A DNA stretch of 64,000 nt from Lachnospiraceae bacterium. Its GTDB lineage: Bacteria > Bacillota > Clostridia > Lachnospirales > Lachnospiraceae. Position 1 is the first letter of the stretch. Each line of letters starts with the position of its first letter. The stretch is taken from NCBI GenBank assembly GCA_015057325.1, contig SVEQ01000004.1:124001-188000 (forward strand), read 5' to 3'. This document shows, one piece after another, positions 1 to 64,000 of the stretch. Under the pieces are notes generated by a model that saw nothing but the letters and a program-made list of their open reading frames with translations, had not been told where the DNA came from and did not search any database. Position numbers and translations under genes: made by a program.

Positions 1-1814
1 GTCTTAAAAGAATCACTTTGGGTAATGGTGTCGCCAAACTTAACGGAATAGCTTCTCATTGCGATATTTTAAATGAAATCAATCTTCCGGGTTCTATTAA
101 TGAATTTACAATGAATAAGCAGATATATGACTGCCCTCACATTAAAACTGTTGGTCCTGTAAAAGGTTATAATATTAATTACGGCTGGACTAAGTCTATA
201 CCTCAATACGCATTTCGTGATATAGAGACAATAGAATCCGTTGTTTTTGCAGATACACTTACAGAAATAGGAGTTTCTACTTTTTCAAATTGTTCTAATT
301 TAAAACATATTAATTTTCCTGATTCTATTCAGACGGTTGGGGGAAGTGCGTTTACAGATTGCTGTTTGTTAGAAGGGATTGAAGTTGGAAAAAACAGTCA
401 TTTGAAAACAATATCGAATGGTGCGTTTAATAATTGCGAGGCACTTACAAGTTTTCATTTTCCTGAAGGTATGGAGAGCCTTGCTGATTATGCATTTTAT
501 GGATGTTGTGAGCTTAATGATATATACATTCCCGACTCGCTTACCAGATGTGAACAATACACCTTTAAAGGATGTGTTGAATTAAAAACATTAGGTCCTG
601 CCGGAGACGGGAATTCATATAATGTAACATTAGGTTCAAAGACTCGTTTGCCAAATCTTCTTATGGCGCACAACGAGTTTTTGGAAAGTGCAGTCTTGCC
701 GGAAACACTTACGGAAATATCTAGCTCTGTATTCTGGGGATGCACAGAATTAAGAACTGTTAATATCCCGAAAAATGTTAAAATTATTAGAAGTTCTGCA
801 TTTGCCGGTTGTGAAAAACTTGAAGCTATAACGATACCGGAAGGTGTTTTAGAGATTGGCGGTAGTGCTTTTTATGGATGTAATAGTCTTAAAAGCATTA
901 CATTTCCGTTGTCCTTAAGAAGTAAGGGTTCATGGGTTGTCCCTGATAAAAAAGGTTTTGATATATATGGATATGATAATTCGCCTAGTGATTATCATTA
1001 CTATGACACATACTACAACTATCATTCACTGGGCAAGACCTGTCGTATTATTTTTTCTGACAGTCATACCGGCACCAAATATTATGATTTGTATGTGCTT
1101 GAAAATGGTACAATTGATAGTTTTCCCGAATTGCAATCGCCGGGACCTGAATATGTATTTCAATGCTGGACAATGTGGGGAACAACTGTAGTTGAAACCG
1201 GTTATAACGTAGGAAATCAGACCCAGATTTCTTTATACGCGAAGTGGTATGTTAACGGCGTGCCGGAATATGACCCAAGTGCAAAAGATAAACAAAACAA
1301 CAATCAAAATAATAATTCTAATAACAATGCCAATAAGAATAATAATTCATCTGCTAACAATAGCAATAACAGTAATATTGGAGTTAATTATACAGCAAGT
1401 GTTGGAAATAATAATTACAAGGTCATAAGTGTATCCGGAACTAACAAATGTAACGTTTCTTATACAGGATGCAAGACAAAAGTTAAAAATGCATCTGTCG
1501 GTGATACAGTTAGTATTAATGGTAATGCCTGTACGATTACCGAGATTGGTTCGTATGCATTTTACGGTTGTACAAAGCTTAAGAAGATAACTATAGGCAA
1601 AAATGTCAAATCAATAAGATACAATGCATTTTACGGTTGCAAAAAGAATGTGAAAATAATTATCAAAACAAAGAAGCTTAGTAAAAAAACCGTTGATTCG
1701 GGAGCGTTTAACGGTCTGTCAAAAAAATCGGTAATTATTGTTCCAAAATCAAAGTATAAAACATATAAGAAGATGTTTAAATCAAAAGGCTTTAAGGGTA
1801 AAGTTAAGAAATGA
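1..1814 (+). CDS. BspA-type leucine-rich-repeat surface protein, 5' end cut by window
   Basis: The frame is open from position 3 and already reads LRR-like sequence (LKRITLGNG) before the first possible start, a TTG at 18. The true start therefore lies left of the window. About 600 residues are visible. LRR_5/BspA-type repeats with the pattern 'AFxxCxxLxxIxxPxxxxxIG' fill roughly the first half. A segment around residues 345-410 ending in LYAKW resembles an InlB/Listeria-Bacteroides repeat. Next comes an Asn-rich linker (nt about 1290-1375), two more LRRs, and a Lys-rich tail ending in GKVKK. BspA-like LRR proteins are usually exposed on the cell surface and bind host or microbial ligands. 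No LPXTG signal or SLH domain is seen. The next gene, with a related C-terminus, follows after 61 bp. The family is confident; the ligand is unknown. Confidence 0.85.
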   Translation, partial: LKRITLGNGVAKLNGIASHCDILNEINLPGSINEFTMNKQIYDCPHIKTVGPVKGYNINYGWTKSIPQYAFRDIETIESVVFADTLTEIGVSTFSNCSNLKHINFPDSIQTVGGSAFTDCCLLEGIEVGKNSHLKTISNGAFNNCEALTSFHFPEGMESLADYAFYGCCELNDIYIPDSLTRCEQYTFKGCVELKTLGPAGDGNSYNVTLGSKTRLPNLLMAHNEFLESAVLPETLTEISSSVFWGCTELRTVNIPKNVKIIRSSAFAGCEKLEAITIPEGVLEIGGSAFYGCNSLKSITFPLSLRSKGSWVVPDKKGFDIYGYDNSPSDYHYYDTYYNYHSLGKTCRIIFSDSHTGTKYYDLYVLENGTIDSFPELQSPGPEYVFQCWTMWGTTVVETGYNVGNQTQISLYAKWYVNGVPEYDPSAKDKQNNNQNNNSNNNANKNNNSSANNSNNSNIGVNYTASVGNNNYKVISVSGTNKCNVSYTGCKTKVKNASVGDTVSINGNACTITEIGSYAFYGCTKLKKITIGKNVKSIRYNAFYGCKKNVKIIIKTKKLSKKTVDSGAFNGLSKKSVIIVPKSKYKTYKKMFKSKGFKGKVKK

Positions 1815-1875
1815 TTATTAAGTTTGTATTGTGAAACCAGTATTTTATTAATCGTTACCAGAAAGGAGACCGGTT

Positions 1876-3867
1876 ATGGATAAAAAGAAAATATATGTTA
1901 AGATAAGTGGTTTTGTAGGGCTTGTTATGACATTTATATTATTATCAGGGATATCGGTCCTAGCGACAGAACAACAGGCACAAGGTGATTTAATTATTGA
2001 TACCGATGTTGACGAGGGCTATGCATATGTTGGCGACGGTGTGCAGCTGCTTAGAGGTTACGAGATAATGAAGGGCGGAACCTATAAGGTTAGTATGGCA
2101 GAGGGGGTTACGCAGACAAACGAAGTGATACTTATTGATTCAGACAATCCGGTAATATTAGAACTTGATAATGTCAAGATATCATCTTTGGGATTAAAAC
2201 AGTATTTTTTTGGACAAACCTCATATGGTACATATTATGGAGCACCTGCTATATGGATAGATACTAATCTTCAAACTGATGTAACAATCATTTATAAGGG
2301 GGATTGTTACTTAAAAGGCTCTAATCAATGGGCAGCAATTATGAAATACAATAGAGATACGGGTGGAAAGCTTACGCTTAGGTCATCAGGAAGTGATGAT
2401 GATGTATTAAAACTTGAAGGTTCAAGTGGTATAGGTTCACATTCGGACGCTTCGTCAATGTCAGATAATGTATGTATTGAAAATGGTCGCATTATCGGTT
2501 CTTTTGGCGCGAAAGGCGTTAAGAACTATGTTATAAATGCTGGTTTCCATATACTTGAGAATAGAAGTTCCGGTAGCTCTACATCTGTTTCTCCCGGAAT
2601 CGGAACATCTACAATTAATGGAGGCACTGTTGTTACAAATGGACCGATAGATTCTTCCGTTATCACTTATAAGGGTGGAAATCTTTATAGCAAAAAAGAA
2701 ATGAATGTTATTGACGGTAATGGTGAGGAGGCAAAACTTGTTGTTTTTCCGGCAGATGAAAAATTAACAGGTGTAGTAATTGACGGAGTTCAATCGCCGT
2801 GTATAGCTAATAATTCCACAAATTATCAATTATATACCTTTATGTCAAAGAAAGCTCATAGTGTTAAATTGATTTTTACGGACAGAGAAGAAGAGTATTC
2901 GGTATCATTTATAGGTGATAAGCCAATTGTAACAGGTGATAATACTATATCCGTTACCTATCCGGATTGGGCAATACAAAGTATAGAGAAAGCAATAATT
3001 ACCGGTGTGCCTGAATCAATGTATTATACAGGCAAACGTGTAACTATACCGGATCTTAAAGTAACATTGGATGGTTATGAATTAAAAGAAGATAATGATT
3101 ATACTGTTACTTATACCAATAACAAAGAAGTTGGCAGAGCATCTTTTTCAATTAAAGGAATTAATACATACAAAGGAACATTATATGGTAATTTCGAAAT
3201 AAAAAAGAAGACGGAAGAGAACAATAATAATAACAACAATAACAATAATTCGGAAACCAACAATAATATAAATAATAATTCTCCGAATAATAATACAAGC
3301 AATAATAATTCTACAAACAACGATAATACAAATAATAACAGCACCGATAACAATAACGACTCTAATAATAACAACAATACTAATAATACTACTGAATATG
3401 TTCCACCGACGCCTAAGCCTACAGGTACAACGCTTCCAAAGAGCAATTACGGTTCGTATTACAAAGTAACATCATCAAGCAGCAGTAATCCAACGGCAAC
3501 ATTTACAAAGCCTGCCAACAAGAATACATACAGTGTGTATATTGACAGTATGGTTTATGATGCCGGCGTTTATTATACGGTAACAACTATATCCGATAAC
3601 GCTTTTAAAGGCTGCAAAAGCATTACTTATCTGTCGATTCCGTATTCGATTAATAAGATAGGGAAAAATGCATTTAAGGACTGTAAGAAATTGGAAACTT
3701 TTACAATATACACGACGAAGCTTAATTCGAAGAATGTCGGAAAGAATGCATTTAAGGGTATCACGAAAAAGACAAAAATAAGAGTTCCTAAGAGTAAGAA
3801 GAAAGCTTATACAAAGCTATTTAGAAAAAAGGGACTTAGTAAGAAGGTTAAAATAGTCGGAATATAA
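1876..3867 (+). CDS. secreted surface protein with Ig-like domain, Asn-rich linker and C-terminal LRR module
   Basis: 663 aa. It starts at ATG behind AGAAAGGAG, with a signal peptide over residues 1-30 (cleavage likely after VLA). Residues about 35-300 are beta-rich (ILIDSDNPVILELDNVKI and GSSGIGSHSD segments) and resemble carbohydrate-binding or DUF4353-type beta-helix modules; this is only a resemblance. Residues about 371-443 form a bacterial Ig-like domain (DYTVTYTNNKEVGRASFSIKG). A linker at residues 447-508 is almost pure Asn with Thr and Ser. Residues about 535-663 are two LRR_5 repeats ending in a basic tail (RVPKSKKKAYTKLFRKKG). The same tail occurs in the genes at 3896 and 40516 and, more diverged, at 1. 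No LPXTG motif was found, so the basic LRR module may mediate retention on the wall (inference). Confidence 0.8.
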   Translation: MDKKKIYVKISGFVGLVMTFILLSGISVLATEQQAQGDLIIDTDVDEGYAYVGDGVQLLRGYEIMKGGTYKVSMAEGVTQTNEVILIDSDNPVILELDNVKISSLGLKQYFFGQTSYGTYYGAPAIWIDTNLQTDVTIIYKGDCYLKGSNQWAAIMKYNRDTGGKLTLRSSGSDDDVLKLEGSSGIGSHSDASSMSDNVCIENGRIIGSFGAKGVKNYVINAGFHILENRSSGSSTSVSPGIGTSTINGGTVVTNGPIDSSVITYKGGNLYSKKEMNVIDGNGEEAKLVVFPADEKLTGVVIDGVQSPCIANNSTNYQLYTFMSKKAHSVKLIFTDREEEYSVSFIGDKPIVTGDNTISVTYPDWAIQSIEKAIITGVPESMYYTGKRVTIPDLKVTLDGYELKEDNDYTVTYTNNKEVGRASFSIKGINTYKGTLYGNFEIKKKTEENNNNNNNNNNSETNNNINNNSPNNNTSNNNSTNNDNTNNNSTDNNNDSNNNNNTNNTTEYVPPTPKPTGTTLPKSNYGSYYKVTSSSSSNPTATFTKPANKNTYSVYIDSMVYDAGVYYTVTTISDNAFKGCKSITYLSIPYSINKIGKNAFKDCKKLETFTIYTTKLNSKNVGKNAFKGITKKTKIRVPKSKKKAYTKLFRKKGLSKKVKIVGI

Positions 3868-3895
3868 GTTATATCATTTCAAAGGAGGATTATGT

Positions 3896-6850
3896 ATGGT
3901 AAAGGGAAGGATTAATGAGAAGGGTTTTATAAGAAAGAAATTTAAAGAGTCAATCAATAATAAAAATACCATATCATTTATGTTGGTTATGGCGATTATT
4001 GCATTCTCGATACTATTTGTTTTTCCAATAACTGTTATGGCGGATAACCCGCAGGGAACGGAGGATGGCGAAGAATTATCTGATGATTTTAAAGATTATC
4101 TTGGGGCTCTTAAAGATAATAAAAAAGCGCTTATAAGATTTCGTTGGGATAATGAATTGATGACGGGATATACAATTTATTATCACAAAGGAAGATCAAT
4201 GTATAATACAATGACCTTTAGTGAGGCTGATGGCTTTTATGAAATGTCAGAGCAAGAAGACCATCCCGGTTGTTATATTGTCGATATTAGTTCAATAGAT
4301 CAGGGTTATCTTCCTTCGGGTTATTTCATAGTATATAGAAGCAATCCAAAAGATATATTTGATTATGTAGAAGAAATACCGCAGGACAAATTAAATTTTA
4401 ATAATGGGGATCCGTCTAATTATAAAACCGCTGATTTATATACGGTTTCTTTTGAACAGAACGAGGATATTGAAGCACCTGAACTTCCGGAATCATTTGT
4501 TCAGTTTAAAGGGGATTTGAAAACTGAACGAATTAAAGTTCCTTATAATTCTCCAGACTGGTTTATGAATCATTCCCAATGTTTTGCGACAGGAGGATAT
4601 GCGCTTGCACACTGGGCAAAGGAAAATAACAGTGAAGTTTCAAACGCAACACAGGTTGATAGACCATTAAAACTTCATCCTGTATTTGTTGATGAGCAAA
4701 GAATGTCTCAAAATGAATATGACAATAGTGTTTATAGCGAATGGAAATACAATGATGCACTTGAAGTAAGGACTGCCGAAGAACTGATTAACGCTATTGG
4801 AGTGAAAGATAATAAGGATATTGGAAGATTTATTATTATCAAAAACGATATAAATCTTACTGCCGAATTTTGTAAGAATTATTTTGATAATTATGAAGAT
4901 AAAGATAAGGTGCCATATAATTCATCATATTGGGATTACAATCAAACAATAAGATTTGGTATATATGGATTTAATGCATCTACTTTTATAATAATCCCTG
5001 ATGGTGTTTGCTTGACTCTTGATAAAATAACAATGGCGTGTGCTGATAGTTATAATAACTCTTCAACAAAACAAGTACCGATAACAGTTCAAGATGGAGG
5101 TACTCTTAAATTAAAAAATAATTCAGATTTATTATATAGCACATTATTTGTACAAAAGGAAGGTAATGTTGAAGTTGATGATACAAGCTGTTTGACTTGT
5201 AATTATCTATATAATTACGGAAAAATTAGCTTCTTAAAAAGAGATGATTTGGAGAAAACAGATTATAAAAACAAATTGCTTATTTATCAAACATTTTTTA
5301 ATTCATCAAACGGAATAATTGATGCAGAATATGGTGATTTCATCTTTGACCTTGATTATTCAATGTGGACGATTAATGAAACTCAAAATTATGTTGGAAC
5401 AATGAATCAAGTTAAAATGCGTAACAACGGAACAATTACTTTTTCTGAATTATGTAATTGTGAGATTGGCGATAGAAGCGGGTCTGTATATCAGCACGAC
5501 AGATGCGCGCAAATGCCATTTATTAATAACGGAACAATTACCGTTAAGAATAAATATAACAATACAACTGTAAGTGGACTTGGACCATTTAAGGTTCAGT
5601 ACGGTAGTTTTATCAATAACGGCACATTGAAAGTTGATAACTATAAAGGTGAATTGTATAAGGAATCTGTTGGCGCAAATTATAGCGGTATTTGTATATA
5701 TGCTGCGGAACTTGTTAATACAGGAACAATCAATGTCAACAGTTATGCCGGAAAAGGAATCAGTCTTGAAGGATTATACTATGATCCTTCACAATGTAGT
5801 AACGAATATAAATCCGTAACTGAAAAGCAGAAAGGTCGTATTATCAATAAATCAGGCGGTAACATGAATATCAATACAGCAAAGAACAGTGTTGGTCTGC
5901 TTATTGGTGACTACAATCTTCTTGATAATTCCGGCACTATAACATTTAACTTTATTAACCCGGCAGAAACATACAGGAATAATTCATTTGTCATTCAACA
6001 GGGTTACTATGAAGACAGAATGGCAGAGGTTAATAATACAGGAATTATTGTCAATAACGGTTTTATTGCTAAGACTAATAAAGATAAGGAATTGATTTGG
6101 AAGGGCAACAAATGGACCGGAACAGGAAAAGAAGGGATGTATGTAAAAGAAGAAAGTCAAGGCGGTGGTGATGAGCCGTCAGAAGACCCTTCGGATGATC
6201 CATCAGACAATCCGGGTGGAAATGAGAATGGTAATACAGGCGGTGGCACAACAGGTGGCGGTTCGTCACAGACACCGACAACGCAGGCGCCAACCCCTAC
6301 ACCTGCATCACAGACACCTGTGGCAGAAGGTGGTAGTATTGATTCCGCAAATTCAAGTGACAAGTTTTCGACTTATACAGTAACATCATCAGATGCTACA
6401 AATCCTGAGGTTGCTTATACAGGAACAACTGATAAAAAAGCAAGCAAGGTAACGGTTCCTTCAATGGTTGAGTCGAATGGTGTTACATATAAGGTTACTT
6501 CAATTGAAGATAATGCATTTAAGGGTAATACAAAGTTAACAAGTGTAACAATAAGTGCTAATGTAGAAGAGATTGGCAATAATGCTTTCTCGGGATGCTC
6601 ATCACTTAAGAGCGTTACACTTCCTGCAAAGGTTAGTAAGATAGGCAACAACGCATTTAAGGGCTGTAAGAAGTTAAAGACTCTTACAATCAAGAGTACA
6701 AAGCTTACATCAAAGACAATAAGCAAGAGCGCATTTAAGGGTATAACAAATAAAACGACAATTAAGGTGCCTAAGAAGATGAAGAAGACATATACCAAGC
6801 TGTTTAGGAAAAAAGGGCTTAATAAAAAGGTTAAAGTTGTGGGAATGTAA
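3896..6850 (+). CDS. large secreted surface protein with beta-helix-like repeats and C-terminal LRR module
   Basis: 984 aa. It starts at ATG 3896 behind AAAGGAGGA; another ATG at 3892 is out of frame. A basic stretch of about 25 residues precedes the hydrophobic segment (residues 26-50, ending VMA), so this is a long-n-region signal peptide. Residues about 180-270 look like an InlB-type repeat (ALAHWAKEN, then LKLHPVFV). Residues about 430-720 carry many 'NNGTITV / NNGTLKV / NTGTINV' strands typical of right-handed beta-helix adhesins. Residues 755-816 are a Gly/Pro/Thr/Asp linker. The last 165 residues are LRR_5 repeats and the shared tail (IKVPKKMKKTYTKLFRKKG). The gene lies 28 bp after the previous one, probably in one transcription unit. 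A surface adhesin or substrate-binding role is inferred. Confidence 0.8.
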   Translation: MVKGRINEKGFIRKKFKESINNKNTISFMLVMAIIAFSILFVFPITVMADNPQGTEDGEELSDDFKDYLGALKDNKKALIRFRWDNELMTGYTIYYHKGRSMYNTMTFSEADGFYEMSEQEDHPGCYIVDISSIDQGYLPSGYFIVYRSNPKDIFDYVEEIPQDKLNFNNGDPSNYKTADLYTVSFEQNEDIEAPELPESFVQFKGDLKTERIKVPYNSPDWFMNHSQCFATGGYALAHWAKENNSEVSNATQVDRPLKLHPVFVDEQRMSQNEYDNSVYSEWKYNDALEVRTAEELINAIGVKDNKDIGRFIIIKNDINLTAEFCKNYFDNYEDKDKVPYNSSYWDYNQTIRFGIYGFNASTFIIIPDGVCLTLDKITMACADSYNNSSTKQVPITVQDGGTLKLKNNSDLLYSTLFVQKEGNVEVDDTSCLTCNYLYNYGKISFLKRDDLEKTDYKNKLLIYQTFFNSSNGIIDAEYGDFIFDLDYSMWTINETQNYVGTMNQVKMRNNGTITFSELCNCEIGDRSGSVYQHDRCAQMPFINNGTITVKNKYNNTTVSGLGPFKVQYGSFINNGTLKVDNYKGELYKESVGANYSGICIYAAELVNTGTINVNSYAGKGISLEGLYYDPSQCSNEYKSVTEKQKGRIINKSGGNMNINTAKNSVGLLIGDYNLLDNSGTITFNFINPAETYRNNSFVIQQGYYEDRMAEVNNTGIIVNNGFIAKTNKDKELIWKGNKWTGTGKEGMYVKEESQGGGDEPSEDPSDDPSDNPGGNENGNTGGGTTGGGSSQTPTTQAPTPTPASQTPVAEGGSIDSANSSDKFSTYTVTSSDATNPEVAYTGTTDKKASKVTVPSMVESNGVTYKVTSIEDNAFKGNTKLTSVTISANVEEIGNNAFSGCSSLKSVTLPAKVSKIGNNAFKGCKKLKTLTIKSTKLTSKTISKSAFKGITNKTTIKVPKKMKKTYTKLFRKKGLNKKVKVVGM

Positions 6851-6865
6851 AAGGGGGATTAAATT

Positions 6866-8596
6866 ATGTTTAAAAGAATTAGAAAAATGATTATTGGTAT
6901 ATTATTGCTTGGTTTTGGACTTGTTTTAAATTCATCAATATCATATGCGGCTGATGTTGCAATCTCACCAACAGAAGAGAAAGCCGATGCTCCGTTGATG
7001 CAATTAGATACTCAATATGTTGCATATAACATGGCGGGTAAATCAGGATATGTTAAGTTTATAACACCCAACGAGGTTGGATATCTCACCTTACATATAA
7101 TTAACATTGACACAACCGGTATGATTTCAAAAGTATATAATGCAAGCGGGGATGAATTATATCAGAACAGTGCTTATGATGGCGTGGGTGGTGATTGTAA
7201 CAATGAGTTCTATATTGATAATAATGATAAACATTTTCAGAATGACCACAGGCTCTATAAAGAGGAATTGTTACAGCAGAATACTACTTACTATATCAAT
7301 TTAAATGAATATGATAAAAAAATTGATGGTAAGTATGGACACATAAAGGTATTTTTAGAATTCATATCTGACAAGAATCCAAATGGTCCTGATGCTGCCG
7401 AAGCGATTGAACTTTATAAAACTTATTCAAGAAATATTGATGCAAAATATGTATTTGATTATGACTATTTCAAATTCAAAACAACCAATGCAGGAACATA
7501 CAAATTGTTTTTAAAAAAATTTGATGGTGATTTGGATTCGGCAATGAATTATTCTATCAAAAAAGCAAGTAATCTCGAAACGGTTAAAGATGCTTATGGA
7601 AATGATTTTGACCACGACATATCTATTGGTAATGAAAATACAACTTATAGAGATGTTGTTCTTGAAGCAAATACCGAATATATAGTTACTGTCAAAAAGA
7701 CAAGGTTAACGCGTTATTCTATTTCCGTGGAAGGAGAAACTAAGGTAACGTCAATTACTGTTCCTGCCGTGAAACAACTTGTAGGAGGGGGATCATTTGA
7801 CCTTGGAGCTATTGTTGCACCGGAGAATGCAAATGATAAGCGTCTTACATATGTTTCCAGCAACACAAAAATTTGCGAAGTTGACAAAAATGGAAAGGTT
7901 ACAGCAAAAAGCAGAGTTAATGGAGTTGCAATAATTACTGCAACGTCTAATGATGGTAGTGGCGTTAAGGCAGAATGTAAAGTTGTTGTTACACACACTA
8001 CTTCCAATATGCCTGCGGCAACAAGTTTTGGCAAAAACTCGATAAAGCTTATTTGGTTTGCTATGGAAGGAGTTGACGGTTGGGAACTTGAAATGCTTTC
8101 AAACGGAAAGTGGAGTGTTATATATGACGGTAAAGCCACAGAGTTTAACAAAAAGGGACTTAAGAACGGTGGTAAATATAAGTTCAGATTAAGAGGATAT
8201 ATAATTCTTGACGGAGTTAGGTATTATGCACCGTATTCAAGTGAGAATTATGGAGCTACAAAACTTGGTGCATCAAGAATTACTAGCATAAAGAAGAAAA
8301 AGATGCTTGATAACCATTATTCAGTAATTTATAAACTTAAAATTAAATGGAAAAAAGTAAAAGGTGCCAACGGATATACAATATTATACAAAGCACCGGG
8401 CAAGAACGGAATACAAGAACTTGGAAAAGCGAAGGGCACAAGCAAGACAGTAGAAGTTATTGTATGGAAGACCGGTAAAGGTATTAGTAAGAAGCCCGGA
8501 ACATTCTATGTCACACCGTATATTAAGCATGGTTATGAGTTTGAAGGTGTACGTTCCAAAGCCAAGAAATATAAGTTTAAATACAAACCACAATAA
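6866..8596 (+). CDS. secreted protein with Big_2 Ig-like and fibronectin type III-like domains
   Basis: 576 aa. ATG 6866 follows AAGGGGG and lies 15 bp after the previous stop. The signal peptide spans residues 1-29 (cleavage after SYA). Residues 30-290 hold two beta-sandwich-like segments resembling pre-peptidase C-terminal (PPC) domains. Residues about 291-378 are a Big_2 domain (VTSITVPAVKQLVGGGSFDL, later VTAKSRVNGVAIITA). Two Fn3-like modules follow (378-465 and 468-576), typical of secreted Clostridia proteins. The C-terminus is strongly basic (KKYKFKYKPQ) but lacks the LRR tail of its neighbours. No catalytic domain is visible, so a structural or adhesive role is most likely. Confidence 0.75.
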   Translation: MFKRIRKMIIGILLLGFGLVLNSSISYAADVAISPTEEKADAPLMQLDTQYVAYNMAGKSGYVKFITPNEVGYLTLHIINIDTTGMISKVYNASGDELYQNSAYDGVGGDCNNEFYIDNNDKHFQNDHRLYKEELLQQNTTYYINLNEYDKKIDGKYGHIKVFLEFISDKNPNGPDAAEAIELYKTYSRNIDAKYVFDYDYFKFKTTNAGTYKLFLKKFDGDLDSAMNYSIKKASNLETVKDAYGNDFDHDISIGNENTTYRDVVLEANTEYIVTVKKTRLTRYSISVEGETKVTSITVPAVKQLVGGGSFDLGAIVAPENANDKRLTYVSSNTKICEVDKNGKVTAKSRVNGVAIITATSNDGSGVKAECKVVVTHTTSNMPAATSFGKNSIKLIWFAMEGVDGWELEMLSNGKWSVIYDGKATEFNKKGLKNGGKYKFRLRGYIILDGVRYYAPYSSENYGATKLGASRITSIKKKKMLDNHYSVIYKLKIKWKKVKGANGYTILYKAPGKNGIQELGKAKGTSKTVEVIVWKTGKGISKKPGTFYVTPYIKHGYEFEGVRSKAKKYKFKYKPQ

Positions 8597-8604
8597 TTTT
8601 TGAA

Positions 8605-8634
8605 TTGACATTTACATTGATAAAAATGTATTAT
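8605..8634 (+). promoter_or_regulatory. sigma-A-type promoter for the DUF2752 gene
   Basis: A perfect -35 TTGACA at 8605-8610 and TATTAT at 8629-8634 are separated by 18 bp, 37 bp before the start codon. It separates the small-membrane-protein genes from the surface-protein run. Confidence 0.7.
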
Positions 8635-8671
8635 AAGTAAAAGTTGGTAAAATACAAAGAGGCGACGTTAC

Positions 8672-9121
8672 ATGAAAGGCAAAGGGCTTTCCCTGCTAAA
8701 AGAAGATATTCGTAATAATTATAAAGGGATACTGATTGTTATAATATATTCAGTTGTAACTCAATTAGTTTTTGGTTTTATATGTCCGTTTCGCCTTGTA
8801 ACAGGGATTCCTTGTCCGGGTTGTGGACTTACAAGGGCAGGGCTTTCTCTTATAAAACTTGATTTTGGCAAGGTCTTGTATTACAACGTGATGATTATTC
8901 CGATTGCGATATACATCATCTATGCGGTAGTTTGCAGATATGTAGTGGGTACGAAAGTTAGATTTTGTACAGTGATACTAATAATTCTTGCCGTAGCTTT
9001 ACTTGTTTTATACTTTTATCGTATGGTTCGGTTTTTCCCGAATCACAAGCCTATGGAATATGTTGAGCGGAATTTGTTTTCGCCAATATATACATTTGTG
9101 AAGGGGATCATTTACAAATGA
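8672..9121 (+). CDS. DUF2752 family membrane protein
   Basis: 149 aa with about three hydrophobic segments. The signature CP...GxPCPGCGLTRA (residues about 38-56, Cys-rich, between the first two membrane segments) is diagnostic of DUF2752, a family of small integral membrane proteins of unknown function common in Bacteroidetes and Firmicutes. It has its own promoter just upstream. In many genomes DUF2752 genes sit beside TM2-like or CD225-like small membrane proteins, as they do here, but no function is established. Confidence 0.8.
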   Translation: MKGKGLSLLKEDIRNNYKGILIVIIYSVVTQLVFGFICPFRLVTGIPCPGCGLTRAGLSLIKLDFGKVLYYNVMIIPIAIYIIYAVVCRYVVGTKVRFCTVILIILAVALLVLYFYRMVRFFPNHKPMEYVERNLFSPIYTFVKGIIYK

Positions 9122-9170
9122 TAACAACTTCATTACATTATTAATTATCAAATGAAAGGAGAAGGGGTTT

Positions 9171-9410
9171 ATGCATGATGAGGAACTGACACTTGGTCAA
9201 TGGGTCGGAACAGTTATTCTTACTATGATTCCTTGTGTAGGATTAATCTGTTTGTTAGTTTGGGCATTCAGCGGTAATACTCAAATTGACAAGAAGCGTT
9301 ACGCACAGGCATTCTTGATTTTCGAAGTGATTATGATTGTTTTGACGATTATCTTGTACGCAATACTTGGAGCAGCAATGTTTGCAATGTTCTCAAGTCT
9401 TGGTGCATAA
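9171..9410 (+). CDS. small two-helix membrane protein, paralogue 1
   Basis: 79 aa, starting at ATG 9171 behind AAAGGAGAAGGGG. It has two hydrophobic helices. The pattern LGQWxxTxxLxxIPCV, then LxVWAxxG, then a K-containing stretch and QAFL is shared with the next gene, so the two are tandem paralogues. The family is frequent in Firmicutes and has no assigned role. A signal-like or pore role cannot be claimed from sequence. Confidence 0.7.
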   Translation: MHDEELTLGQWVGTVILTMIPCVGLICLLVWAFSGNTQIDKKRYAQAFLIFEVIMIVLTIILYAILGAAMFAMFSSLGA

Positions 9411-9456
9411 TTGGATATGGTTATTTTGTCATTTAATACTGATGGGAGGTTTAATT

Positions 9457-9705
9457 ATGGATAACAAAATGTCATTTGGCCAGTGGCTGTTGACTATATT
9501 TTTGCTTTGTATTCCATGCGTGAACTATGTTTTACTTATTGTATGGGCTGTTGGCGACGGCGGCGGATACACAGCAAGAAAAACTTTTTCACAGGCGTAT
9601 CTTATTGTTTCTATAGCAATTTTTGTACTTAGTTTCATTTTCGGAATTGTTGCCGGAATGCTTGGTGCAACTGCTGTAGGTAGTACAATGCTGTTCTTCT
9701 TATAG
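9457..9705 (+). CDS. small two-helix membrane protein, paralogue 2
   Basis: 82 aa. The frame is open from 9367, but the start at ATG 9457 is preferred. It has a GGGAGG ribosome binding site at 9444-9449, and the residues from here on (MDNKMSFGQWLLTIFLLCIP) align with the upstream paralogue, while the upstream extension overlaps that gene and does not. It has the same architecture: two membrane helices with a short polar loop (GGGYTARKTFSQAYL). It is 46 bp after paralogue 1 and probably cotranscribed with it. Confidence 0.7.
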   Translation: MDNKMSFGQWLLTIFLLCIPCVNYVLLIVWAVGDGGGYTARKTFSQAYLIVSIAIFVLSFIFGIVAGMLGATAVGSTMLFFL

Positions 9706-9729
9706 CATACGACCTTTTTCAAAAAGTTG

Positions 9730-9757
9730 TTGACGTATTGGAAATTTATGTTATAAT
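9730..9757 (+). promoter_or_regulatory. promoter for rpsU
   Basis: -35 TTGACG at 9730-9735, 16-bp spacer, -10 TATAAT at 9752-9757 preceded by TGT (extended -10). A strong consensus match fits a ribosomal protein gene. The leader to the start codon is about 70 nt. Confidence 0.75.
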
Positions 9758-9833
9758 TTTACGTGTGTTTGAAAAATAACCCAAGGTTGTATGCGAGACA
9801 CAATATGCAACTGAAGGGAGGTCAGGTGAGAGA

Positions 9834-10013
9834 ATGTCAAATGTTATAGTTAAAGAGAACGAGACTTTAGACAGCGCTCTTCGTCGTTTCAAGAGAAATT
9901 GTGCGAAGGCTGGTATTCAGCAGGAGATTCGTAAGAGAGAGCATTACGAGAAGCCAAGCGTAAGACGTAAGAAGAAGTCAGAGGCAGCTCGTAAAAGAAA
10001 ATTCAACAAATAA
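9834..10013 (+). CDS. rpsU: 30S ribosomal protein S21
   Basis: 59 aa, recognised by translating the stretch directly: it begins [20 protein letters not shown] and ends in the Arg/Lys-rich tail [16 protein letters not shown] typical of bS21. This small-subunit protein binds near the 3' end of 16S rRNA and assists initiation. The length is normal for the family. The start ATG has AAGGGAGG at 9814-9821, about 12 nt upstream. It has its own promoter and terminator. In Firmicutes rpsU commonly precedes the yqf/phoH/ybeY genes, as here. Confidence 0.97.
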
Positions 10014-10026
10014 TTATGTATTTAAG

Positions 10027-10058
10027 GAGTCATCATTTACATGGTGACTCTTTTTATT
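10027..10058 (+). terminator. rho-independent terminator of rpsU
   Basis: GAGTCATCAT (10027-10036) pairs with ATGGTGACTC (10041-10050) as a 10-bp stem with one wobble and a 4-nt loop, followed by TTTTT. Confidence 0.85.
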
Positions 10059-10124
10059 GTTTGCAAGAATAACAAAATGCAATCATTCATATATTATAAA
10101 TGTAGCAAATAGGACGGTAGGCTT

Positions 10125-10376
10125 GTGGAGTTTCCAAAGGACGTACTGTATGGTGATGTTTTACTTCGCCTTTTTTCAAATCGCGAAGCCCTGATAGAGA
10201 ATTACAAAGGATTACTTCTATATACATCAGAGGAAATTGTTATTGCCTGCAAAAAAATGACGCTAAGAATCACAGGGGAAGAACTGCGCGTTCATTATTT
10301 TTCGGGTTGTGACATGAAGGTAACCGGAAACATACATACAATTACATATACCCCTAACGGAGAATTATGCTGCTGA
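10125..10376 (+). CDS. yqfC: sporulation protein YqfC family
   Basis: 83 aa with a GTG start at 10125. Family hallmarks are the opening EFPKDVLYGDVLL and the later LLLYTSEEIVI and ELRVHYFSGCDMKVTGNI stretches (YabP/YqfC family). In Bacillus the yqfC-yqfD pair is made in the mother cell under sigma-E and yqfD is needed for sporulation; the exact job of YqfC is unclear. The 3' end overlaps yqfD by 10 bp, so the two are translationally coupled. No convincing sigma-E promoter could be assigned upstream; the region between the rpsU terminator and here is AT-rich. Confidence 0.88.
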   Translation: MEFPKDVLYGDVLLRLFSNREALIENYKGLLLYTSEEIVIACKKMTLRITGEELRVHYFSGCDMKVTGNIHTITYTPNGELCC

Positions 10377-11593
10377 AATTATTAAGATATATGTTTGGTT
10401 ACGTAAGAATAGAGGTATTTGGTTTTGCACCTGAACGGTTAATGAATCTTTTGATTAAGGACGAGATAGTTATATGGGATGTAAATGATACCGCAAACGG
10501 ATATGTTTTCTTCATTGGCCGCAAGAATCTAATCAGTCTTAAGCCGTATCTTAAAAAGACTAATATGAAGTTTAAAATAATACAGAAAATTGGTTTCCCG
10601 TATCTCGTTAAACGTAATCGTAAGAGAGTAGCATTTATTCTCGGGTGTATGGGCTTTGCATTTTCCGTTTACGTGCTGTCGCTATTTGTGTGGGAAGTCA
10701 AGGTGACAGGTGAGAATCATCTTATTGCTGATGAGATATTAAAACATATAGAACAGGAATATGTTCCGCTTGGAACGCTTAAGTCTAAGGTTGATTGTAC
10801 TGAGCTTGAAGCGCAACTTAGAAAAGATTACGACGAAATATCGTGGATAAGTTGTGAACTTAAAGGCACAGGGCTTACAATACACCTTGAAGAAGGAATT
10901 AAACCGAAGGATAAGCCTTCTAAAAATATAACCGGAGACCTTGTTGCTACTAAGAATGCTAAGATAATGAAAATGATTACAAGACAAGGTACGCCGGTTG
11001 CAAAGGTTGATGATAAGGTGAAAAAGGGCGATGTTTTGATATCGGGGACCATTTATATATATGATGACAACCATGAGGTTATGGACACGTCATATGTTGC
11101 TGCAGACGGTGATGTGTACGGCAAAACAACGTATGACTATAATGATTATGTGGATATCGACTATTATGAGAAGCAGTACTATGACAAGGAAACAAAGCAT
11201 GTAACGTTATATTTCATGGATTATTGCCTAACGCCATATCTACCAAGTATTAGTGCTGAAAACTATGACACTTTTACGCAAATCCACAAGTTAAAGATTT
11301 TTAATGACCTGTATCTTCCTATTGGTTACAAGGTTGTCAAAAGACTTCCGTATACGATGAAACTTGCCTCGCATACTGATGAGGAAGCAACTGATATGTT
11401 AAATGTGCGTCTTAAGAAAAAAATAGAACAATTTAAAGAAAATGGACTGGAAATAGTTAAAAATGATGTTAAAATAGAGAAGGTTGATAAAAGGTTAGTT
11501 GCAAACGGAAAAATAACAGTAATTGAACCTATTGCGACGCTTGTCAAAAACAAAACCAGGAAATCGGAAAAGAATAAGAAAAAGGCAAAATGA
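10367..11593 (+). CDS. yqfD: sporulation protein YqfD
   Basis: 408 aa. ATG 10367 overlaps the end of yqfC. The cytosolic N-terminus runs about 85 residues, followed by one hydrophobic helix (around residues 86-107, AFILGCMGFAFSVYVLSLFV) and a large extracytoplasmic domain. That domain contains the family stretches WEVKVTGENHL and ISWISCELKGTGLTIHLEEG, the latter POTRA-like as in stage IV/FtsQ-type proteins. YqfD is a conserved membrane protein of endospore formers required for efficient sporulation. The C-terminus is Lys-rich. Presence of yqfCD suggests a sporulating lineage or one that has kept sporulation genes. Confidence 0.9.
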   Translation: MLLKLLRYMFGYVRIEVFGFAPERLMNLLIKDEIVIWDVNDTANGYVFFIGRKNLISLKPYLKKTNMKFKIIQKIGFPYLVKRNRKRVAFILGCMGFAFSVYVLSLFVWEVKVTGENHLIADEILKHIEQEYVPLGTLKSKVDCTELEAQLRKDYDEISWISCELKGTGLTIHLEEGIKPKDKPSKNITGDLVATKNAKIMKMITRQGTPVAKVDDKVKKGDVLISGTIYIYDDNHEVMDTSYVAADGDVYGKTTYDYNDYVDIDYYEKQYYDKETKHVTLYFMDYCLTPYLPSISAENYDTFTQIHKLKIFNDLYLPIGYKVVKRLPYTMKLASHTDEEATDMLNVRLKKKIEQFKENGLEIVKNDVKIEKVDKRLVANGKITVIEPIATLVKNKTRKSEKNKKKAK

Positions 11594-11609
11594 CAGATAG
11601 GAGAACTTT

Positions 11610-12629
11610 ATGAGTACAACCGAAAAGAGTATTAAAATCCCTGCAGAACATGTTGTCAGCGTTTTTGGACAATACGATTGTCATATCAAAACAATCGAAA
11701 ATAAGATGCAGGTTTCTATGATAATGAGAAATGATGACCTCAAAATAATCGGTGAGGAGAAAGCCGTTGATAAAACATTGGATGTCATTAAGTCACTTAT
11801 AGATCTGGCTACACGTGGTAATGAGATAACCGAACAGAACGTTAATTATATTCTTGCATTATCTGCAACTGACCGAACAGAGGAGGTTGCCAAGCTTGAT
11901 AAAGATGTTGTTTGTCATACCGTTAACGGAAAACCTGTTAAGGCAAAAACTCTTGGACAGAAAAAGTATCTTGATGCGATAGATAATAATATGATTGTCT
12001 TCGGAATTGGACCTGCGGGAACCGGTAAGACATATCTTGCTATGGCAAAAGCTATAACAGCATTTAAAAATAACGAAGTTAACAGAATTATCCTTACACG
12101 ACCAGCAATTGAGGCGGGAGAGAAGTTGGGATTTTTGCCGGGTGATTTGCAAAGTAAAGTAGATCCATATCTTCGTCCGCTATATGATGCACTGTATGAG
12201 ATTATGGGTGCGGATGGTTTTCTTAAAAATATGGACAAGGGTCTTATTGAAGTTGCGCCACTTGCTTATATGAGAGGTAGAACATTAGATAATGCTTATA
12301 TTGTGCTTGATGAAGCGCAGAATACTACACCGGCTCAGATGAAAATGTTTTTGACACGTATAGGATTTGGTTCAAAGGCAATAATAACAGGAGATTTATC
12401 CCAGAAGGATATTCCAAAAGATGCGGTAAGTGGACTTGATGTTGCATTAAGAGTTCTTAAAAATGTTGATAATATTGAGGTTTGTAAAATGAGTAGCGAA
12501 GATGTCGTAAGACACCCGCTTATACAAAAGATTGTCGAAGCTTACGACAAATACGAGGAAGCGCAGAAGAAATCCGGCAAAAAGTCAAGACAGAGCAAAG
12601 ATAACAAGGACAACAAAGCAAAATCATAA
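11610..12629 (+). CDS. phoH: PhoH family P-loop ATPase
   Basis: 339 aa. An N-terminal KH-like region is followed by the PhoH ATPase domain. Walker A GPAGTGKT is at residues 134-141, the family motif RPAIEAGEKLGFLPGD follows, and Walker B IVLDEAQN lies around residue 230, with ITGDLSQKD after it. PhoH proteins are linked to RNA metabolism and co-occur with ybeY, which follows here. The C-terminal Lys/Ser/Asp-rich tail is about 30 residues. It starts 17 bp after yqfD with AGGAG. Confidence 0.95.
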   Translation: MSTTEKSIKIPAEHVVSVFGQYDCHIKTIENKMQVSMIMRNDDLKIIGEEKAVDKTLDVIKSLIDLATRGNEITEQNVNYILALSATDRTEEVAKLDKDVVCHTVNGKPVKAKTLGQKKYLDAIDNNMIVFGIGPAGTGKTYLAMAKAITAFKNNEVNRIILTRPAIEAGEKLGFLPGDLQSKVDPYLRPLYDALYEIMGADGFLKNMDKGLIEVAPLAYMRGRTLDNAYIVLDEAQNTTPAQMKMFLTRIGFGSKAIITGDLSQKDIPKDAVSGLDVALRVLKNVDNIEVCKMSSEDVVRHPLIQKIVEAYDKYEEAQKKSGKKSRQSKDNKDNKAKS

Positions 12630-12643
12630 ATATTGTGTGCGGG

Positions 12644-12672
12644 TTGATTTATTTCCCAATATAATGTATAAT
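12644..12672 (+). promoter_or_regulatory. internal promoter before ybeY
   Basis: TTGATT at 12644-12649, 17-bp spacer, perfect TATAAT at 12667-12672. It lies in the 77-bp gap between phoH and ybeY and would give ybeY independent expression. Confidence 0.65.
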
Positions 12673-12706
12673 ATTTTTGTTTGTGATATTTCGAAACGAG
12701 GATGCT

Positions 12707-13213
12707 ATGACAGTATTATTAGACAAAGAAACTGATATTACACTTGGAATTGAATATTATGATATTGCATGTAAGGTTGTTGATGCGGCTCTTTCTTATG
12801 TTGATTGTCCGTTTGAGTGTGAGGTTAATATAATGCTTACGGATAATGAGGGTATAAGAGAGGTTAACCGCGATACAAGGAATATAGATTCCCCTACGGA
12901 TGTTTTATCATTTCCCGGACTTGACTTTGAGACGGCAGGCGATTTTTCAGCTGCCGATTCAGACGTTGCAGGATCATTTAATTCCGATACCGGAGAACTA
13001 ATGCTTGGCGATATTATGATATCTTTAGAGAGGGTTATCTCACAGGCAGAGGAATACGGACACAGTGTAACAAGGGAGTTTGCATTTCTTATTGCCCATA
13101 GCATGCTTCATTTATCAGGTTATGACCATATTGATGATGAAGAACGTGTCGTAATGGAACAAATGCAAGACGAAATACTTAATATGGTGGGATACACCAG
13201 AGATTGTATTTAA
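12707..13213 (+). CDS. ybeY: rRNA maturation endoribonuclease YbeY
   Basis: 168 aa from ATG 12707. An in-frame start at 12677 exists, but the residues it adds do not belong to the family and it lies next to the -10 element. Zinc-binding HxxxHxxGYDH is at H131, H135 and H141 (HSMLHLSGYDH). Upstream are NRDTRNIDSPTDVLSFP and LGDIMISLERV, both family signatures. YbeY acts in 16S rRNA 3'-end maturation and ribosome quality control. An acidic, Ser-rich insertion between the two core motifs (around residues 75-100) is longer than in the E. coli protein. Length is normal to slightly long. Confidence 0.95.
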   Translation: MTVLLDKETDITLGIEYYDIACKVVDAALSYVDCPFECEVNIMLTDNEGIREVNRDTRNIDSPTDVLSFPGLDFETAGDFSAADSDVAGSFNSDTGELMLGDIMISLERVISQAEEYGHSVTREFAFLIAHSMLHLSGYDHIDDEERVVMEQMQDEILNMVGYTRDCI

Positions 13214-13227
13214 CAAAGGAGATTAAT

Positions 13228-14295
13228 ATGAAGAAGAAACTGTTGATTTTATCTATTGTGAGCGCGGCAATGTTATCGCTTGTTGCGTGCGGCAAGAAGG
13301 AAGAGCCTGTTACGGAAGCACCGACAACAGAGGCAACTACAACTGAAGAGGCAACTACGGAAGACTCGCATGTGGGAGAGGAATATAACGAGCTTACAGG
13401 TGAGTGGTCAAAGGAATATAAGCCACATCGTCCTGTTGCAATTATGATCAATAACTTAAAAGAAGCGTTACCTTCTTCATGTACAAAGAATGCTGACATT
13501 ATTTATGAGTGTATGGTAGAAGGCGGTATCACTCGTATAATGCCAATCTTTTCTGAATATAGCGACCTTGAGAAACTTGGTTCTGTTAGAAGTGCTAGAC
13601 ATTATTATATTAATATTGCTAACGAGTATGATGCAATATATGTTCATTATGGACAGTCTAAGCCTGCTAAGAAAATGCTTGAGAAGGGTGCTATTGATAA
13701 TATCAATGGTATGACTTATGACGCAGGTTTCTACAGAGACAATGCAAGAGTTGCACCTCATAATGCATATACTACCGGTGAGAGAATTGTTCAGGGTATT
13801 GCTGATATGGGTTACAACGACCAGTACAAAGATACTCATGAGAAGGTTCTTTCATTCAATGAGGAAGATACAGATCTTGAGTCAACACAGGATGCTAATA
13901 CAGTTCATGTTAACTTCAGCAGCTATTCTCAGCCGTACTTCATTTACAATGCTGAGACAAAGCTTTATGACAGATATGAGTACGGTGCACCTCAGGTTGA
14001 TAATATGGCTGATGAGAACGACAATATTCTTAACTTCAAGAACATCATTGTTCAGCAGTCAGCTTATGAGTGTATCAATCCTAAGAACGACCTTCAGGAG
14101 CTTACACAGGTTGGTGAAGGAACAGGATACTATATCACTAACGGTAAGGCTATTCCAATTAAGTGGTCTAAGTCTTCTAAGAAGTCAAAAACCAAATACA
14201 CAACCGAAGATGGACAGGAGTTGTTACTCAATCCGGGCAAGACATGGATTTCAATTATCGGTAATGCAGAGGGTTGCGGAGTTGTATTTGAATAA
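13228..14295 (+). CDS. DUF3048 family lipoprotein (YerB-like)
   Basis: 355 aa from ATG 13228 (RBS AAAGGAG); the longer frame from 13204 adds residues upstream of the signal peptide and is rejected. Lipobox LVAC places the lipid-modified Cys at residue 21. A Thr/Glu-rich linker (TEAPTTEATTTEE) precedes the DUF3048 domain, with AIMINNLKEALP, SVRSARHYYINIANEYDAIYVHYG and the C-terminal WISI. B. subtilis YerB is the namesake; the function is unknown. It is predicted on the outer face of the membrane. Confidence 0.9.
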   Translation: MKKKLLILSIVSAAMLSLVACGKKEEPVTEAPTTEATTTEEATTEDSHVGEEYNELTGEWSKEYKPHRPVAIMINNLKEALPSSCTKNADIIYECMVEGGITRIMPIFSEYSDLEKLGSVRSARHYYINIANEYDAIYVHYGQSKPAKKMLEKGAIDNINGMTYDAGFYRDNARVAPHNAYTTGERIVQGIADMGYNDQYKDTHEKVLSFNEEDTDLESTQDANTVHVNFSSYSQPYFIYNAETKLYDRYEYGAPQVDNMADENDNILNFKNIIVQQSAYECINPKNDLQELTQVGEGTGYYITNGKAIPIKWSKSSKKSKTKYTTEDGQELLLNPGKTWISIIGNAEGCGVVFE

Positions 14296-14319
14296 TATTT
14301 AAGATAGTTATGAACATTT

Positions 14320-14351
14320 AATAAGGGGGCTATATTATTAGTCCTCTTATT
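14320..14351 (+). terminator. hairpin, probable terminator after the DUF3048 gene
   Basis: AATAAGGGGGCTA (14320-14332) pairs with TAGTCCTCTTATT (14339-14351), a 13-bp stem with two wobbles and a 6-nt loop. The downstream U-tract is poor, so termination strength is uncertain; it could act as a weak terminator or an mRNA 3'-end stabiliser. Confidence 0.45.
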
Positions 14352-14375
14352 GTGGTTATTAACAGGGAGGTTACT

Positions 14376-14756
14376 ATGTTAAATGATACCGAACTTATGG
14401 ATAAAGCCAAAGAAGCGTATAAGAACTCATATGCGCCATATTCCAATTTTTGTGTGGGCGCAGCGCTTATAACAGAAGACGGAAGCGTGTATTCCGGTTG
14501 CAATATAGAGAATGCTTCCTATGGTGCAACTAATTGTGCCGAAAGAACAGCTATTTTTAAGGCTGTATCGGAAGGTTATAGAAAGATATCGGTTATAGCA
14601 GTTGCCGCAAAGGATGGAAGCTGCGCGTATCCTTGTGGAATGTGCCTTCAGGTTATGAATGAGTTTATGAAGGACGGAAGAATTCTTTTAGAAGAAAACG
14701 GTCAGTTAGTAAGCTATTCATTAAACGAACTTTTGCCACATGGTTTTGATTTATAA
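14376..14756 (+). CDS. cdd: cytidine deaminase
   Basis: 126 aa from ATG 14376 with GGGAGG just upstream; an in-frame GTG/ATG at 14352 lacks a ribosome binding site. Homotetrameric-type cytidine deaminase converts cytidine and deoxycytidine to uridine and deoxyuridine in pyrimidine salvage. Zinc ligands are C54 (CAERTAI) plus C87 and C90 (PCGMC), and the proton shuttle is E56. AYKNSYAPYSNFCVGAAL near the N-terminus is a family signature. The usual Arg after the last Cys (PCGxCRQ) is Leu here (PCGMCLQ). Length is normal. Confidence 0.95.
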   Translation: MLNDTELMDKAKEAYKNSYAPYSNFCVGAALITEDGSVYSGCNIENASYGATNCAERTAIFKAVSEGYRKISVIAVAAKDGSCAYPCGMCLQVMNEFMKDGRILLEENGQLVSYSLNELLPHGFDL

Positions 14757-14827
14757 AAAGGCGAATAAGATAAAGAGTTTTAGTACATACTTTTCATATG
14801 AAATCTCGTTTGTGTTGGAGGTTTAAT

Positions 14828-15424
14828 ATGAAGAGGAATATCATTTTTCTTATATTTGCAATAATGACAGGATTGCTTACTCTTGCGGGTAATTTCCTGC
14901 ATCGATTTTTTTACCCGCAAAACTATGCAAAGAACGAATTAGGTGAATATGTTAACATTACCGTTTCTAACCAGGTTTCAACATTTCCTGTTAACAAGTC
15001 AACGATATTTAATGTTGAGTATGATTACCCGGAGGAAGACCGGTTGCTCAAAGAACAGTTAAAATGCATACCTGCGCTTCTTGGTTGCGACAAAGACGGA
15101 GTGGAAAACTACTTGAGTAACTATATGGACAATTTAAGCCAGGCTGAAAAAGAGGCAGGATTATGTTCATACAAAATGATTTCGTATAACGGTAATGAAA
15201 TCACACTTCGTAAGACTTTTAAAAAACCGGAATATAACGGTTATTACGCCAAGTCATATAACGGTCTGGTTGTAATACTTAAGGGTGATGAGAAGACGGT
15301 TTATGATTATACGCAGATATCTATAACCGATTTGCCTAACGACTTACAAGAATCGGTTCTTAAGGGATATTATTTGGAATCTGATGAAGAGTTATATTCT
15401 TTTTTGGAAACCTATACAAGCTAA
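14828..15424 (+). CDS. membrane-anchored protein of unknown function, C-terminus BofC-like
   Basis: 198 aa from ATG 14828 behind GGAGG; the frame extends to 14798 without a ribosome binding site. One N-terminal membrane anchor (residues about 5-24) is followed by an extracytoplasmic domain. The final third (LVVILKGDEKTVYDYTQI, then LPNDLQESVLKGYYLES) resembles the C-terminal domain of BofC, the forespore protein that controls SpoIVB in Bacillus. The resemblance is judged by eye and is weak. Neighbours give no further clue beyond yqfCD elsewhere in the region. Confidence 0.5.
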   Translation: MKRNIIFLIFAIMTGLLTLAGNFLHRFFYPQNYAKNELGEYVNITVSNQVSTFPVNKSTIFNVEYDYPEEDRLLKEQLKCIPALLGCDKDGVENYLSNYMDNLSQAEKEAGLCSYKMISYNGNEITLRKTFKKPEYNGYYAKSYNGLVVILKGDEKTVYDYTQISITDLPNDLQESVLKGYYLESDEELYSFLETYTS

Positions 15425-15448
15425 TTTTAACACGAGAGGAGACTTGAA

Positions 15449-16687
15449 ATGTACGACGTGATTATAGTCGGCGCGGGAACTGCCGGACTTGCTTCTGCAG
15501 TATATACCGCAATGAATAATCAGAATTTGAAGATAATGCTTCTTGAAAAAGAATCCAAATGTGGTCGTAAATTATCTGCATCCGGTAATGGTAAATGCAA
15601 CATAACCAATTCTGAGTGGTCGTTTGATTGCTACAGTTCGGATAATGAAGCATTTATTGATGATTTTGTAAGTAAGCATAATCCGAGCGAGATTATACGT
15701 TTTTTTGAACTTTTGGGGATTCCTCTTTACGAAAAAAACGGTTATTATTATCCGTTTTCGAATATGGCCAAGCAGGTTACGAGCATTCTTATTGATGAAT
15801 TGGACAGACGCAAGGTAAGTATCGTATGTGATGCGAAGGTTACAAGAATACGTCATGACGAGAACAATAAGCATTACTACGTCTATGCCAACAATATGGG
15901 TAACAAACCAATCGAGGCGAAGAATGTAATACTTGCGCTCGGAAGCAATGCTTCGCCCAAGCTTGGAGGAAGCAATACTCTTGATATAATCAAGAAGCTT
16001 GAGATAGGTACAGTTCCTTTTATGCCTTCGTTGTGTCCGATTTATGTTGAGGACGATTTGCTAAAACTTGCCAAAGGTGTACGTGTTGACGGTAAGGTCA
16101 ACATTTGTGTAGGTAAGAAGATATATAGCGAAAGTGGACAAGTGCAGTTTAATGATAATAATTTATCGGGAATAGCACTTATGAATCTTTCAAAGTATGT
16201 ATATGAACTTAAAGGCGATGAGTTTAAAGATGCTTTGTTTATCGAATTGTTACCGGAATACTCGTGGGACAAATTAAAAGAATACATAATTTGTACGATT
16301 AACATATTCATGAAACGTTCGGTAATTAACATGCTTGATGGGTTTTTGCCGCATCAGTTGTCCGTATATATATTAAGACGTTTGAAATTTGAAGAAGATA
16401 TGCGTATTGGCGACTTGTCAGACAAGCAGATTAACAGGCTTACTTCCTGCATCAAAATGCTTAACTTCACACCAAAGCTTTATGAAGACTATGACAAGGC
16501 ACAGGTAAGTCTTGGTGGCGTCAAGGTTAAGGAGATTGACGCGGATACATTTGAAAGCAGAAAATATCCCGGTTTATATATAGTGGGAGAAGTTTTGGAT
16601 ATGACCGGAAAATGCGGAGGATATAATATATCATTTGCAATACTTTCCGCGATTGCCGCTTCAAGAAACATTCTGGGGGATTTATGA
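15449..16687 (+). CDS. HI0933/YhiN-family flavoprotein
   Basis: 412 aa. Dinucleotide-binding GxGxxG is at residues 8-13 (VGAGTAGLAS), followed by EKESKCGRKLSASGNGKCN, the signature of the HI0933-like FAD proteins (also named BaiN or aminoacetone oxidase family). C-terminal FAD contacts are GLYIVGEVLDMTGKCGGYN. The physiological substrate is uncertain; family members are FAD-dependent oxidoreductases. The stop overlaps the start of the next flavoprotein by 4 bp (ATGA), implying coupled translation. Confidence 0.88.
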   Translation: MYDVIIVGAGTAGLASAVYTAMNNQNLKIMLLEKESKCGRKLSASGNGKCNITNSEWSFDCYSSDNEAFIDDFVSKHNPSEIIRFFELLGIPLYEKNGYYYPFSNMAKQVTSILIDELDRRKVSIVCDAKVTRIRHDENNKHYYVYANNMGNKPIEAKNVILALGSNASPKLGGSNTLDIIKKLEIGTVPFMPSLCPIYVEDDLLKLAKGVRVDGKVNICVGKKIYSESGQVQFNDNNLSGIALMNLSKYVYELKGDEFKDALFIELLPEYSWDKLKEYIICTINIFMKRSVINMLDGFLPHQLSVYILRRLKFEEDMRIGDLSDKQINRLTSCIKMLNFTPKLYEDYDKAQVSLGGVKVKEIDADTFESRKYPGLYIVGEVLDMTGKCGGYNISFAILSAIAASRNILGDL

Positions 16688-18300
16688 TAGAGATTAGAAA
16701 TATTAAGCTTCCGGTAACAGAGGAAGCTAATGAACTTAAAAAGAAGATTGCAAAGTTGCTTCGTACAAATGATACTTTTGAGTATGAAATACTTAAACGC
16801 TCGATAGATGCAAGAAAGAAATCTGAGATTTTATATGTCTATCAGGTTGGAGTAACCTTTGAAAATGATAAAATTGAAAAGCGCGTTTTGGACAAGGTTA
16901 ACAATAATAATGTTATGTCAACTAACAGGGGTAAATACCAATTGCCTCAGTATGAAAAAGAGAAAAATTTAATGAAGCATCATCCGTTAATTATCGGTTC
17001 CGGGCCTGCAGGATTGTTTTGTGCATTAATACTAGCAAAGTGCGGTTGTGAACCGATTATTGTTGAACGCGGTAAATGTGTAGAGGAACGTGTTGAAGTT
17101 GTTAACAACTACTGGAATGGCAAAGCTCTTGATCCGGAATGCAATGTTCAATTCGGTGAAGGTGGAGCAGGTACATTTTCCGATGGAAAACTGAACACTC
17201 AAGTTAAGGATAAATACGGAAGAATACGTTATGTTCTTGAAGAGTTTGTCAAACATGGTGCAAATCCTGAGATATTATATGATAACAAACCTCATATTGG
17301 AACGGATGTACTCGTTGGTGTCGTTTCGGGTATTCGTAAGGAAATAGAAGAGCTTGGCGGTTGTTTCTTATTCGATACAAAACTTGATAATATTATAATT
17401 GAGAATGTTTATGGCAATTTATGCGTTACTAAGGCAAAACTTATTAAGAACTGTAATGAAACGTGGGTTGATGTTGATAAAATTATTCTTGCAATCGGTC
17501 ACAGTGCAAGGGATACATTTTCAATGTTATATGATAAAGAAGTTTCAATGACTGCGAAGGATTTTGCAATGGGAGTGCGAATTGAACACCCTCAGGAAAT
17601 CATTAGAAAAGCAATGTATGGCGAGGGCAAAGCGGCAGAGTTTTTACCTACACCACCTTATAAGCTTACATATAACACGAAATCAGGTCGCGGTGTTTAT
17701 TCGTTTTGTATGTGTCCCGGAGGCTATGTGGTTAATGCTTCTTCAGAGGATGGTTTAACTGCAGTTAACGGGATGAGTTATAGTGGCCGTAACGGCGCTA
17801 ATTCCAATTCTGCATTGATTGTAACAGTTAGAAAAGAAGATTTTGGCTCTGATAGTGCTCTTGCGGGGGTAGAACTTCAAAGAAAACTTGAACGTGCAGT
17901 ATACGAACAGGGACATGGCAAGATTGTTGTGTCTAAGTACGGAGACTTTGAAAAAGGTGTTGCGACGACTAATCTTGGTAAGGTTACACCGCAGACAAAA
18001 GGAGAGTTTGTATGTGGTAATGTTGCTGCCTGTTTGCCGGATTACATTAAGGATTCCATAATAGAAGCCATGCCTTCATTTGATAAGGATATACCGGGCT
18101 TTTATGATGAAGATGCAATAATATCAGGTGTTGAAAGCAGAACTTCTTCACCGGTAAGAATACTTCGAGGTTCCGATTTCCAATCTGAAAATGTTGCCGG
18201 ACTTTATCCTTGTGGAGAAGGTGCCGGATATGCAGGTGGAATTATGTCTGCAGCACTTGACGGAATGAAGGTTGCAGAAGCAATATTAGCTAATAATTAG
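16684..18300 (+). CDS. FAD-dependent dehydrogenase, COG2509 family
   Basis: 538 aa. An N-terminal domain of about 95 residues is followed by the FAD-binding motif GSGPAGLFCAL (around residue 104). The family signatures CNVQFGEGGAGTFSDGKLNT and GRGVYSFCMCPGGYVVNASS follow, and the C-terminal YPCGEGAGYAGGIMSAALDG closes the FAD site. These proteins are near-universal in Clostridia and annotated as NAD(P)/FAD-dependent oxidoreductases; the substrate is unknown. Tight overlap with the preceding flavoprotein suggests a shared function. Confidence 0.88.
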   Translation: MIEIRNIKLPVTEEANELKKKIAKLLRTNDTFEYEILKRSIDARKKSEILYVYQVGVTFENDKIEKRVLDKVNNNNVMSTNRGKYQLPQYEKEKNLMKHHPLIIGSGPAGLFCALILAKCGCEPIIVERGKCVEERVEVVNNYWNGKALDPECNVQFGEGGAGTFSDGKLNTQVKDKYGRIRYVLEEFVKHGANPEILYDNKPHIGTDVLVGVVSGIRKEIEELGGCFLFDTKLDNIIIENVYGNLCVTKAKLIKNCNETWVDVDKIILAIGHSARDTFSMLYDKEVSMTAKDFAMGVRIEHPQEIIRKAMYGEGKAAEFLPTPPYKLTYNTKSGRGVYSFCMCPGGYVVNASSEDGLTAVNGMSYSGRNGANSNSALIVTVRKEDFGSDSALAGVELQRKLERAVYEQGHGKIVVSKYGDFEKGVATTNLGKVTPQTKGEFVCGNVAACLPDYIKDSIIEAMPSFDKDIPGFYDEDAIISGVESRTSSPVRILRGSDFQSENVAGLYPCGEGAGYAGGIMSAALDGMKVAEAILANN

Positions 18301-18331
18301 ATGGTTTAATATAACGGAGGTTTTAATATAA

Positions 18332-19207
18332 ATGGATGAAACAAAAATTGCGCGTATTAATGCACTATATCACAAATCCAAAGCAGAGGGCTTGACACCT
18401 GACGAAAAGGAAGAACAAGCAAAGCTTCGTAAAGAATACATAGAGGCAATTAAGGGTAATATGAGAGCAACCTTAGATAATACAAGTATTCAGAACGAAG
18501 ACGGAACACTTACACCTCTTAAAATAGTTAGAGAGAAGAATGTAGCAGCGAAGAACCCGACTAACGTAATGCTTAGAGGTTTTAACAATAACGTTGAAAG
18601 CATAGAGGCAATCAAAGAAAAAAAGACGGTAGAGCTCAAGAAGAAATATCGAAAAGAAATATCTGAAAAACGTAATGCTTTAAGCAAGCGCGAGGTAAGG
18701 CAACGTTCGGGAATTATTTGTTATAACGTATTAAACAGTCAAGAATACAAGAACGCTGATGCAATTTGCGTATATCAGGCTTTTCGAAATGAAGTTGTAT
18801 GTGACGATATTGTTGAAAAAGCTTTTGAGGATAACAAAGAAATTTATGCTCCGGTATGTAATGAAGAAGACAAAACCATGAAGTTTGTCAAGATAACTTC
18901 AGATACGAAGTGGGAATTAAACGGTTACGGTATCGCGGAACCTGTAACATCAGATAGCAGTGTTATATTGGATAAAGAAAGTGACACGAAAAATATTCTT
19001 GTTGTTATGCCGGGACTTGTTTTTACCAAGGATAAAGCAAGAATTGGCTATGGCGGGGGCTATTACGACAGGTTTCTTGAAAATGCAAAAGGTAACATAA
19101 AAACAATGGCAATTTGTTATTCATTCCAGGTTGTAAATGAATCATTTACAATGAGTGATACTGACATTGCGCCAATGCACATAGTTACTGAAAACGGGAT
19201 AGATTAG
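18332..19207 (+). CDS. UPF0291 (YnzC-like) domain fused to 5-formyltetrahydrofolate cyclo-ligase
   Basis: 291 aa, one continuous frame. Residues about 1-75 match UPF0291/DUF896 (KIARINALYHKSKAEGLT, EEQAKLRKEYIEAIKGNM, then DGTLTPLKI), normally a free-standing protein of about 75 residues such as B. subtilis YnzC. After a short linker, residues about 100-291 are 5-formyl-THF cyclo-ligase, which converts 5-formyl-THF to 5,10-methenyl-THF using ATP. LKKKYRKEISEKRNAL opens it and RIGYGGGYYDRFL (around 238-249) carries the conserved nucleotide/folate-site motif. The cyclo-ligase part is of normal size and has its motifs. The start has AACGGAGG. Confidence 0.88.
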   Translation: MDETKIARINALYHKSKAEGLTPDEKEEQAKLRKEYIEAIKGNMRATLDNTSIQNEDGTLTPLKIVREKNVAAKNPTNVMLRGFNNNVESIEAIKEKKTVELKKKYRKEISEKRNALSKREVRQRSGIICYNVLNSQEYKNADAICVYQAFRNEVVCDDIVEKAFEDNKEIYAPVCNEEDKTMKFVKITSDTKWELNGYGIAEPVTSDSSVILDKESDTKNILVVMPGLVFTKDKARIGYGGGYYDRFLENAKGNIKTMAICYSFQVVNESFTMSDTDIAPMHIVTENGID

Positions 19208-19209
19208 GA

Positions 19210-19238
19210 TTGTTTTTTTTACTTATTTCAGATATAAT
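19210..19238 (+). promoter_or_regulatory. possible promoter for the TRAP-type binding protein
   Basis: A perfect TATAAT at 19233-19238 lies 17 bp from a poor -35 (TTGTTT at 19210-19215). The T-rich run at 19211-19220 has no stem before it, so it is not called a terminator. Confidence 0.35.
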
Positions 19239-19270
19239 TTTACTATATTGTATTTTGGGAGGAAGGTACT

Positions 19271-20263
19271 ATGAGGACAAAAAAACTTATCGCATTATCA
19301 TTTATTCTCGCTGCAGGTTTTGTATTGGGTGGTTGCGGCGAAACTACATCAAACAAGAATCAAGAAATTACTCTTGTTGCAGGTTTTTCAACCAATGATT
19401 CTGATCCGAGAGTAGTAGCAACACAACTTTTCAAAGAAGAGGTTGAGAAGGCTACTGATGGTAGAATTAAGGTTGAAATCCATACAGACGGAGAGCTTGG
19501 TGCGGATTCAGAACTCATTACAGGAGTGGTTAACGGAACTGTTGATATGACCGCTTCGAGTGCAGGTAACTTCGGAGTATATTGTCCTAATGTTGGTGTT
19601 TCTGCTATGCCATTCCTTTTTAATAGTTTTGAAGAAGCATGGGATTTTGTTGACGGTGATATCGAGAAAGAAGCAGAGTCTGATTTGAAGGGTGTTAATG
19701 TCAAGGTACTTGCCCATTACGATAACGGTTTTAGATGCGTAACAACTTCTGAAAAGGCGGGTCCGATAGATGGAGTATCTGATATGAACGGGCTTGTTAT
19801 TCGTACGCCCGAGAATCAGGTTGTAATGCAGACAATGGCAATTCTTGGTGCAGAGCCCAAAGTACTTGATTTTACAAAGCTTTATGACGCATTAAAAAAC
19901 GGAGAATTTGATGCACAGGAGAATCCTATCCCTGTAATATATAACAACAAACTTTACGAAGTACAGGATAACCTTGCGATTACTAATCATAGTTATGATG
20001 TTATGCCGTTTGTTATAAGACTGGATATTTGGGATAGTTTAAGTGTTGATGATCAGGCAATTCTTATGGAAGCTGCCAATAAAGCAGAAACCAAGAATAG
20101 AGAACTCGTTAAATCTCAGACAGAAGATTATTTGTCTAAATTAGAAGAAGAAGGTATGCACATAACATATCCTGATCTTGAAGAGTTTAAACAGGCTACA
20201 GAATCGGTTATAGATTCATTTAAAGAAACTTATGATCCTGAGTTATTGGATAAAATCAAATAA
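19271..20263 (+). CDS. TRAP-type (DctP family) solute-binding lipoprotein, no transporter partner nearby
   Basis: 330 aa lipoprotein. The lipobox LGGC gives lipid-modified Cys22. The DctP fold is evident: TLVAGFSTNDSDPRVVATQL, GRIKVEIHTDGELGADSELI, and the Arg that clamps substrate carboxylates at R178 (GLVIRTPEN). DctP proteins deliver organic acids to DctQ/DctM permeases, but neither permease gene is in the window. The next gene, 28 bp on, is a hybrid histidine kinase. The binding protein may therefore feed a sensor rather than a transporter (inference); it could also serve a permease encoded elsewhere. Confidence 0.88.
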   Translation: MRTKKLIALSFILAAGFVLGGCGETTSNKNQEITLVAGFSTNDSDPRVVATQLFKEEVEKATDGRIKVEIHTDGELGADSELITGVVNGTVDMTASSAGNFGVYCPNVGVSAMPFLFNSFEEAWDFVDGDIEKEAESDLKGVNVKVLAHYDNGFRCVTTSEKAGPIDGVSDMNGLVIRTPENQVVMQTMAILGAEPKVLDFTKLYDALKNGEFDAQENPIPVIYNNKLYEVQDNLAITNHSYDVMPFVIRLDIWDSLSVDDQAILMEAANKAETKNRELVKSQTEDYLSKLEEEGMHITYPDLEEFKQATESVIDSFKETYDPELLDKIK

Positions 20264-20291
20264 CATATCTTAGTATGTTTGGAGAATAGTT

Positions 20292-23200
20292 ATGGTACTT
20301 AGTTTTGTATTTATTATATTAGCATTAAGTTCAATGATATGTCTTTTTGCGGCAATCAATGCAAGAAGGCGTAATTTGGGTGTGCTTATATATATTTCAA
20401 TTGCAATTATTGCTAATGTTATTTGTATATTTTTATTAGATTGTAAGAATGTTGTTGTAGCAAGAAAGCTACTAAGCTTTTATTATATATGTCAGGCGTT
20501 ATTATTTATTCCTACTGCATATATTGCCGTTAGTTTAATAAGATATAAGAGATTATATTATGCAAGTATTTTGATTTATTTAACAACACTTCTTCAGGTT
20601 GTTATTGTTATTTATAATTTTGTTCATCCGGCCGGTATGACGATTGCAAGACATCTTTTTATCGGACAGGCATGGTGGGTTGCTGAAAGCGGTCGTAATT
20701 CATTTAACCTTATGTCGCTTTTTGGTTATAACATGTTGGCTACAGCCAATTCATTTTTGTTGTTCATTATAATTAGTATTTGTTGTATACGTTCACCAAA
20801 ACTGTACAGAAAAAGAGTGTATATACTTCTTATAATGCACACAACATTCTTTGTAATTAGTTATTTTTCGGCAAGGTACAGCATTCCTGTATGGATTTTG
20901 TGTTGTGTGCAGAATCTGTTTTGCTATCTGTTTTTGTATTTTATAAATGTATATGCAGACAGAAAACTTCAGGAATGGTCGCTGTTTTCATTTGCCAATG
21001 AAATGAGTGAAGGATTTGTTCTTTATAATGAGTTTGATGACCCTATATATATTAATGACCAGTTAAAAGAAATTCTTTCAGAGGATTTGATTGATAGTTT
21101 CCGTAAGAAAGAGGAGCTTGACGCTTGGTTAAATGATACAGTACTTGTCGGTGATGTGGAATTTATTCTTTATAATACAGAATCAGGAGCTGTATATTTT
21201 AATATTGATGTCAGCAATCTTACACAGGATAATGTCAAATTAGGAACGGGATATATTTTCCGTAATGTGACTAATTCCGTGTTGAAAATTCAGGAAATGC
21301 AGGCTGCCAATACTGAGCTTGAACAGGTTGCCAAAATGAAATCTGATTTCCTTGCTAATATGTCACATGAAATCAGAACACCAATGAATGCGGTAATAGG
21401 TATGGCAGAGATTGCTCTTCGCGAAAATCTTACTGACAATGTCAGGGATTACTTGCTTCAGATACAGAACTCAGGAAGAAACCTTCTTAATATTATTAAT
21501 GATATTCTTGATTTTTCCAAAATTGAAGCAGGAAAAATGGAAATCTTTCCGGACAGATACGAACCGTTATCTGAGATTAATGATATTGCAAATGTTCTTG
21601 TCACAAGGATAGGCGACAAAGAGTTGGAACTTTTCGTTATTGCTGACAGTAATATTCCTCATGCCTTAGAAGGCGATGCAATGAGAATTAGACAGATTAT
21701 TATCAATCTTGCGAATAACGCAATCAAGTTCACACAGAGAGGAACAGTTATTATTAATATTAGTTGCGAGAATATATCTGATGATGAGGTAATGCTTACT
21801 TATCACGTTATTGATACAGGACAGGGAATATCTGAAAAAGACCTTGAAAAACTATTTGTAAGTTTTCAGCAGGTTGATTCTAAAAGAAATCGTTCAGTTG
21901 AAGGTACAGGACTTGGGCTTGCCATTTCACAAAGACTTTGTGAAGCAATGGGTGGAAGTATTGGTGTTAAGAGTGAATATGGTAAAGGGTCTGATTTTTA
22001 TTTCAATATTCCACAAAAGGTTGTTGATTCTTCTCTTGAACTGGTGGTTGAAAACGCTGAAGATAAACACGCATTTGTTATAAATGAAAATCCTGAAATG
22101 ATTAATAATTTTATCAATGAAATGGATAGATTGGGCGTTGGTGCAACTGTTCTTCATTCTATCTTCGAGTATTCTCCGACGGGCAAAAGAGATTATATCT
22201 TCTTTGACGAAAGAGACTATGATAATGATATACATGATATTATTAGTAGATTTGAAGCTAGTGTCGGTGTTTGTCTTGTTAAATATGATTCTATGTTTGA
22301 AACTGATGTTAAAAACATTCGCATAATGAGACGACCGCAATCAACCCTTTCCATGGTTATGACATTAAATGGAAAAGAAATGCGACACTCCGGTGATGTT
22401 GCATCATCATTTAAGGTTGATTATAAAGCTCCTGATGCCAAAATATTGATTGTAGATGATAATGCAATTAATATAACGATAGCAGAAGGTCTTCTTCAAC
22501 CAATCGGTGCGCAATGTTATGCCGCAGAGAGCGGAATGGAAGCGATTGATAAACTTAAGGTTCATGAGTATGATATTGTTCTTATGGATCATATGATGCC
22601 GGAGCTTGATGGTGTTGATACAACCAAGATAATAAGAGAGACCATACCGCAGGCAGCCAACATTCCTATTGTTGCACTTACCGCTAATGCAATGGAAGGC
22701 GTCAAAGAAATGTTTATTGATGCCGGAATGAATGACTTCATTGCAAAGCCTATTGATGTGAGAGAACTTGTAACTAAGCTTCGTCAGTGGCTTCCGGAAG
22801 ATAAAATAGTCAAACTTGATGATGTAATAGATCTTGAACCGGAAGATGACGATGAGATAGTTGAGTATGACGGTTTGGATAGCAAACGTGCCATCAAGTC
22901 ACTTGGTTCAAAGGAACTTTTTGAAAAGATAGTCAAAGAATACTACAAATCAGGTGCAACCAAACGCAAAGATATTGTAGAAGATTACAATAACAGATCA
23001 TGGGATGACTACACCATCAAAGTTCATGCACTTAAAAGTAGTTCAAGACAAATCGGTGCTTATGATGTTGGTGATTTGGCTGAAGAAATGGAAGTCGCAG
23101 GCAAGGCCGGAGATATTGTAACCATCAAGAAAAAGACAGATAGCCTTCTTAGTGCCTATGATGCGCTTCTTGGAAAGCTATCTAAGTATTTTGACGCAGA

Positions 23201-23444
23201 AGAAGTCTCTGAAGTAGATTTACAGGAATTTGATAAAACTGTATTTGACAGTATAATTGAGCGTCTTACGGCTGCTTTTGATGATTTGGACATGGATGAG
23301 ATGGAAGCCTGTAAGGAAGAGTTTTCAAAGTATTCATATAGCGACGAAGTCAAAGCTAAACTTTCAGAACTGTACGAAGCTATAGATAATATTGATATCG
23401 ATACAGGACTAGATTTAATTGAGCAACTTAAAACACTAGTATAA
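20292..23444 (+). CDS. hybrid sensor histidine kinase with receiver and Hpt domains
   Basis: 1050 aa. Residues 1-220 contain about seven hydrophobic helices. A PAS-like segment follows (around 235-330). HisKA has the phospho-acceptor H359 in SHEIRTPMN. The ATPase domain has the N-box NLANNAIKFT (about 480), DTGQGIS and EGTGLGLAIS. A second receiver-like stretch (about 590-690) lacks recognisable acidic and Lys residues and looks degenerate. The true receiver (about 715-835) has IVDD, phospho-acceptor D766 (LMDHMMPELDG) and K819. The C-terminal Hpt domain has H912 (HALKSSS). This is a full phosphorelay in one chain. No dedicated response regulator gene is adjacent. Confidence 0.93.
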   Translation: MVLSFVFIILALSSMICLFAAINARRRNLGVLIYISIAIIANVICIFLLDCKNVVVARKLLSFYYICQALLFIPTAYIAVSLIRYKRLYYASILIYLTTLLQVVIVIYNFVHPAGMTIARHLFIGQAWWVAESGRNSFNLMSLFGYNMLATANSFLLFIIISICCIRSPKLYRKRVYILLIMHTTFFVISYFSARYSIPVWILCCVQNLFCYLFLYFINVYADRKLQEWSLFSFANEMSEGFVLYNEFDDPIYINDQLKEILSEDLIDSFRKKEELDAWLNDTVLVGDVEFILYNTESGAVYFNIDVSNLTQDNVKLGTGYIFRNVTNSVLKIQEMQAANTELEQVAKMKSDFLANMSHEIRTPMNAVIGMAEIALRENLTDNVRDYLLQIQNSGRNLLNIINDILDFSKIEAGKMEIFPDRYEPLSEINDIANVLVTRIGDKELELFVIADSNIPHALEGDAMRIRQIIINLANNAIKFTQRGTVIINISCENISDDEVMLTYHVIDTGQGISEKDLEKLFVSFQQVDSKRNRSVEGTGLGLAISQRLCEAMGGSIGVKSEYGKGSDFYFNIPQKVVDSSLELVVENAEDKHAFVINENPEMINNFINEMDRLGVGATVLHSIFEYSPTGKRDYIFFDERDYDNDIHDIISRFEASVGVCLVKYDSMFETDVKNIRIMRRPQSTLSMVMTLNGKEMRHSGDVASSFKVDYKAPDAKILIVDDNAINITIAEGLLQPIGAQCYAAESGMEAIDKLKVHEYDIVLMDHMMPELDGVDTTKIIRETIPQAANIPIVALTANAMEGVKEMFIDAGMNDFIAKPIDVRELVTKLRQWLPEDKIVKLDDVIDLEPEDDDEIVEYDGLDSKRAIKSLGSKELFEKIVKEYYKSGATKRKDIVEDYNNRSWDDYTIKVHALKSSSRQIGAYDVGDLAEEMEVAGKAGDIVTIKKKTDSLLSAYDALLGKLSKYFDAEEVSEVDLQEFDKTVFDSIIERLTAAFDDLDMDEMEACKEEFSKYSYSDEVKAKLSELYEAIDNIDIDTGLDLIEQLKTLV

Positions 23445-23465
23445 TATACAGAAAAGAGGAAATTT

Positions 23466-24710
23466 ATGGAATTAGAACAAATGGGTAAGCTTGCAAAGGA
23501 AGCTTCACGAGAATTAATTAAACTTACACAACCTGTCAAAAATGCATGTCTTACTTCAATCGCCGATAATCTTGTAAAACATGCAGATGAAATTATAGAA
23601 GCTAATGCCAAGGATATAGCAAACGGCAAGACCAATAATATGCCGGAAGCGTTACTTGACAGACTTTTACTTACAAAAGAGAGAATTGACGGTATTGCAG
23701 AGGGTGTACGACAAGTTTCGGCATTAAATGATCCTGTAGGCGAGGTTTTATCAATGAAAGAACGTCCGAACGGACTTATGATTGGCCGTAAACGCGTTCC
23801 TCTTGGTGTTATCGGAATCATTTATGAATCAAGGCCTAATGTTACTGTTGATGCGTTCTCGCTTTGCTTTAAGGCAGGAAATGCATGTATTTTAAGAGGC
23901 GGTTCTGATTCGATATATTCCAATATTGCGATTGTTAAGGTGCTTAAGGAATCATTAAAAGAGAATAATGTTACTGAGAATGCAATATTTCTTCTTGAAG
24001 ATACCAGTAGAGAAACTGCTACAAAGCTTATGAGACTCAATGCTTATATTGATGTCCTGATTCCAAGAGGCGGTGCAGGACTTATTCGTTCTGTTGTTGA
24101 GAATGCAACTGTACCTGTAATTGAAACGGGAACAGGTAATTGTCATGTATATGTTGATGCATCTGCTGATGTTGATATGGCAGTTGATATTATTAAGAAT
24201 GCCAAACTCCAAAGACTTGGCGTATGTAACGCATGTGAATCGCTTGTAATCCATAAGGATATTGCAGATGTTGCAATCCCTAAGATAATTGCAATGCTTA
24301 AGGAAAATGAATGCGAGATAAGAGGAGATGAGAAATTTAAGTCTTATGACAGCTCTGTTGTCGCAGCAACTGATGAGGATTATGCTACGGAATATCTTGC
24401 TAAGATTATTTCTGCCAAGGTTGTTGATAATATTGATGAAGCGATTGAGCATATCAATCGTAATTCAACAGGGCATTCAGAGTCGATTATTACCAAGGAT
24501 TATGATAACGCTCAGCGTTTCCTTAATGAGATTGATTCTGCGGCTGTATATGTTAATGCATCAACACGATTTACAGACGGTTTTGAGTTTGGTTTCGGTG
24601 CAGAGATTGGTATAAGTACACAGAAGCTTCATGCCAGAGGACCAATGGGTCTTGAAGCACTTACTACAACTAAGTTTATTATATACGGTAACGGTCAGGT
24701 AAGACCATAG
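23466..24710 (+). CDS. proA: glutamate-5-semialdehyde dehydrogenase (gamma-glutamyl phosphate reductase)
   Basis: 414 aa, typical length. It catalyses the NADPH-dependent second step of proline synthesis, reducing gamma-glutamyl phosphate to glutamate semialdehyde. The nucleophilic Cys is C254 in [34 protein letters not shown] and PRGGAGLI are family signatures, and the C-terminus has [20 protein letters not shown]. The partner kinase proB is not adjacent. It lies 21 bp after the kinase gene with AAAAGAGGA as ribosome binding site. Confidence 0.96.
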
Positions 24711-24739
24711 AGCCGTATTAAAAGAGAGGATATAGTTTA

Positions 24740-25555
24740 ATGGAAACAAAGTTTACAGGCAGTAAAGATTATGTAGCGAGCGAGGAGTTGATGGCGGCGG
24801 TTGATGTTGCGGTTGCATTACAGAAACCTCTTCTTATAAAGGGAGAACCGGGTACAGGTAAGACAATGCTTGCGGATGCAATAAGCAAATCAATGGATAA
24901 GAAGCTTATTGTTTGGAATATCAAATCAACAACCAAAGCTCAAGACGGACTTTATGTATATGATACAATACAGCGTCTTTATGATTCGCAGTTTGGTGAG
25001 GAAGGTGTAGATGATATTGCACATTACATCAAACTCGGAAAACTTGGCGAAGCATTTTCTTCTGATGAGCAGGTTATTCTTTTGATTGATGAAATTGACA
25101 AAGCGGATCTTGAGTTCCCTAATGATTTGTTATGGGAGCTTGATAAAATGGAATTTTATATACATGAGACAAAGGAAACTGTCAAAGCTAAGGTTAGACC
25201 AATTGTAATTATTACATCTAACGCAGAGAAAGAGTTGCCCGATGCATTCCTTAGAAGATGTATATTCCATTATATTAGTTTCCCTGACAGAGAGCAGATG
25301 ACAGAGATTGTTAATGCTCATTTTGACCACTTAGAAGAGAATGTGCTTAAGAATGTGCTTGACACATTCTATTGGATTCGAACAATCAAAGATATTCGTA
25401 AGAAACCAAGCACATCTGAATTAATTGATTGGATAAGAGCGCTTATGCTTTCAGGAACCGATACAGAAAAACTTCGTGAAACATTACCTTTTATTGGGGT
25501 ATTGCTTAAGAAAGATGAAGATTTGGAGGCTCTTAACAAAGCTAAGCTTTATTAA
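24740..25555 (+). CDS. MoxR-type AAA ATPase
   Basis: 271 aa. Walker A GEPGTGKT is at residues 35-42 and Walker B is ILLIDEIDKAD, with ITSNAEKELPDAFLRRC carrying sensor 1 and the Arg finger region. MoxR ATPases act as chaperone-like remodelling factors with VWA-domain partners; a VWA/CoxE-like gene lies two genes downstream, so this is the CoxD-like half of such a pair. The length is short and typical of the CoxD subgroup. A GGDEF protein lies between the two. Confidence 0.88.
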   Translation: METKFTGSKDYVASEELMAAVDVAVALQKPLLIKGEPGTGKTMLADAISKSMDKKLIVWNIKSTTKAQDGLYVYDTIQRLYDSQFGEEGVDDIAHYIKLGKLGEAFSSDEQVILLIDEIDKADLEFPNDLLWELDKMEFYIHETKETVKAKVRPIVIITSNAEKELPDAFLRRCIFHYISFPDREQMTEIVNAHFDHLEENVLKNVLDTFYWIRTIKDIRKKPSTSELIDWIRALMLSGTDTEKLRETLPFIGVLLKKDEDLEALNKAKLY

Positions 25556-25574
25556 TTACGGAGTGAATATATAA

Positions 25575-26729
25575 ATGAATTCTTCAATTAATCTTATTGC
25601 TATATTTGTTGCTGATTTTATTGGCGTGATAATGTTATTACTTATATTATTTACAAGAGGTTGGATAATTCCTTCTCGTAAGAAAGAAAGCAGACTTATG
25701 TTTGCTTTGATTATAGCAACCTTGATTGACTGTTTGGTTGATCCTTTTGCCTTTTTTTCTGACGGTAAAGCAGGCCTGGCAAACTACAGAATCAGCTTTT
25801 TTTGTAATTCATTTTTATACTTATATAATTTGATCGTCGGAACAGGGGTTCTTTTTCTCGTAACAATACATATTAACAAGAAAATATCAAATGTTCAGAA
25901 GATTGTAGCCACAGTTATTTTTTCGATTGAGTTTTTGTTATTGGTTGTTAATTACTTTAAACCTATAATTTTTTATATCGATGAAAACAACGTATATACA
26001 AGACTTGACGGCTATTTTCTTTATATTGCATTTGGCTTGTTTCTTGTATTTTATGGTCTTGTTATATACGTTATTGCGAGAATACGAGACGGAGCACTAC
26101 GTTATTTCCCGGTATGGGAGTTTTTGCTTCCGATAATAATCTGTATCTTTATACAAACTAATTATTACGGTATTTCAATTCAGCCTGTAGGCTTTGTAAT
26201 ATCATTTACCGCTATAATAATCAGTATGCAGCATGAAAGTCTATACATAGACAAGCTTACAGGTGCGTATAACAGATATGAGCTTGATAAAATTATTCTT
26301 GATTATAAGAAACGTAGAAATCGCAAGTTTGCTGCCATAATGCTCGATTTAAATGATTTTAAAATGATAAATGATACCTATTCTCATTCTGAAGGTGACC
26401 ATGCACTTATTACACTTGTCAATATAGTTTCTAATATTATTCAAAATGATGGTGTTGTTATAAGGTTTGCGGGTGATGAGTTTATAATAATTATTAATAA
26501 GGCTTCTGAAGGCACTGTTGAAGAATACTCTGATAAGATCATGACAGCAATTGAAGAATATAATAATGCTTCAGATAAGCCTTACAAATTATCGTCAGCA
26601 ATCGGTGGCGAGATATTTGATATGTCAACGGACTATGATATTGATTTTATGAAGAGAATAGATGAGCTAATGTATAAGAACAAGAGCGAGTATTATAAGT
26701 CTCACGAAAGACATGGCGTTCGTAATTAA
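25575..26729 (+). CDS. membrane GGDEF-domain protein (predicted diguanylate cyclase)
   Basis: 384 aa. The N-terminal 220 residues contain about seven hydrophobic helices. The GGDEF domain begins at DKLTGAYNRYELDKI, and its metal site is LDLNDFKMINDTYSHSEGD. The signature loop is AGDEF (residues 299-303) instead of GGDEF; A-for-G variants are known to be active in other proteins, so cyclic-di-GMP synthesis remains plausible. No EAL domain. The gene sits 19 bp after the MoxR gene and 20 bp before the VWA gene, so all three are probably cotranscribed. Confidence 0.88.
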   Translation: MNSSINLIAIFVADFIGVIMLLLILFTRGWIIPSRKKESRLMFALIIATLIDCLVDPFAFFSDGKAGLANYRISFFCNSFLYLYNLIVGTGVLFLVTIHINKKISNVQKIVATVIFSIEFLLLVVNYFKPIIFYIDENNVYTRLDGYFLYIAFGLFLVFYGLVIYVIARIRDGALRYFPVWEFLLPIIICIFIQTNYYGISIQPVGFVISFTAIIISMQHESLYIDKLTGAYNRYELDKIILDYKKRRNRKFAAIMLDLNDFKMINDTYSHSEGDHALITLVNIVSNIIQNDGVVIRFAGDEFIIIINKASEGTVEEYSDKIMTAIEEYNNASDKPYKLSSAIGGEIFDMSTDYDIDFMKRIDELMYKNKSEYYKSHERHGVRN

Positions 26730-26749
26730 CTATACAACAGGGAGTATAT

Positions 26750-27949
26750 ATGTTTCAGGATTTTTTCTATACACTTAAAGCAAAAGGACTTGATGTCTCT
26801 ATGACAGAGTGGTTGACTCTTATGGAGGCTCTTGATAAAGGACTGGTTAACTCGGATTTCACAGTCTTTTATTATGTTGCGCGTATGATACTTGTTAAGT
26901 CTGAGTCCGATTTTGACAAATACGACATGGCTTTTGCAGAATATTTTCATGATATTGCATCTGAGGATGTTGTCCCTAAGGAGCTTTTGGAATGGCTTGA
27001 TAAGGGAGAAGACATGGAGTTTGATAAACAAAATAGAGAAATGTATTCTTATGATTCCACAAGAACTTCGGATGAGGTAAAAAGACTATTCAGAGAGCGT
27101 CTTGCTGAGCAGAAGTCAGAACATAACGGTGGAAACCATTGGATTGGTACAGCAGGTGGTTCTGCATTTGGACATCACGGAAGAAATGTCGGTGGTATTC
27201 GTGTTGGTGCACAAGGTGGAATGCAAAGTGCTTTCCAGGTTATGGGTGATCGTAAGTTTGAAGATTTCCGTAATGACAAGGTTCTTAACACAAGACAGTA
27301 TCAGGTGGCATTTAGAAGACTTAGACAATATTCATCAAGACTTGATATTCCCAAAACCGAACTTGATATAGACTCAACTATTCAAAAGACGTGTGATAAC
27401 GGCGGATATTTACAGTTAGAGTTTGACAGACCAAGAAAGAATACCGTGAAATTATTGTTGTTGTTTGATTGCGGGGGAACAATGATTCCGTTTATGGAAC
27501 TTTGTAACGAGCTTTTTCAGGCTGTTAATAAGGCAAATCATTTCAAAGATGTTAAAACTTATTACTTCCACAACTGCATTTATTCAAAGGTTTATAAGAC
27601 GGCAGAGTGCGAGTATGGTGACTGGGTTGATTTGGATTATCTGTTCAAGCACTATGATAAGGATTACAAGGTAATAATTGTCGGTGACGCACAGATGGCA
27701 CCGGAGGAGTTATTTGATAAAAATGGTAATTACAGAGGCCCTAACGACGGAATGAGCGGATATGAGTGGAACCAATTGTTGCTTAGCAAATACAAGAAAT
27801 GTGTATGGCTTAATCCTCGTTATCATAAGGAACTTACAAGAATGCAATGGATGGAATCAGAGGATGCATTATCAAAGCTTTATCACATGTATACGCTTTC
27901 GGTAGATGGACTTAAGGAAGCAATAACATACCTTATGAAAGCCAAGTAA
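26750..27949 (+). CDS. VWA-domain CoxE-like protein, partner of MoxR ATPase
   Basis: 399 aa. The N-terminus (FYTLKAKGLDVSMTEWLTLMEALDKGL) is typical of CoxE-like VWA proteins. The VWA domain starts near residue 233 (VKLLLLFDCGGTM). The metal-dependent adhesion site, normally DxSxS, reads D240-C-G-G-T244, so both Ser ligands are missing and divalent-metal binding is doubtful. A Gly/His-rich linker (around 130-165) separates the domains. With the MoxR ATPase two genes upstream it likely forms a remodelling pair whose client is unknown. Confidence 0.82.
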   Translation: MFQDFFYTLKAKGLDVSMTEWLTLMEALDKGLVNSDFTVFYYVARMILVKSESDFDKYDMAFAEYFHDIASEDVVPKELLEWLDKGEDMEFDKQNREMYSYDSTRTSDEVKRLFRERLAEQKSEHNGGNHWIGTAGGSAFGHHGRNVGGIRVGAQGGMQSAFQVMGDRKFEDFRNDKVLNTRQYQVAFRRLRQYSSRLDIPKTELDIDSTIQKTCDNGGYLQLEFDRPRKNTVKLLLLFDCGGTMIPFMELCNELFQAVNKANHFKDVKTYYFHNCIYSKVYKTAECEYGDWVDLDYLFKHYDKDYKVIIVGDAQMAPEELFDKNGNYRGPNDGMSGYEWNQLLLSKYKKCVWLNPRYHKELTRMQWMESEDALSKLYHMYTLSVDGLKEAITYLMKAK

Positions 27950-28058
27950 TTATCAGTAAAATAAGGCTGGACAAAATTGGCAATATTATGTAAAATAGAA
28001 CAAACTATAGGTTTTGTGTTTTATCACATGGATTATTATTTAAGGAGGTGTATGAATT

Positions 28059-28787
28059 ATGGCAGATATAAGTATTTCATTGGGTAATTCACCCGCTGTA
28101 CATAATTATTCTACTCCGACTGCAGTTGATAAGCGTGTGGATATAAGCGTTACCAACGCACCCGAAGTAACAAAAGATGATGATGACAAGAAGGTTGTAT
28201 TAAAAGAGGATTATTTGGAGGATGTTGTTGCTGTTTCAGAAGACGGTGATACACTTCAGGTAAGAGAAGAAGATACAGCAAAGGCATCTTATGACTTGTT
28301 TGAAGATGAGGATTTATCATCAATTGATAATGATGCAGTAAAGCTTGATAGGAAGGTAGTTGCAGAAGAGCCAAAACCTATTGATGATGAGAAAAAAGAA
28401 GTTGAACTTCTACCAATGTTTAGAGATGATGACAATGAACCTGTTGTAGAAGTTTCTAAGCCTAAGGTTGACACAACAACTTCAAATATTACATCGTATG
28501 CCGGATATACGGATACACAGTTAAAACAGATGTACCTTGATGGTGAGATATCAAAGTACAATTATGATAAAGAAATGGAAGCGAGAGATGAGGAGAAACA
28601 AAATATCACCTCGTCTAATAAGGATTTCTCGAAAGAAGTAATGAATACAGTAAGCGGAATGGAGAAAGTATCAGAGGATGCCGAGCAGATTCAAATCGCA
28701 TTCGGTAATAATTCTAACCAAACTCCAGATCCTTCAACACGAGTTGAGATTATGTCCGCATTGCAAAGCGTTACTAATTTCCAATGA
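28059..28787 (+). CDS. acidic protein of unknown function
   Basis: 242 aa, strongly acidic, without signal peptide, membrane segment or Cys. It starts at ATG 28059 with AAGGAGGTG. Residues about 15-140 look disordered (Asp/Glu/Val/Lys-rich). A short ordered stretch follows (YAGYTDTQLKQMYLDGEISKY), then a helical C-terminus. I do not recognise the family. The YTDTQLKQMYLDGEIS segment resembles a short helical adaptor motif but nothing specific. A strong terminator follows, and the 109-bp gap before it suggests its own transcription start, though no good promoter was found. Confidence 0.6.
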   Translation: MADISISLGNSPAVHNYSTPTAVDKRVDISVTNAPEVTKDDDDKKVVLKEDYLEDVVAVSEDGDTLQVREEDTAKASYDLFEDEDLSSIDNDAVKLDRKVVAEEPKPIDDEKKEVELLPMFRDDDNEPVVEVSKPKVDTTTSNITSYAGYTDTQLKQMYLDGEISKYNYDKEMEARDEEKQNITSSNKDFSKEVMNTVSGMEKVSEDAEQIQIAFGNNSNQTPDPSTRVEIMSALQSVTNFQ

Positions 28788-28805
28788 TTGTGTAGCATTT
28801 ATATG

Positions 28806-28839
28806 TACTCCGGCAGACTATTTCTGTCGGAGTATTTTT
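28806..28839 (+). terminator. rho-independent terminator
   Basis: TACTCCGGCAGA (28806-28817) pairs with TCTGTCGGAGTA (28823-28834) with one wobble and a 5-nt loop, followed by TTTTT. Confidence 0.88.
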
Positions 28840-28860
28840 ATTGTCTAAAAAGGTGAAAAC

Positions 28861-29571
28861 ATGAAGACTACAAATAACAAACATAGAATTTTATATGGCA
28901 TAAGAGATTTTTTTGTTCTTTTATTCTTTAGGTGTTTTTCATTCTTGCCGGTTACAAAAACAAAAAGAGAATCTCACAAAGTAATTAACGTTGCCGCATG
29001 GAAAGACAATAAGAACCTCTTTATTAAAAATGGTTTTATAGAAAACCAGCCAGCAATGAATATGCTGCAATTTGGTAACAGTCATAAGGCTGATTACAAC
29101 GGCTGTGAAATAATCGCGATATATAATGCATTAGTTGCCCTTGGAAGAGTCGATATCAATGAAGATAACACGGTTTTTTCCGAACTTTTGGAACATTTTG
29201 AAAAGAGAGGAAGTTCTTTTTGGGGTGCATTTGGCACATCACCGTATGCTATTTACAGATTTTTTTCAAATAACCTTTTTGCAGTACAAAGAATTAATTA
29301 TAAAAATTGGAATGAGCTTCTTGGTAATAAGAATGCCTATGACGATTTTATCAAAAATAATGATGCATTTATTTTTATTGCGTACAACAACGAAAGAAAA
29401 CTTAGCGATATGATACATACAATGTGTATCACAAAGAATAACGAAGACTTTGTTATTCACAACGATTATGCAGGAACAAAGCATTACAAAAGCCTTGCCG
29501 ATACAGTAAATGATTACAAAAATGGTAAAGGAAGATTGCTTATGCTTATCGGTGTTGGTAACAAAGATTGA
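28861..29571 (+). CDS. C39-like cysteine-protease-fold protein (putative)
   Basis: 236 aa. A basic and hydrophobic N-terminus (residues 12-30) may be a membrane anchor. The core has a candidate nucleophile C82 in NGCEIIAIYNALVALG, which is how C39/papain-like folds begin. Two candidate His follow, H186 (MIHTMCITK) and H200 (FVIHNDYAG), the latter with Asn/Asp next to it. Gln or Asn oxyanion residues may be upstream (NMLQFGN). No known family name could be assigned and activity is unproven. The following MATE exporter gene starts 13 bp after this stop, so an export-linked role is conceivable. Confidence 0.5.
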   Translation: MKTTNNKHRILYGIRDFFVLLFFRCFSFLPVTKTKRESHKVINVAAWKDNKNLFIKNGFIENQPAMNMLQFGNSHKADYNGCEIIAIYNALVALGRVDINEDNTVFSELLEHFEKRGSSFWGAFGTSPYAIYRFFSNNLFAVQRINYKNWNELLGNKNAYDDFIKNNDAFIFIAYNNERKLSDMIHTMCITKNNEDFVIHNDYAGTKHYKSLADTVNDYKNGKGRLLMLIGVGNKD

Positions 29572-29584
29572 AGAGGATAGAATT

Positions 29585-30973
29585 ATGAAAAAATTATTTA
29601 ATAAATACGTGGGGGATAAGGCATTTTATAAAATGCTGTTTTCTATAGCCCTTCCTATTATGGTCCAAAACGGAATAACTAATTTTGTAAGTTTGCTTGA
29701 TAATATAATGGTTGGCCAATTGGGAACAGAACCAATGTCAGGAGTTGCAATAGTTAATCAGCTTATATTTGTTTATTATCTATGTATATTTGGCGGCCTT
29801 TCAGGTGTCGGTATTTTTACCGCGCAATACTTTGGTAACAAAGATGATGAAGGTATACGCAATACATTTAGATATAAGTTTTGGCTCGGATTATGTATCT
29901 GTTTGATAACCGTAACTATATTTGTATGTTTTGGTAAATCACTTATCGGATTATACCTTAATGGCTCAAATGATGGTGGTGATTTGTTTGAAACGTTACG
30001 ATGCGGCAGTAATTACTTATCTGTAATTATATTTATGCTGCCTGCGGTTTATATTGGACAATTATATTCAAGCACTTTAAGAGAATGCGGTGAAACATTT
30101 GTCCCGATGATTTCAAGTATTGTTGCGGTATTTGTTAATTTATCATTTAATTATTTGTTGATATTTGGAAAATTCGGTTTTCCTAAGCTTGGCGTTGTAG
30201 GTGCGGCAGTAGCAACTGTTATATCACGTTATGTAGAAGTATCATTTATAATTATATGGATACTTGTTCACAAAGATAAATACAGTTACTTTAAGGGTTC
30301 ATTTAAAACACTTAAAGTGCCTATGGAGCTTGTGAGTAAGTTCATTGTGACCGGAATGCCAATACTTGTAAATGAAGGATTGTGGTCTGTTGGTGTTGCC
30401 ATGCTTGCACAGTCTTATTCAATCAGAGGGTTAAATGTTGTTGCCGGACAGAATATCTCAAGCACAATTAACAATATATTTAATATTGTGTTTATCGCCA
30501 TGGGAGATTCTGTTGCAATAATAATCGGACAGTACCTTGGAGCAGGTGATATGAAGAAGGCACGAGATGCAGATAATAAGATTATTGCATGTGCTATTTT
30601 TACATCAATAGTAATTGGCTCGATAATGTTTGCAACATCTGGGTTATTCCCTCAATTATATAATACAAATAATGCTGCAAAACTTATCGCTACACATTTT
30701 ATTATGGTTCAGGCAATTATTATGCCCAAGGATGCGTTTTTGCACACATCATACTTTACGATTAGAGCAGGTGGAAATACGTTTATTACATTCTTGTTCG
30801 ATAGTGTATTTATGATTGTCATAAGCGTACCGATTGCTTATTTGCTTTGCATTTATACAAAGTTGGATGCGGCCGTTGTATTTGCGCTTGTTCACGCTGC
30901 TGATCTTATTAAATGTGCGATTGGCTTTGTGCTCATTAAGAAGGGTATGTGGATGAATAATATAGTAAAATAG
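29585..30973 (+). CDS. MATE family efflux transporter
   Basis: 462 aa from ATG 29585 (RBS GAAGAGG); the frame stays open upstream into the previous gene. Twelve hydrophobic helices arranged as two homologous halves. Family features are IALPIMVQNGITNFVSLLDN at the N-terminus, MVGQLGTEPMSGVAI and, mid-protein, LVNEGLWSVGVAM. MATE proteins export drugs or metabolites using Na+ or H+ gradients; the substrate cannot be told. The stop codon lies inside the downstream terminator stem. Confidence 0.92.
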   Translation: MKKLFNKYVGDKAFYKMLFSIALPIMVQNGITNFVSLLDNIMVGQLGTEPMSGVAIVNQLIFVYYLCIFGGLSGVGIFTAQYFGNKDDEGIRNTFRYKFWLGLCICLITVTIFVCFGKSLIGLYLNGSNDGGDLFETLRCGSNYLSVIIFMLPAVYIGQLYSSTLRECGETFVPMISSIVAVFVNLSFNYLLIFGKFGFPKLGVVGAAVATVISRYVEVSFIIIWILVHKDKYSYFKGSFKTLKVPMELVSKFIVTGMPILVNEGLWSVGVAMLAQSYSIRGLNVVAGQNISSTINNIFNIVFIAMGDSVAIIIGQYLGAGDMKKARDADNKIIACAIFTSIVIGSIMFATSGLFPQLYNTNNAAKLIATHFIMVQAIIMPKDAFLHTSYFTIRAGGNTFITFLFDSVFMIVISVPIAYLLCIYTKLDAAVVFALVHAADLIKCAIGFVLIKKGMWMNNIVK

Positions 30974-31002
30974 AGTTACAAGGAAAGTAACTCTATTTTT
31001 TT
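30971..31002 (+). terminator. rho-independent terminator after MATE gene
   Basis: TAGAGTTAC (30971-30979) pairs perfectly with GTAACTCTA (30987-30995), 7-nt loop, followed by seven T. Flanking AAA/TTT can extend the stem. Confidence 0.9.
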
Positions 31003-31021
31003 AAATACTTTTGAAATATTT

Positions 31022-31050
31022 TTGAACCTTTTTAAAACTTGCAATAATAT
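31022..31050 (+). promoter_or_regulatory. possible promoter of the ECF sigma operon
   Basis: TTGAAC at 31022-31027, 17-bp spacer, TAATAT at 31045-31050. The -35 also contains GAAC, a core shared by many ECF-type -35 elements, so autoregulation is possible; no clear ECF -10 was seen. Confidence 0.4.
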
Positions 31051-31087
31051 ATATACAGAAGGATAAAACAAGTCCCTTGGAGGAAAA

Positions 31088-31609
31088 ATGGAAACATACG
31101 AATTTTCGTCACTTATTGACGAATACGGAAATTGCATATACAGGTTTTGCAAGGGTATGACTTACACAACGGAAGATGCTGAAGATTTGTATCAACAGAC
31201 ATTCTTAATTGCATTTGAGAAAAGACATAAGCTTGATAGAAAAGGTAATGTCAAAGCTTATCTGATGCAAATAGCAAGTAATCTTTGGAAGAGCCATAAA
31301 ACGACTTATGCAAGACACGAACGGATTGCTCCAACCGTATCTTATGATGATATGGAAATCGATATAGCAGACGATAATATGGATATTTCCGAAAAGATTG
31401 TCAGTGATGACGAAAAGAAAAAACTTAAGGATTGTATTGATAAGCTTCCGGATAAGTTAAAACAGGTTGTAGTAATGTTTTATGGAAGCGAACTATCAAT
31501 CGAAGAAATTAGTAAAGCGTTACATATTCCAAAAGGGACGGTTAAAAGCCGACTACACAACGCAAAGGAACAGCTTAAAAACATGTTGGAAGGTGAGGTG
31601 AGCATATGA
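31088..31609 (+). CDS. ECF-type RNA polymerase sigma factor
   Basis: 173 aa. Region 2 is at about 8-75 (IYRFCKGMTYTTEDAEDLYQQTFLIAFEKRHKL pattern) and region 4 at about 115-165 (LPDKLKQVVVMFYGSELSIEEISKALHIPKGTVKSRLHNAK, the helix-turn-helix). Region 3 is missing, as in extracytoplasmic-function sigma factors. The stop overlaps the next gene by 4 bp; that neighbour is a small membrane protein in the usual anti-sigma position. Target promoters are unknown. Confidence 0.92.
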   Translation: METYEFSSLIDEYGNCIYRFCKGMTYTTEDAEDLYQQTFLIAFEKRHKLDRKGNVKAYLMQIASNLWKSHKTTYARHERIAPTVSYDDMEIDIADDNMDISEKIVSDDEKKKLKDCIDKLPDKLKQVVVMFYGSELSIEEISKALHIPKGTVKSRLHNAKEQLKNMLEGEVSI

Positions 31610-31983
31610 AAGATATATCTAATAATTCAGATATTGATACAAAGTTACAAGAATTATATACATCTGATAATGTTCCGGATTATCTTAATATAGCTCTTAA
31701 GAATAGGATTGCCGCAAAAGCATCTACAGAGAAGAAAAAAATTGAACTCTGGTGGCTTCCGGCAGTACTTAACACCGTAATTGCCACTATCGGAATCATT
31801 TTTACATTTGTATTATTCGAAATGGCACGAATTGGTGGTTCTTATACGATTATTCCAAACATTATCAATAAGACAAGCGAATTAGCGTTAAAGATAACTC
31901 TTATTGGAGCGTTGATTGATTTGCTTGCCGGCTGGCTTGCAACGGCAATTATGATTCCGGCTGCTAAAAATAACAATTATTAA
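31606..31983 (+). CDS. small membrane protein, putative anti-sigma factor
   Basis: 125 aa. A cytosolic N-terminal stretch of about 45 residues (LQELYTSDNVPDYLNIALKN) is followed by two or three hydrophobic helices. Translational coupling with the ECF sigma gene and a soluble N-terminus on a membrane anchor fit an anti-sigma factor. No zinc-binding HxxxCxxC motif is present, so it would not be a ZAS-type one. The assignment rests mainly on context. Confidence 0.55.
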   Translation: MKDISNNSDIDTKLQELYTSDNVPDYLNIALKNRIAAKASTEKKKIELWWLPAVLNTVIATIGIIFTFVLFEMARIGGSYTIIPNIINKTSELALKITLIGALIDLLAGWLATAIMIPAAKNNNY

Positions 31984-31997
31984 GGAGGTATTATATT

Positions 31998-32807
31998 ATG
32001 GCTGGTTTAGGATTAGGATTTTTTATAGGAGGACTTGCTGCAATAGCGGCAATCGCAACAATTATTTTTCTTGCAGTATGGACATACAGAGATGCGGATG
32101 ACAGAGGCATGATACCGATACTTTGGACGGCATTGGTTGTTCTTGTTCCCAGTTTTATTGGACTTATCGTGTACCTTGTAGTTAGAACTTCAACTAACAA
32201 AGTTAAATGTTCCAACTGCAATACATATGTTAATTCAAACATCAAATATTGTTCTAATTGCGGTGTAGAACTTACTCCTGCGGATATCGACCTTGATAAG
32301 AAGGAAGAGTTTAAAAAGAGCCAGACAAAGGTGTTAATTGGAATTTTTGTTTCACTTGGACTTACAATTATTTGTGGCGTTATGATGGTTGTAGCGTTTA
32401 TTGTTGGTGCATTAAGCTTTGCAGGCCAGGTTGTTGACGCAGGCAAGAATATAGATGTTGACGGAATTACCAAGGATTTTACAGATGCTCTTGAAGATAT
32501 TGATAATGCGTTAAGCGATGAAAAGTTTAATATCAGGGTTGCTGATAATGTAGTTATAATTACAGACGATAACGGAAATGAGTTAGTCAGAGTTGATGGT
32601 AATTCAGATGAAGTTAATGTTAACGGAAGCAAAATCCGTAATTATATTAACGAAAACGGTGATGCTGTAGAGATTTCTGATGAGGACATTGAAAAAATAG
32701 AAGATGAGATTATTGATGCTCTTAAGCAGGCTCATGAACTTCAGGATAAAACCTCTGAAAATACAACTGAAATTACCACCGAAATTACCACCGAAATTAA
32801 CAATTAG
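31998..32807 (+). CDS. zinc-ribbon membrane protein
   Basis: 269 aa. Two N-terminal helices (residues about 5-28 and 40-62) precede a zinc ribbon with C71, C74, C85 and C88 (CSNC...CSNC). A third helix follows (about 112-140). The C-terminal region (145-269) is acidic and ends in TTEITTEITTEINN. This architecture is common for Firmicutes membrane proteins of unknown function. It begins 14 bp after the putative anti-sigma gene behind AAGGAGG, so it is probably part of the ECF operon. Confidence 0.7.
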   Translation: MAGLGLGFFIGGLAAIAAIATIIFLAVWTYRDADDRGMIPILWTALVVLVPSFIGLIVYLVVRTSTNKVKCSNCNTYVNSNIKYCSNCGVELTPADIDLDKKEEFKKSQTKVLIGIFVSLGLTIICGVMMVVAFIVGALSFAGQVVDAGKNIDVDGITKDFTDALEDIDNALSDEKFNIRVADNVVIITDDNGNELVRVDGNSDEVNVNGSKIRNYINENGDAVEISDEDIEKIEDEIIDALKQAHELQDKTSENTTEITTEITTEINN

Positions 32808-32827
32808 ATTAAAAAGGGGTTGATAAT

Positions 32828-33049
32828 ATGTTGACATTGATATTTGTTGTATTATTGATTGCAGTTGTAATTAAAATATTGGTATTTGCACTCAAAGCTG
32901 CGTGGGGCATTACAAGAATTGTTCTATCGGTTGTGCTTTTTCCTATTATCTTTATAGCCTTGGCACTAACCGGCTTTATATCGGTTGCGATAGTGGGGCT
33001 TATTGTAGTAGGTCTGATATCGATAATTGGTGGACTTATAATAAAATAG
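32828..33049 (+). CDS. small hydrophobic membrane protein
   Basis: 73 aa, almost entirely hydrophobic, with two or three membrane helices (residues about 2-22 and 28-70) and a single short basic loop. It starts 20 bp after the zinc-ribbon gene with AAAAGGGG and is followed by a strong terminator that closes the operon. No family recognised. Its position suggests an envelope-stress or membrane-composition role (inference). Confidence 0.6.
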   Translation: MLTLIFVVLLIAVVIKILVFALKAAWGITRIVLSVVLFPIIFIALALTGFISVAIVGLIVVGLISIIGGLIIK

Positions 33050-33056
33050 AATTTTG

Positions 33057-33095
33057 CAATAAGGGAATGATTAAAAGTCATTTCCTTATTGTTTT
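33057..33095 (+). terminator. rho-independent terminator closing the ECF operon
   Basis: CAATAAGGGAATGA (33057-33070) pairs with TCATTTCCTTATTG (33078-33091), one wobble, 7-nt loop, then TTTT. Confidence 0.88.
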
Positions 33096-33102
33096 ATAAG
33101 CA

Positions 33103-33131
33103 TTGCATTTATAATAACTGCAATGTATAAT
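33103..33131 (+). promoter_or_regulatory. promoter for miaB-mutS-mutL-miaA
   Basis: Perfect TATAAT at 33126-33131, 17 bp from a weak -35 TTGCAT at 33103-33108, directly after the terminator and 49 bp before miaB. Confidence 0.6.
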
Positions 33132-33179
33132 ATGAGCGGTACAAAAAGATGAAGAGATATGCAATAAAGGAGATTTTAA

Positions 33180-34601
33180 ATGAATACGAACGAAGCGGAA
33201 GCACTTCGTCAGAAGGAAATAATGAATCGCTTGAAAGAGCGAATTGCCGGCTTATCTAAAGAATTGGGTAGACCGCTTACATATTGCAGTGTATGTTTTG
33301 GCTGTCAGATGAACGCCAAGGACAGCGAGAAACTTGAAGGAATATTAGAAACAATTGGATACGTCAGAACCGATAGCGAGGATTGCGACTTTCTCATAAT
33401 GAATACCTGTACGGTCAGAGAAAATGCCAACCTTCGTGTATACGGAAGACTTGGACAGCTTAAGAAATACAAGAAGAAAAATCCTCACATGCTTATTGCA
33501 CTTTGCGGATGCATGATGCAGGAAAGTCTTGTTGTTGAGAAGATCAAGCAAAGTTATCGCCATGTTGATATTATATTTGGAACGCATAATGTTTTTAAGT
33601 TGGCTGAACTTATCGAAACCAAACTTAATACAACCGATATGGTTATAGATATTTGGGAGGGCACTTCAGAGATAGTTGAAGACCTCCCTAGTGAGCGTAA
33701 ATACGATTTTAAATGCGGCGTCAACATTATGTTTGGTTGCAATAACTTCTGCACTTACTGTATCGTACCGTATGTGCGAGGAAGAGAGCGCTCACGAAAA
33801 CCCGAAGATATTATCAAGGAAATAGAAGAGCTTGTAAAAGACGGTGTTGTCGAGGTTATGCTACTAGGTCAAAATGTCAACTCATACGGTAAAACATTAG
33901 AGCCTAACATTACCTTTGCAGAGCTTTTAAGACGAATAGAGAAGATAGAAGGTCTTAAGAGAATTCGTTTTATGACTTCACATCCGAAGGATTTATCGGA
34001 TGAACTTATAGAAGTTATGGCAACGTCCAAGAAGATATGTAAGCATCTTCATTTACCGGTTCAATCAGGAAGCAGCAAGGTACTTAATGACATGAACCGC
34101 CGTTATACAAAGGAACAGTATCTTGCACTTGTAGATAAGATTAAGAAGGCTATTCCTGATATTTCGCTTACAACAGACATAATCGTTGGTTTCCCAACAG
34201 AAACCGAAAAAGATTTCATGGAAACATTAGATGTTGTAAGAAAAGTCAGATATGATTCGGCATTTACCTTCATTTACTCAAAGAGAACAGGAACGCCTGC
34301 GGCAAGCATGGAGTTTGCTTCAACCGAAGAAGAAATCAAGGAGCGTTTTGATATGCTTCTTGGCGAAGTTCAGAATATCGCAAAAGAGACCTGCGCAAGA
34401 TTTGAAGGTACTGTTGATGAGGCGCTCGTAGAAGGAATTAACGAGCAGGATTCGTCACTTGTAACCGGAAGACTTTCCAACAATTTGCTTGTTCATTTTC
34501 CGGGAACAAAGGATATGGTCGGCAAGTTTTACAATGTAAAGCTTACCAAAGCTATGGGATTTTATTACATGGGTGAAATAGTAGAGGAAACGAGGAATTA
34601 A
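33180..34601 (+). CDS. miaB: tRNA-2-methylthio-N6-isopentenyladenosine-37 synthase MiaB
   Basis: 473 aa. Methylthiolates isopentenyl-A37 in tRNAs reading UNN codons. The N-terminal UPF0004 domain supplies one 4Fe-4S cluster through C42 (CQMN), C77 (NTCTVRENA) and C111 (GCMMQ). The radical SAM domain supplies the second via C187, C191 and C194 (CNNFCTYC). The C-terminal TRAM domain ends the protein. An N-terminal extension of about 35 residues is usual in Firmicutes. Its substrate is made by MiaA, encoded at the end of the same operon, with mutS and mutL between. Confidence 0.96.
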   Translation: MNTNEAEALRQKEIMNRLKERIAGLSKELGRPLTYCSVCFGCQMNAKDSEKLEGILETIGYVRTDSEDCDFLIMNTCTVRENANLRVYGRLGQLKKYKKKNPHMLIALCGCMMQESLVVEKIKQSYRHVDIIFGTHNVFKLAELIETKLNTTDMVIDIWEGTSEIVEDLPSERKYDFKCGVNIMFGCNNFCTYCIVPYVRGRERSRKPEDIIKEIEELVKDGVVEVMLLGQNVNSYGKTLEPNITFAELLRRIEKIEGLKRIRFMTSHPKDLSDELIEVMATSKKICKHLHLPVQSGSSKVLNDMNRRYTKEQYLALVDKIKKAIPDISLTTDIIVGFPTETEKDFMETLDVVRKVRYDSAFTFIYSKRTGTPAASMEFASTEEEIKERFDMLLGEVQNIAKETCARFEGTVDEALVEGINEQDSSLVTGRLSNNLLVHFPGTKDMVGKFYNVKLTKAMGFYYMGEIVEETRN

Positions 34602-34605
34602 TACA

Positions 34606-37251
34606 ATGACACCAATGATGGAAATGTACTGCAAAACAAAAGAGGAGTACAAGGACTGCATATTATTCTACCGCTTGGGCGATTTCTATGAGATGTTTTT
34701 TGAGGACGCAATCACTGCGTCACGCGAGCTTGAAATAACCCTTACCGGCAAGAATTGTGGTTTGGAAGAACGTGCTCCTATGTGTGGTATTCCGTTTCAT
34801 GCATACGAAAACTATATGAACCGTCTTGTAGAAAAAGGATACAAGGTTGCAATTTGCGAGCAGGTGGAAGACCCGAAAACTGCAAAGGGTATTGTTAAAC
34901 GTGAGGTTATCAAGGTCGTAACTCCCGGAACCAATATTAGCGATGCCAGTCTTCATGATGCAAAGAACAACTATCTTATGAGCATTTATTGTGATGATAA
35001 TTACGGCATAGCGTTTGCAGATATTACAACCGGTGATTTCTTTACAACAGAGGTTTCGAGCTTATCAAAGGTTATTGATGAAATATCCAAGTTTTCGCCT
35101 GTCGAAATACTTGTAAGCAGCAACGTACCGATTGATGAGAATACCGAGCTTCATGTGAGTATCAATGATATCTGTAAGAAAGAACATATGATGGTTTCTG
35201 TTATGGAAGATTGGTATTATGACTACGAAATGGATATCAATCTCATCAAAGACCAGTTTTCTGTAATGAACCTTGAAGGATTAGGTCTTAAGGATTATGA
35301 CTGCGCAGTTCGTTCTATTGGATGTCTTATATACTATCTTAAAGATACGCAAAAAGGTGCAATTGGTCATATGAACCATATACGCACTTATAATATCGAG
35401 GACTATGTTGTTCTTGATAGTTCTACCAGACGCAATCTTGAGCTTACAGAAACTATGCGTGATAAAAACAAATACGGTTCTCTATTGTGGGTGCTTGATA
35501 AGACAAAGACTGCTATGGGTGCCAGAAACTTGCGCGCAATGGTTGAACAACCGCTTAAGAGTGCCAAAGAAATAGAAGATAGATTTGATGTCATAGACGC
35601 ATTTAATAATTCAATGATATCACGAGATGAACTTCGCGAATATCTCCAGGCGGTTTACGATCTTGAACGACTTATGACAAGAATTACTTTAAGAACCGCA
35701 AACCCAAGGGATTTAATTGCGTTTAAGAACTCAATTGCAATACTTCCACATGTAAGAACGGTATTGCATGAGTTTGGTGACGGACTTTTGCATAAATATG
35801 ACGAGGAGCTTGACGAACTTCGTGATTTGTATGATTTAATCGAGGCATCTATTGTAGAAGAACCACCAATTATGGTTAAAGAAGGTGGCATAATCAAGGA
35901 TGGCTACAATGCTGATGTTGACATGTTAAAGAGTGCCAAATCAGACGGCAAGGAATGGCTTCTTGACCTTGAAACAAAAGAGCGAGAAGCAACAGGAATC
36001 AAGAATCTTAAGATTAAGTTTAATAAGGTTTTTGGTTATTATTTTGATGTAACTAATTCTTACAAGGAGCTTGCACCCGACTACTTTATCAGAAAGCAGA
36101 CACTTGCCAATTCAGAGCGATATTCTTCTGATGAATTGGAGGATATTGCAGGTAAGATATTAGGTGCAGAGGACAGACTTTACGGTTTGGAATACGACTT
36201 GTTTGCCGAAGTTAGAGACAAACTTGCCGGAGAAGTTAAACGTGTACAAAAGAGTGCCAAGATAATTGCTGATCTTGACGCGTTGGCTTCACTTGCATAT
36301 GTTGCGGAGAAGAATCATTTCATTAGACCACAGATTAACACAGAAGGCAGAATAGATATCAAAGACGGCAGACACCCTGTTGTCGAGAAGGTACTTGCCA
36401 ACGATTCCTTTATAGTAAATGATACCCTGCTTGACAATGAAGACAACCGCCTATCAATTATAACAGGTCCTAACATGGCAGGTAAATCAACCTACATGCG
36501 TCAGGTTGCACTTATTGTACTTATGGCACAGATTGGTTCATTTGTTCCGGCAAGTTCTGCTGATATAGGCATTGTTGACAGGATATTTACAAGAGTTGGT
36601 GCATCTGATGACTTGGCTTCAGGGCAGAGTACATTTATGGTGGAAATGAGCGAGGTTGCCAACATTCTTCGTAATGCAACACCTAACAGTTTGCTTATAC
36701 TTGATGAGATTGGTCGTGGAACTTCAACTTATGACGGTTTATCTATTGCATGGGCCGTTGTTGAATATATAAGTTCAAAGGATTTGTTGGGTGCAAAGAC
36801 ATTGTTTGCAACTCATTATCATGAACTTACCGAGCTTGAAGGAAAATTGTCCGGAGTTAATAATTACTGTATATCCGTTAAGGAATCCGGTGATGACATT
36901 GTATTTCTTCGTAAGATAATAAAGGGTGGTGCCGACAAGAGTTATGGTATTCAGGTTGCCAAGCTTGCCGGTGTTCCTGATGTTGTTCTTTCACGTGCCA
37001 AGGAGATTTCGTCAGAACTTTCTGACCATGATATAAATGTTACTGCAGCAGCTGATATAATGCCTCAGATTTTATCTGCGGATAAGAATAAAAAGGGTAA
37101 GAAAAAAGAGACGGCAGGACAGTTGTCGTTATTTGAAAATGCCGAGGAATCAAGTGTTGTAGCTGATATTAAGGCACTTGATCTGTCTAATATGACACCT
37201 ATGAAGGCAATGCTTTACCTTAACGATTTGCAGGAGAGACTTAAGAGTTGA
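34606..37251 (+). CDS. mutS: DNA mismatch repair protein MutS
   Basis: 881 aa, typical length. The mismatch-reading F-x-E is F27-Y28-E29 (GDFYEMF). Core and clamp domains fill the middle. ATPase Walker A GPNMAGKST begins at residue 621; Walker B is LLILDEIGRGTSTYDG and FATHYHELTELE follows. MutS recognises mispairs and recruits MutL, encoded 70 bp downstream. It begins 4 bp after miaB, so the genes are cotranscribed. The Lys-rich stretch KNKKGKKKE near the end precedes the C-terminal tetramerisation helices. Confidence 0.97.
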   Translation: MTPMMEMYCKTKEEYKDCILFYRLGDFYEMFFEDAITASRELEITLTGKNCGLEERAPMCGIPFHAYENYMNRLVEKGYKVAICEQVEDPKTAKGIVKREVIKVVTPGTNISDASLHDAKNNYLMSIYCDDNYGIAFADITTGDFFTTEVSSLSKVIDEISKFSPVEILVSSNVPIDENTELHVSINDICKKEHMMVSVMEDWYYDYEMDINLIKDQFSVMNLEGLGLKDYDCAVRSIGCLIYYLKDTQKGAIGHMNHIRTYNIEDYVVLDSSTRRNLELTETMRDKNKYGSLLWVLDKTKTAMGARNLRAMVEQPLKSAKEIEDRFDVIDAFNNSMISRDELREYLQAVYDLERLMTRITLRTANPRDLIAFKNSIAILPHVRTVLHEFGDGLLHKYDEELDELRDLYDLIEASIVEEPPIMVKEGGIIKDGYNADVDMLKSAKSDGKEWLLDLETKEREATGIKNLKIKFNKVFGYYFDVTNSYKELAPDYFIRKQTLANSERYSSDELEDIAGKILGAEDRLYGLEYDLFAEVRDKLAGEVKRVQKSAKIIADLDALASLAYVAEKNHFIRPQINTEGRIDIKDGRHPVVEKVLANDSFIVNDTLLDNEDNRLSIITGPNMAGKSTYMRQVALIVLMAQIGSFVPASSADIGIVDRIFTRVGASDDLASGQSTFMVEMSEVANILRNATPNSLLILDEIGRGTSTYDGLSIAWAVVEYISSKDLLGAKTLFATHYHELTELEGKLSGVNNYCISVKESGDDIVFLRKIIKGGADKSYGIQVAKLAGVPDVVLSRAKEISSELSDHDINVTAAADIMPQILSADKNKKGKKKETAGQLSLFENAEESSVVADIKALDLSNMTPMKAMLYLNDLQERLKS

Positions 37252-37321
37252 CTGTAATCCATAATTTTATTGTTTTGTTGCTGTCTGATATTGGCAAGAG
37301 GATTAGTGAAAGGGTATAAAC

Positions 37322-39400
37322 ATGATTAAGGTACTTGACCAGGAAACAATTAACAAAATAGCGGCAGGAGAGGTTATAGACAGACCATCTTCGGTTGCAA
37401 AGGAGCTTATAGAGAATGCTATAGATGCAGGAGCAACTGCCATAACCGTCGAGATTAAAGAGGGTGGTATAGCCTTCTTGCGTATAACCGATAATGGCGG
37501 CGGAATAGCAAAGGAAGATGTTCCGACTGCATTTATAAGACATGCCACAAGCAAAATTATGAGCATAGAAGACTTACTTTCTGTAAGTTCATTAGGCTTC
37601 CGTGGTGAAGCACTTGCAAGTATTGCCGCTGTTTCGCAGGTTGAATGTATCACAAAAATACCGTCGGATATAACAGGACTTCGCTATGAGATACATGGTG
37701 GAAAAGAGATTACTTGTGAGGAAATAGGTGCACCTACCGGAACAACTTTAATTATCAAGAATTTGTTCTATAATGTTCCTGCAAGAAAAAAGTTCCTTAA
37801 AACTCCGACAACTGAAGGCGGTTATATTACTGACCTTGTCACAAAACTTGCACTCTCAAGACCAGATATATCCTTTAAATATATAATTAACGGCAATAAC
37901 AAGATTGCAACGTCCGGCAACGGAAAACTTCAGGACGTAATCTATCATATATACGGCAAGGATATTTCGGCCAATCTAATTCCAATCAAACGCTCGGTTG
38001 GTGGTTTGTCAGTTGAGGGTTATATCGGTAAATCATTTGTTTCCAAAGGAAACCGTACATTTGAACATTATTTTGTAAATGGTCGTGCAATTAGAAGTAA
38101 TGTTGTAACCAAAGCGATAGAAGAGGGCTATAAGTCCTTTATCATGATACATCGCTTTCCTTTTACGGCGCTTCATTTTACTATGGAATCCGAGAAGCTG
38201 GATGTAAATGTTCACCCTCAGAAGATGGAATTCAAATATGCAGACAACGAGAAGTTATTTGACTTTGTTAAGGATTCCGTAAGAGGTGCACTTTTGCAAC
38301 CTGAAATGATTCAGGATATGTCACTTCGTTCTGCAAAAGAAGAAAAAGCGATAACAATCGAACGCCAGAAAAAGCAGACTGCTCACGTACCGGAACCATT
38401 TGAAAACAAGGCAAGAGCATTGCGTTACGGTGAGGCTGTAAATAATAAAGTTGAAGAAGTCAAAAAGAATATTGAATCTACTATAAAGACTAATGATGCT
38501 ATAAAACCGGTGACAACATCAAGTCAAAGGGAAGAAATTTCAAATGACAAAAATGAAAATATACAAAACAATAATTTAGATATTGTAAATTCAAACAAAG
38601 AAGATATAACTCGAGAGTCAATTAGTGAATCAATTGATGAAAACACAAACAAAGTAGTTGCGGAAACAACAGCTAAATTTGCTCATCAAGAAATTGTTCA
38701 AACTCAAGTCATAGAAACACCACAAACAAATGAAAGTCAGGAACAAACAGGCGAGCAGCTTTCTATGTCAATTGAGAAGTTTGTTTCACCTGAAGCAAGA
38801 AAACAGCACCGTCTTATAGGACAAGTGTTTAAGACATATTGGCTTATTGAGTTTGATAATAAACTATATATAATGGATCAGCATGCAGCACACGAAAAAG
38901 TGATGTTTGAAAAGCTTATGAAAATGGCAGCAGAGAAGAAGGTATATTCTCAACAGCTTCTTCCGCCCAAAGTCATTCATATCGATAATACAGAGCTTAC
39001 ATTGTTAAACGAGCATAAAGAATTGTTTGAAAAGACAGGCTTTGAGTTTGAGGATTTTGGTGATGATGCAGTAGTTATCCGTGCGGTACCTGACGATATC
39101 ATGGGTGTTGACCCGCAATTATTGTTTGATGAACTTATCAACGTATTAAAAGATGATCGTGGCAAATTATCTGTAGATTTCTTTGTTGGGAAACTTTCAG
39201 GTATGGCTTGTAAGGCGGCAATTAAAGGTAACACCGAGATATCATTTGCGGAGGCTGATGAATTGTTGGATAAACTTATGACACTCGATAATCCATATAA
39301 TTGTCCTCATGGAAGACCAACTATGATTTCGCTTACAAAAACGGAGGTTGAGAGGAAGTTTAAACGTATTCAGGATAATTCGGAGGATGAGTTCCTTTAA
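37322..39400 (+). CDS. mutL: DNA mismatch repair protein MutL
   Basis: 692 aa. GHKL ATPase domain 1-330, with the motifs ELIENAIDAGA, DNGGGI and GFRGEAL. A flexible Asn/Glu/Thr-rich linker spans about 345-475. The C-terminal dimerisation domain has the endonuclease metal motif DQHAAHE at residues 519-525 plus ACKAAIKG and CPHGRPT, so this is the nicking MutL of bacteria lacking MutH. It follows mutS after 70 bp, which hold nothing notable. Confidence 0.97.
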   Translation: MIKVLDQETINKIAAGEVIDRPSSVAKELIENAIDAGATAITVEIKEGGIAFLRITDNGGGIAKEDVPTAFIRHATSKIMSIEDLLSVSSLGFRGEALASIAAVSQVECITKIPSDITGLRYEIHGGKEITCEEIGAPTGTTLIIKNLFYNVPARKKFLKTPTTEGGYITDLVTKLALSRPDISFKYIINGNNKIATSGNGKLQDVIYHIYGKDISANLIPIKRSVGGLSVEGYIGKSFVSKGNRTFEHYFVNGRAIRSNVVTKAIEEGYKSFIMIHRFPFTALHFTMESEKLDVNVHPQKMEFKYADNEKLFDFVKDSVRGALLQPEMIQDMSLRSAKEEKAITIERQKKQTAHVPEPFENKARALRYGEAVNNKVEEVKKNIESTIKTNDAIKPVTTSSQREEISNDKNENIQNNNLDIVNSNKEDITRESISESIDENTNKVVAETTAKFAHQEIVQTQVIETPQTNESQEQTGEQLSMSIEKFVSPEARKQHRLIGQVFKTYWLIEFDNKLYIMDQHAAHEKVMFEKLMKMAAEKKVYSQQLLPPKVIHIDNTELTLLNEHKELFEKTGFEFEDFGDDAVVIRAVPDDIMGVDPQLLFDELINVLKDDRGKLSVDFFVGKLSGMACKAAIKGNTEISFAEADELLDKLMTLDNPYNCPHGRPTMISLTKTEVERKFKRIQDNSEDEFL

Positions 39401-39439
39401 GAAATGAGTTTTTATTGGATTTAGAATTGAGAGAAGATA

Positions 39440-40402
39440 ATGATAAATGAAATTAACAAAAAGCCTTTGATAATATTGACGGGTCCGACAGCTGTGGGTA
39501 AAACCGAGCTGTCTATTTCTCTTGCCCAAGAAATCGGCGGCGAGATAATTTCCGCAGATTCTATGCAGGTATATAAACAGATGGATATTGGTACGGCAAA
39601 GATTATGCCAAAAGAGATGGACGGTGTGCCGCATCATTTAATAGACATACTCGACCCGAAAGAGGATTTCAATGTATTTCTCTTTCAAAAGTACGCCAAA
39701 GAAGCAATGGATAAGATATATAAAAACGGTAAAATCCCTATAATTGTAGGAGGTACCGGCTTTTATATTCAAGCAATACTATACGATATTGCCTTTGATG
39801 ATAACGAAGAAACATCTAGTTATCGTGATGAGCTTACAGCATTTTACGAGGAAAATGGTGCTGATAAACTTCATGAAAAACTAAGAGAAATCGACCCGGA
39901 ATCAGCCGAGACAATACATAAAAATAATGTAAAACGTGTAATACGTGCAATAGAGTTTTACAAAGAAAACGGATATCCTATATCAAAACATAACGAAGAA
40001 CAACGTAGAAAGGCTTCCCCATATAATTTTGCTTATTTTGTTCTTAACCATGATAGAAATGTTTTGTATGAACGTATTGAGAAACGCATTGATATTATGG
40101 TTAAACAAGGACTTGTTGATGAGGTCAAATCTCTTCTTGAATATGGTTGCACACCTGATATGGTATCCATGCAGGGACTTGGATACAAAGAAATAGTGCC
40201 ATACATCAACGGAGATTATACACTTGAAGAAGCCTTGTATATATTAAAACGTGACACAAGACATTTTGCCAAGCGACAACTTACATGGTTTAGAAGAGAA
40301 AAAGATGTTATTTGGGTTGATAAAAATACTTTGAAATCGACAGAGGGTCAACTTAAATTTATGAAAGAAGAGTTATACAAAAGAAAGATTTGTGACTTAT
40401 GA
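39440..40402 (+). CDS. miaA: tRNA dimethylallyltransferase MiaA
   Basis: 320 aa. Transfers the dimethylallyl group from DMAPP to A37 of tRNA, making the substrate of MiaB. P-loop GPTAVGKT is at residues 15-22, followed by ISADSMQVYKQMDIGTAK, PHHLID and GGTGFYIQAI. The C-terminal zone has GLGYKEI and RQLTWFRRE. Normal length. It lies 39 bp after mutL at the end of the operon. In many Firmicutes the ynbB-like gene follows directly; here a large surface protein gene intervenes. Confidence 0.96.
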   Translation: MINEINKKPLIILTGPTAVGKTELSISLAQEIGGEIISADSMQVYKQMDIGTAKIMPKEMDGVPHHLIDILDPKEDFNVFLFQKYAKEAMDKIYKNGKIPIIVGGTGFYIQAILYDIAFDDNEETSSYRDELTAFYEENGADKLHEKLREIDPESAETIHKNNVKRVIRAIEFYKENGYPISKHNEEQRRKASPYNFAYFVLNHDRNVLYERIEKRIDIMVKQGLVDEVKSLLEYGCTPDMVSMQGLGYKEIVPYINGDYTLEEALYILKRDTRHFAKRQLTWFRREKDVIWVDKNTLKSTEGQLKFMKEELYKRKICDL

Positions 40403-40442
40403 AACTTTTCAAGTACCAGTTTATATTTTTTCAAAAATATGA

Positions 40443-40472
40443 TTGATTTACTTTTATAAAGTTTGATAAAAT
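40443..40472 (+). promoter_or_regulatory. promoter for the repeat-containing surface protein
   Basis: TTGATT at 40443-40448 and TAAAAT at 40467-40472, 18-bp spacer, with TGA before the -10 (extended -10). The 113-bp gap after miaA holds this and an AT-rich palindrome. Confidence 0.5.
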
Positions 40473-40515
40473 TAAAAAATGAAAAAATAAACATTATGAA
40501 AATGGAGGAACTAAC

Positions 40516-43500
40516 ATGAATAAAAAAAAGAAAATGCGAAATAAAGCACTCGGTTACCTGCTTAGTTTTGCTATAATTATATCCGCAGCGTTGATAATAT
40601 CACCATCAAGGAAAACATTGGCGTATAATCAAAAACCATACTCTGATCTTGTAAACACTACAACAGTGGTATATTTTGATGACAAAGAATGGTATATTGT
40701 TGAAGACAATTCTTCGGCAACTGATGAGGGTACGGTTACATTGCTTTCAAAAGAATGTGTTGCTAAATCTCAGTTTAATTCAAGTAGTAGCAGCAATTCT
40801 TACAGTCGTTCTTCTGTAGAAAATGTCGTAAATAAATACTACATGAATAATATATCAGCAGAAGCAAAAAAAGCAGTAAACGGGAACGGAATGTTTCTTC
40901 TTACAACTCAACAGGCAAATACATTATCTTCAGCAGTATTAAAGTGTGAAGAGTACCCTGGAATTAAATATAATTATTGGTGGTTATGTTCACCCGGCAA
41001 TGATGAATACAGTGCGGCATATGTGATTGCTTCTTTCGGAATGGTTAGTGCACCTGGAACCCTTGTAACTAGTGAGTATGGTGTACGACCCGCTATAAAA
41101 CTTAATTTGGAATCGGTTATTTTCTCATCTGAATCAAATACTTTTAAAATAAACCCGGCTGCCTTATCCGTAACAGGCGTATCACTTGATAAAACTACAG
41201 CACAATCCATCGATTTAAATGAAAAAATTTCCTTTACAGCTACTATAGCTCCTAATAATGTCTCAGACAAGACTGTAAAGTGGAGTGTTGGCGGGACTGA
41301 TTCAAGCGCGATAAAACTTTACTCTGATGCATCTTGTACAGTAGAAATTAGTGATGATGTTACTGCGAGCCTTACTGTTTATGCGAAAGGTATCTGCCCC
41401 GGGAATGCAACGATTACCGTTACAAGTAATGCAGATAATACAAAAAGTGCAAGTTGCTCCGTGAAGGTTTGCACTGCCTACAACACTTATGTAAATACAA
41501 CAAAAGTTATTTCATTTGATAGCAAAGAATGGTATCTCATTGAAGACAATTCCACAACGTTTGATACCGGTACGGTTACCTTACTTTCAAAAGAATGTGT
41601 TGCCGCATCAAAATTTAATTCAAATAGTAGTAATTCTTACGGTGGGTCTTTAGTTGAAGCTTTTGTAAATGAATATTACAATCAAAATATATCTGAAGGA
41701 GCAAAAAAAGTAGTTAACGGCAATGGAATGTTTCTTCTTACAACTCAACAGGCGAACTCAATAACAAACGAAGAGATAATAAAATGTTCCCAGTATAGTG
41801 AGACGGATGATAATTATTGGTGGCTAAGTTCGTCAGGTAACAATAATAGTAATGCAGCATGCGCAAATGGTACCACCGGAAAGATTCAAAATAATGGTAA
41901 CGACGTGAGTAACACATATGGAGTTCGTCCTGCTATAAGGATTAATCTGGAATCGGTCATCTTTTCGTCTGAAACAAAAAAATTTAGCATAAATCCTGCT
42001 ATTTTAGCAGTGACAAGCGTATCACTTGATAAAAAAACAGTGCAAACCATTGATGTGGATGACACGGTTTCTTTTACTGCAACTGTTTCGCCTGTCTATG
42101 CCGAGGACAAGACTGTAAAGTGGAGCGTTGGTGGGACAGATTCAAGCGCGATAAAACTTTACTCTGATGCATCTTGTACAGTAGAAATTGGTGATGATGT
42201 TACTGAGAGCCTTACTGTTTATGCGAAAGGAATCTACCCCGGGAATGCAACGATTACTGTTACAAGTAATGCAGATAATACAAAAAGTACAAGTTGTTCC
42301 GTGAAGGTTTGCACTGCCTATAACTCTTATTTAAACACAACAAAAGTTTTTACATTTGATAGCAAAGAATGGTATCTCATTGAAGACAATTCCACAACGT
42401 TTGATACCGGTACGGTTACCTTGCTTTCAAAAGAATGTGTTGCTACATCAAAATTTAATTCAAATAGTAGTAATTCTTACGGTGGATCTTTAGTTGAAGC
42501 TTTTGTAAATGATTATTACACTCAAAATATATCTGAAGGAGCAAAAAAAGTAGTAAACGGCAATGGAATGTTTCTTCTTACAACTCAACAGGCGAACTCA
42601 ATAACAAACGAAGAGATAATAAAATGTGCCCAGTATAGTGAGAATGATGATAATTATTGGTGGCTAAGTTCGTCCGGTAACACTAATAGTAATGCAGCAT
42701 GCGCAAATGGTACCACCGGAAAGATTCAGAATAATGGTAACGACGTGAGTAACACATATGGAGTTCGTCCCGCTATAAAACTTAATCTTCCATATGTTAC
42801 ATTTTTACCTGAATCAAATACATTTATACAAAATCAGACTGCCATAGTTGTAACAGGGATATCACTTGATAAAACCACACCGCAAACCATTGATGTGGAT
42901 GACACAGTTTCCTTTACTGCAACAATTATGCCCGACGATGCCACTGATAAGAAAGTAAAATGGAGTGTTAGTGGACCCGATTCAAATGCAATAAAACTTT
43001 ACTCTGATGCAACTTGTTCAACGCTTGTTGGTAACTATACTACATCGGTCGATACAGTATATGTAAAAGGGGTTTCAAGTGGCGAAGCTACTATAACAGT
43101 TACAAGCAATGCAGATATATCTAAAACAGCAAGTTGTAAAGTTATGGTAAATAAGAAAAACGGCTCTATAAATTACGAAACATCAAATGTTTCAAAGAAA
43201 AATGGTGAAGCATCATTTATCAATGCACTCACAAAAACAGGTAATGGAAAGGTTTCCTATGTTTCTGATGAAACAAGTGTAGCAACAGTAGATGCTACAA
43301 CAGGGGAAGTAACAATTATAAACTATGGAGAGGCGAACATTACTGCAACAGTAGAAGACAGTGATACATATACTTATACATCAAAAACAACATGTTATCA
43401 TTTGAAGATTGAAAAAAGAAACTTTGATGTAACATTTAATACAAAAGATCACGGAACAGCCCCTGCATCACAGAGCATTGAAGAGGACGGCAAGGTTACA

Positions 43501-44487
43501 AAACCTGCTGATTTGACTTCGACGGGCTATGATTTCATCGGATGGTATAAAGAACCTACTTGTATACACAAATGGGATTTTAATACTGATACTATAAGCG
43601 CTGAAACCACCATTTATGCTGGTTGGAAAACAAAAACATTTACCATAACATGGACTAATTATAATGATTCAGTTCTGAAGAAAGAAACTGTTCAATATGG
43701 TGATACACCGAAATATATAGGTGTAATTCCTACAAAGCCTGCAGATGTCCAGTATACATATATTTTTGCCGGATGGGATATGGAAGCAACTGCTGCCACA
43801 GAAAACAAAACTTATAAAGCTATATATATTCCAAAAGAAATCGAAAAGGATGATGATAAAAATAACAGTAACAGCGGAACGCAGACGAGTGACGCTACCA
43901 CTGTAGTTACAACTTTTACAGATAATCCCTCAAAAGCAGCCTACGTTATAATATCCGATGCCGCAACCGGAATAGAACCTTCCGTAAAATATACAGAAAA
44001 TAAAGACATAAATCAAAAAACTGTAAAAATACCCGACACAATTAATTATGACGGCGTAGAATATAAGGTAACTTCTATTTCAGAAAAAGCTTTTAAAGGT
44101 AACAAAACGATTACAACGATAATTATAGGAAGTAATGTAAAGCATATTGAAAAATCTTCTTTCGAAGGATGTTCCAAATTAAAGACTGCTTATATTGGAT
44201 CTAATGTTATCGAAATTGGTAACGGTGCATTTGAAAACTGTATATCGCTTACCAAAATAACAATACCTGCAAAATGTACCAAGTTTGGAAAGAATGTATT
44301 TAAAGGAACAAAAAGACTCAAGACTATCACAATTAAGAGCACAAAACTTACAGAAAAATCTGTAAGCAAGAATGCATTTAATGGTGTAAGCAAAAATGTG
44401 ACCATTAAGGTTCCAAAGAAGATGAAAAAAATATACACAAAGTTATTTATAAAGAAAGGACTTAGTAGAAAAGTTAAAATCAAATAA
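40516..44487 (+). CDS. large surface protein with three DUF6273-Ig repeats, InlB-like and C-terminal LRR domains
   Basis: 1323 aa. Signal peptide over residues 1-36 (cleavage near TLA). Three tandem 280-residue units follow. Each has a DUF6273-type domain (KEWYxxEDNS, VTLLSKECVA, GNGMFLLTTQQAN, YWWLxSxG, YGVRPAIxxNL) and a Big_2-like Ig domain (VTGVSLDKT, VKWSVGGTDSSAIKLYSD, ATITVTSNAD). Then come another Ig-like segment, an InlB/Listeria-type repeat (DFIGWYKEP, TTIYAGWK), a second such repeat, and finally LRR_5 repeats with the basic tail IKVPKKMKKIYTKLFIKKG. The tail is shared with the proteins at 1876 and 3896. It has its own promoter and terminator and sits between miaA and a methionine gamma-lyase-family gene. 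An adhesin or glycan-binding role is likely. Confidence 0.85.
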   Translation: MNKKKKMRNKALGYLLSFAIIISAALIISPSRKTLAYNQKPYSDLVNTTTVVYFDDKEWYIVEDNSSATDEGTVTLLSKECVAKSQFNSSSSSNSYSRSSVENVVNKYYMNNISAEAKKAVNGNGMFLLTTQQANTLSSAVLKCEEYPGIKYNYWWLCSPGNDEYSAAYVIASFGMVSAPGTLVTSEYGVRPAIKLNLESVIFSSESNTFKINPAALSVTGVSLDKTTAQSIDLNEKISFTATIAPNNVSDKTVKWSVGGTDSSAIKLYSDASCTVEISDDVTASLTVYAKGICPGNATITVTSNADNTKSASCSVKVCTAYNTYVNTTKVISFDSKEWYLIEDNSTTFDTGTVTLLSKECVAASKFNSNSSNSYGGSLVEAFVNEYYNQNISEGAKKVVNGNGMFLLTTQQANSITNEEIIKCSQYSETDDNYWWLSSSGNNNSNAACANGTTGKIQNNGNDVSNTYGVRPAIRINLESVIFSSETKKFSINPAILAVTSVSLDKKTVQTIDVDDTVSFTATVSPVYAEDKTVKWSVGGTDSSAIKLYSDASCTVEIGDDVTESLTVYAKGIYPGNATITVTSNADNTKSTSCSVKVCTAYNSYLNTTKVFTFDSKEWYLIEDNSTTFDTGTVTLLSKECVATSKFNSNSSNSYGGSLVEAFVNDYYTQNISEGAKKVVNGNGMFLLTTQQANSITNEEIIKCAQYSENDDNYWWLSSSGNTNSNAACANGTTGKIQNNGNDVSNTYGVRPAIKLNLPYVTFLPESNTFIQNQTAIVVTGISLDKTTPQTIDVDDTVSFTATIMPDDATDKKVKWSVSGPDSNAIKLYSDATCSTLVGNYTTSVDTVYVKGVSSGEATITVTSNADISKTASCKVMVNKKNGSINYETSNVSKKNGEASFINALTKTGNGKVSYVSDETSVATVDATTGEVTIINYGEANITATVEDSDTYTYTSKTTCYHLKIEKRNFDVTFNTKDHGTAPASQSIEEDGKVTKPADLTSTGYDFIGWYKEPTCIHKWDFNTDTISAETTIYAGWKTKTFTITWTNYNDSVLKKETVQYGDTPKYIGVIPTKPADVQYTYIFAGWDMEATAATENKTYKAIYIPKEIEKDDDKNNSNSGTQTSDATTVVTTFTDNPSKAAYVIISDAATGIEPSVKYTENKDINQKTVKIPDTINYDGVEYKVTSISEKAFKGNKTITTIIIGSNVKHIEKSSFEGCSKLKTAYIGSNVIEIGNGAFENCISLTKITIPAKCTKFGKNVFKGTKRLKTITIKSTKLTEKSVSKNAFNGVSKNVTIKVPKKMKKIYTKLFIKKGLSRKVKIK
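40651..43170 (+). repeat. three tandem 840-bp coding repeats
   Basis: Units begin at 40651, 41491 and 42331, exactly 840 bp (280 codons) apart. The first half of unit 2 is nearly identical to the first half of unit 3, while the second half of unit 2 is nearly identical to the second half of unit 1. The most recent duplication therefore copied an Ig-plus-DUF6273 block, out of phase with the domain order. Confidence 0.9.
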
Positions 44488-44495
44488 TATTGATA

Positions 44496-44530
44496 AAAAA
44501 GCTTTGGTGAGAATTATCCCCAAAGCTTTT
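44496..44530 (+). terminator. rho-independent terminator of the surface protein gene
   Basis: AAAAGCTTTGG (from 44497) pairs with CCAAAGCTTTT (44520-44530) around a 12-nt loop. The U-run is formed by the stem end itself; the A-run at the left makes it potentially bidirectional. Confidence 0.75.
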
Positions 44531-44533
44531 GAG

Positions 44534-44562
44534 TTGTATGAAAAATAAAACTTTGATACAAT
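44534..44562 (+). promoter_or_regulatory. promoter for the methionine gamma-lyase-family gene
   Basis: TTGTAT at 44534-44539, 17-bp spacer, TACAAT at 44557-44562 with TGA in front (extended -10), immediately after the terminator. Confidence 0.5.
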
Positions 44563-44590
44563 GTATGCATTAATTATAAGGAGCATTTTT

Positions 44591-45874
44591 ATGACCAATT
44601 TAAAGATTTTATATGAACAGATGGGCATATCTGAAAAAGTACTGAAATTATCAGAGGAAATAGAAGAGTCGTTAAAAGATCGTTTTGCGGCTATTGATAA
44701 AGTTACGGAATATAACCAGATGAAAGTATTAGGTGCTATGCAGAGAAATAAGCTTTCAGAGGCACATTTTGCTGGAACAACGGGTTATGGGTATAACGAT
44801 ATTGGTCGTGAGACATTAGAGAAAGTATATGCTGACATTTTTCATACACAAGCAGCACTTGTAAGACCGCAGATCACTTGCGGAACACATGCATTATATC
44901 TTGCACTTTCATCAATTCTTCGCCCGGGTGATGAGCTTATTTCCCCGGTCGGAAAACCATATGACACAATGGAAGAAATCATAGGCATAAGGAAATCTAC
45001 GGGCTCACTTGCTGAGTTTGATGTAAGTTATAAACAGGTTGAATTGTTAGAGGACGGAAGTTTTGATTACGATGGTATCAAGCAGGCAATATCAGACAAG
45101 ACCAAGATGATGACAATCCAGCGTTCAAAGGGATACCTTACACGTCCAACCTTCTCTGTAAAACAGATTGGCGAATTGATATCATTTATCAAGGGAATCA
45201 ATCCTGAAATTATCTGTATGGTTGATAACTGTTACGGTGAGTTTGTTGATATTATCGAGCCTTCAGATGTTGGTGCGGATATGGTTGTCGGTTCACTTAT
45301 CAAAAATCCGGGTGGTGGACTTGCCCCAATTGGCGGATATATTTGCGGAACAAAGGAATGTGTCGATAAAGCATATTACAGACTTACCGCACCGGGACTT
45401 GGAAGTGAAGTGGGTGCAACTTTAGGTGTTACAAAGGATTTCTTCCAAGGCTTGTTTAATGCACCTCAGGTAGTAAATGGCGCCCTTAAGGGTGCGATAT
45501 TTGCGGCAAACTTATATGAGCATCTTGGTTTTGAATGTACGCCCAATGCCAGTGAGCCACGTCACGATATTATTCAGGCAATCACATTCCATGATCCTGA
45601 AAAGATTGTTGCATTTTGCGAGGGAATACAATATGCTGCACCGGTGGATTCGTATGTTACGCCTACTCCATGGGCAATGCCCGGATATGACTGCGATGTA
45701 ATAATGGCGGCAGGAGCATTTATATCAGGAGCATCTATCGAGTTATCGGCGGATGCACCAATGCACGAGCCTTACACAGTATATTTTCAGGGCGGACTTT
45801 CATATGATCATGCACGCTTTGGAATCATGAAATCGCTTGCCAGATTAGAAGAAAAAGGACTTGTTTCTCCTTGA
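44591..45874 (+). CDS. methionine gamma-lyase-family PLP protein (YnbB/aluminum resistance type)
   Basis: 427 aa from ATG 44591 (RBS AAGGAG 44579-44584); the longer frame from 44561 overlaps the promoter. Fold-type I PLP enzyme. The likely Schiff-base Lys is K238 in VGSLIKNPGGGLAP; TTGYGYNDIGRETLEKVYA and RPQITCGTHAL are signatures of the YnbB family, described as aluminum-resistance or Cys/Met-metabolism-like proteins. The reaction is not established. The usual neighbour in Firmicutes is miaA, found here just beyond the intervening surface gene. Confidence 0.9.
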   Translation: MTNLKILYEQMGISEKVLKLSEEIEESLKDRFAAIDKVTEYNQMKVLGAMQRNKLSEAHFAGTTGYGYNDIGRETLEKVYADIFHTQAALVRPQITCGTHALYLALSSILRPGDELISPVGKPYDTMEEIIGIRKSTGSLAEFDVSYKQVELLEDGSFDYDGIKQAISDKTKMMTIQRSKGYLTRPTFSVKQIGELISFIKGINPEIICMVDNCYGEFVDIIEPSDVGADMVVGSLIKNPGGGLAPIGGYICGTKECVDKAYYRLTAPGLGSEVGATLGVTKDFFQGLFNAPQVVNGALKGAIFAANLYEHLGFECTPNASEPRHDIIQAITFHDPEKIVAFCEGIQYAAPVDSYVTPTPWAMPGYDCDVIMAAGAFISGASIELSADAPMHEPYTVYFQGGLSYDHARFGIMKSLARLEEKGLVSP

Positions 45875-45899
45875 AGAAATATTCATTTTATGTTATAGT
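45871..45899 (+). promoter_or_regulatory. promoter for the DUF4321-mreCD-PBP2 genes
   Basis: TTGAAG at 45871-45876 (overlapping the previous stop codon), 17-bp spacer, TATAGT at 45894-45899 with TGT in front (extended -10). Confidence 0.55.
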
Positions 45900-45947
45900 T
45901 ATTTGTTGTGTTAATCATCAAATATCAGACACAAAAGGAGAATAATT

Positions 45948-46214
45948 ATGGCTGCAGTCGGTAGTTCAAGAAAGAATAATTGGATACTTATTATTATATT
46001 ATTGTGCGGAATTGTTATAGGTGGTTTGCTTGGTTCATTGGCAACACATGTTAGTTTTTTAAGTTGGCTTGGATACGGTCAGACATTTGGACTTACATCA
46101 CCGTTAGTGCTTGATTTGGGAATTTTTGTTCTCACATTCGGACTTACAATAACAATTAACATTGCAAGTATTATTGGATTGATAATAGGAATTATTGCTT
46201 ACAGATTTATCTAA
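45948..46214 (+). CDS. DUF4321 family small membrane protein
   Basis: 88 aa with two hydrophobic helices (residues about 11-32 and 52-85). The Gly-rich segment IVIGGLLGSLA and the FGLTSPLVLDLGIFVLTFGL stretch are typical of DUF4321, which in Clostridia sits directly upstream of mreC. A role in cell-shape or envelope assembly is inferred from that linkage only. The gap to mreC is 15 bp. Confidence 0.85.
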   Translation: MAAVGSSRKNNWILIIILLCGIVIGGLLGSLATHVSFLSWLGYGQTFGLTSPLVLDLGIFVLTFGLTITINIASIIGLIIGIIAYRFI

Positions 46215-46229
46215 AAGGACGGAGAGTCT

Positions 46230-47294
46230 ATGAATTTTCATGACAGAAAAGTTATACCACCCAAATACATATATTTATTTATGACGGTTATATGCATTAT
46301 TATGCTTTTGCTTTCGATTGTTTTTGAAAGTCGTTTTTCATTTCTCAAATCGATTACAGGAACAATTGTAACGCCAATGCAGACCGGAGTTAATGCTGCG
46401 GGTTCGTCATTGTATCTGGGAGTTAAGAATAGCAAAGAGAAGAAAGCTCTTATGAAGCAGAATAAGGAGTTAGAAGCTAAGCTTGCTGAGTACAAAGCCA
46501 AAGAAAAGACTTATGAGCAGGAGAAGTACGAGCTCAAAAGACTTCAGGAGCTTCTTGAACTCAAAGAACAATACGTTGAATATAACACAATCGGTGCGCG
46601 TGTAATCGCTACCGATTCTACCAACTGGTTTTATACATTTATTATCGATAAGGGCGAGGAAGACGGTATTAAAGTCGGTTGTAATGTTCTTGCCGACGGC
46701 GGACTTGCAGGTATTGTAACGGAAGTCGGAAACGGCTATTCCAAGGTGCGCTCAATTATTGACGACAACAGCAACGTAAGTGCAAGTATTAGCGGCACAG
46801 ACAGTCTTTGTACTATATCCGGAGATATATCCGCTATGAAGAAGGGATATATTCATATCAATTATATTGATAAGGCTGATGTAATAGAAGAGGGTGCGGA
46901 GATTGTTACTTCTCATGTCAGCAACAAATTCCTTCCGGGTATTTTGATTGGATATGTTTCTGATGTTGAAATGGATTCTAATAATCTTACACAGTCAGCC
47001 AAATGTATTCCTGTAGTTGATTTTTCCAATTTATCTGAAGTTTTGGTTATTACTGATTTGAAGAAAACTTACAGAACCAATTCAAAGAGCAAAAATATAT
47101 ACGACAGCGTAACAAGTCCTGACACACAGGTTCCTGAGGAAACTTCAGAAGAATATGAAACCACAACGGAAGCAGACGATGATAACGATACAGAGGCGAC
47201 AACACAGGAAGAACAAGCAGGTGATTCGTCCGAAGAAACAAGAGAGGACGCAGTAGTGCCTGACGATCAGAATGAACGTGAAGAACAACATTAA
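46230..47294 (+). CDS. mreC: rod shape-determining protein MreC
   Basis: 354 aa. One membrane helix (about residues 10-30), a coiled coil (about 68-112) and the double beta-barrel MreC domain (about 115-275, with GARVIATDSTNWFYTFIIDKG and LPGILIGYV). It organises the elongation peptidoglycan machinery. The last ~65 residues are an acidic Thr/Glu/Asp tail not found in model MreC and probably extracytoplasmic. It starts after AAAAGGACGGAG and lies in order with mreD and PBP2. Confidence 0.94.
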   Translation: MNFHDRKVIPPKYIYLFMTVICIIMLLLSIVFESRFSFLKSITGTIVTPMQTGVNAAGSSLYLGVKNSKEKKALMKQNKELEAKLAEYKAKEKTYEQEKYELKRLQELLELKEQYVEYNTIGARVIATDSTNWFYTFIIDKGEEDGIKVGCNVLADGGLAGIVTEVGNGYSKVRSIIDDNSNVSASISGTDSLCTISGDISAMKKGYIHINYIDKADVIEEGAEIVTSHVSNKFLPGILIGYVSDVEMDSNNLTQSAKCIPVVDFSNLSEVLVITDLKKTYRTNSKSKNIYDSVTSPDTQVPEETSEEYETTTEADDDNDTEATTQEEQAGDSSEETREDAVVPDDQNEREEQH

Positions 47295-47307
47295 TTAGGA
47301 GCTGTAT

Positions 47308-47817
47308 ATGAAAAGATGTATCACAATTGGAATATTGATTGTTGTATGTTTTTTGTTACAGTCAACAGTATTTCATTACATTGAATTAGCAGGCGTAGTT
47401 CCAAACCTGCTTTTAATACTGACCATGTCTTTTGGACTTATGAGAGGACGAAAAGAAGGACTTTTAGTAGGTTTCTTTTCGGGTCTTTTGGTGGATATAT
47501 ACTTTGGACAGGTTTTGGGGCCTTATGCATTTATATATATGACATTAGGCTATGGTAATGGTTTCTTCCACCGTATTTACTACGTTGAAGATGTACTGTT
47601 ACCAATGTTTACAATATCGGTCAATGATTTTTTGTATAACGTAATTATTTACGTGTTTTTCTTCATGCTCAGAAATAAGCTTGATTTTTCTGAGTATATG
47701 ATTGAAATCATTCTACCTGAAATGATATACACAATTTTGATTACGCTTTTCTTTTATAAGATTCTTGTTCGAATCAATTTACGTTTGAAACAGGTTAAAG
47801 AGGCAGACACAATATGA
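47308..47817 (+). CDS. mreD: rod shape-determining protein MreD
   Basis: 169 aa, five or six hydrophobic helices. Family stretches: VPNLLLILTMSFGLMRGRKEGLLVGFFSGLLVD and GPYAFIYMTLGY. MreD is the integral membrane partner of MreC in the elongasome. Its stop overlaps the PBP2 start by 4 bp (ATGA), so the two are coupled. Confidence 0.94.
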   Translation: MKRCITIGILIVVCFLLQSTVFHYIELAGVVPNLLLILTMSFGLMRGRKEGLLVGFFSGLLVDIYFGQVLGPYAFIYMTLGYGNGFFHRIYYVEDVLLPMFTISVNDFLYNVIIYVFFFMLRNKLDFSEYMIEIILPEMIYTILITLFFYKILVRINLRLKQVKEADTI

Positions 47818-50663
47818 TGATTAGAGAATTGCTTCATGCAATAAAAGAGTTTTTAATTGAATATATATCGCACCGTTTGTTTATTGTATCCGTAATATTC
47901 TTTTTGCTTTTTACAATACTTATAACCAACTTGTTCCGACTTCAGATTATTGAAGGACGTGAGCACTTAGAGAACTTCACATACAAGTCCAAAAAGACTA
48001 TTACAGTAGAGGCTTCAAGAGGTAATATATACGATTGTGACGGTAATCTACTTGCATATAACAGATTGGCGTATGCGGTAACATTTGAAAATAACAATCA
48101 GTTATCAGAGGTTGCAAGACAGAATAATGTTACTGAGAACGAAATGAAGAACCTTATTGTCGCTAAGACAATTCATATATTAGAGAAACATAACGATACA
48201 ATAAGCGTTAATTTCCCTTTGGAATATTCCAACGGTTCTTTTAAGTTTACTACATCAACCAATTCGGAGAAGCTTAGATTTCTTGCCGACATTTACGGAT
48301 ACGGTTCTTCGGATGACTTGAAGGATAAAGAAAGAAACTCAACTGCAGAAGATGTATTTAATTATCTGGCAGGAGAGAAGAATTTCAACATTTCGGATGA
48401 GTATGACAAAGAAGAGGCCTTGAAAATCATGAGCGTTCGTTATGCGCTCTGGCTTAACCGATTCCAGCAGTATATTTCTGTTAATATTGCTATGGATATT
48501 AGTGACGAGAGCGTTGCGGAATTGAAGGAAAACAGTGCTGAACTTCTTGGAATTGACGTTGTCGTTGATTCTATACGTATTTATAATGATGCGGAGTACT
48601 TTGCTCATATTATCGGATATATCGGTACCATTTCTACTGATGAAATGAATGAGTACAACGAGAATTTATCTAAAGAGAACAAGTACGACAGCAGAGATAT
48701 GATTGGTAAAACCGGTCTTGAGAAGAAGTACGAATCAACTCTTCGAGGAACTAACGGTATCGAGGAAATCTACGTTGATAATCTCGGTAAGATTATAGAG
48801 CGAAGCGACCAGCAGGATTCGGTTGCCGGAAGAGATATTTATCTTACAATCAACTCAGATTTGCAGAAATATTGCTACGACACACTTGAAAAGGAAATCG
48901 CCAGCGTGCTTCTTGCAAACATCACTGACCAGGAGGTTGATGAGGACAAGACTGTTGATAAACGAATTCCAATATATGATGTTTATTATGCGTTGTTTGA
49001 CAATAACGCGCTTGATATTACACATCTAGCGGAAAAAGATGCAGGCACCTACGAGAAGCAGGTTAATAATGTTTTAAATGAATCCAAAAACCATGCAATA
49101 TCCGAGATTTGTAATATCTTCAAAACAAGCGAAATATCAGATGCCGAGTTAGAGCCGGAATACGAGTCGTACATGGACTACATTTACAAAATGCTGGCTA
49201 ATAACGGCATTTATAATACCAAAAAGATTGACAGTACAGATGAAACTTATAAGCAGTTTGTTGCAGAGGAGATATCGCTTGGTACATTTCTTCACTATGC
49301 AATTAATCAAGGTGCTATAGATATTTCGTCATTTGATCTTTCCAATGATTATTATGATTCAAATGAGGTTTATTCAGCGCTTGTTGATTATGTTAAAAAT
49401 GAGCTTTCTAACGACACGGATTTTAATAAATTGGTTATGAAATACATGATCAAATCCGGTGTTGTTAACGGAACTCAGGTTATTCAGATTATGTTCGAGC
49501 AGAACTTGCTTGATAAGGAAAAAGACAAGGATTACAAAGATTTTGCAAGTGGCAGTTTGTCTGATTATAAGTTTATCAGAAGAAAGATTAACAATCTTGA
49601 GGTTACGCCTGCGCAGCTTGCACTTGATCCGTGTGAGGGTTCCGTTGTTGTAACAGATACCAATACAGGCGAAATCAGGGCAATGGTAAGTTACCCAAGT
49701 TATGATAACAACAGACTTACCAATTCAATTGATGCTGATTATTACGCGAAACTTATTGCTGATAAGACAAAGCCATTGTACAACCGTGCAACACAGCAGA
49801 GAACCGCACCGGGTTCGACATATAAGATGTTAACAACTATAGCCGCAGTAGAAGAGAAGGCGATTGATATTGATACAATAATTGATGCAGAAGGTATTTA
49901 TACAAAGGTAGATCCTCCTGCAAAATGTTGGTATTATCCCGGCAAGCATGGCGAGATTGGTATAGAGGAAGCCCTTGAGGTTTCTTGTAACTATTTCTTC
50001 TACGAGGTTGGTTACAGACTTGGTGGCGGCGAGGATCATTTCTCGGATAATGACGGTCTTAAAAAGCTTGCAAAATATGCTGGAATGTTCGGTCTTGATA
50101 CCAATTCCGGAATTGAGCTTGATGAAATTGACCCTAAGGTTTCTGATGAAACCGTCGTACGAAGTGCTATCGGTCAGGGTACTAATGCCTATACACCTAC
50201 ACAGTTATCAAGGTATGTAACGACAATCGCAACAAGTGGCACATGCTATGACTTAAGTATTATCAAAGAAATAAGGGATATTTCGGGGAATATAACCTAC
50301 GAAAATCCACATACTGTACATGGAACTCTTAATTTTGATAACAAGTTATGGACAACAGTGCATAACGGAATGCGTCGAGTTATTAAGAATCATACGCCTG
50401 AAGATATGATTATCAATCAGATTAAGGTTGATGTTGCAGGTAAGACCGGTACGGCCGAGGAAAACCTTGCAAGACCTGCTCATGCGTTGTTTGTTTCCTA
50501 TGCACCGTTTAATAAACCGGAAATATCAGTAACAACTATTATTCCTTACGGTTATTCATCAGGTAATGCAGAGGAGTTGGCCGGTTTCATTTATGCATAC
50601 TATTTCGACCCGAAAGCATTGGAAAATGCATCAATTACGGGTAACGTAAATATGTCGGATTAA
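47814..50663 (+). CDS. mrdA: penicillin-binding protein 2 (elongation transpeptidase), enlarged
   Basis: 949 aa, far longer than the ~630-700 of model PBP2. One N-terminal membrane helix (about 21-43). The dimerisation domain opens with EASRGNIYDCDGNLLAYN and includes the SRDMIGKTGLEKKYE pattern. A long insertion (about residues 360-600) rich in acidic helices separates it from the transpeptidase domain. Catalytic motifs are intact: S668-T-Y-K671, S724-C-N726 and K877-T-G879. It crosslinks peptidoglycan on the outer face during elongation with RodA, encoded further down. Confidence 0.93.
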   Translation: MMIRELLHAIKEFLIEYISHRLFIVSVIFFLLFTILITNLFRLQIIEGREHLENFTYKSKKTITVEASRGNIYDCDGNLLAYNRLAYAVTFENNNQLSEVARQNNVTENEMKNLIVAKTIHILEKHNDTISVNFPLEYSNGSFKFTTSTNSEKLRFLADIYGYGSSDDLKDKERNSTAEDVFNYLAGEKNFNISDEYDKEEALKIMSVRYALWLNRFQQYISVNIAMDISDESVAELKENSAELLGIDVVVDSIRIYNDAEYFAHIIGYIGTISTDEMNEYNENLSKENKYDSRDMIGKTGLEKKYESTLRGTNGIEEIYVDNLGKIIERSDQQDSVAGRDIYLTINSDLQKYCYDTLEKEIASVLLANITDQEVDEDKTVDKRIPIYDVYYALFDNNALDITHLAEKDAGTYEKQVNNVLNESKNHAISEICNIFKTSEISDAELEPEYESYMDYIYKMLANNGIYNTKKIDSTDETYKQFVAEEISLGTFLHYAINQGAIDISSFDLSNDYYDSNEVYSALVDYVKNELSNDTDFNKLVMKYMIKSGVVNGTQVIQIMFEQNLLDKEKDKDYKDFASGSLSDYKFIRRKINNLEVTPAQLALDPCEGSVVVTDTNTGEIRAMVSYPSYDNNRLTNSIDADYYAKLIADKTKPLYNRATQQRTAPGSTYKMLTTIAAVEEKAIDIDTIIDAEGIYTKVDPPAKCWYYPGKHGEIGIEEALEVSCNYFFYEVGYRLGGGEDHFSDNDGLKKLAKYAGMFGLDTNSGIELDEIDPKVSDETVVRSAIGQGTNAYTPTQLSRYVTTIATSGTCYDLSIIKEIRDISGNITYENPHTVHGTLNFDNKLWTTVHNGMRRVIKNHTPEDMIINQIKVDVAGKTGTAEENLARPAHALFVSYAPFNKPEISVTTIIPYGYSSGNAEELAGFIYAYYFDPKALENASITGNVNMSD

Positions 50664-50664
50664 C

Positions 50665-50693
50665 TTGCCGATTTTTATAATTTGTTATACAAT
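50665..50693 (+). promoter_or_regulatory. possible promoter for minCDE
   Basis: TTGCCG at 50665-50670 and TACAAT at 50688-50693 with a 17-bp spacer; an overlapping TATACA with TGT in front is an alternative -10. It overlaps the 54-bp gap before minC. Confidence 0.45.
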
Positions 50694-50717
50694 GTTTTGC
50701 GTAAAGGATTTTGCCGT

Positions 50718-51506
50718 ATGAAAAACAAAGTTTTAATAAAAGGTAATAAATACGGGATTTCGATAGTACTTGACCCTAACGAAGATTTTGATTCTTTGAT
50801 TAAAGAGTTGGAGAACAAATTGCAATCAGCAGACACTTTCTTTGACAGCAAGAAACAGATCGCTGTCGGATTTGAGGGGCGAGACTTATCAAACGAAGAA
50901 ATTGACCGCATTTTAGATACTATAGAGACACAATCAAAACTTAACATTTCGTATATTATTGATGAAAACAGTGCTACTGAGGAGTATTTCAATTCTGCAA
51001 TCAACAGTTTTGAACAAGAGGCTTTGGATAATGATATTGTAACACCACAGCCTGAATACGCACCTGTTAATGAAGCTGTTTACGAAGATTTTTCTTTATA
51101 TGAAGAGCCTATAGGTTTTGAACAGCCGATAGCCAAACCGGCAGGAATGTTTTACAAAGGAACTCTGCGTTCGGGACAGACCTTAGAAGCAGAAGATTCG
51201 GTTGTTATTATAGGAGATGTCAATCCCGGTGCTTCCGTAATTGCAGGAGGCAATATTGTAATAATCGGTTCGCTTAAGGGAAGTGTAAGAGCCGGAGCAC
51301 TTGGTAATCGCAATTGTTTCGTTATGGCGCTTGCAATGGAACCGATACAGATTCAGATTGCAGACATCATTGCGCGCAATTCTGACAAGAAAGTCAAACA
51401 TGAATTTAAAAGATTCAAACAAGAGCCAATGATTGCTACCGTAATCGATAGCCATATATACATGGAAACGGTTTCAAAGGCGGCAATTCAAGATATAATC
51501 ATATAA
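50718..51506 (+). CDS. minC: septum site-determining protein MinC
   Basis: 262 aa from ATG 50718; the longer frame from 50682 overlaps the promoter. The N-terminal FtsZ-inhibiting domain (1-100) is followed by an acidic linker (GFEQPIAKP) and the C-terminal beta-helix dimerisation and MinD-binding domain (GTLRSGQTLEAEDSVVIIGD, NPGASVIAGGNIVIIGSLKG, RAGALGN). Blocks division at the poles with MinD. Confidence 0.95.
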   Translation: MKNKVLIKGNKYGISIVLDPNEDFDSLIKELENKLQSADTFFDSKKQIAVGFEGRDLSNEEIDRILDTIETQSKLNISYIIDENSATEEYFNSAINSFEQEALDNDIVTPQPEYAPVNEAVYEDFSLYEEPIGFEQPIAKPAGMFYKGTLRSGQTLEAEDSVVIIGDVNPGASVIAGGNIVIIGSLKGSVRAGALGNRNCFVMALAMEPIQIQIADIIARNSDKKVKHEFKRFKQEPMIATVIDSHIYMETVSKAAIQDIII

Positions 51507-51525
51507 CATTTATGGAGGATAAAAA

Positions 51526-52317
51526 ATGAGCGAAGTTATTGTAATCACATCCGGAAAGGGTGGTGTCGGTAAGACAACAACAACAGCCAATGTCGGTACC
51601 GGATTAGCTAAGTTAGATAAAAAGGTTGTATTAATCGATACTGATATCGGACTTAGAAATCTTGATGTTGTTATGGGACTTGAAAACCGCATTGTATATA
51701 ATCTCGTAGATGTGGTTGAGGGAAGCTGCAGATACAAACAGGCACTTATTAAGGACAAAACTTATCCGAATTTGTTCTTACTTCCTTCTGCTCAGACAAA
51801 AGATAAAACATCTGTTACACCTGAACAGATGAAGAAACTTGTTGAAGAATTAAAGAAAGAATTTGACTACATAATTCTTGATTGTCCTGCAGGAATTGAG
51901 CAGGGATTCAAGAACGCAATAGCAGCAGCGGACAGAGCTTTGATTGTAACCACTCCGGAAGTATCTGCTATTCGTGATGCAGACAGAATCATTGGACTTC
52001 TTGAAGCAAACGAGATTAAGAAAACCGATCTTATCGTTAATCGTATTCGTATGGATATGGTTAAACGTGGTGAAATGATGTCTATCGAGGATGTTGTTGA
52101 AATCCTTGCTATAGACCTTATCGGTGCTGTTCCTGATGATGAGAATATTGTTATCTCTACAAACCAGGGACAACCTTTAGTTGGCGATAACTCACTTGCC
52201 GGTAGAGCATATATGAATATCTGTAAGCGAGTATTGGGAGAAGAGGTTGAGTATCTTGACTTAAATGATTCCGGCTTCTTCAAGAAACTTTCAAAATTGT
52301 TCAAAAAGTCAAACTAA
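51526..52317 (+). CDS. minD: septum site-determining ATPase MinD
   Basis: 263 aa. Deviant Walker A GKGGVGKTT (signature Lys K11, catalytic K16), switch DTDIGLRNLDVVMG, and the C-terminal amphipathic membrane-targeting helix FFKKLSKLFKKSN. Oscillates with MinE and recruits MinC. It follows minC by 19 bp with TGGAGG. Confidence 0.97.
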   Translation: MSEVIVITSGKGGVGKTTTTANVGTGLAKLDKKVVLIDTDIGLRNLDVVMGLENRIVYNLVDVVEGSCRYKQALIKDKTYPNLFLLPSAQTKDKTSVTPEQMKKLVEELKKEFDYIILDCPAGIEQGFKNAIAAADRALIVTTPEVSAIRDADRIIGLLEANEIKKTDLIVNRIRMDMVKRGEMMSIEDVVEILAIDLIGAVPDDENIVISTNQGQPLVGDNSLAGRAYMNICKRVLGEEVEYLDLNDSGFFKKLSKLFKKSN

Positions 52318-52335
52318 AGATTGGAGCAAATTATT

Positions 52336-52620
52336 ATGGGATTATTTGATTTATTTAATAAAAAGAAATCCGGAGATTATGCAAAAGATCGTTTGAAATT
52401 ATTACTTGTTTCAGATAGAGCCAACTGCTCGCCGGATATTATGGAACAGATTAAAAATGATATTATTGAGGTTATTTCCCGTTATATGGAAATCGACGCT
52501 TCAGGTCTTGATATTCAGCTTACACAGACAGAGTCTGAAGGAGGCAACGGTACTGTACCGGCATTATATGCCAACATACCAATCAAAGACATGAAGACAA
52601 AGTCAAAACCTGTTAAATAA
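52336..52620 (+). CDS. minE: cell division topological specificity factor MinE
   Basis: 94 aa from ATG 52336 with TTGGAG just upstream; the TTG at 52321 is part of that site. The N-terminal membrane-binding/MinD-binding helix starts MGLFDLFNKKKSGD and is followed by ARDR-like AKDRLKLLLVSDRANCSP, the MinE signature. It releases MinD ATPase. With MinE present, this organism uses the oscillating type of Min system rather than only the DivIVA type, although DivIVA is also encoded here. Confidence 0.95.
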   Translation: MGLFDLFNKKKSGDYAKDRLKLLLVSDRANCSPDIMEQIKNDIIEVISRYMEIDASGLDIQLTQTESEGGNGTVPALYANIPIKDMKTKSKPVK

Positions 52621-52639
52621 TAGTTAGGATGTAATACTA

Positions 52640-53749
52640 ATGTTTGATGAATATCGTCTGCGCAATTACAATTTCAAACTGCTTTTCTTAGTTATTACCG
52701 CAATTATTTTCGGTACGGTAATGATTAACAGTGCTGATAGTTCATACCTTAAGAAACAGTTATTCGGTGTTTTTATGTGTACTATTGGAATGATTGTACT
52801 TTCGCTTATAAGCTATAAGTTTATCAGCAAGTTTCATGTCATTTTATATGCGTTTAATATTATTATACTTGCTGCAGTTTTACTCTTTGGATCTTCTGCA
52901 AATGGTGCTCAAAGATGGATTGGTTCGGATAACTTCATTAAAATTCAGCCTTCCGAGTTTTCAAAAATAATATTGATTATTTGTGCGGCACATTTTTTGT
53001 ATGAACACAGAGATTCAATCAATACTGTTAAAACACTTGTGGGTTATGCCGTATTATGTGCAATTCCGCTTTCACTTATTGTTGCGGAGCCTGATTTGTC
53101 AACAACCATTGATTTATTTGTAATACTATTTATGATGCTGTTTGTTGCAGGATTAAGCTATAAAATAATTACCGTTGGTGTCCTTTGTCTGATACCGCTT
53201 GCAGGTAGTTTCTTGTGGTATATAAGACAGCCCAAACATTTATTTATTCGTGATTATTGGGTTGAACGTATACTTGCACATTTATATCCTGAAGATTTCG
53301 CTTCTACAACAAAATACCAGCAGGACAATTCCGTTATGGCTATTGGTTCGGGTCAGCTTTTTGGAAAAGGACTTAACAGTTCAACTTTAGCTACGGTTAA
53401 AGATGCCAAGCTTGTTTCAGAGCAGCAGACCGACTTCATTTTTTCTGTAGTCGGAGAGGAATTAGGGTTTGTTGGTAGTAGCATTTTAATTGTAATTATG
53501 GGATTAATTGTGTTACAATGTATCAAGACAGCCAGAAAAGCTAACGACGAGCGAGGAATGTTTATTGCAACAGGTGTTGCTGCCTATATTGGTTTCCAAA
53601 CCTTTGTTAATATAGGTGTTGCAACTTCCATACTTCCCAACACGGGACTCCCGCTGCCGTTTATAAGTTACGGTTTGTCCTCATTAGTTAGTGCGTGTGC
53701 CGGAATAGGCTTAGTTATAAATATTTCACTACAACGAAGAAAATACTAG
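52640..53749 (+). CDS. rodA: RodA/FtsW-family peptidoglycan polymerase (SEDS)
   Basis: 369 aa, about ten membrane helices. SEDS signatures: GAQRWIGSDNFIKIQPSEFSKI (with the polymerase loop), LVAEPDLSTT-like IVAEPDLSTTI, QQTDFIFSVVGEELGF and GLPLPFISYGLSSL. The catalytic Asp of SEDS proteins lies in the QPDLGT-like loop, here EPDLST. Placement after PBP2 and Min makes it RodA rather than FtsW. Confidence 0.93.
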   Translation: MFDEYRLRNYNFKLLFLVITAIIFGTVMINSADSSYLKKQLFGVFMCTIGMIVLSLISYKFISKFHVILYAFNIIILAAVLLFGSSANGAQRWIGSDNFIKIQPSEFSKIILIICAAHFLYEHRDSINTVKTLVGYAVLCAIPLSLIVAEPDLSTTIDLFVILFMMLFVAGLSYKIITVGVLCLIPLAGSFLWYIRQPKHLFIRDYWVERILAHLYPEDFASTTKYQQDNSVMAIGSGQLFGKGLNSSTLATVKDAKLVSEQQTDFIFSVVGEELGFVGSSILIVIMGLIVLQCIKTARKANDERGMFIATGVAAYIGFQTFVNIGVATSILPNTGLPLPFISYGLSSLVSACAGIGLVINISLQRRKY

Positions 53750-53763
53750 ATCGGAGGTATATA

Positions 53764-54159
53764 ATGAATATTGGGTTAATTGCACATGACGCGAAGAAAA
53801 AGCTCATGCAGAATTTCTGTATAGCCTATAGGGGAATTCTTAGTAAGCATGATTTGTATGCAACAGGAACAACCGGAAGACTTATTGAGGATGTTACTAA
53901 CTTAACTGTTCACAAATATCTTGCCGGTCACCTTGGGGGAACGCAACAGCTTGGTTCGGAAATTGAACACAATGATATCGATATGGTCATTTTCTTAAGA
54001 GATGCTCAGTCTCCCAAATCACATGAGCCGGATATCAATAATATTTTTACTTTGTGCGACATGCATAATATTCCGTTGGCAACTAATCTTGCAACCGCCG
54101 AGCTGCTTGTCAAAGCATTGGAACGAGGAGATTTAGATTGGCGTGAATTATTTAAGTGA
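53764..54159 (+). CDS. mgsA: methylglyoxal synthase-like protein lacking one catalytic Asp
   Basis: 131 aa from ATG 53764 (RBS GGAGG); the frame is open upstream in rodA. Sequence follows MgsA, which makes methylglyoxal from DHAP: IGLIAHDAKKK, HDLYATGTTGRLIEDVT, and HEPD with H87 and D90 conserved. But the phosphate/catalytic motif GPxGGDQQ is GHLGGTQQ, so the residue equivalent to the catalytic base Asp71 of E. coli is Thr60 (ACG codon, clear in the sequence) and the Pro is His. Activity is therefore doubtful. The 3' end overlaps the next gene by 17 bp. Confidence 0.85.
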   Translation: MNIGLIAHDAKKKLMQNFCIAYRGILSKHDLYATGTTGRLIEDVTNLTVHKYLAGHLGGTQQLGSEIEHNDIDMVIFLRDAQSPKSHEPDINNIFTLCDMHNIPLATNLATAELLVKALERGDLDWRELFK

Positions 54160-55147
54160 TTTTATCAATAAAAAGTTAGTAAAAAATATATTTGTTTATT
54201 GCCTTACATTATTTAGTTGTATAACACTTTTAACAGGTTGTTACTACAAAAGTTATGATGTGTCAGGCAGTTTAAATATTGAAAATAATATGGATTTACC
54301 TATTGTAAGACCTTCGGGGCTTGCAACAGACAATGTTGTTATACCTTATGATTCATTTATATATGATGATAAGGATTCGGATTATGGTGCAGGATTACTG
54401 ATTAACCAGACACAAAACACAGTTGTTTGTGCAGCTAATCCACACAAAAAGATATATCCTGCAAGTATGACCAAGATTCTTACAGCGATAATAGTCATAG
54501 ACGCAATCGAAAGCAAGCAGATTTCGCTAAATGATACAGTTGTAATCAAGAAAAAAATTGAGTTTAATGAAGACAATGTTGGTGTTTTGGGATTACAACC
54601 CGGTGATTATATTACTGTTGATGAACTTCTGCATGGATTATTAATATCGTCTTATAATGATTGTGCTATAGCGTTGGCTCGTTATGTAGGCGGAAATGTT
54701 AGTGATTTTGTCGAACTTATGAATAATAAGGCTGTTGAATTGGGTGCAACTAATTCACATTTTGTTAATCCTCATGGTCTTCATGATAACAATCACTATA
54801 CAACACCTTATGATTTATATTTGATATTCAAAGAATTTCTTAACAAAAAGACACTTATCTCCATAGATAGCAAGAGTACATACTTACTCAAATACTATAG
54901 AGGGGATGAGAAGATAGAACTGGAACTTACATCGACTAACGCATTTTTGTCTAATTCTTTTGATATGCCTACAGGATATCATATTACGGGATGGAAGACG
55001 GGTACTACCGAAAAAGCGGGTAACTGTATTATTCTTGAGTTTGTTAATGATGAAACAAAAGAAAAATACATTTGTCTTGTAAGTAACGCAAAGGATCACG
55101 AGGCATTATATCAAAGCGTTAATAATATGCTAAAACAAATCTACTAA
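54143..55147 (+). CDS. D-alanyl-D-alanine carboxypeptidase (peptidase S11)
   Basis: 334 aa from GTG 54143, overlapping mgsA; the hydrophobic segment ends in LLTGC, so it is probably a lipoprotein. Catalytic motifs of low-molecular-weight PBPs are present: S108-M-T-K111, S170-Y-N172 and K285-T-G287. It trims the terminal D-Ala of pentapeptide on the outer face. The C-terminal anchoring helix of PBP5/DacF types is missing; lipid anchoring at the N-terminus would replace it (inference). An internal start cannot be ruled out, but it would lose the signal. Confidence 0.88.
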   Translation: MNYLSDFINKKLVKNIFVYCLTLFSCITLLTGCYYKSYDVSGSLNIENNMDLPIVRPSGLATDNVVIPYDSFIYDDKDSDYGAGLLINQTQNTVVCAANPHKKIYPASMTKILTAIIVIDAIESKQISLNDTVVIKKKIEFNEDNVGVLGLQPGDYITVDELLHGLLISSYNDCAIALARYVGGNVSDFVELMNNKAVELGATNSHFVNPHGLHDNNHYTTPYDLYLIFKEFLNKKTLISIDSKSTYLLKYYRGDEKIELELTSTNAFLSNSFDMPTGYHITGWKTGTTEKAGNCIILEFVNDETKEKYICLVSNAKDHEALYQSVNNMLKQIY

Positions 55148-55169
55148 ATTATTTATCGGGAGGTCGCCT

Positions 55170-55592
55170 ATGATAGAATTAGTTATTGGTGAAAAGGGTA
55201 AAGGCAAAAGTAAAACACTTGTTGCAAAGGCCAATAATGACCTTAAAGCATCAGGAGCACAACTTGCATATATCGATATTAACAATAAAAATCTTTCAGA
55301 ACTTGATAGCTCAATATCTTTAATCAACGTAACAGAATACAACATCAAATCGACTGAAATGTTTATTGGATTTATGCATGGAATGCTTGTTCTTCATAAA
55401 AATCTCGACAAAGTTTTTCTTGACAATTTTACTTCCGTAGCAGGAGTATCCACAACAGAAGATATAGAGAAAGTTATTAATGCATTAAGTTGGCTTTCAC
55501 AGAAATGTGATGTTGATTTTGTTATTAGTTTGTCTACATCTGAAGATGAATTATCAGACCAACTAAAAGAATTAGTTACAATTTCTTTATAA
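55170..55592 (+). CDS. small P-loop protein of unknown function
   Basis: 140 aa, no membrane segment. It opens with a Walker A-like GEKGKGKSKT (residues 7-16, matching GxxxxGKS/T). A strand ending in DKVFLDNFTS could be Walker B (hhhD). It is short for a nucleotide-binding fold and could be an ATPase core only. No family recognised. It starts 22 bp after the carboxypeptidase gene with GGGAGG and is followed by a bidirectional terminator. Confidence 0.6.
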   Translation: MIELVIGEKGKGKSKTLVAKANNDLKASGAQLAYIDINNKNLSELDSSISLINVTEYNIKSTEMFIGFMHGMLVLHKNLDKVFLDNFTSVAGVSTTEDIEKVINALSWLSQKCDVDFVISLSTSEDELSDQLKELVTISL

Positions 55593-55609
55593 TATGTATT
55601 CAAGAAACC

Positions 55610-55640
55610 ATACTCCGGCAGGATTGTCCTACCGGAGTAT
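55610..55640. terminator. bidirectional terminator between convergent genes
   Basis: ATACTCCGG (55610-55618) pairs with CCGGAGTAT (55632-55640); inner AGGA/TCCT extends the stem across one C-A mismatch, with a 3-nt loop. It separates the P-loop gene (+) from the DUF378 gene (-). Confidence 0.8.
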
Positions 55641-55648
55641 ATTATTTC

Positions 55649-55849
55649 TTAAACCTCTGTTCTCATTCTGCCGTAATATGAAATGGCATATAAACCACCA
55701 ATTCCTACAAGGCCGTAAATGATTCTTGTAAGCATGGACATTTGACCAAACACGGAACTGACAAGGTCAAAATCGAAGAAACCGATTAGTCCCCAGTTGA
55801 TTGCGCCAATTAAAATGATTGTCAAAACAGTGTAATCTAATGCTTTCAT
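55649..55849 (-). CDS. DUF378 family small membrane protein
   Basis: 66 aa read leftward from ATG at 55849, preceded by AAAGGAG; a longer frame to 55972 lacks a ribosome binding site. Two membrane helices and the family hallmark LIGAINWGLIGFFDFDLVSSVFG, shared by DUF378 proteins of Firmicutes. Function unknown. One of only two minus-strand genes seen in the window. Confidence 0.85.
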   Translation of the reverse strand: MKALDYTVLTIILIGAINWGLIGFFDFDLVSSVFGQMSMLTRIIYGLVGIGGLYAISYYGRMRTEV

Positions 55850-55931
55850 AATTAACTCCTTTCTGTACGGTTTCCCATACATTTTGAATGATATTATTGT
55901 TTGACATTTTTTCGAAAAATATTCATAACTA

Positions 55932-55960
55932 TTGTGATTTCTTTGTAAAAATGATAAAAT
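55932..55960 (+). promoter_or_regulatory. promoter for the division cluster
   Basis: TTGTGA at 55932-55937, 17-bp spacer, TAAAAT at 55955-55960, in the divergent gap before the HlyD-like gene. A perfect TTGACA at 55911 also occurs but has no -10 at a useful distance. Confidence 0.5.
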
Positions 55961-55991
55961 ATATTGATGCAAAATAACGGAGGTTTATAAG

Positions 55992-57386
55992 TTGAAACGA
56001 TATAACCCGGAAACAGATTCTGATTTATTTCATATAAATATTGGTACCATTATTTTCTTTATCATTTTTGTATATGTGATTATTCGTATAATCATATCTT
56101 TACAAAGCGAAACTCTTTCTATATACGAGGTTCAGAATAGTTATATTGATACCAACATCAACTGTACGGCACTAATACTAAGACAAGAAACTATTGTTGA
56201 CACAGACAGTTCAGGCTATGTAAGTTATTATGTACGTGACGGTGAAAAAGTTGGAAAGAACAAAACAGTATACACTATAGATGAAACCGGCAGTGTCTAT
56301 GATAAAATCAAAGATTCCAATACAGACGCACTTGCAATAACTGACGAAGGTCTTTCTGAAGTTAGGACAAGAATATCCAATTACGAGAATTATTTTGATT
56401 ATTCTTCATTTTCAGACGTTTATAATTTTAGATATGATATTGAAAATGCAGTTTTGGAATTAACAAATGAAGCTATGATTGACCAGCTTACATCGCTTGA
56501 TAATTCAACAACCAATGTTTCTACATACAAGAAGGTTAATTCCAACGAAGCCGGAATAATCACTTATTACAGAGACGGATACGAAAATATCAACATTGAT
56601 AATTTCAAAGCATCGGATGTTAACAGTTCCGGATACAAGAAAACAACTTTAAAAACAGGTGAGATTATAAATTCGGGTGATCCCGTATACAAACTTGTTA
56701 CTTCGGAGAATTGGTATCTTATTGCACCTCTAAACGATAAACAGGCGGAAGCACTCGCAGACAAAGAAAAAGTTGCTATAAATATTCATAATAGTTCAAA
56801 AAATATTTATTCGCCTATATCATTTACAAAAAAAGAGGGGAAAACATTTGCAATTATTTCTCTTGACCAACAAATGGTTAATTATATTAATGAACGATTT
56901 ATTGATATAGTTATTATTATGGATCAGAATGACGGTTTAAAACTTCCTAATTCAGCAATTACCGAGAAATCCGTATTTAAAATACCTGTCGATTATTTGT
57001 CAAACGGTTCCGATTCCATGGATAAACGTTTTATTAATGTCAAAGTATTAGATGAAAAAGGCGAGGTTTCAATCAAACAAATCGCTGCCAATATATATAA
57101 AATCGACGATAAAAATGTTTATATTGATCCTAATGATTTTGCTGCAGATGCAACGCTTGTTAATATTAATAACAGTGAAACATTACCGCTTTCTTCAACA
57201 CCCAAAGAAGATTTAAAGGGTGTGTATTGTGTAAATCAAGGTGTGGCAACATTTAGGTATATAGATATCTTGTACCAGGATGACGAATATACAATTGTTT
57301 CTGACAACACGCCATATAGTATTGCTCTATATGATAGAATAATTCTTAATCATGCCATGGTTAAGGAGAACCAGATTATAAAATAA
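55992..57386 (+). CDS. HlyD-like membrane-fusion protein of the division cluster
   Basis: 464 aa. One membrane helix (about 17-37), then an extracytoplasmic region with two lipoyl/biotinyl-like half motifs (ILRQETIVDTDSSGYVSYYVRDGEKVGKN and EAGIITYYRDG) flanking a short helical section, and a beta-rich C-terminus. This fits HlyD-type adaptors, but no ABC transporter is beside it. In Clostridia such a gene regularly precedes yggS-sepF-divIVA, so a part in envelope or septum assembly is likelier than export (inference). RBS AACGGAGG. Confidence 0.72.
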   Translation: MKRYNPETDSDLFHINIGTIIFFIIFVYVIIRIIISLQSETLSIYEVQNSYIDTNINCTALILRQETIVDTDSSGYVSYYVRDGEKVGKNKTVYTIDETGSVYDKIKDSNTDALAITDEGLSEVRTRISNYENYFDYSSFSDVYNFRYDIENAVLELTNEAMIDQLTSLDNSTTNVSTYKKVNSNEAGIITYYRDGYENINIDNFKASDVNSSGYKKTTLKTGEIINSGDPVYKLVTSENWYLIAPLNDKQAEALADKEKVAINIHNSSKNIYSPISFTKKEGKTFAIISLDQQMVNYINERFIDIVIIMDQNDGLKLPNSAITEKSVFKIPVDYLSNGSDSMDKRFINVKVLDEKGEVSIKQIAANIYKIDDKNVYIDPNDFAADATLVNINNSETLPLSSTPKEDLKGVYCVNQGVATFRYIDILYQDDEYTIVSDNTPYSIALYDRIILNHAMVKENQIIK

Positions 57387-57410
57387 ATACTTAATAAAGG
57401 TGGGCAGTAT

Positions 57411-58103
57411 ATGTTAACAGATAATTATAACCATATTTTAGAAGAAGTTAGGAAAACCGCTATTGAATGCGGACGTAATCCTGACGAAATTACATTAATT
57501 GCAGTCAGCAAAACAAAACCACTTTCAGACATCGAAAAATTAATTAAAATTGGTGTACATGAATTTGGCGAGAATAAAGTTCAAGAGTTGTGTGACAAAT
57601 ACGAAAATGTATCACAACCTGTTAATTTCCATTTGATTGGTCATTTACAAACAAATAAAGTCAAATATGTGGTTGATAAAGCATGTCTTATTCACTCAGT
57701 TGATTCAATTAAACTGGCAAAAGAAATACAAAAAGAAGCTGTAAAAAAACAGGTAATTGCCGAGGTTTTAATTGAAGTAAATGTAGCAGAAGAGGAGAGC
57801 AAATTTGGTCTTTCCATATCAGAAGTTTTACCGTTGATAGAGGAAATATCAACTTATTCCAATATTCATATTAATGGCTTGATGACAATTGCTCCATTTG
57901 TTGAAAATCCCGAGGAAAATCGTAAATATTTTCACGATTTAAAGCAATTATCCCTTGACATAAAATCGAAAAACATTGATAATGTTAATATGAATGTCTT
58001 ATCTATGGGTATGACAAATGATTATAAAGTTGCAATTGAAGAGGGTGCAACGATGGTACGAGTTGGAACCGCTATATTCGGTGCTCGTAACTATAATGTA
58101 TAA
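57411..58103 (+). CDS. PLP homeostasis protein, YggS/YlmE family
   Basis: 230 aa, single-domain fold-III PLP barrel. The PLP Lys is K34 (LIAVSKTKP); HFIGHLQTNK-like FHLIGHLQTNKVKYV and the C-terminal LSMGMTNDYKVAIEEGATMVRVGTAIFG are signatures. YggS proteins bind PLP without known catalytic activity and affect amino-acid and vitamin B6 balance. It lies beside sepF as in most Gram-positives (ylmE-ylmF). RBS AAAGGTGG. Confidence 0.94.
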   Translation: MLTDNYNHILEEVRKTAIECGRNPDEITLIAVSKTKPLSDIEKLIKIGVHEFGENKVQELCDKYENVSQPVNFHLIGHLQTNKVKYVVDKACLIHSVDSIKLAKEIQKEAVKKQVIAEVLIEVNVAEEESKFGLSISEVLPLIEEISTYSNIHINGLMTIAPFVENPEENRKYFHDLKQLSLDIKSKNIDNVNMNVLSMGMTNDYKVAIEEGATMVRVGTAIFGARNYNV

Positions 58104-58115
58104 AGGAGAATTATC

Positions 58116-58658
58116 ATGGCAAAAACCGGAATGAGCAAGTTTATGGATTTTCTTAAACTCTCTGATCCTGAAGAGGATTATGAAGATGATGGATTATTTG
58201 ATGAAGACGATGACGACGAAGATGATTTCATTTTCCAGAAGAAAAAGAAGAGTTCTTCATATGATGATGAGGATGACGATTATGCACCAAAGCAGGTTAG
58301 AAGCCGTCAGCCAAAAGCATCTAATCCAAGTAAGTTAGTATCTATAAACAGCCGTAATAATAGGAGAAGTCAAGTGTTTGTAATTAAGCCACAGGATATA
58401 AGTCAAGCTCAAACTGTTACACAATATTTAAAAGAAGGAAGTCTTGTTGTAATTAACATGGAGGGAATAGAGATTCACACTGCACAGAGAATAATCGATT
58501 TTATTGGTGGTGCTTGTGATGCTTTAGATGGTTCTATTCAGGGCATTTCTAATAATATCTTTATTGCAGCCCCTAGTAACGTTGCTGTTACAGGAGATCT
58601 AAGAGATGAAATCTTAAATCAATCTGCATTTACTCCTGATTTAAATCGTACTTATTAA
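58116..58658 (+). CDS. sepF: cell division protein SepF
   Basis: 180 aa. An N-terminal amphipathic membrane-targeting helix (MSKFMDFLKL) is followed by a very acidic Asp/Glu region (about 17-60) and the SepF core domain (about 85-170; VFVIKPQDISQAQTVTQYLKEGSLVVINMEG, RIIDFIGGACDALDGSIQ, IFIAAPSNVAVTGD). SepF anchors and arranges FtsZ at the septum. It is 12 bp after yggS with AAAGGAG. Confidence 0.95.
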   Translation: MAKTGMSKFMDFLKLSDPEEDYEDDGLFDEDDDDEDDFIFQKKKKSSSYDDEDDDYAPKQVRSRQPKASNPSKLVSINSRNNRRSQVFVIKPQDISQAQTVTQYLKEGSLVVINMEGIEIHTAQRIIDFIGGACDALDGSIQGISNNIFIAAPSNVAVTGDLRDEILNQSAFTPDLNRTY

Positions 58659-58692
58659 TCAAAGTAGTATTGGATAGGAGGGTTTTTGGGGA

Positions 58693-60336
58693 ATGCTTAC
58701 ACCGGTAGATATACAAAACAAAAGCTTCAAAGGCGGAATTGGTTTCGACAAAAGAGACGTTGAACAGTTTATGAACGAAGTACAGGCTGATTACAGTTTG
58801 CTTTATCGTTCAAATGTTGAACTTAAAGATAAGGTTAATACATTAAATGAGAGTCTTCAGCACTACAAATCCATAGAGGATTCTATGCAAAAGGCATTAA
58901 CTTTATCTGAAAAAACTTCTGAAGAAACAATCAATGCAGCCGGAGATAAAGCCAGACAAATAACAACTGAAGCAGAATTTAAGGCTGAATCTTTATTGGA
59001 AAATGCCAGAAAAGAATTAGAAGAACTTAAGAACGAGATATACAGACTCACTCAACAGCGTGATCAATTTAAGGCTCAATTCGCTGACATTCTTAATTCA
59101 GAACTTAAGATGTTAGATGGCGAAATTGTAGATATTGATCTTGGTGATTTCAATCCGTCAGGTAGTACACCTTCAAACAACAGTGAAGGCGGACTTGGTG
59201 GAATGGAAGGAGGACTTGGTGGAATGGAAGGAGGACTCGGCGGTGCATACGCCGGAGCATCAACTTCTAATTTTGAAAGAACTAATCAGTCACCTGCTTT
59301 TGATAGAGGTGCACTTAATACAGATCCTTTTGCTGAAGCTGCTAATGGCGGTGGAAGATTCAGCAAACAAACAGGTGGTAGATACACCAATTCAGACAAG
59401 TCAACTAAAAAAGAGTCCGGCAAGACTTCTCTTAATATTAAAACGTCAAACAGTTCTACCCCTAAGGTAAAACGAGGTGTTCCAATAAGGTCTGTTGATG
59501 AACCAAAGTCTGATTTAACATTAGAGACTAAACCTGTTCCGGAATCGGTGCCAACGCCACAACCTGTTCCAGCTCCGGAACCTGTTAGTCCGGCTCCGCA
59601 ACCTGTTCCAACACCGGAACCTGTTAGTCCGGCTCCGCAACCTGTTCCAACACCGGAACCTGTTAGACCGACGCCGCAACCTGTTCCAACACCGGAACCT
59701 GTTAGACCGACGCCACAACCCGTTCCAACACCGGAACCTGTTAGACCGACGCCGCAACCCGTTCCAACACCGGAACCTGTTAGACCGACGCCGCAACCTG
59801 TTCCAACACCGGAACCTGTTAAAACCGCACCACAGCCTATCAAACCTACCATCAAAACAGATGATGATTTTAAGGTAACACAGGAACAAGCTGATAGTAA
59901 AGCTATGGATGAGTTTAATGCAACTGTTGCTAATATCAAAGCGGCTATGATGAAATCTGAACAAAAAGAAAATGAAGATTCACGGCCAATTGTCGGTGAG
60001 GTTGAACCTAAAAAAATAAAAGAATCAAATATGATTGATTCTGCCGATAATCATTTAGATGAAGGATTTAATTTCTTTGATGATAATGATGAAGATGTTA
60101 CTACTATGACATTTGATTATTCAAATAAAAATGATATTAAAAGTAGTATTCAAACCGGTGGATTTAATTTAAACAACAATAACGACGATGATGAGACATT
60201 GCATGGTGAGGTTGAAACCAGAGTAAAAGAATCAAATATGATTGATTCTGCCGATAATCACACCGGAGGATTTGACTTCATTGTTGGTAATGATTCGGAA
60301 GAATTAGAGATTCCAACAATTATTAATAAGTTTTAG
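58693..60336 (+). CDS. divIVA: DivIVA-domain protein with long Pro-rich, repetitive C-terminus
   Basis: 547 aa, much longer than typical DivIVA (~160-230). DivIVA N-domain at 1-60 (LTPVDIQNKSFKGGIGFDKR, then DVEQFMNEV) and coiled coil to ~145. Then a Gly-rich stretch with GGLGGMEG copies (about 165-188), a disordered Ser/Thr/Lys part, a Pro-rich array of 13-residue repeats PVPTPEPVRPTPQ (about 291-382), and two copies of KESNMIDSADNH (443-454 and 512-523) within an acidic tail. DivIVA binds negatively curved membrane at septum and poles; the tail may recruit partners (inference). Confidence 0.9.
   Translation: MLTPVDIQNKSFKGGIGFDKRDVEQFMNEVQADYSLLYRSNVELKDKVNTLNESLQHYKSIEDSMQKALTLSEKTSEETINAAGDKARQITTEAEFKAESLLENARKELEELKNEIYRLTQQRDQFKAQFADILNSELKMLDGEIVDIDLGDFNPSGSTPSNNSEGGLGGMEGGLGGMEGGLGGAYAGASTSNFERTNQSPAFDRGALNTDPFAEAANGGGRFSKQTGGRYTNSDKSTKKESGKTSLNIKTSNSSTPKVKRGVPIRSVDEPKSDLTLETKPVPESVPTPQPVPAPEPVSPAPQPVPTPEPVSPAPQPVPTPEPVRPTPQPVPTPEPVRPTPQPVPTPEPVRPTPQPVPTPEPVRPTPQPVPTPEPVKTAPQPIKPTIKTDDDFKVTQEQADSKAMDEFNATVANIKAAMMKSEQKENEDSRPIVGEVEPKKIKESNMIDSADNHLDEGFNFFDDNDEDVTTMTFDYSNKNDIKSSIQTGGFNLNNNNDDDETLHGEVETRVKESNMIDSADNHTGGFDFIVGNDSEELEIPTIINKF
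59563..59835 (+). repeat. seven tandem 39-bp repeats in divIVA
   Basis: Units start at 59563, 59602, 59641, 59680, 59719, 59758 and 59797, each 39 bp, encoding PVPTPEPVRPTPQ-like 13-mers; first and last units are diverged. Confidence 0.92.
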
Positions 60337-60348
60337 GAGATTGCTAGA

Positions 60349-60861
60349 TTGAAAAACAATAGTAGTAAATCAATGATTGCGGGTAACATTTTACCTGCAA
60401 TCATTTCTATTATAATTCTTGTTCTTACTGATCAATTAACAAAATTTTTTATCGTAAACAAATTAAAATTAGATGAGTCTATTCCTGTAATCGATGGAGT
60501 ATTTGAAATTCGATATATACGAAATGCAGGTGCTGCATGGGGAGTTTTTCAGAATAAGCAGATTATATTTTATCTAATTACAGTCGTAGCATTATTTATT
60601 TGCATTTACTCGTTTATTAAATGTGCAAAAACCGGTAAATATCTTGATATAAAAGTATTGATTATTATGATTATGTCCGGTGCAATAGGTAACTTTATTG
60701 ATCGTTTACGATTCAAATATGTTATTGATTTTCTTTATTTTAAGTTAATTAATTTCCCTATATTTAATGTCGCTGATTGTTATATTACTATAGGTGTTTT
60801 TGTTTTACTTTTTCTTATGATTTTTAAATATAAAGAAGAAGATTATAATGCTATTATATAA
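60349..60861 (+). CDS. lspA: signal peptidase II (lipoprotein)
   Basis: 170 aa with a TTG start at 60349; AGGAGA overlaps the divIVA stop. Four membrane helices. The catalytic aspartates are D118 (GNFIDRLRFKYVIDF) and D143 (FNVADCYITIG); RNAGAAWGVF is the other family motif. It removes prolipoprotein signal peptides after lipidation, the substrates here including the lipoproteins at 13228, 19271 and probably 54143. Confidence 0.96.
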   Translation: MKNNSSKSMIAGNILPAIISIIILVLTDQLTKFFIVNKLKLDESIPVIDGVFEIRYIRNAGAAWGVFQNKQIIFYLITVVALFICIYSFIKCAKTGKYLDIKVLIIMIMSGAIGNFIDRLRFKYVIDFLYFKLINFPIFNVADCYITIGVFVLLFLMIFKYKEEDYNAII

Positions 60862-60872
60862 AGGAAATAATT

Positions 60873-61784
60873 ATGAATTATACTTTGGAATATAATCTTG
60901 ATACTTCAATAAGAATTGATAAGTATATAAATGACAACATCCCTGAATTATCAAGATCATATATACAGCAACTCATATCAGATAATAATGTACTTGTTAA
61001 TGATCACACCTGCAAATCCAATTATAAATGTAAAGTCGGTGATGTGATTAGTATATCCTATGAAGAACCGAAAGAATTAGATGTCGTTGCTGAAAATATT
61101 CCTATTGATATAGTCTATGAAGATAATTCTATTCTAATAGTCAATAAACCAAAGCATATGGTTGTTCATCCTGCCGCAGGTCATGCATCAGGTACGCTTG
61201 TCAATGCGTTGTTATATCATTGTAAAGATTCCTTATCATCAATTAATGGAGTAGTAAGACCCGGTATTGTTCATAGAATTGATATGAATACTACAGGTTT
61301 GCTTGTTATATGCAAAAATGATAATTCACATAAAATACTTAGTGAACAATTAAAGGAACATTCAATTACAAGAAAATATCATGCAATTTGCTATGGTAAT
61401 TTCAAAGAATCAGAAGGAACTGTCAATGCACCTATAGGAAGACATCCTGTAGATAGAAAGAAGATGGCTATTAATAAAAAAAATGGAAGAGAAGCAATCA
61501 CTCATTACAGAGTGCTTGAAAATCTCGGACAGGGTTTCTCATATATTGAATGTACTTTGGAAACCGGAAGAACTCACCAGATACGTGTTCACATGTCTTC
61601 AATTGGCCATCCATTGCTTGGTGATGATGTATATGGACCCAAGAATCCTAAAATAAAGGACCTTGAGGGGCAAACATTACATGCAAAAGTATTAGGTTTT
61701 ATTCATCCGGACACAGGGAAATATATGGAATTTGATTCAGAACTTCCAATATATTTCCAAGATTTACTGAATAAATTACGTTAA
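60873..61784 (+). CDS. rluD: RluA-family 23S/large rRNA or tRNA pseudouridine synthase (RluD-like)
   Basis: 303 aa. An S4 RNA-binding domain at 13-75 (RIDKYINDNIPELSRSYIQQ) precedes the RluA catalytic domain with nucleophile D137 in HRIDMNTTG, a slight variant of HRLDxxTSG. GRTHQIRVHMSSIGHPLLGDDVYG is intact. The lspA-rluD order is conserved in Firmicutes. The last bases overlap the convergent recombinase gene by 4 bp. Confidence 0.93.
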   Translation: MNYTLEYNLDTSIRIDKYINDNIPELSRSYIQQLISDNNVLVNDHTCKSNYKCKVGDVISISYEEPKELDVVAENIPIDIVYEDNSILIVNKPKHMVVHPAAGHASGTLVNALLYHCKDSLSSINGVVRPGIVHRIDMNTTGLLVICKNDNSHKILSEQLKEHSITRKYHAICYGNFKESEGTVNAPIGRHPVDRKKMAINKKNGREAITHYRVLENLGQGFSYIECTLETGRTHQIRVHMSSIGHPLLGDDVYGPKNPKIKDLEGQTLHAKVLGFIHPDTGKYMEFDSELPIYFQDLLNKLR

Positions 61785-62842
61785 TTTTTGTTATGTTTTT
61801 CACGAAGAGTGACTGCATCCTTTGCCTTCATTCTTTGCCAATCATCAATATCAGCATAATGTTTCTTTGTAGTATTAACATCTTTATGACCTAAAACATC
61901 TGCCACAAGGTAAATGTCTGATGTTTGCTGATATAACGATGTACCATAAGTACTCCTTAATTTATGAGGAGTAATTTTTTTAAGCGGAGTGGTTATTGCA
62001 GCATATTTCTTTACCATATTTTCAACGCTTCTTACAGATATTCTTTTTCTTTGCGAACTCAAAAACAAAGCATTTTCGTGACCTTCAACAGTTACAACTT
62101 CCTTACGTTCTGTAAGATAATCAAGTAGAGCGTCCTTTGCTTCATCACCGAAGTATACATAAGCTTCATAACCACCTTTTCGAACAACTTTAATACGATC
62201 ATAATCAAAGTCAACATCGTTTATATCAAGGCCTACACATTCAGAAACACGAATACCTGTTCCAAGCATAAGTGTAAGCAATGCCAAATCTCTAACTTTA
62301 TTCTTTTCATGATATTTTTGTTGATGATTACTTAATTTATTGCCGTATTCGACATTATCAAGAAATTGAGCAACCTCATTAGGCTCCATACGTACAATTG
62401 CTTTACTGTGTAATTTGGGCATTTCTACAATTTTAGTTGGGTCAGAATCTATTTTGCCATTTTTGAAAAGATAGGCATAGAACATACGTAGAGCAGTAAG
62501 CTTTCTTTTTAAAGCTTTTTCATTGTTTGTGAACTGCTTACCGTCTTTTTCATAGACCTTAAGATAGTCCATATATTCCTCAATGTCTTCAGCTTCTAAC
62601 TGGTCAATTACAGAAAGTGGAACTTCAGAAGTTGATTTACCTTTTAGTGACGGATTAGACGATATTAAAAACTCAAAAAAAGTTTTTATGTCTCGTGCAT
62701 AACCAAGTCTTGTTCTTGGTGCCTTTGAATATTCAATTGCACGAAAATAACTTGAAACATATTTGGGCAGTTCCGAAAGAACATCCCTCATTAATAATAC
62801 ATTATGAATTTCTTCTTGTTCATGATAAGTCTTATCTGCCAT
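61781..62842 (-). CDS. xerS: XerS-like tyrosine recombinase
   Basis: 353 aa, reading leftward from ATG at 62840-62842. N-terminal SAM-like core-binding domain (about 25-130) with VPLSVIDQLEAEDIEEYMDY, which resembles XerS of streptococci. The catalytic set is complete: R198 (TGIRVSE), K222 (RKGG), H293 and R296 (HKLRSTYG), H319 (GHKDV) and Y329 (HYADI). Length fits the single-recombinase XerS (about 356) rather than XerC/XerD (about 300). XerS resolves chromosome dimers at a dif-like site often next to its gene; such an imperfect inverted repeat lies 17-49 bp upstream here. A phage-integrase role cannot be excluded. Confidence 0.82.
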   Translation of the reverse strand: MADKTYHEQEEIHNVLLMRDVLSELPKYVSSYFRAIEYSKAPRTRLGYARDIKTFFEFLISSNPSLKGKSTSEVPLSVIDQLEAEDIEEYMDYLKVYEKDGKQFTNNEKALKRKLTALRMFYAYLFKNGKIDSDPTKIVEMPKLHSKAIVRMEPNEVAQFLDNVEYGNKLSNHQQKYHEKNKVRDLALLTLMLGTGIRVSECVGLDINDVDFDYDRIKVVRKGGYEAYVYFGDEAKDALLDYLTERKEVVTVEGHENALFLSSQRKRISVRSVENMVKKYAAITTPLKKITPHKLRSTYGTSLYQQTSDIYLVADVLGHKDVNTTKKHYADIDDWQRMKAKDAVTLREKHNKN

Positions 62843-62858
62843 ATTTCACCTCTATATA

Positions 62859-62891
62859 TTTTCGTTAAACCTAACTAGGGTTTTGCGAAAA
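62859..62891. other. dif-like imperfect inverted repeat upstream of the recombinase gene
   Basis: Left arm TTTTCGTTAAACC (62859-62871), 7-bp centre TAACTAG, right arm GGTTTTGCGAAAA (62879-62891). The arms match at 11 of 13 positions. Two recombinase-binding arms around a 6-8 bp exchange region are the layout of Xer recombination sites. It could be the chromosomal dif or a hybrid attachment site formed by an integrated element. Confidence 0.6.
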
Positions 62892-62914
62892 CGAAAGTTG
62901 TAAACGAGAGTGTT

Positions 62915-62972
62915 AGTTATCTGCTAAAATACATAGCATTTCCCAACGAGTATTTTAGCACGGTAGATAACT
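62915..62972. repeat. 18-bp bulged hairpin
   Basis: AGTTATCT + GCTAAAATAC (62915-62932) pairs with GTATTTTAGC (62950-62959) + AGATAACT (62965-62972). All 18 pairs are perfect, with a 5-nt bulge ACGGT and a 17-nt loop. It lacks a T-tract on either side, so it is not a standard terminator. It resembles packaging or origin hairpins of ssDNA phages. Confidence 0.65.
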
Positions 62973-62987
62973 ATTTGCAACAACCCC

Positions 62988-63000
62988 GGTTTAACGAAAA
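62988..63000 (-). repeat. second inverted copy of the dif-like arm
   Basis: GGTTTAACGAAAA here is the exact reverse complement of the left arm at 62859-62871. Its own second arm is poorly preserved. It may be a second Xer-binding half-site or a remnant attachment site. Confidence 0.55.
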
Positions 63001-63005
63001 TGTTT

Positions 63006-63037
63006 TTGGATTGCGTAAAACAATCCAATTTTTTTTT
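63006..63037 (+). terminator. rho-independent terminator before the phage-like genes
   Basis: TTGGATTG (63006-63013) pairs with CAATCCAA (63021-63028), 7-nt loop, followed by nine T. No gene on the + strand lies between rluD and this point, so in situ it has no obvious upstream gene; in a circular phage genome it would close the last operon. Confidence 0.7.
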
Positions 63038-63089
63038 GGAAAAATAAAATAGAAAGGTGTACCCTTTGAGGTGCAAAAGGTAAAAAAAA

Positions 63090-63401
63090 ATGGCTGGTAT
63101 GTTAAAAGGTAGGCTCTATGTTGTAGGTATTGAGGAAAATATTATCAGGGCAAAAAGTCCGACAGAAAAGGATTCTGCTTGGTATCGTTTAACACTTTCT
63201 GACGGTGTTAGTTCCTTTACTTGTACATGCGGTTCTTCGTGGAAGGTTAAGGAGAAGGAAGGTGCTGAAGTTGAGTATAATGTTAATCAGTTGAAACTTA
63301 TGTCCTTGTTTGATATGAGTTTTTCTCCGGATATGTCTTCAGGATATTGTAAGTTAAAATTAAGAACATTTAAGGCTGTCAAAGATATGCCTAGTAAATA
63401 A
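63090..63401 (+). CDS. small protein, candidate ssDNA-binding (filamentous-phage gV-like)
   Basis: 103 aa, no membrane segment, start ATG 63090 with AAAAGG at 63075-63080. Alternating beta-prone stretches (GRLYVVGIEENIIRAK, AWYRLTLSDG, FTCTCGSSW, GAEVEYNVNQLKLM, CKLKLRTFKAVK) fit an OB-fold of the size of inovirus gene V proteins. The position just before a coat-like gene supports this. Homology was not verified; it could instead be another small phage or plasmid protein. Confidence 0.5.
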   Translation: MAGMLKGRLYVVGIEENIIRAKSPTEKDSAWYRLTLSDGVSSFTCTCGSSWKVKEKEGAEVEYNVNQLKLMSLFDMSFSPDMSSGYCKLKLRTFKAVKDMPSK

Positions 63402-63435
63402 ATGTTAAAAAATAATAAGAAAGGGGATTTTTAGC

Positions 63436-63624
63436 ATGGGTGGTTTATTTCTTGAAGGTGGTGCATCTTCTGCTAGTGCAGCAGTAACTGAGTTGCTTTC
63501 GATTGGTTCAACTTGTGTATCTTGGATTATGGAAAATTCACTTTTAAGTGTTGTTTTTGCTGGTTGTCTTATTCCGGTTGCTTTCCGTATTATCAAGAGT
63601 GCAAAAAATGCAGCAAAGAACTAA
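63436..63624 (+). CDS. candidate major coat protein of an inovirus-like prophage
   Basis: 62 aa. Start ATG 63436 behind AAAGGGGA. A small-residue N-terminus (GGASSASAAVTELLS), one hydrophobic helix (about 27-50: VSWIMENSLLSVVFAGCLIP) and a short basic C-terminus (RIIKSAKNAAKN). This is the exact layout of filamentous-phage major coat proteins, which sit in the membrane before virion extrusion with the basic end binding DNA. No typical signal peptide, as in several Firmicutes inovirus coats. A strong terminator follows. Confidence 0.6.
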   Translation: MGGLFLEGGASSASAAVTELLSIGSTCVSWIMENSLLSVVFAGCLIPVAFRIIKSAKNAAKN

Positions 63625-63646
63625 TTGTTTGATAATCTCACTTTTG

Positions 63647-63684
63647 AGGGTATGAGGTTTTTATGCCTTATGCCCTTATTTTTT
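63647..63684 (+). terminator. strong terminator after the coat-like gene
   Basis: AGGGTATGAGG (63647-63657) pairs with CCTTATGCCCT (63666-63676), two wobbles, 8-nt loop, then TATTTTTT. Filamentous phages have their main terminator exactly here, between major coat and minor coat genes. Confidence 0.85.
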
Positions 63685-63705
63685 AGATATTAGAGAGGTG
63701 CTTTT

Positions 63706-64000
63706 ATGAAAAAGTTTTTTATATATATTTTTATTTTTGTTTTATTTATGAGTAATAAAGTATTTGCAAGTGGTGCTAATGGTGCTGATGATGTTGAATT
63801 GCCTAGTCCTACGGTTAGCGATTTTGGGTATTGTACAAAAGGCTATTTTATTGGGTTCTCTTCTAATGGGGATATAGTGGAAATGACTATTACTGCAAAG
63901 TCTAATCAAGGTTTGTATTTGGTTAATAATAATGGCGGTTATGTTCTATATACCACAAATAGTAGAGATTGTTCTTTCTCTAAACTAGATAAACCTTCAA
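63706..64000 (+). CDS. secreted protein, cut by window end (candidate minor coat/adsorption protein)
   Basis: 98 codons are visible and the frame is still open at 64000. ATG 63706 follows GAGAGGTG. A clear signal peptide (residues 1-21, MKKFFIYIFIFVLFMSNKVFA, cleavage before SG) leads into a Gly/Asn/Ser-rich, beta-prone domain with Cys 43 and Cys 91-region. Position after the terminator parallels the gene III adsorption protein of filamentous phages. Without the C-terminus, which should carry a membrane anchor, the role is only a guess. Confidence 0.5.
   Translation, partial: MKKFFIYIFIFVLFMSNKVFASGANGADDVELPSPTVSDFGYCTKGYFIGFSSNGDIVEMTITAKSNQGLYLVNNNGGYVLYTTNSRDCSFSKLDKPS

Follow-up and report, generated by a model that had tools for sequence, protein, structure and literature searches.

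The window analysed here, 64,000 nucleotides at positions 124001-188000 of contig C17 of genome G000 (3.05 Mb in 24 contigs), ends inside a complete-looking inovirus (filamentous phage) prophage, whose left end occupies window positions 62859-64000 and which, as sequence comparison shows, sits in the chromosomal dif next to a XerS-like gene. We consider this element best explained, with a probability of roughly three in four, as an integrase-less inovirus prophage that entered the host dif as folded (+) single-stranded DNA by means of the XerS-like recombinase. Among viruses, integration as folded single-stranded DNA is known from CTXphi, where XerC cleaves and XerD only helps. If the same holds here, a one-recombinase host would test what confines the reaction to one strand, the mechanism would reach from Proteobacteria to Firmicutes of animal guts, and reading the dif locus would offer a way to recognise filamentous prophages in such hosts. 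The genome also carries a second, related inovirus, so that two integration routes (dif versus an ssrA integrase) occur side by side in a single host.

Gene content of the prophage

The first-pass annotation of the window had proposed the left end of an inovirus-like prophage at 62859..64000, and this proposal is borne out; its left coordinate proved to be the first base of the attachment core, and every feature it described (a 103-aa ORF, a 62-aa ORF, a terminator, and a signal-peptide ORF) was found (Table 1). It had also placed the element in a Lachnospiraceae-type host, and this is supported: the family (f1) to which the genome belongs has members, G363 among them, that are recorded as Lachnospiraceae. 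Enterocloster is likewise a genus of Lachnospiraceae. The accompanying remark that such phages are little described in these hosts is fair, with the reservation that Enterocloster inoviruses have already been published (PMC10061712). Extending the contig rightward past the window (L003, in which position equals window position minus 59999) revealed the Zot-like ATPase and replication initiator that had been expected there, 1.4-3.4 kb past the window end. Measured core to core, the prophage is 5,203 bp long, in keeping with the total of ~5-10 kb that had been predicted and within the inovirus range, given as ~4-12 kb in the accessible text of PMC10061712.

From left to right, the element comprises attL with the hairpin, genes for the 103-aa and 62-aa proteins, the terminator, the 400-aa gene, ORFs of 47, 54, and 46 aa, and the gene for the 296-aa Zot-like ATPase; a 243-nt structured intergenic region, the 301-aa initiator gene, ORFs of 43, 66, and 60 aa, and attR follow. 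The Zot-like protein begins with a helix (2-17), which would be its membrane helix, and bears FGSGKT and LDEAS, which we take to be its characteristic motifs, the former as Walker A. It matched PHROG 20922 (E 9.4e-6) and, weakly, PHROG 1675, 'protein I of M13' (E 0.0046), and a profile built from nine sequences reached 2r2a, the Zot domain of Neisseria (PDB), at E 2.4e-5, with the next match at E 0.16. Searches with its AlphaFold model (pLDDT 71) ranked the two 2r2a chains first and second (E 3.1e-9 and 5.1e-9), ahead of other P-loop ATPases (TMq 0.45; 107 chains at E <= 0.001). The initiator matched Pfam PF23343 (REP_ORF2-G2P) at E 4e-12 and contains WHVHGLL, in which we see by eye what is presumably the HxH motif. 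Together, the Zot/pI ATPase, the G2P-type initiator, the gene order, and the size support an element of Inoviridae/Tubulavirales type.

The candidate coat and adsorption proteins stand out by position, by size, and by likeness to those of the second inovirus of the same genome (L048). The 62-aa coat-like protein shares 37% identity (E 1e-5) with the same-position protein of L048, and the 400-aa pIII-like protein, which has a signal peptide and a C-terminal anchor (both by eye), matches its counterpart at E 1.5e-29. Searches of Pfam, PHROG, and NCBIfam gave no match for the 103-aa protein and no family match that counts for the major-coat-like, adsorption-like, and other small proteins; an alignment of proposed single-stranded-DNA-binding proteins was discarded as not credible (11-18% identity). 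In the ten ORFs of the element other than the 43-aa one, PHROGs and Pfam gave no match to a recombinase or integrase. The element stands out in GC skew (+0.27; host flanks, +0.02 and -0.16), and the terminator scan found two sites, compared with a mean of 0.6 in shuffled sequences. The intergenic region between the Zot-like and initiator genes (L003 6254-6496) is strongly structured as single-stranded DNA (z -8.3) and is a candidate origin or packaging signal.

Table 1. Features at the left end of the prophage and beside it, with one small ORF from further right (window coordinates unless marked L003)
Feature	Position	Strand	Basis
xerS-like tyrosine recombinase gene, host, 353 aa, adjoins dif	61781..62842	-	NCBIfam XerS NF003462 best model
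Folded attP region: hairpin flanked by inverted dif-like copies, coding (+) strand	62856..63003	+	DNA fold of L003:2856-3012
attL: left dif arm, 9-nt centre (script; dif = 4), right arm; attP1 copy	62859..62889	+	empty site in L007
attP2: second dif-like copy, inverted	62978..63000	-	site parsing
Terminator-like stem	63006..63028	+	terminator scan
103-aa protein, putative; position of phage ssDNA-binding protein	63090..63401	+	position; no family match
62-aa major-coat-like protein	63436..63624	+	similarity to L048 counterpart
Terminator separating coat and adsorption genes	63645..63678	+	14 pairs (G-T allowed), T-rich tail
400-aa pIII-like protein, start within window	63706..64000, on to L003:4909	+	similarity to L048 counterpart
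43-aa ORF	L003:7408-7539		by eye

The dif site and its xerS-like neighbour

The core pattern has only two matches genome-wide, and these are the two ends of the element. A congener, G010, has the corresponding empty site (L007), in which the left flank joins the right flank through a single core copy; the 5,203 bp are missing from G010. The flanks, L003 286-2873 and 8060-8262, have their counterparts in L007 side by side, at 86.6 and 86.8% identity and with an overlap only at the core, and the xerS-like protein of G010 is 97% identical to that encoded here. The right junction keeps an intact dif, equal to that of G010 over 32 bases (the search string); this dif consists of a TTCGTTAAAC-type arm, a 4-nt centre, and a GTTTTGCGAA-type arm, the two arms being near-symmetric by eye.

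The same arrangement recurs in congeners. Of 14 of their loci examined by script, 13 have a dif with a 4-nt centre no more than 1.5 kb from xerS, and the remaining one (L009) is cut off by its contig end within the site. When GC skew is taken in 5-kb bins, each of the 22 bins through dif is positive (+0.05 to +0.22, the last two being partly prophage) and each of the 14 bins past it negative (-0.10 to -0.28). By position and conservation, the core is recognisable as dif.

For the adjoining recombinase, the best NCBIfam model is XerS (NF003462, E 7.3e-68), yet its score of 228.9 bits falls under the cutoff of 267, and we therefore call it XerS-like. Of 25 further genomes in the genus, 14 have full-length matches at 79-97% identity, and because xerS is present without the phage in congeners, we ruled it out as a phage gene. 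From its adjacency to dif, we infer that the XerS-like protein is the acting recombinase. The genome also encodes XerD (346 bits against a cutoff of 329.6); XerC was not found in a recombinase search of the genome, a search that was not exhaustive, since it missed the integrase of L048 as well.

Several observations concern the surroundings of this locus. Nine congeners (G004, G007, G008, G011-G014, G017, and G021) have no close XerS-like gene, their best matches being 24-33% identical; Xer systems may differ within the genus, or assemblies may be incomplete. At about position 1401 of L018 (G022), dif apparently lies 3' of xerS instead of 5', as would follow from an inversion of the gene. On the right side of dif, L003 8262-12068 holds a sortase-like gene and a gene for a 1050-aa pilin-like wall protein, both under curated cutoffs, and window positions 58693-60336 encode a 547-aa protein with a long PVPTPEPVRPTPQ-type repeat tract and a start that we take to be DivIVA-like.

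Inverted dif-like copies and the proposed route of entry

At the left end of the prophage, an inverted dif-like copy lies 118 nt from the junction copy (between 10-nt cores), and base-pairing between them on the coding strand encloses a hairpin (z -5.6; none of 200 shuffles was as stable). The same design was found in six prophages (L003, L049, L050, L057, L104, and L111) and in two apparently circular phages (L071 and L075); z values for the folded attP of relatives are -7.4 in L049, -7.1 in L050, -5.5 in L057, -6.6 in L071, -8.0 in L104, -10.2 in L111, and -5.7 in L075, low in part by construction because the stretches were picked for their inverted copies. L049 (the same as L087) and L050 (the same as L088) both belong to G363 and L057 to G079, while L104 and L111 are named records; all lie beside a Zot gene. 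L071 and L075 are IMG/VR phages with matching ends of 14 and 99 bases, neither of which gave a match to four recombinases; in L075, it is the right arm that pairs on the outside. Between L049 and L050, two stem pairs are altered on both sides and 98% of cells are paired, compared with 35-53% when slid; the covariation count for this pair is not above the shuffle control (135/500).

The two copies were also compared in the length of their centres. By script, the junction copy has a centre of 9 nt in L003, 7 nt in L104 and L057, and 5 nt in L049, L050, and L111, and the internal copy one of 5 nt in L003 and L050 and 4 nt in L104, L049, and L057, with L111 unparsed; by eye, internal copies have 4 nt throughout, allowing an inserted arm base in L003 and L050. 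Centres in the circular phages, also by eye, are 7 and 4 nt in L075 and 4 and 4 nt in L071, and the far-end dif has 4 nt in seven of seven cases observed. The phage runs in the sense of dif in L003 and L104 and in the opposite sense in L049, L050, L057, and L111, orientations that under the folded model would be top- versus bottom-strand exchanges. We infer the host side in L049, L050, and L111, because their contigs end early—before the far junction in the first two and ~200 nt past the outer hairpin copy in L111.

We propose that rolling-circle replication would yield a circular (+) single strand, which would fold and bring attP1 and attP2 together in a short duplex mimicking dif. The XerS-like recombinase, a one-protein Xer as opposed to XerC/XerD, would synapse this duplex with dif and exchange one strand beside the left arm, and host replication would turn the product into a double-stranded prophage. 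With attP split and an over-long centre in the junction copy, the prophage should be locked in, the working dif staying with the host at the right end, and fresh virions would be supplied by replication starting from the prophage and by Zot-driven extrusion. Entry by the host's own enzyme is suggested by the folded DNA end at dif, and the proposed CTXphi-like integration of folded single-stranded DNA by the XerS-like recombinase is well supported by comparison.

This proposal must be weighed against integration of the double-stranded replicative form at attP1 or attP2, as in VGJphi-type phages, with the hairpin serving, say, as minus-strand origin or packaging signal. Such a route would agree with attP2, which is dif-like on its own with a centre of 4-5 nt, as well as with L071, whose two copies both have 4-nt centres by eye, and L050, whose copies parse alike; the hairpin, moreover, would be expected on the same side whichever inverted site is used. 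We nevertheless regard it as unlikely, since recombination in L003 involved attP1, whose centre exceeds that of dif by 5 nt and is poorly spaced for a duplex site, since in four of the six prophages the script finds the longer centre in the junction copy (the two being equal in L050), and since the pairing of inverted copies, needless to a duplex, recurs with diverged sequence. The host's XerD, which scores above its family cutoff, might instead be the enzyme, alone or together with the XerS-like protein. Against this, dif adjoins xerS in the genus, its near-symmetric arms suit a single recombinase, and XerS-like genes (E < 1e-100) lie in the flanks of 6 of 38 named zot loci (L087 and L120 being repeats); we consider use of XerD quite improbable. 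That the element is no phage at all and instead a cassette for conjugation or secretion that encodes Zot-like and Rep proteins would fit its small membrane-type proteins without family matches. Its size, gene order, Zot fold, G2P initiator, and coat-like protein, together with the deposition of 11 of 12 fetched related records as complete circular Inoviridae, make this very hard to credit.

Searches for the folded design beyond these cases gave mixed returns. No hairpin pair was found in L112 (one site, centre 4) or L119 (two similar sites), one end is off the contig in L052 and L122, no dif-type site was found in L056, and 12 phage records (chosen from sets of 10 and 26) gave no convincing arm pair and one weak match. 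A strict paired-arm pattern (gap 42-72) matched in none of the 397 family genomes and, with gaps of 90-120 added, in three viral-contig stretches with no Zot in the available part, a failure that reflects mismatches or other gaps in the true sites. A loose arm-pair search also matched host DNA (L011 and L013) and 5 of 240 shuffles, with unlikely matches in L094 and L124. When hairpins accompanied by a third copy were sought without a motif, 9 of 47 loci were positive, compared with 0, 2, and 1 in shuffled controls, although L092, L093, L101, L102, and L106 among those nine may be chance.

Known systems and relatives

The element resembles CTXphi in lacking an integrase, in its insertion at dif, in an inverted attP pair hairpinned on the (+) single strand, in one long centre, and in the regenerated dif. 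In CTXphi, as described in the accessible text of PMC3089051, attP1 and attP2 are inverted ~90 nt apart, with centres of 12 and 6-7 nt against 6 in dif, and one functional dif is regenerated (PMC3089051, PMC5357621); CUS-1 and Ypf phages are given there as further IMEX that fold as single-stranded DNA (PMC3089051). CTXphi uses XerC/XerD, whereas the dif here is paired with a XerS-like gene in a Lachnospiraceae host; in addition, only the Zot fold and initiator type match known families, and relatives show both orientations relative to dif. Given the XerS-like gene at dif, the presence of XerD, and the absence of XerC from a non-exhaustive search, we describe the element as working like a CTXphi-type IMEX and do not file it as a member.

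The recombinase and its site recall the XerS/difSL system of streptococci and lactococci, with a protein of ~356 aa (353 here) adjoining dif at the skew switch; they differ in a score under the XerS cutoff and in a 4-nt centre by our own parsing, as against the 11 bp given for difSL in the accessible text of PMC5357621, a text in which no phage entry by XerS appears. LME-1 of Legionella, a single-recombinase IMEX that uses XerL (PMC9765430), is likewise a mobile element that occupies dif in a host with a single recombinase, bounded by an altered dif on one side and a wild-type dif on the other; unlike the present element, it is described neither as a filamentous phage nor as having a folded single-stranded site in the portion of that paper available. 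The Enterocloster inoviruses are similar as prophages with pI and direct-repeat flanks in Gram-positive gut bacteria; the accessible passages of PMC10061712 give no integration route, and its main text does not mention Xer. Several papers, in their accessible parts, place inoviruses at the dif of Gram-negative hosts with XerC/XerD. A literature search covering titles and the starts of abstracts (supplements and most subscription papers being beyond its reach) returned no CTXphi-type integration in a XerS-type host among the matches listed, and none for XerS in Lachnospiraceae.

Relatives of the Zot-like protein were found in 9 of 397 family genomes including its own (one, in G200, weak and with stops), by profile in 5 of 26 genus genomes including its own and 1 of 5 in the genus of G363, and at 18 viral-contig loci and 38 named loci, 5 of the latter repeating loci already counted. 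A nine-sequence alignment was too divergent, and a five-sequence one worked; as a lone query, the element's own Zot found nothing in genome contigs or viral contigs, and in viral-contig scans the Zot of L071 found only L071 itself and that of L049 nothing. Dif-type sites were present at 10 of 76 loci, compared with 3 of 380 shuffled, though the one at L108 resembles a chance match and three others of the set duplicate loci already used. XerS-like genes (E < 1e-100) were also present in 4 of 10 regions around Zot relatives. Tyrosine integrases akin to that of L048, L051, or L054 were present at L048, L051 (the same as L118), L054, L077, L078, L091, L094, L106, and L123; only the integrase of L048 was compared with Pfam, and distant flank recombinase matches (e.g., L096, L098, L108, L116, and L124) were not counted. 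Such integrase-bearing relatives insert at sites other than dif. The L048 inovirus itself (L048 1816-9333; G000:C12, ~138,815-146,332), whose Zot is 39% identical to that described here, has its own tyrosine integrase and lies between 22-bp repeats of the ssrA 3' end.

On a Zot tree of 60 rows, the nine dif and nine integrase labels require four changes, all forced by starred branches, so that the integration route has been swapped several times; the labels are also clustered, just 18 of 500 shuffles being as low as four changes. The branch of L057 is very long and its placement unsure. We lean cautiously towards a broader reading: that a Lachnospiraceae inovirus group enters the chromosome in folded single-stranded form, using a XerS-type recombinase of one protein and with no need for the division between XerC and XerD, that the long centre marks the exchanged strand and locks the prophage, that this route has been swapped with integrases on the tree, and that, as the different core of the L095 hairpin suggests, the same plan serves other dif types of Clostridia.

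Three further loci deserve mention. In L095 (2770-2921 and 11426-11482), an inovirus locus of a Clostridia MAG, a very stable hairpin (z -11.8) carries inverted copies of another core, which recurs where the contig ends; this locus may follow the folded attP plan with a different type of dif. L056 (7725-9924; G038) has a Zot gene near a XerS-like gene, cut short by a serine-recombinase-like ORF (by eye). Finally, in L053 (4919-11950; G410), an inovirus lies between dnaA-like and rpmH-like genes (by eye) with a flanking 15-bp repeat, and encodes an HTH_38 protein, presumably IS30-like, with an rve match just under the cutoff.
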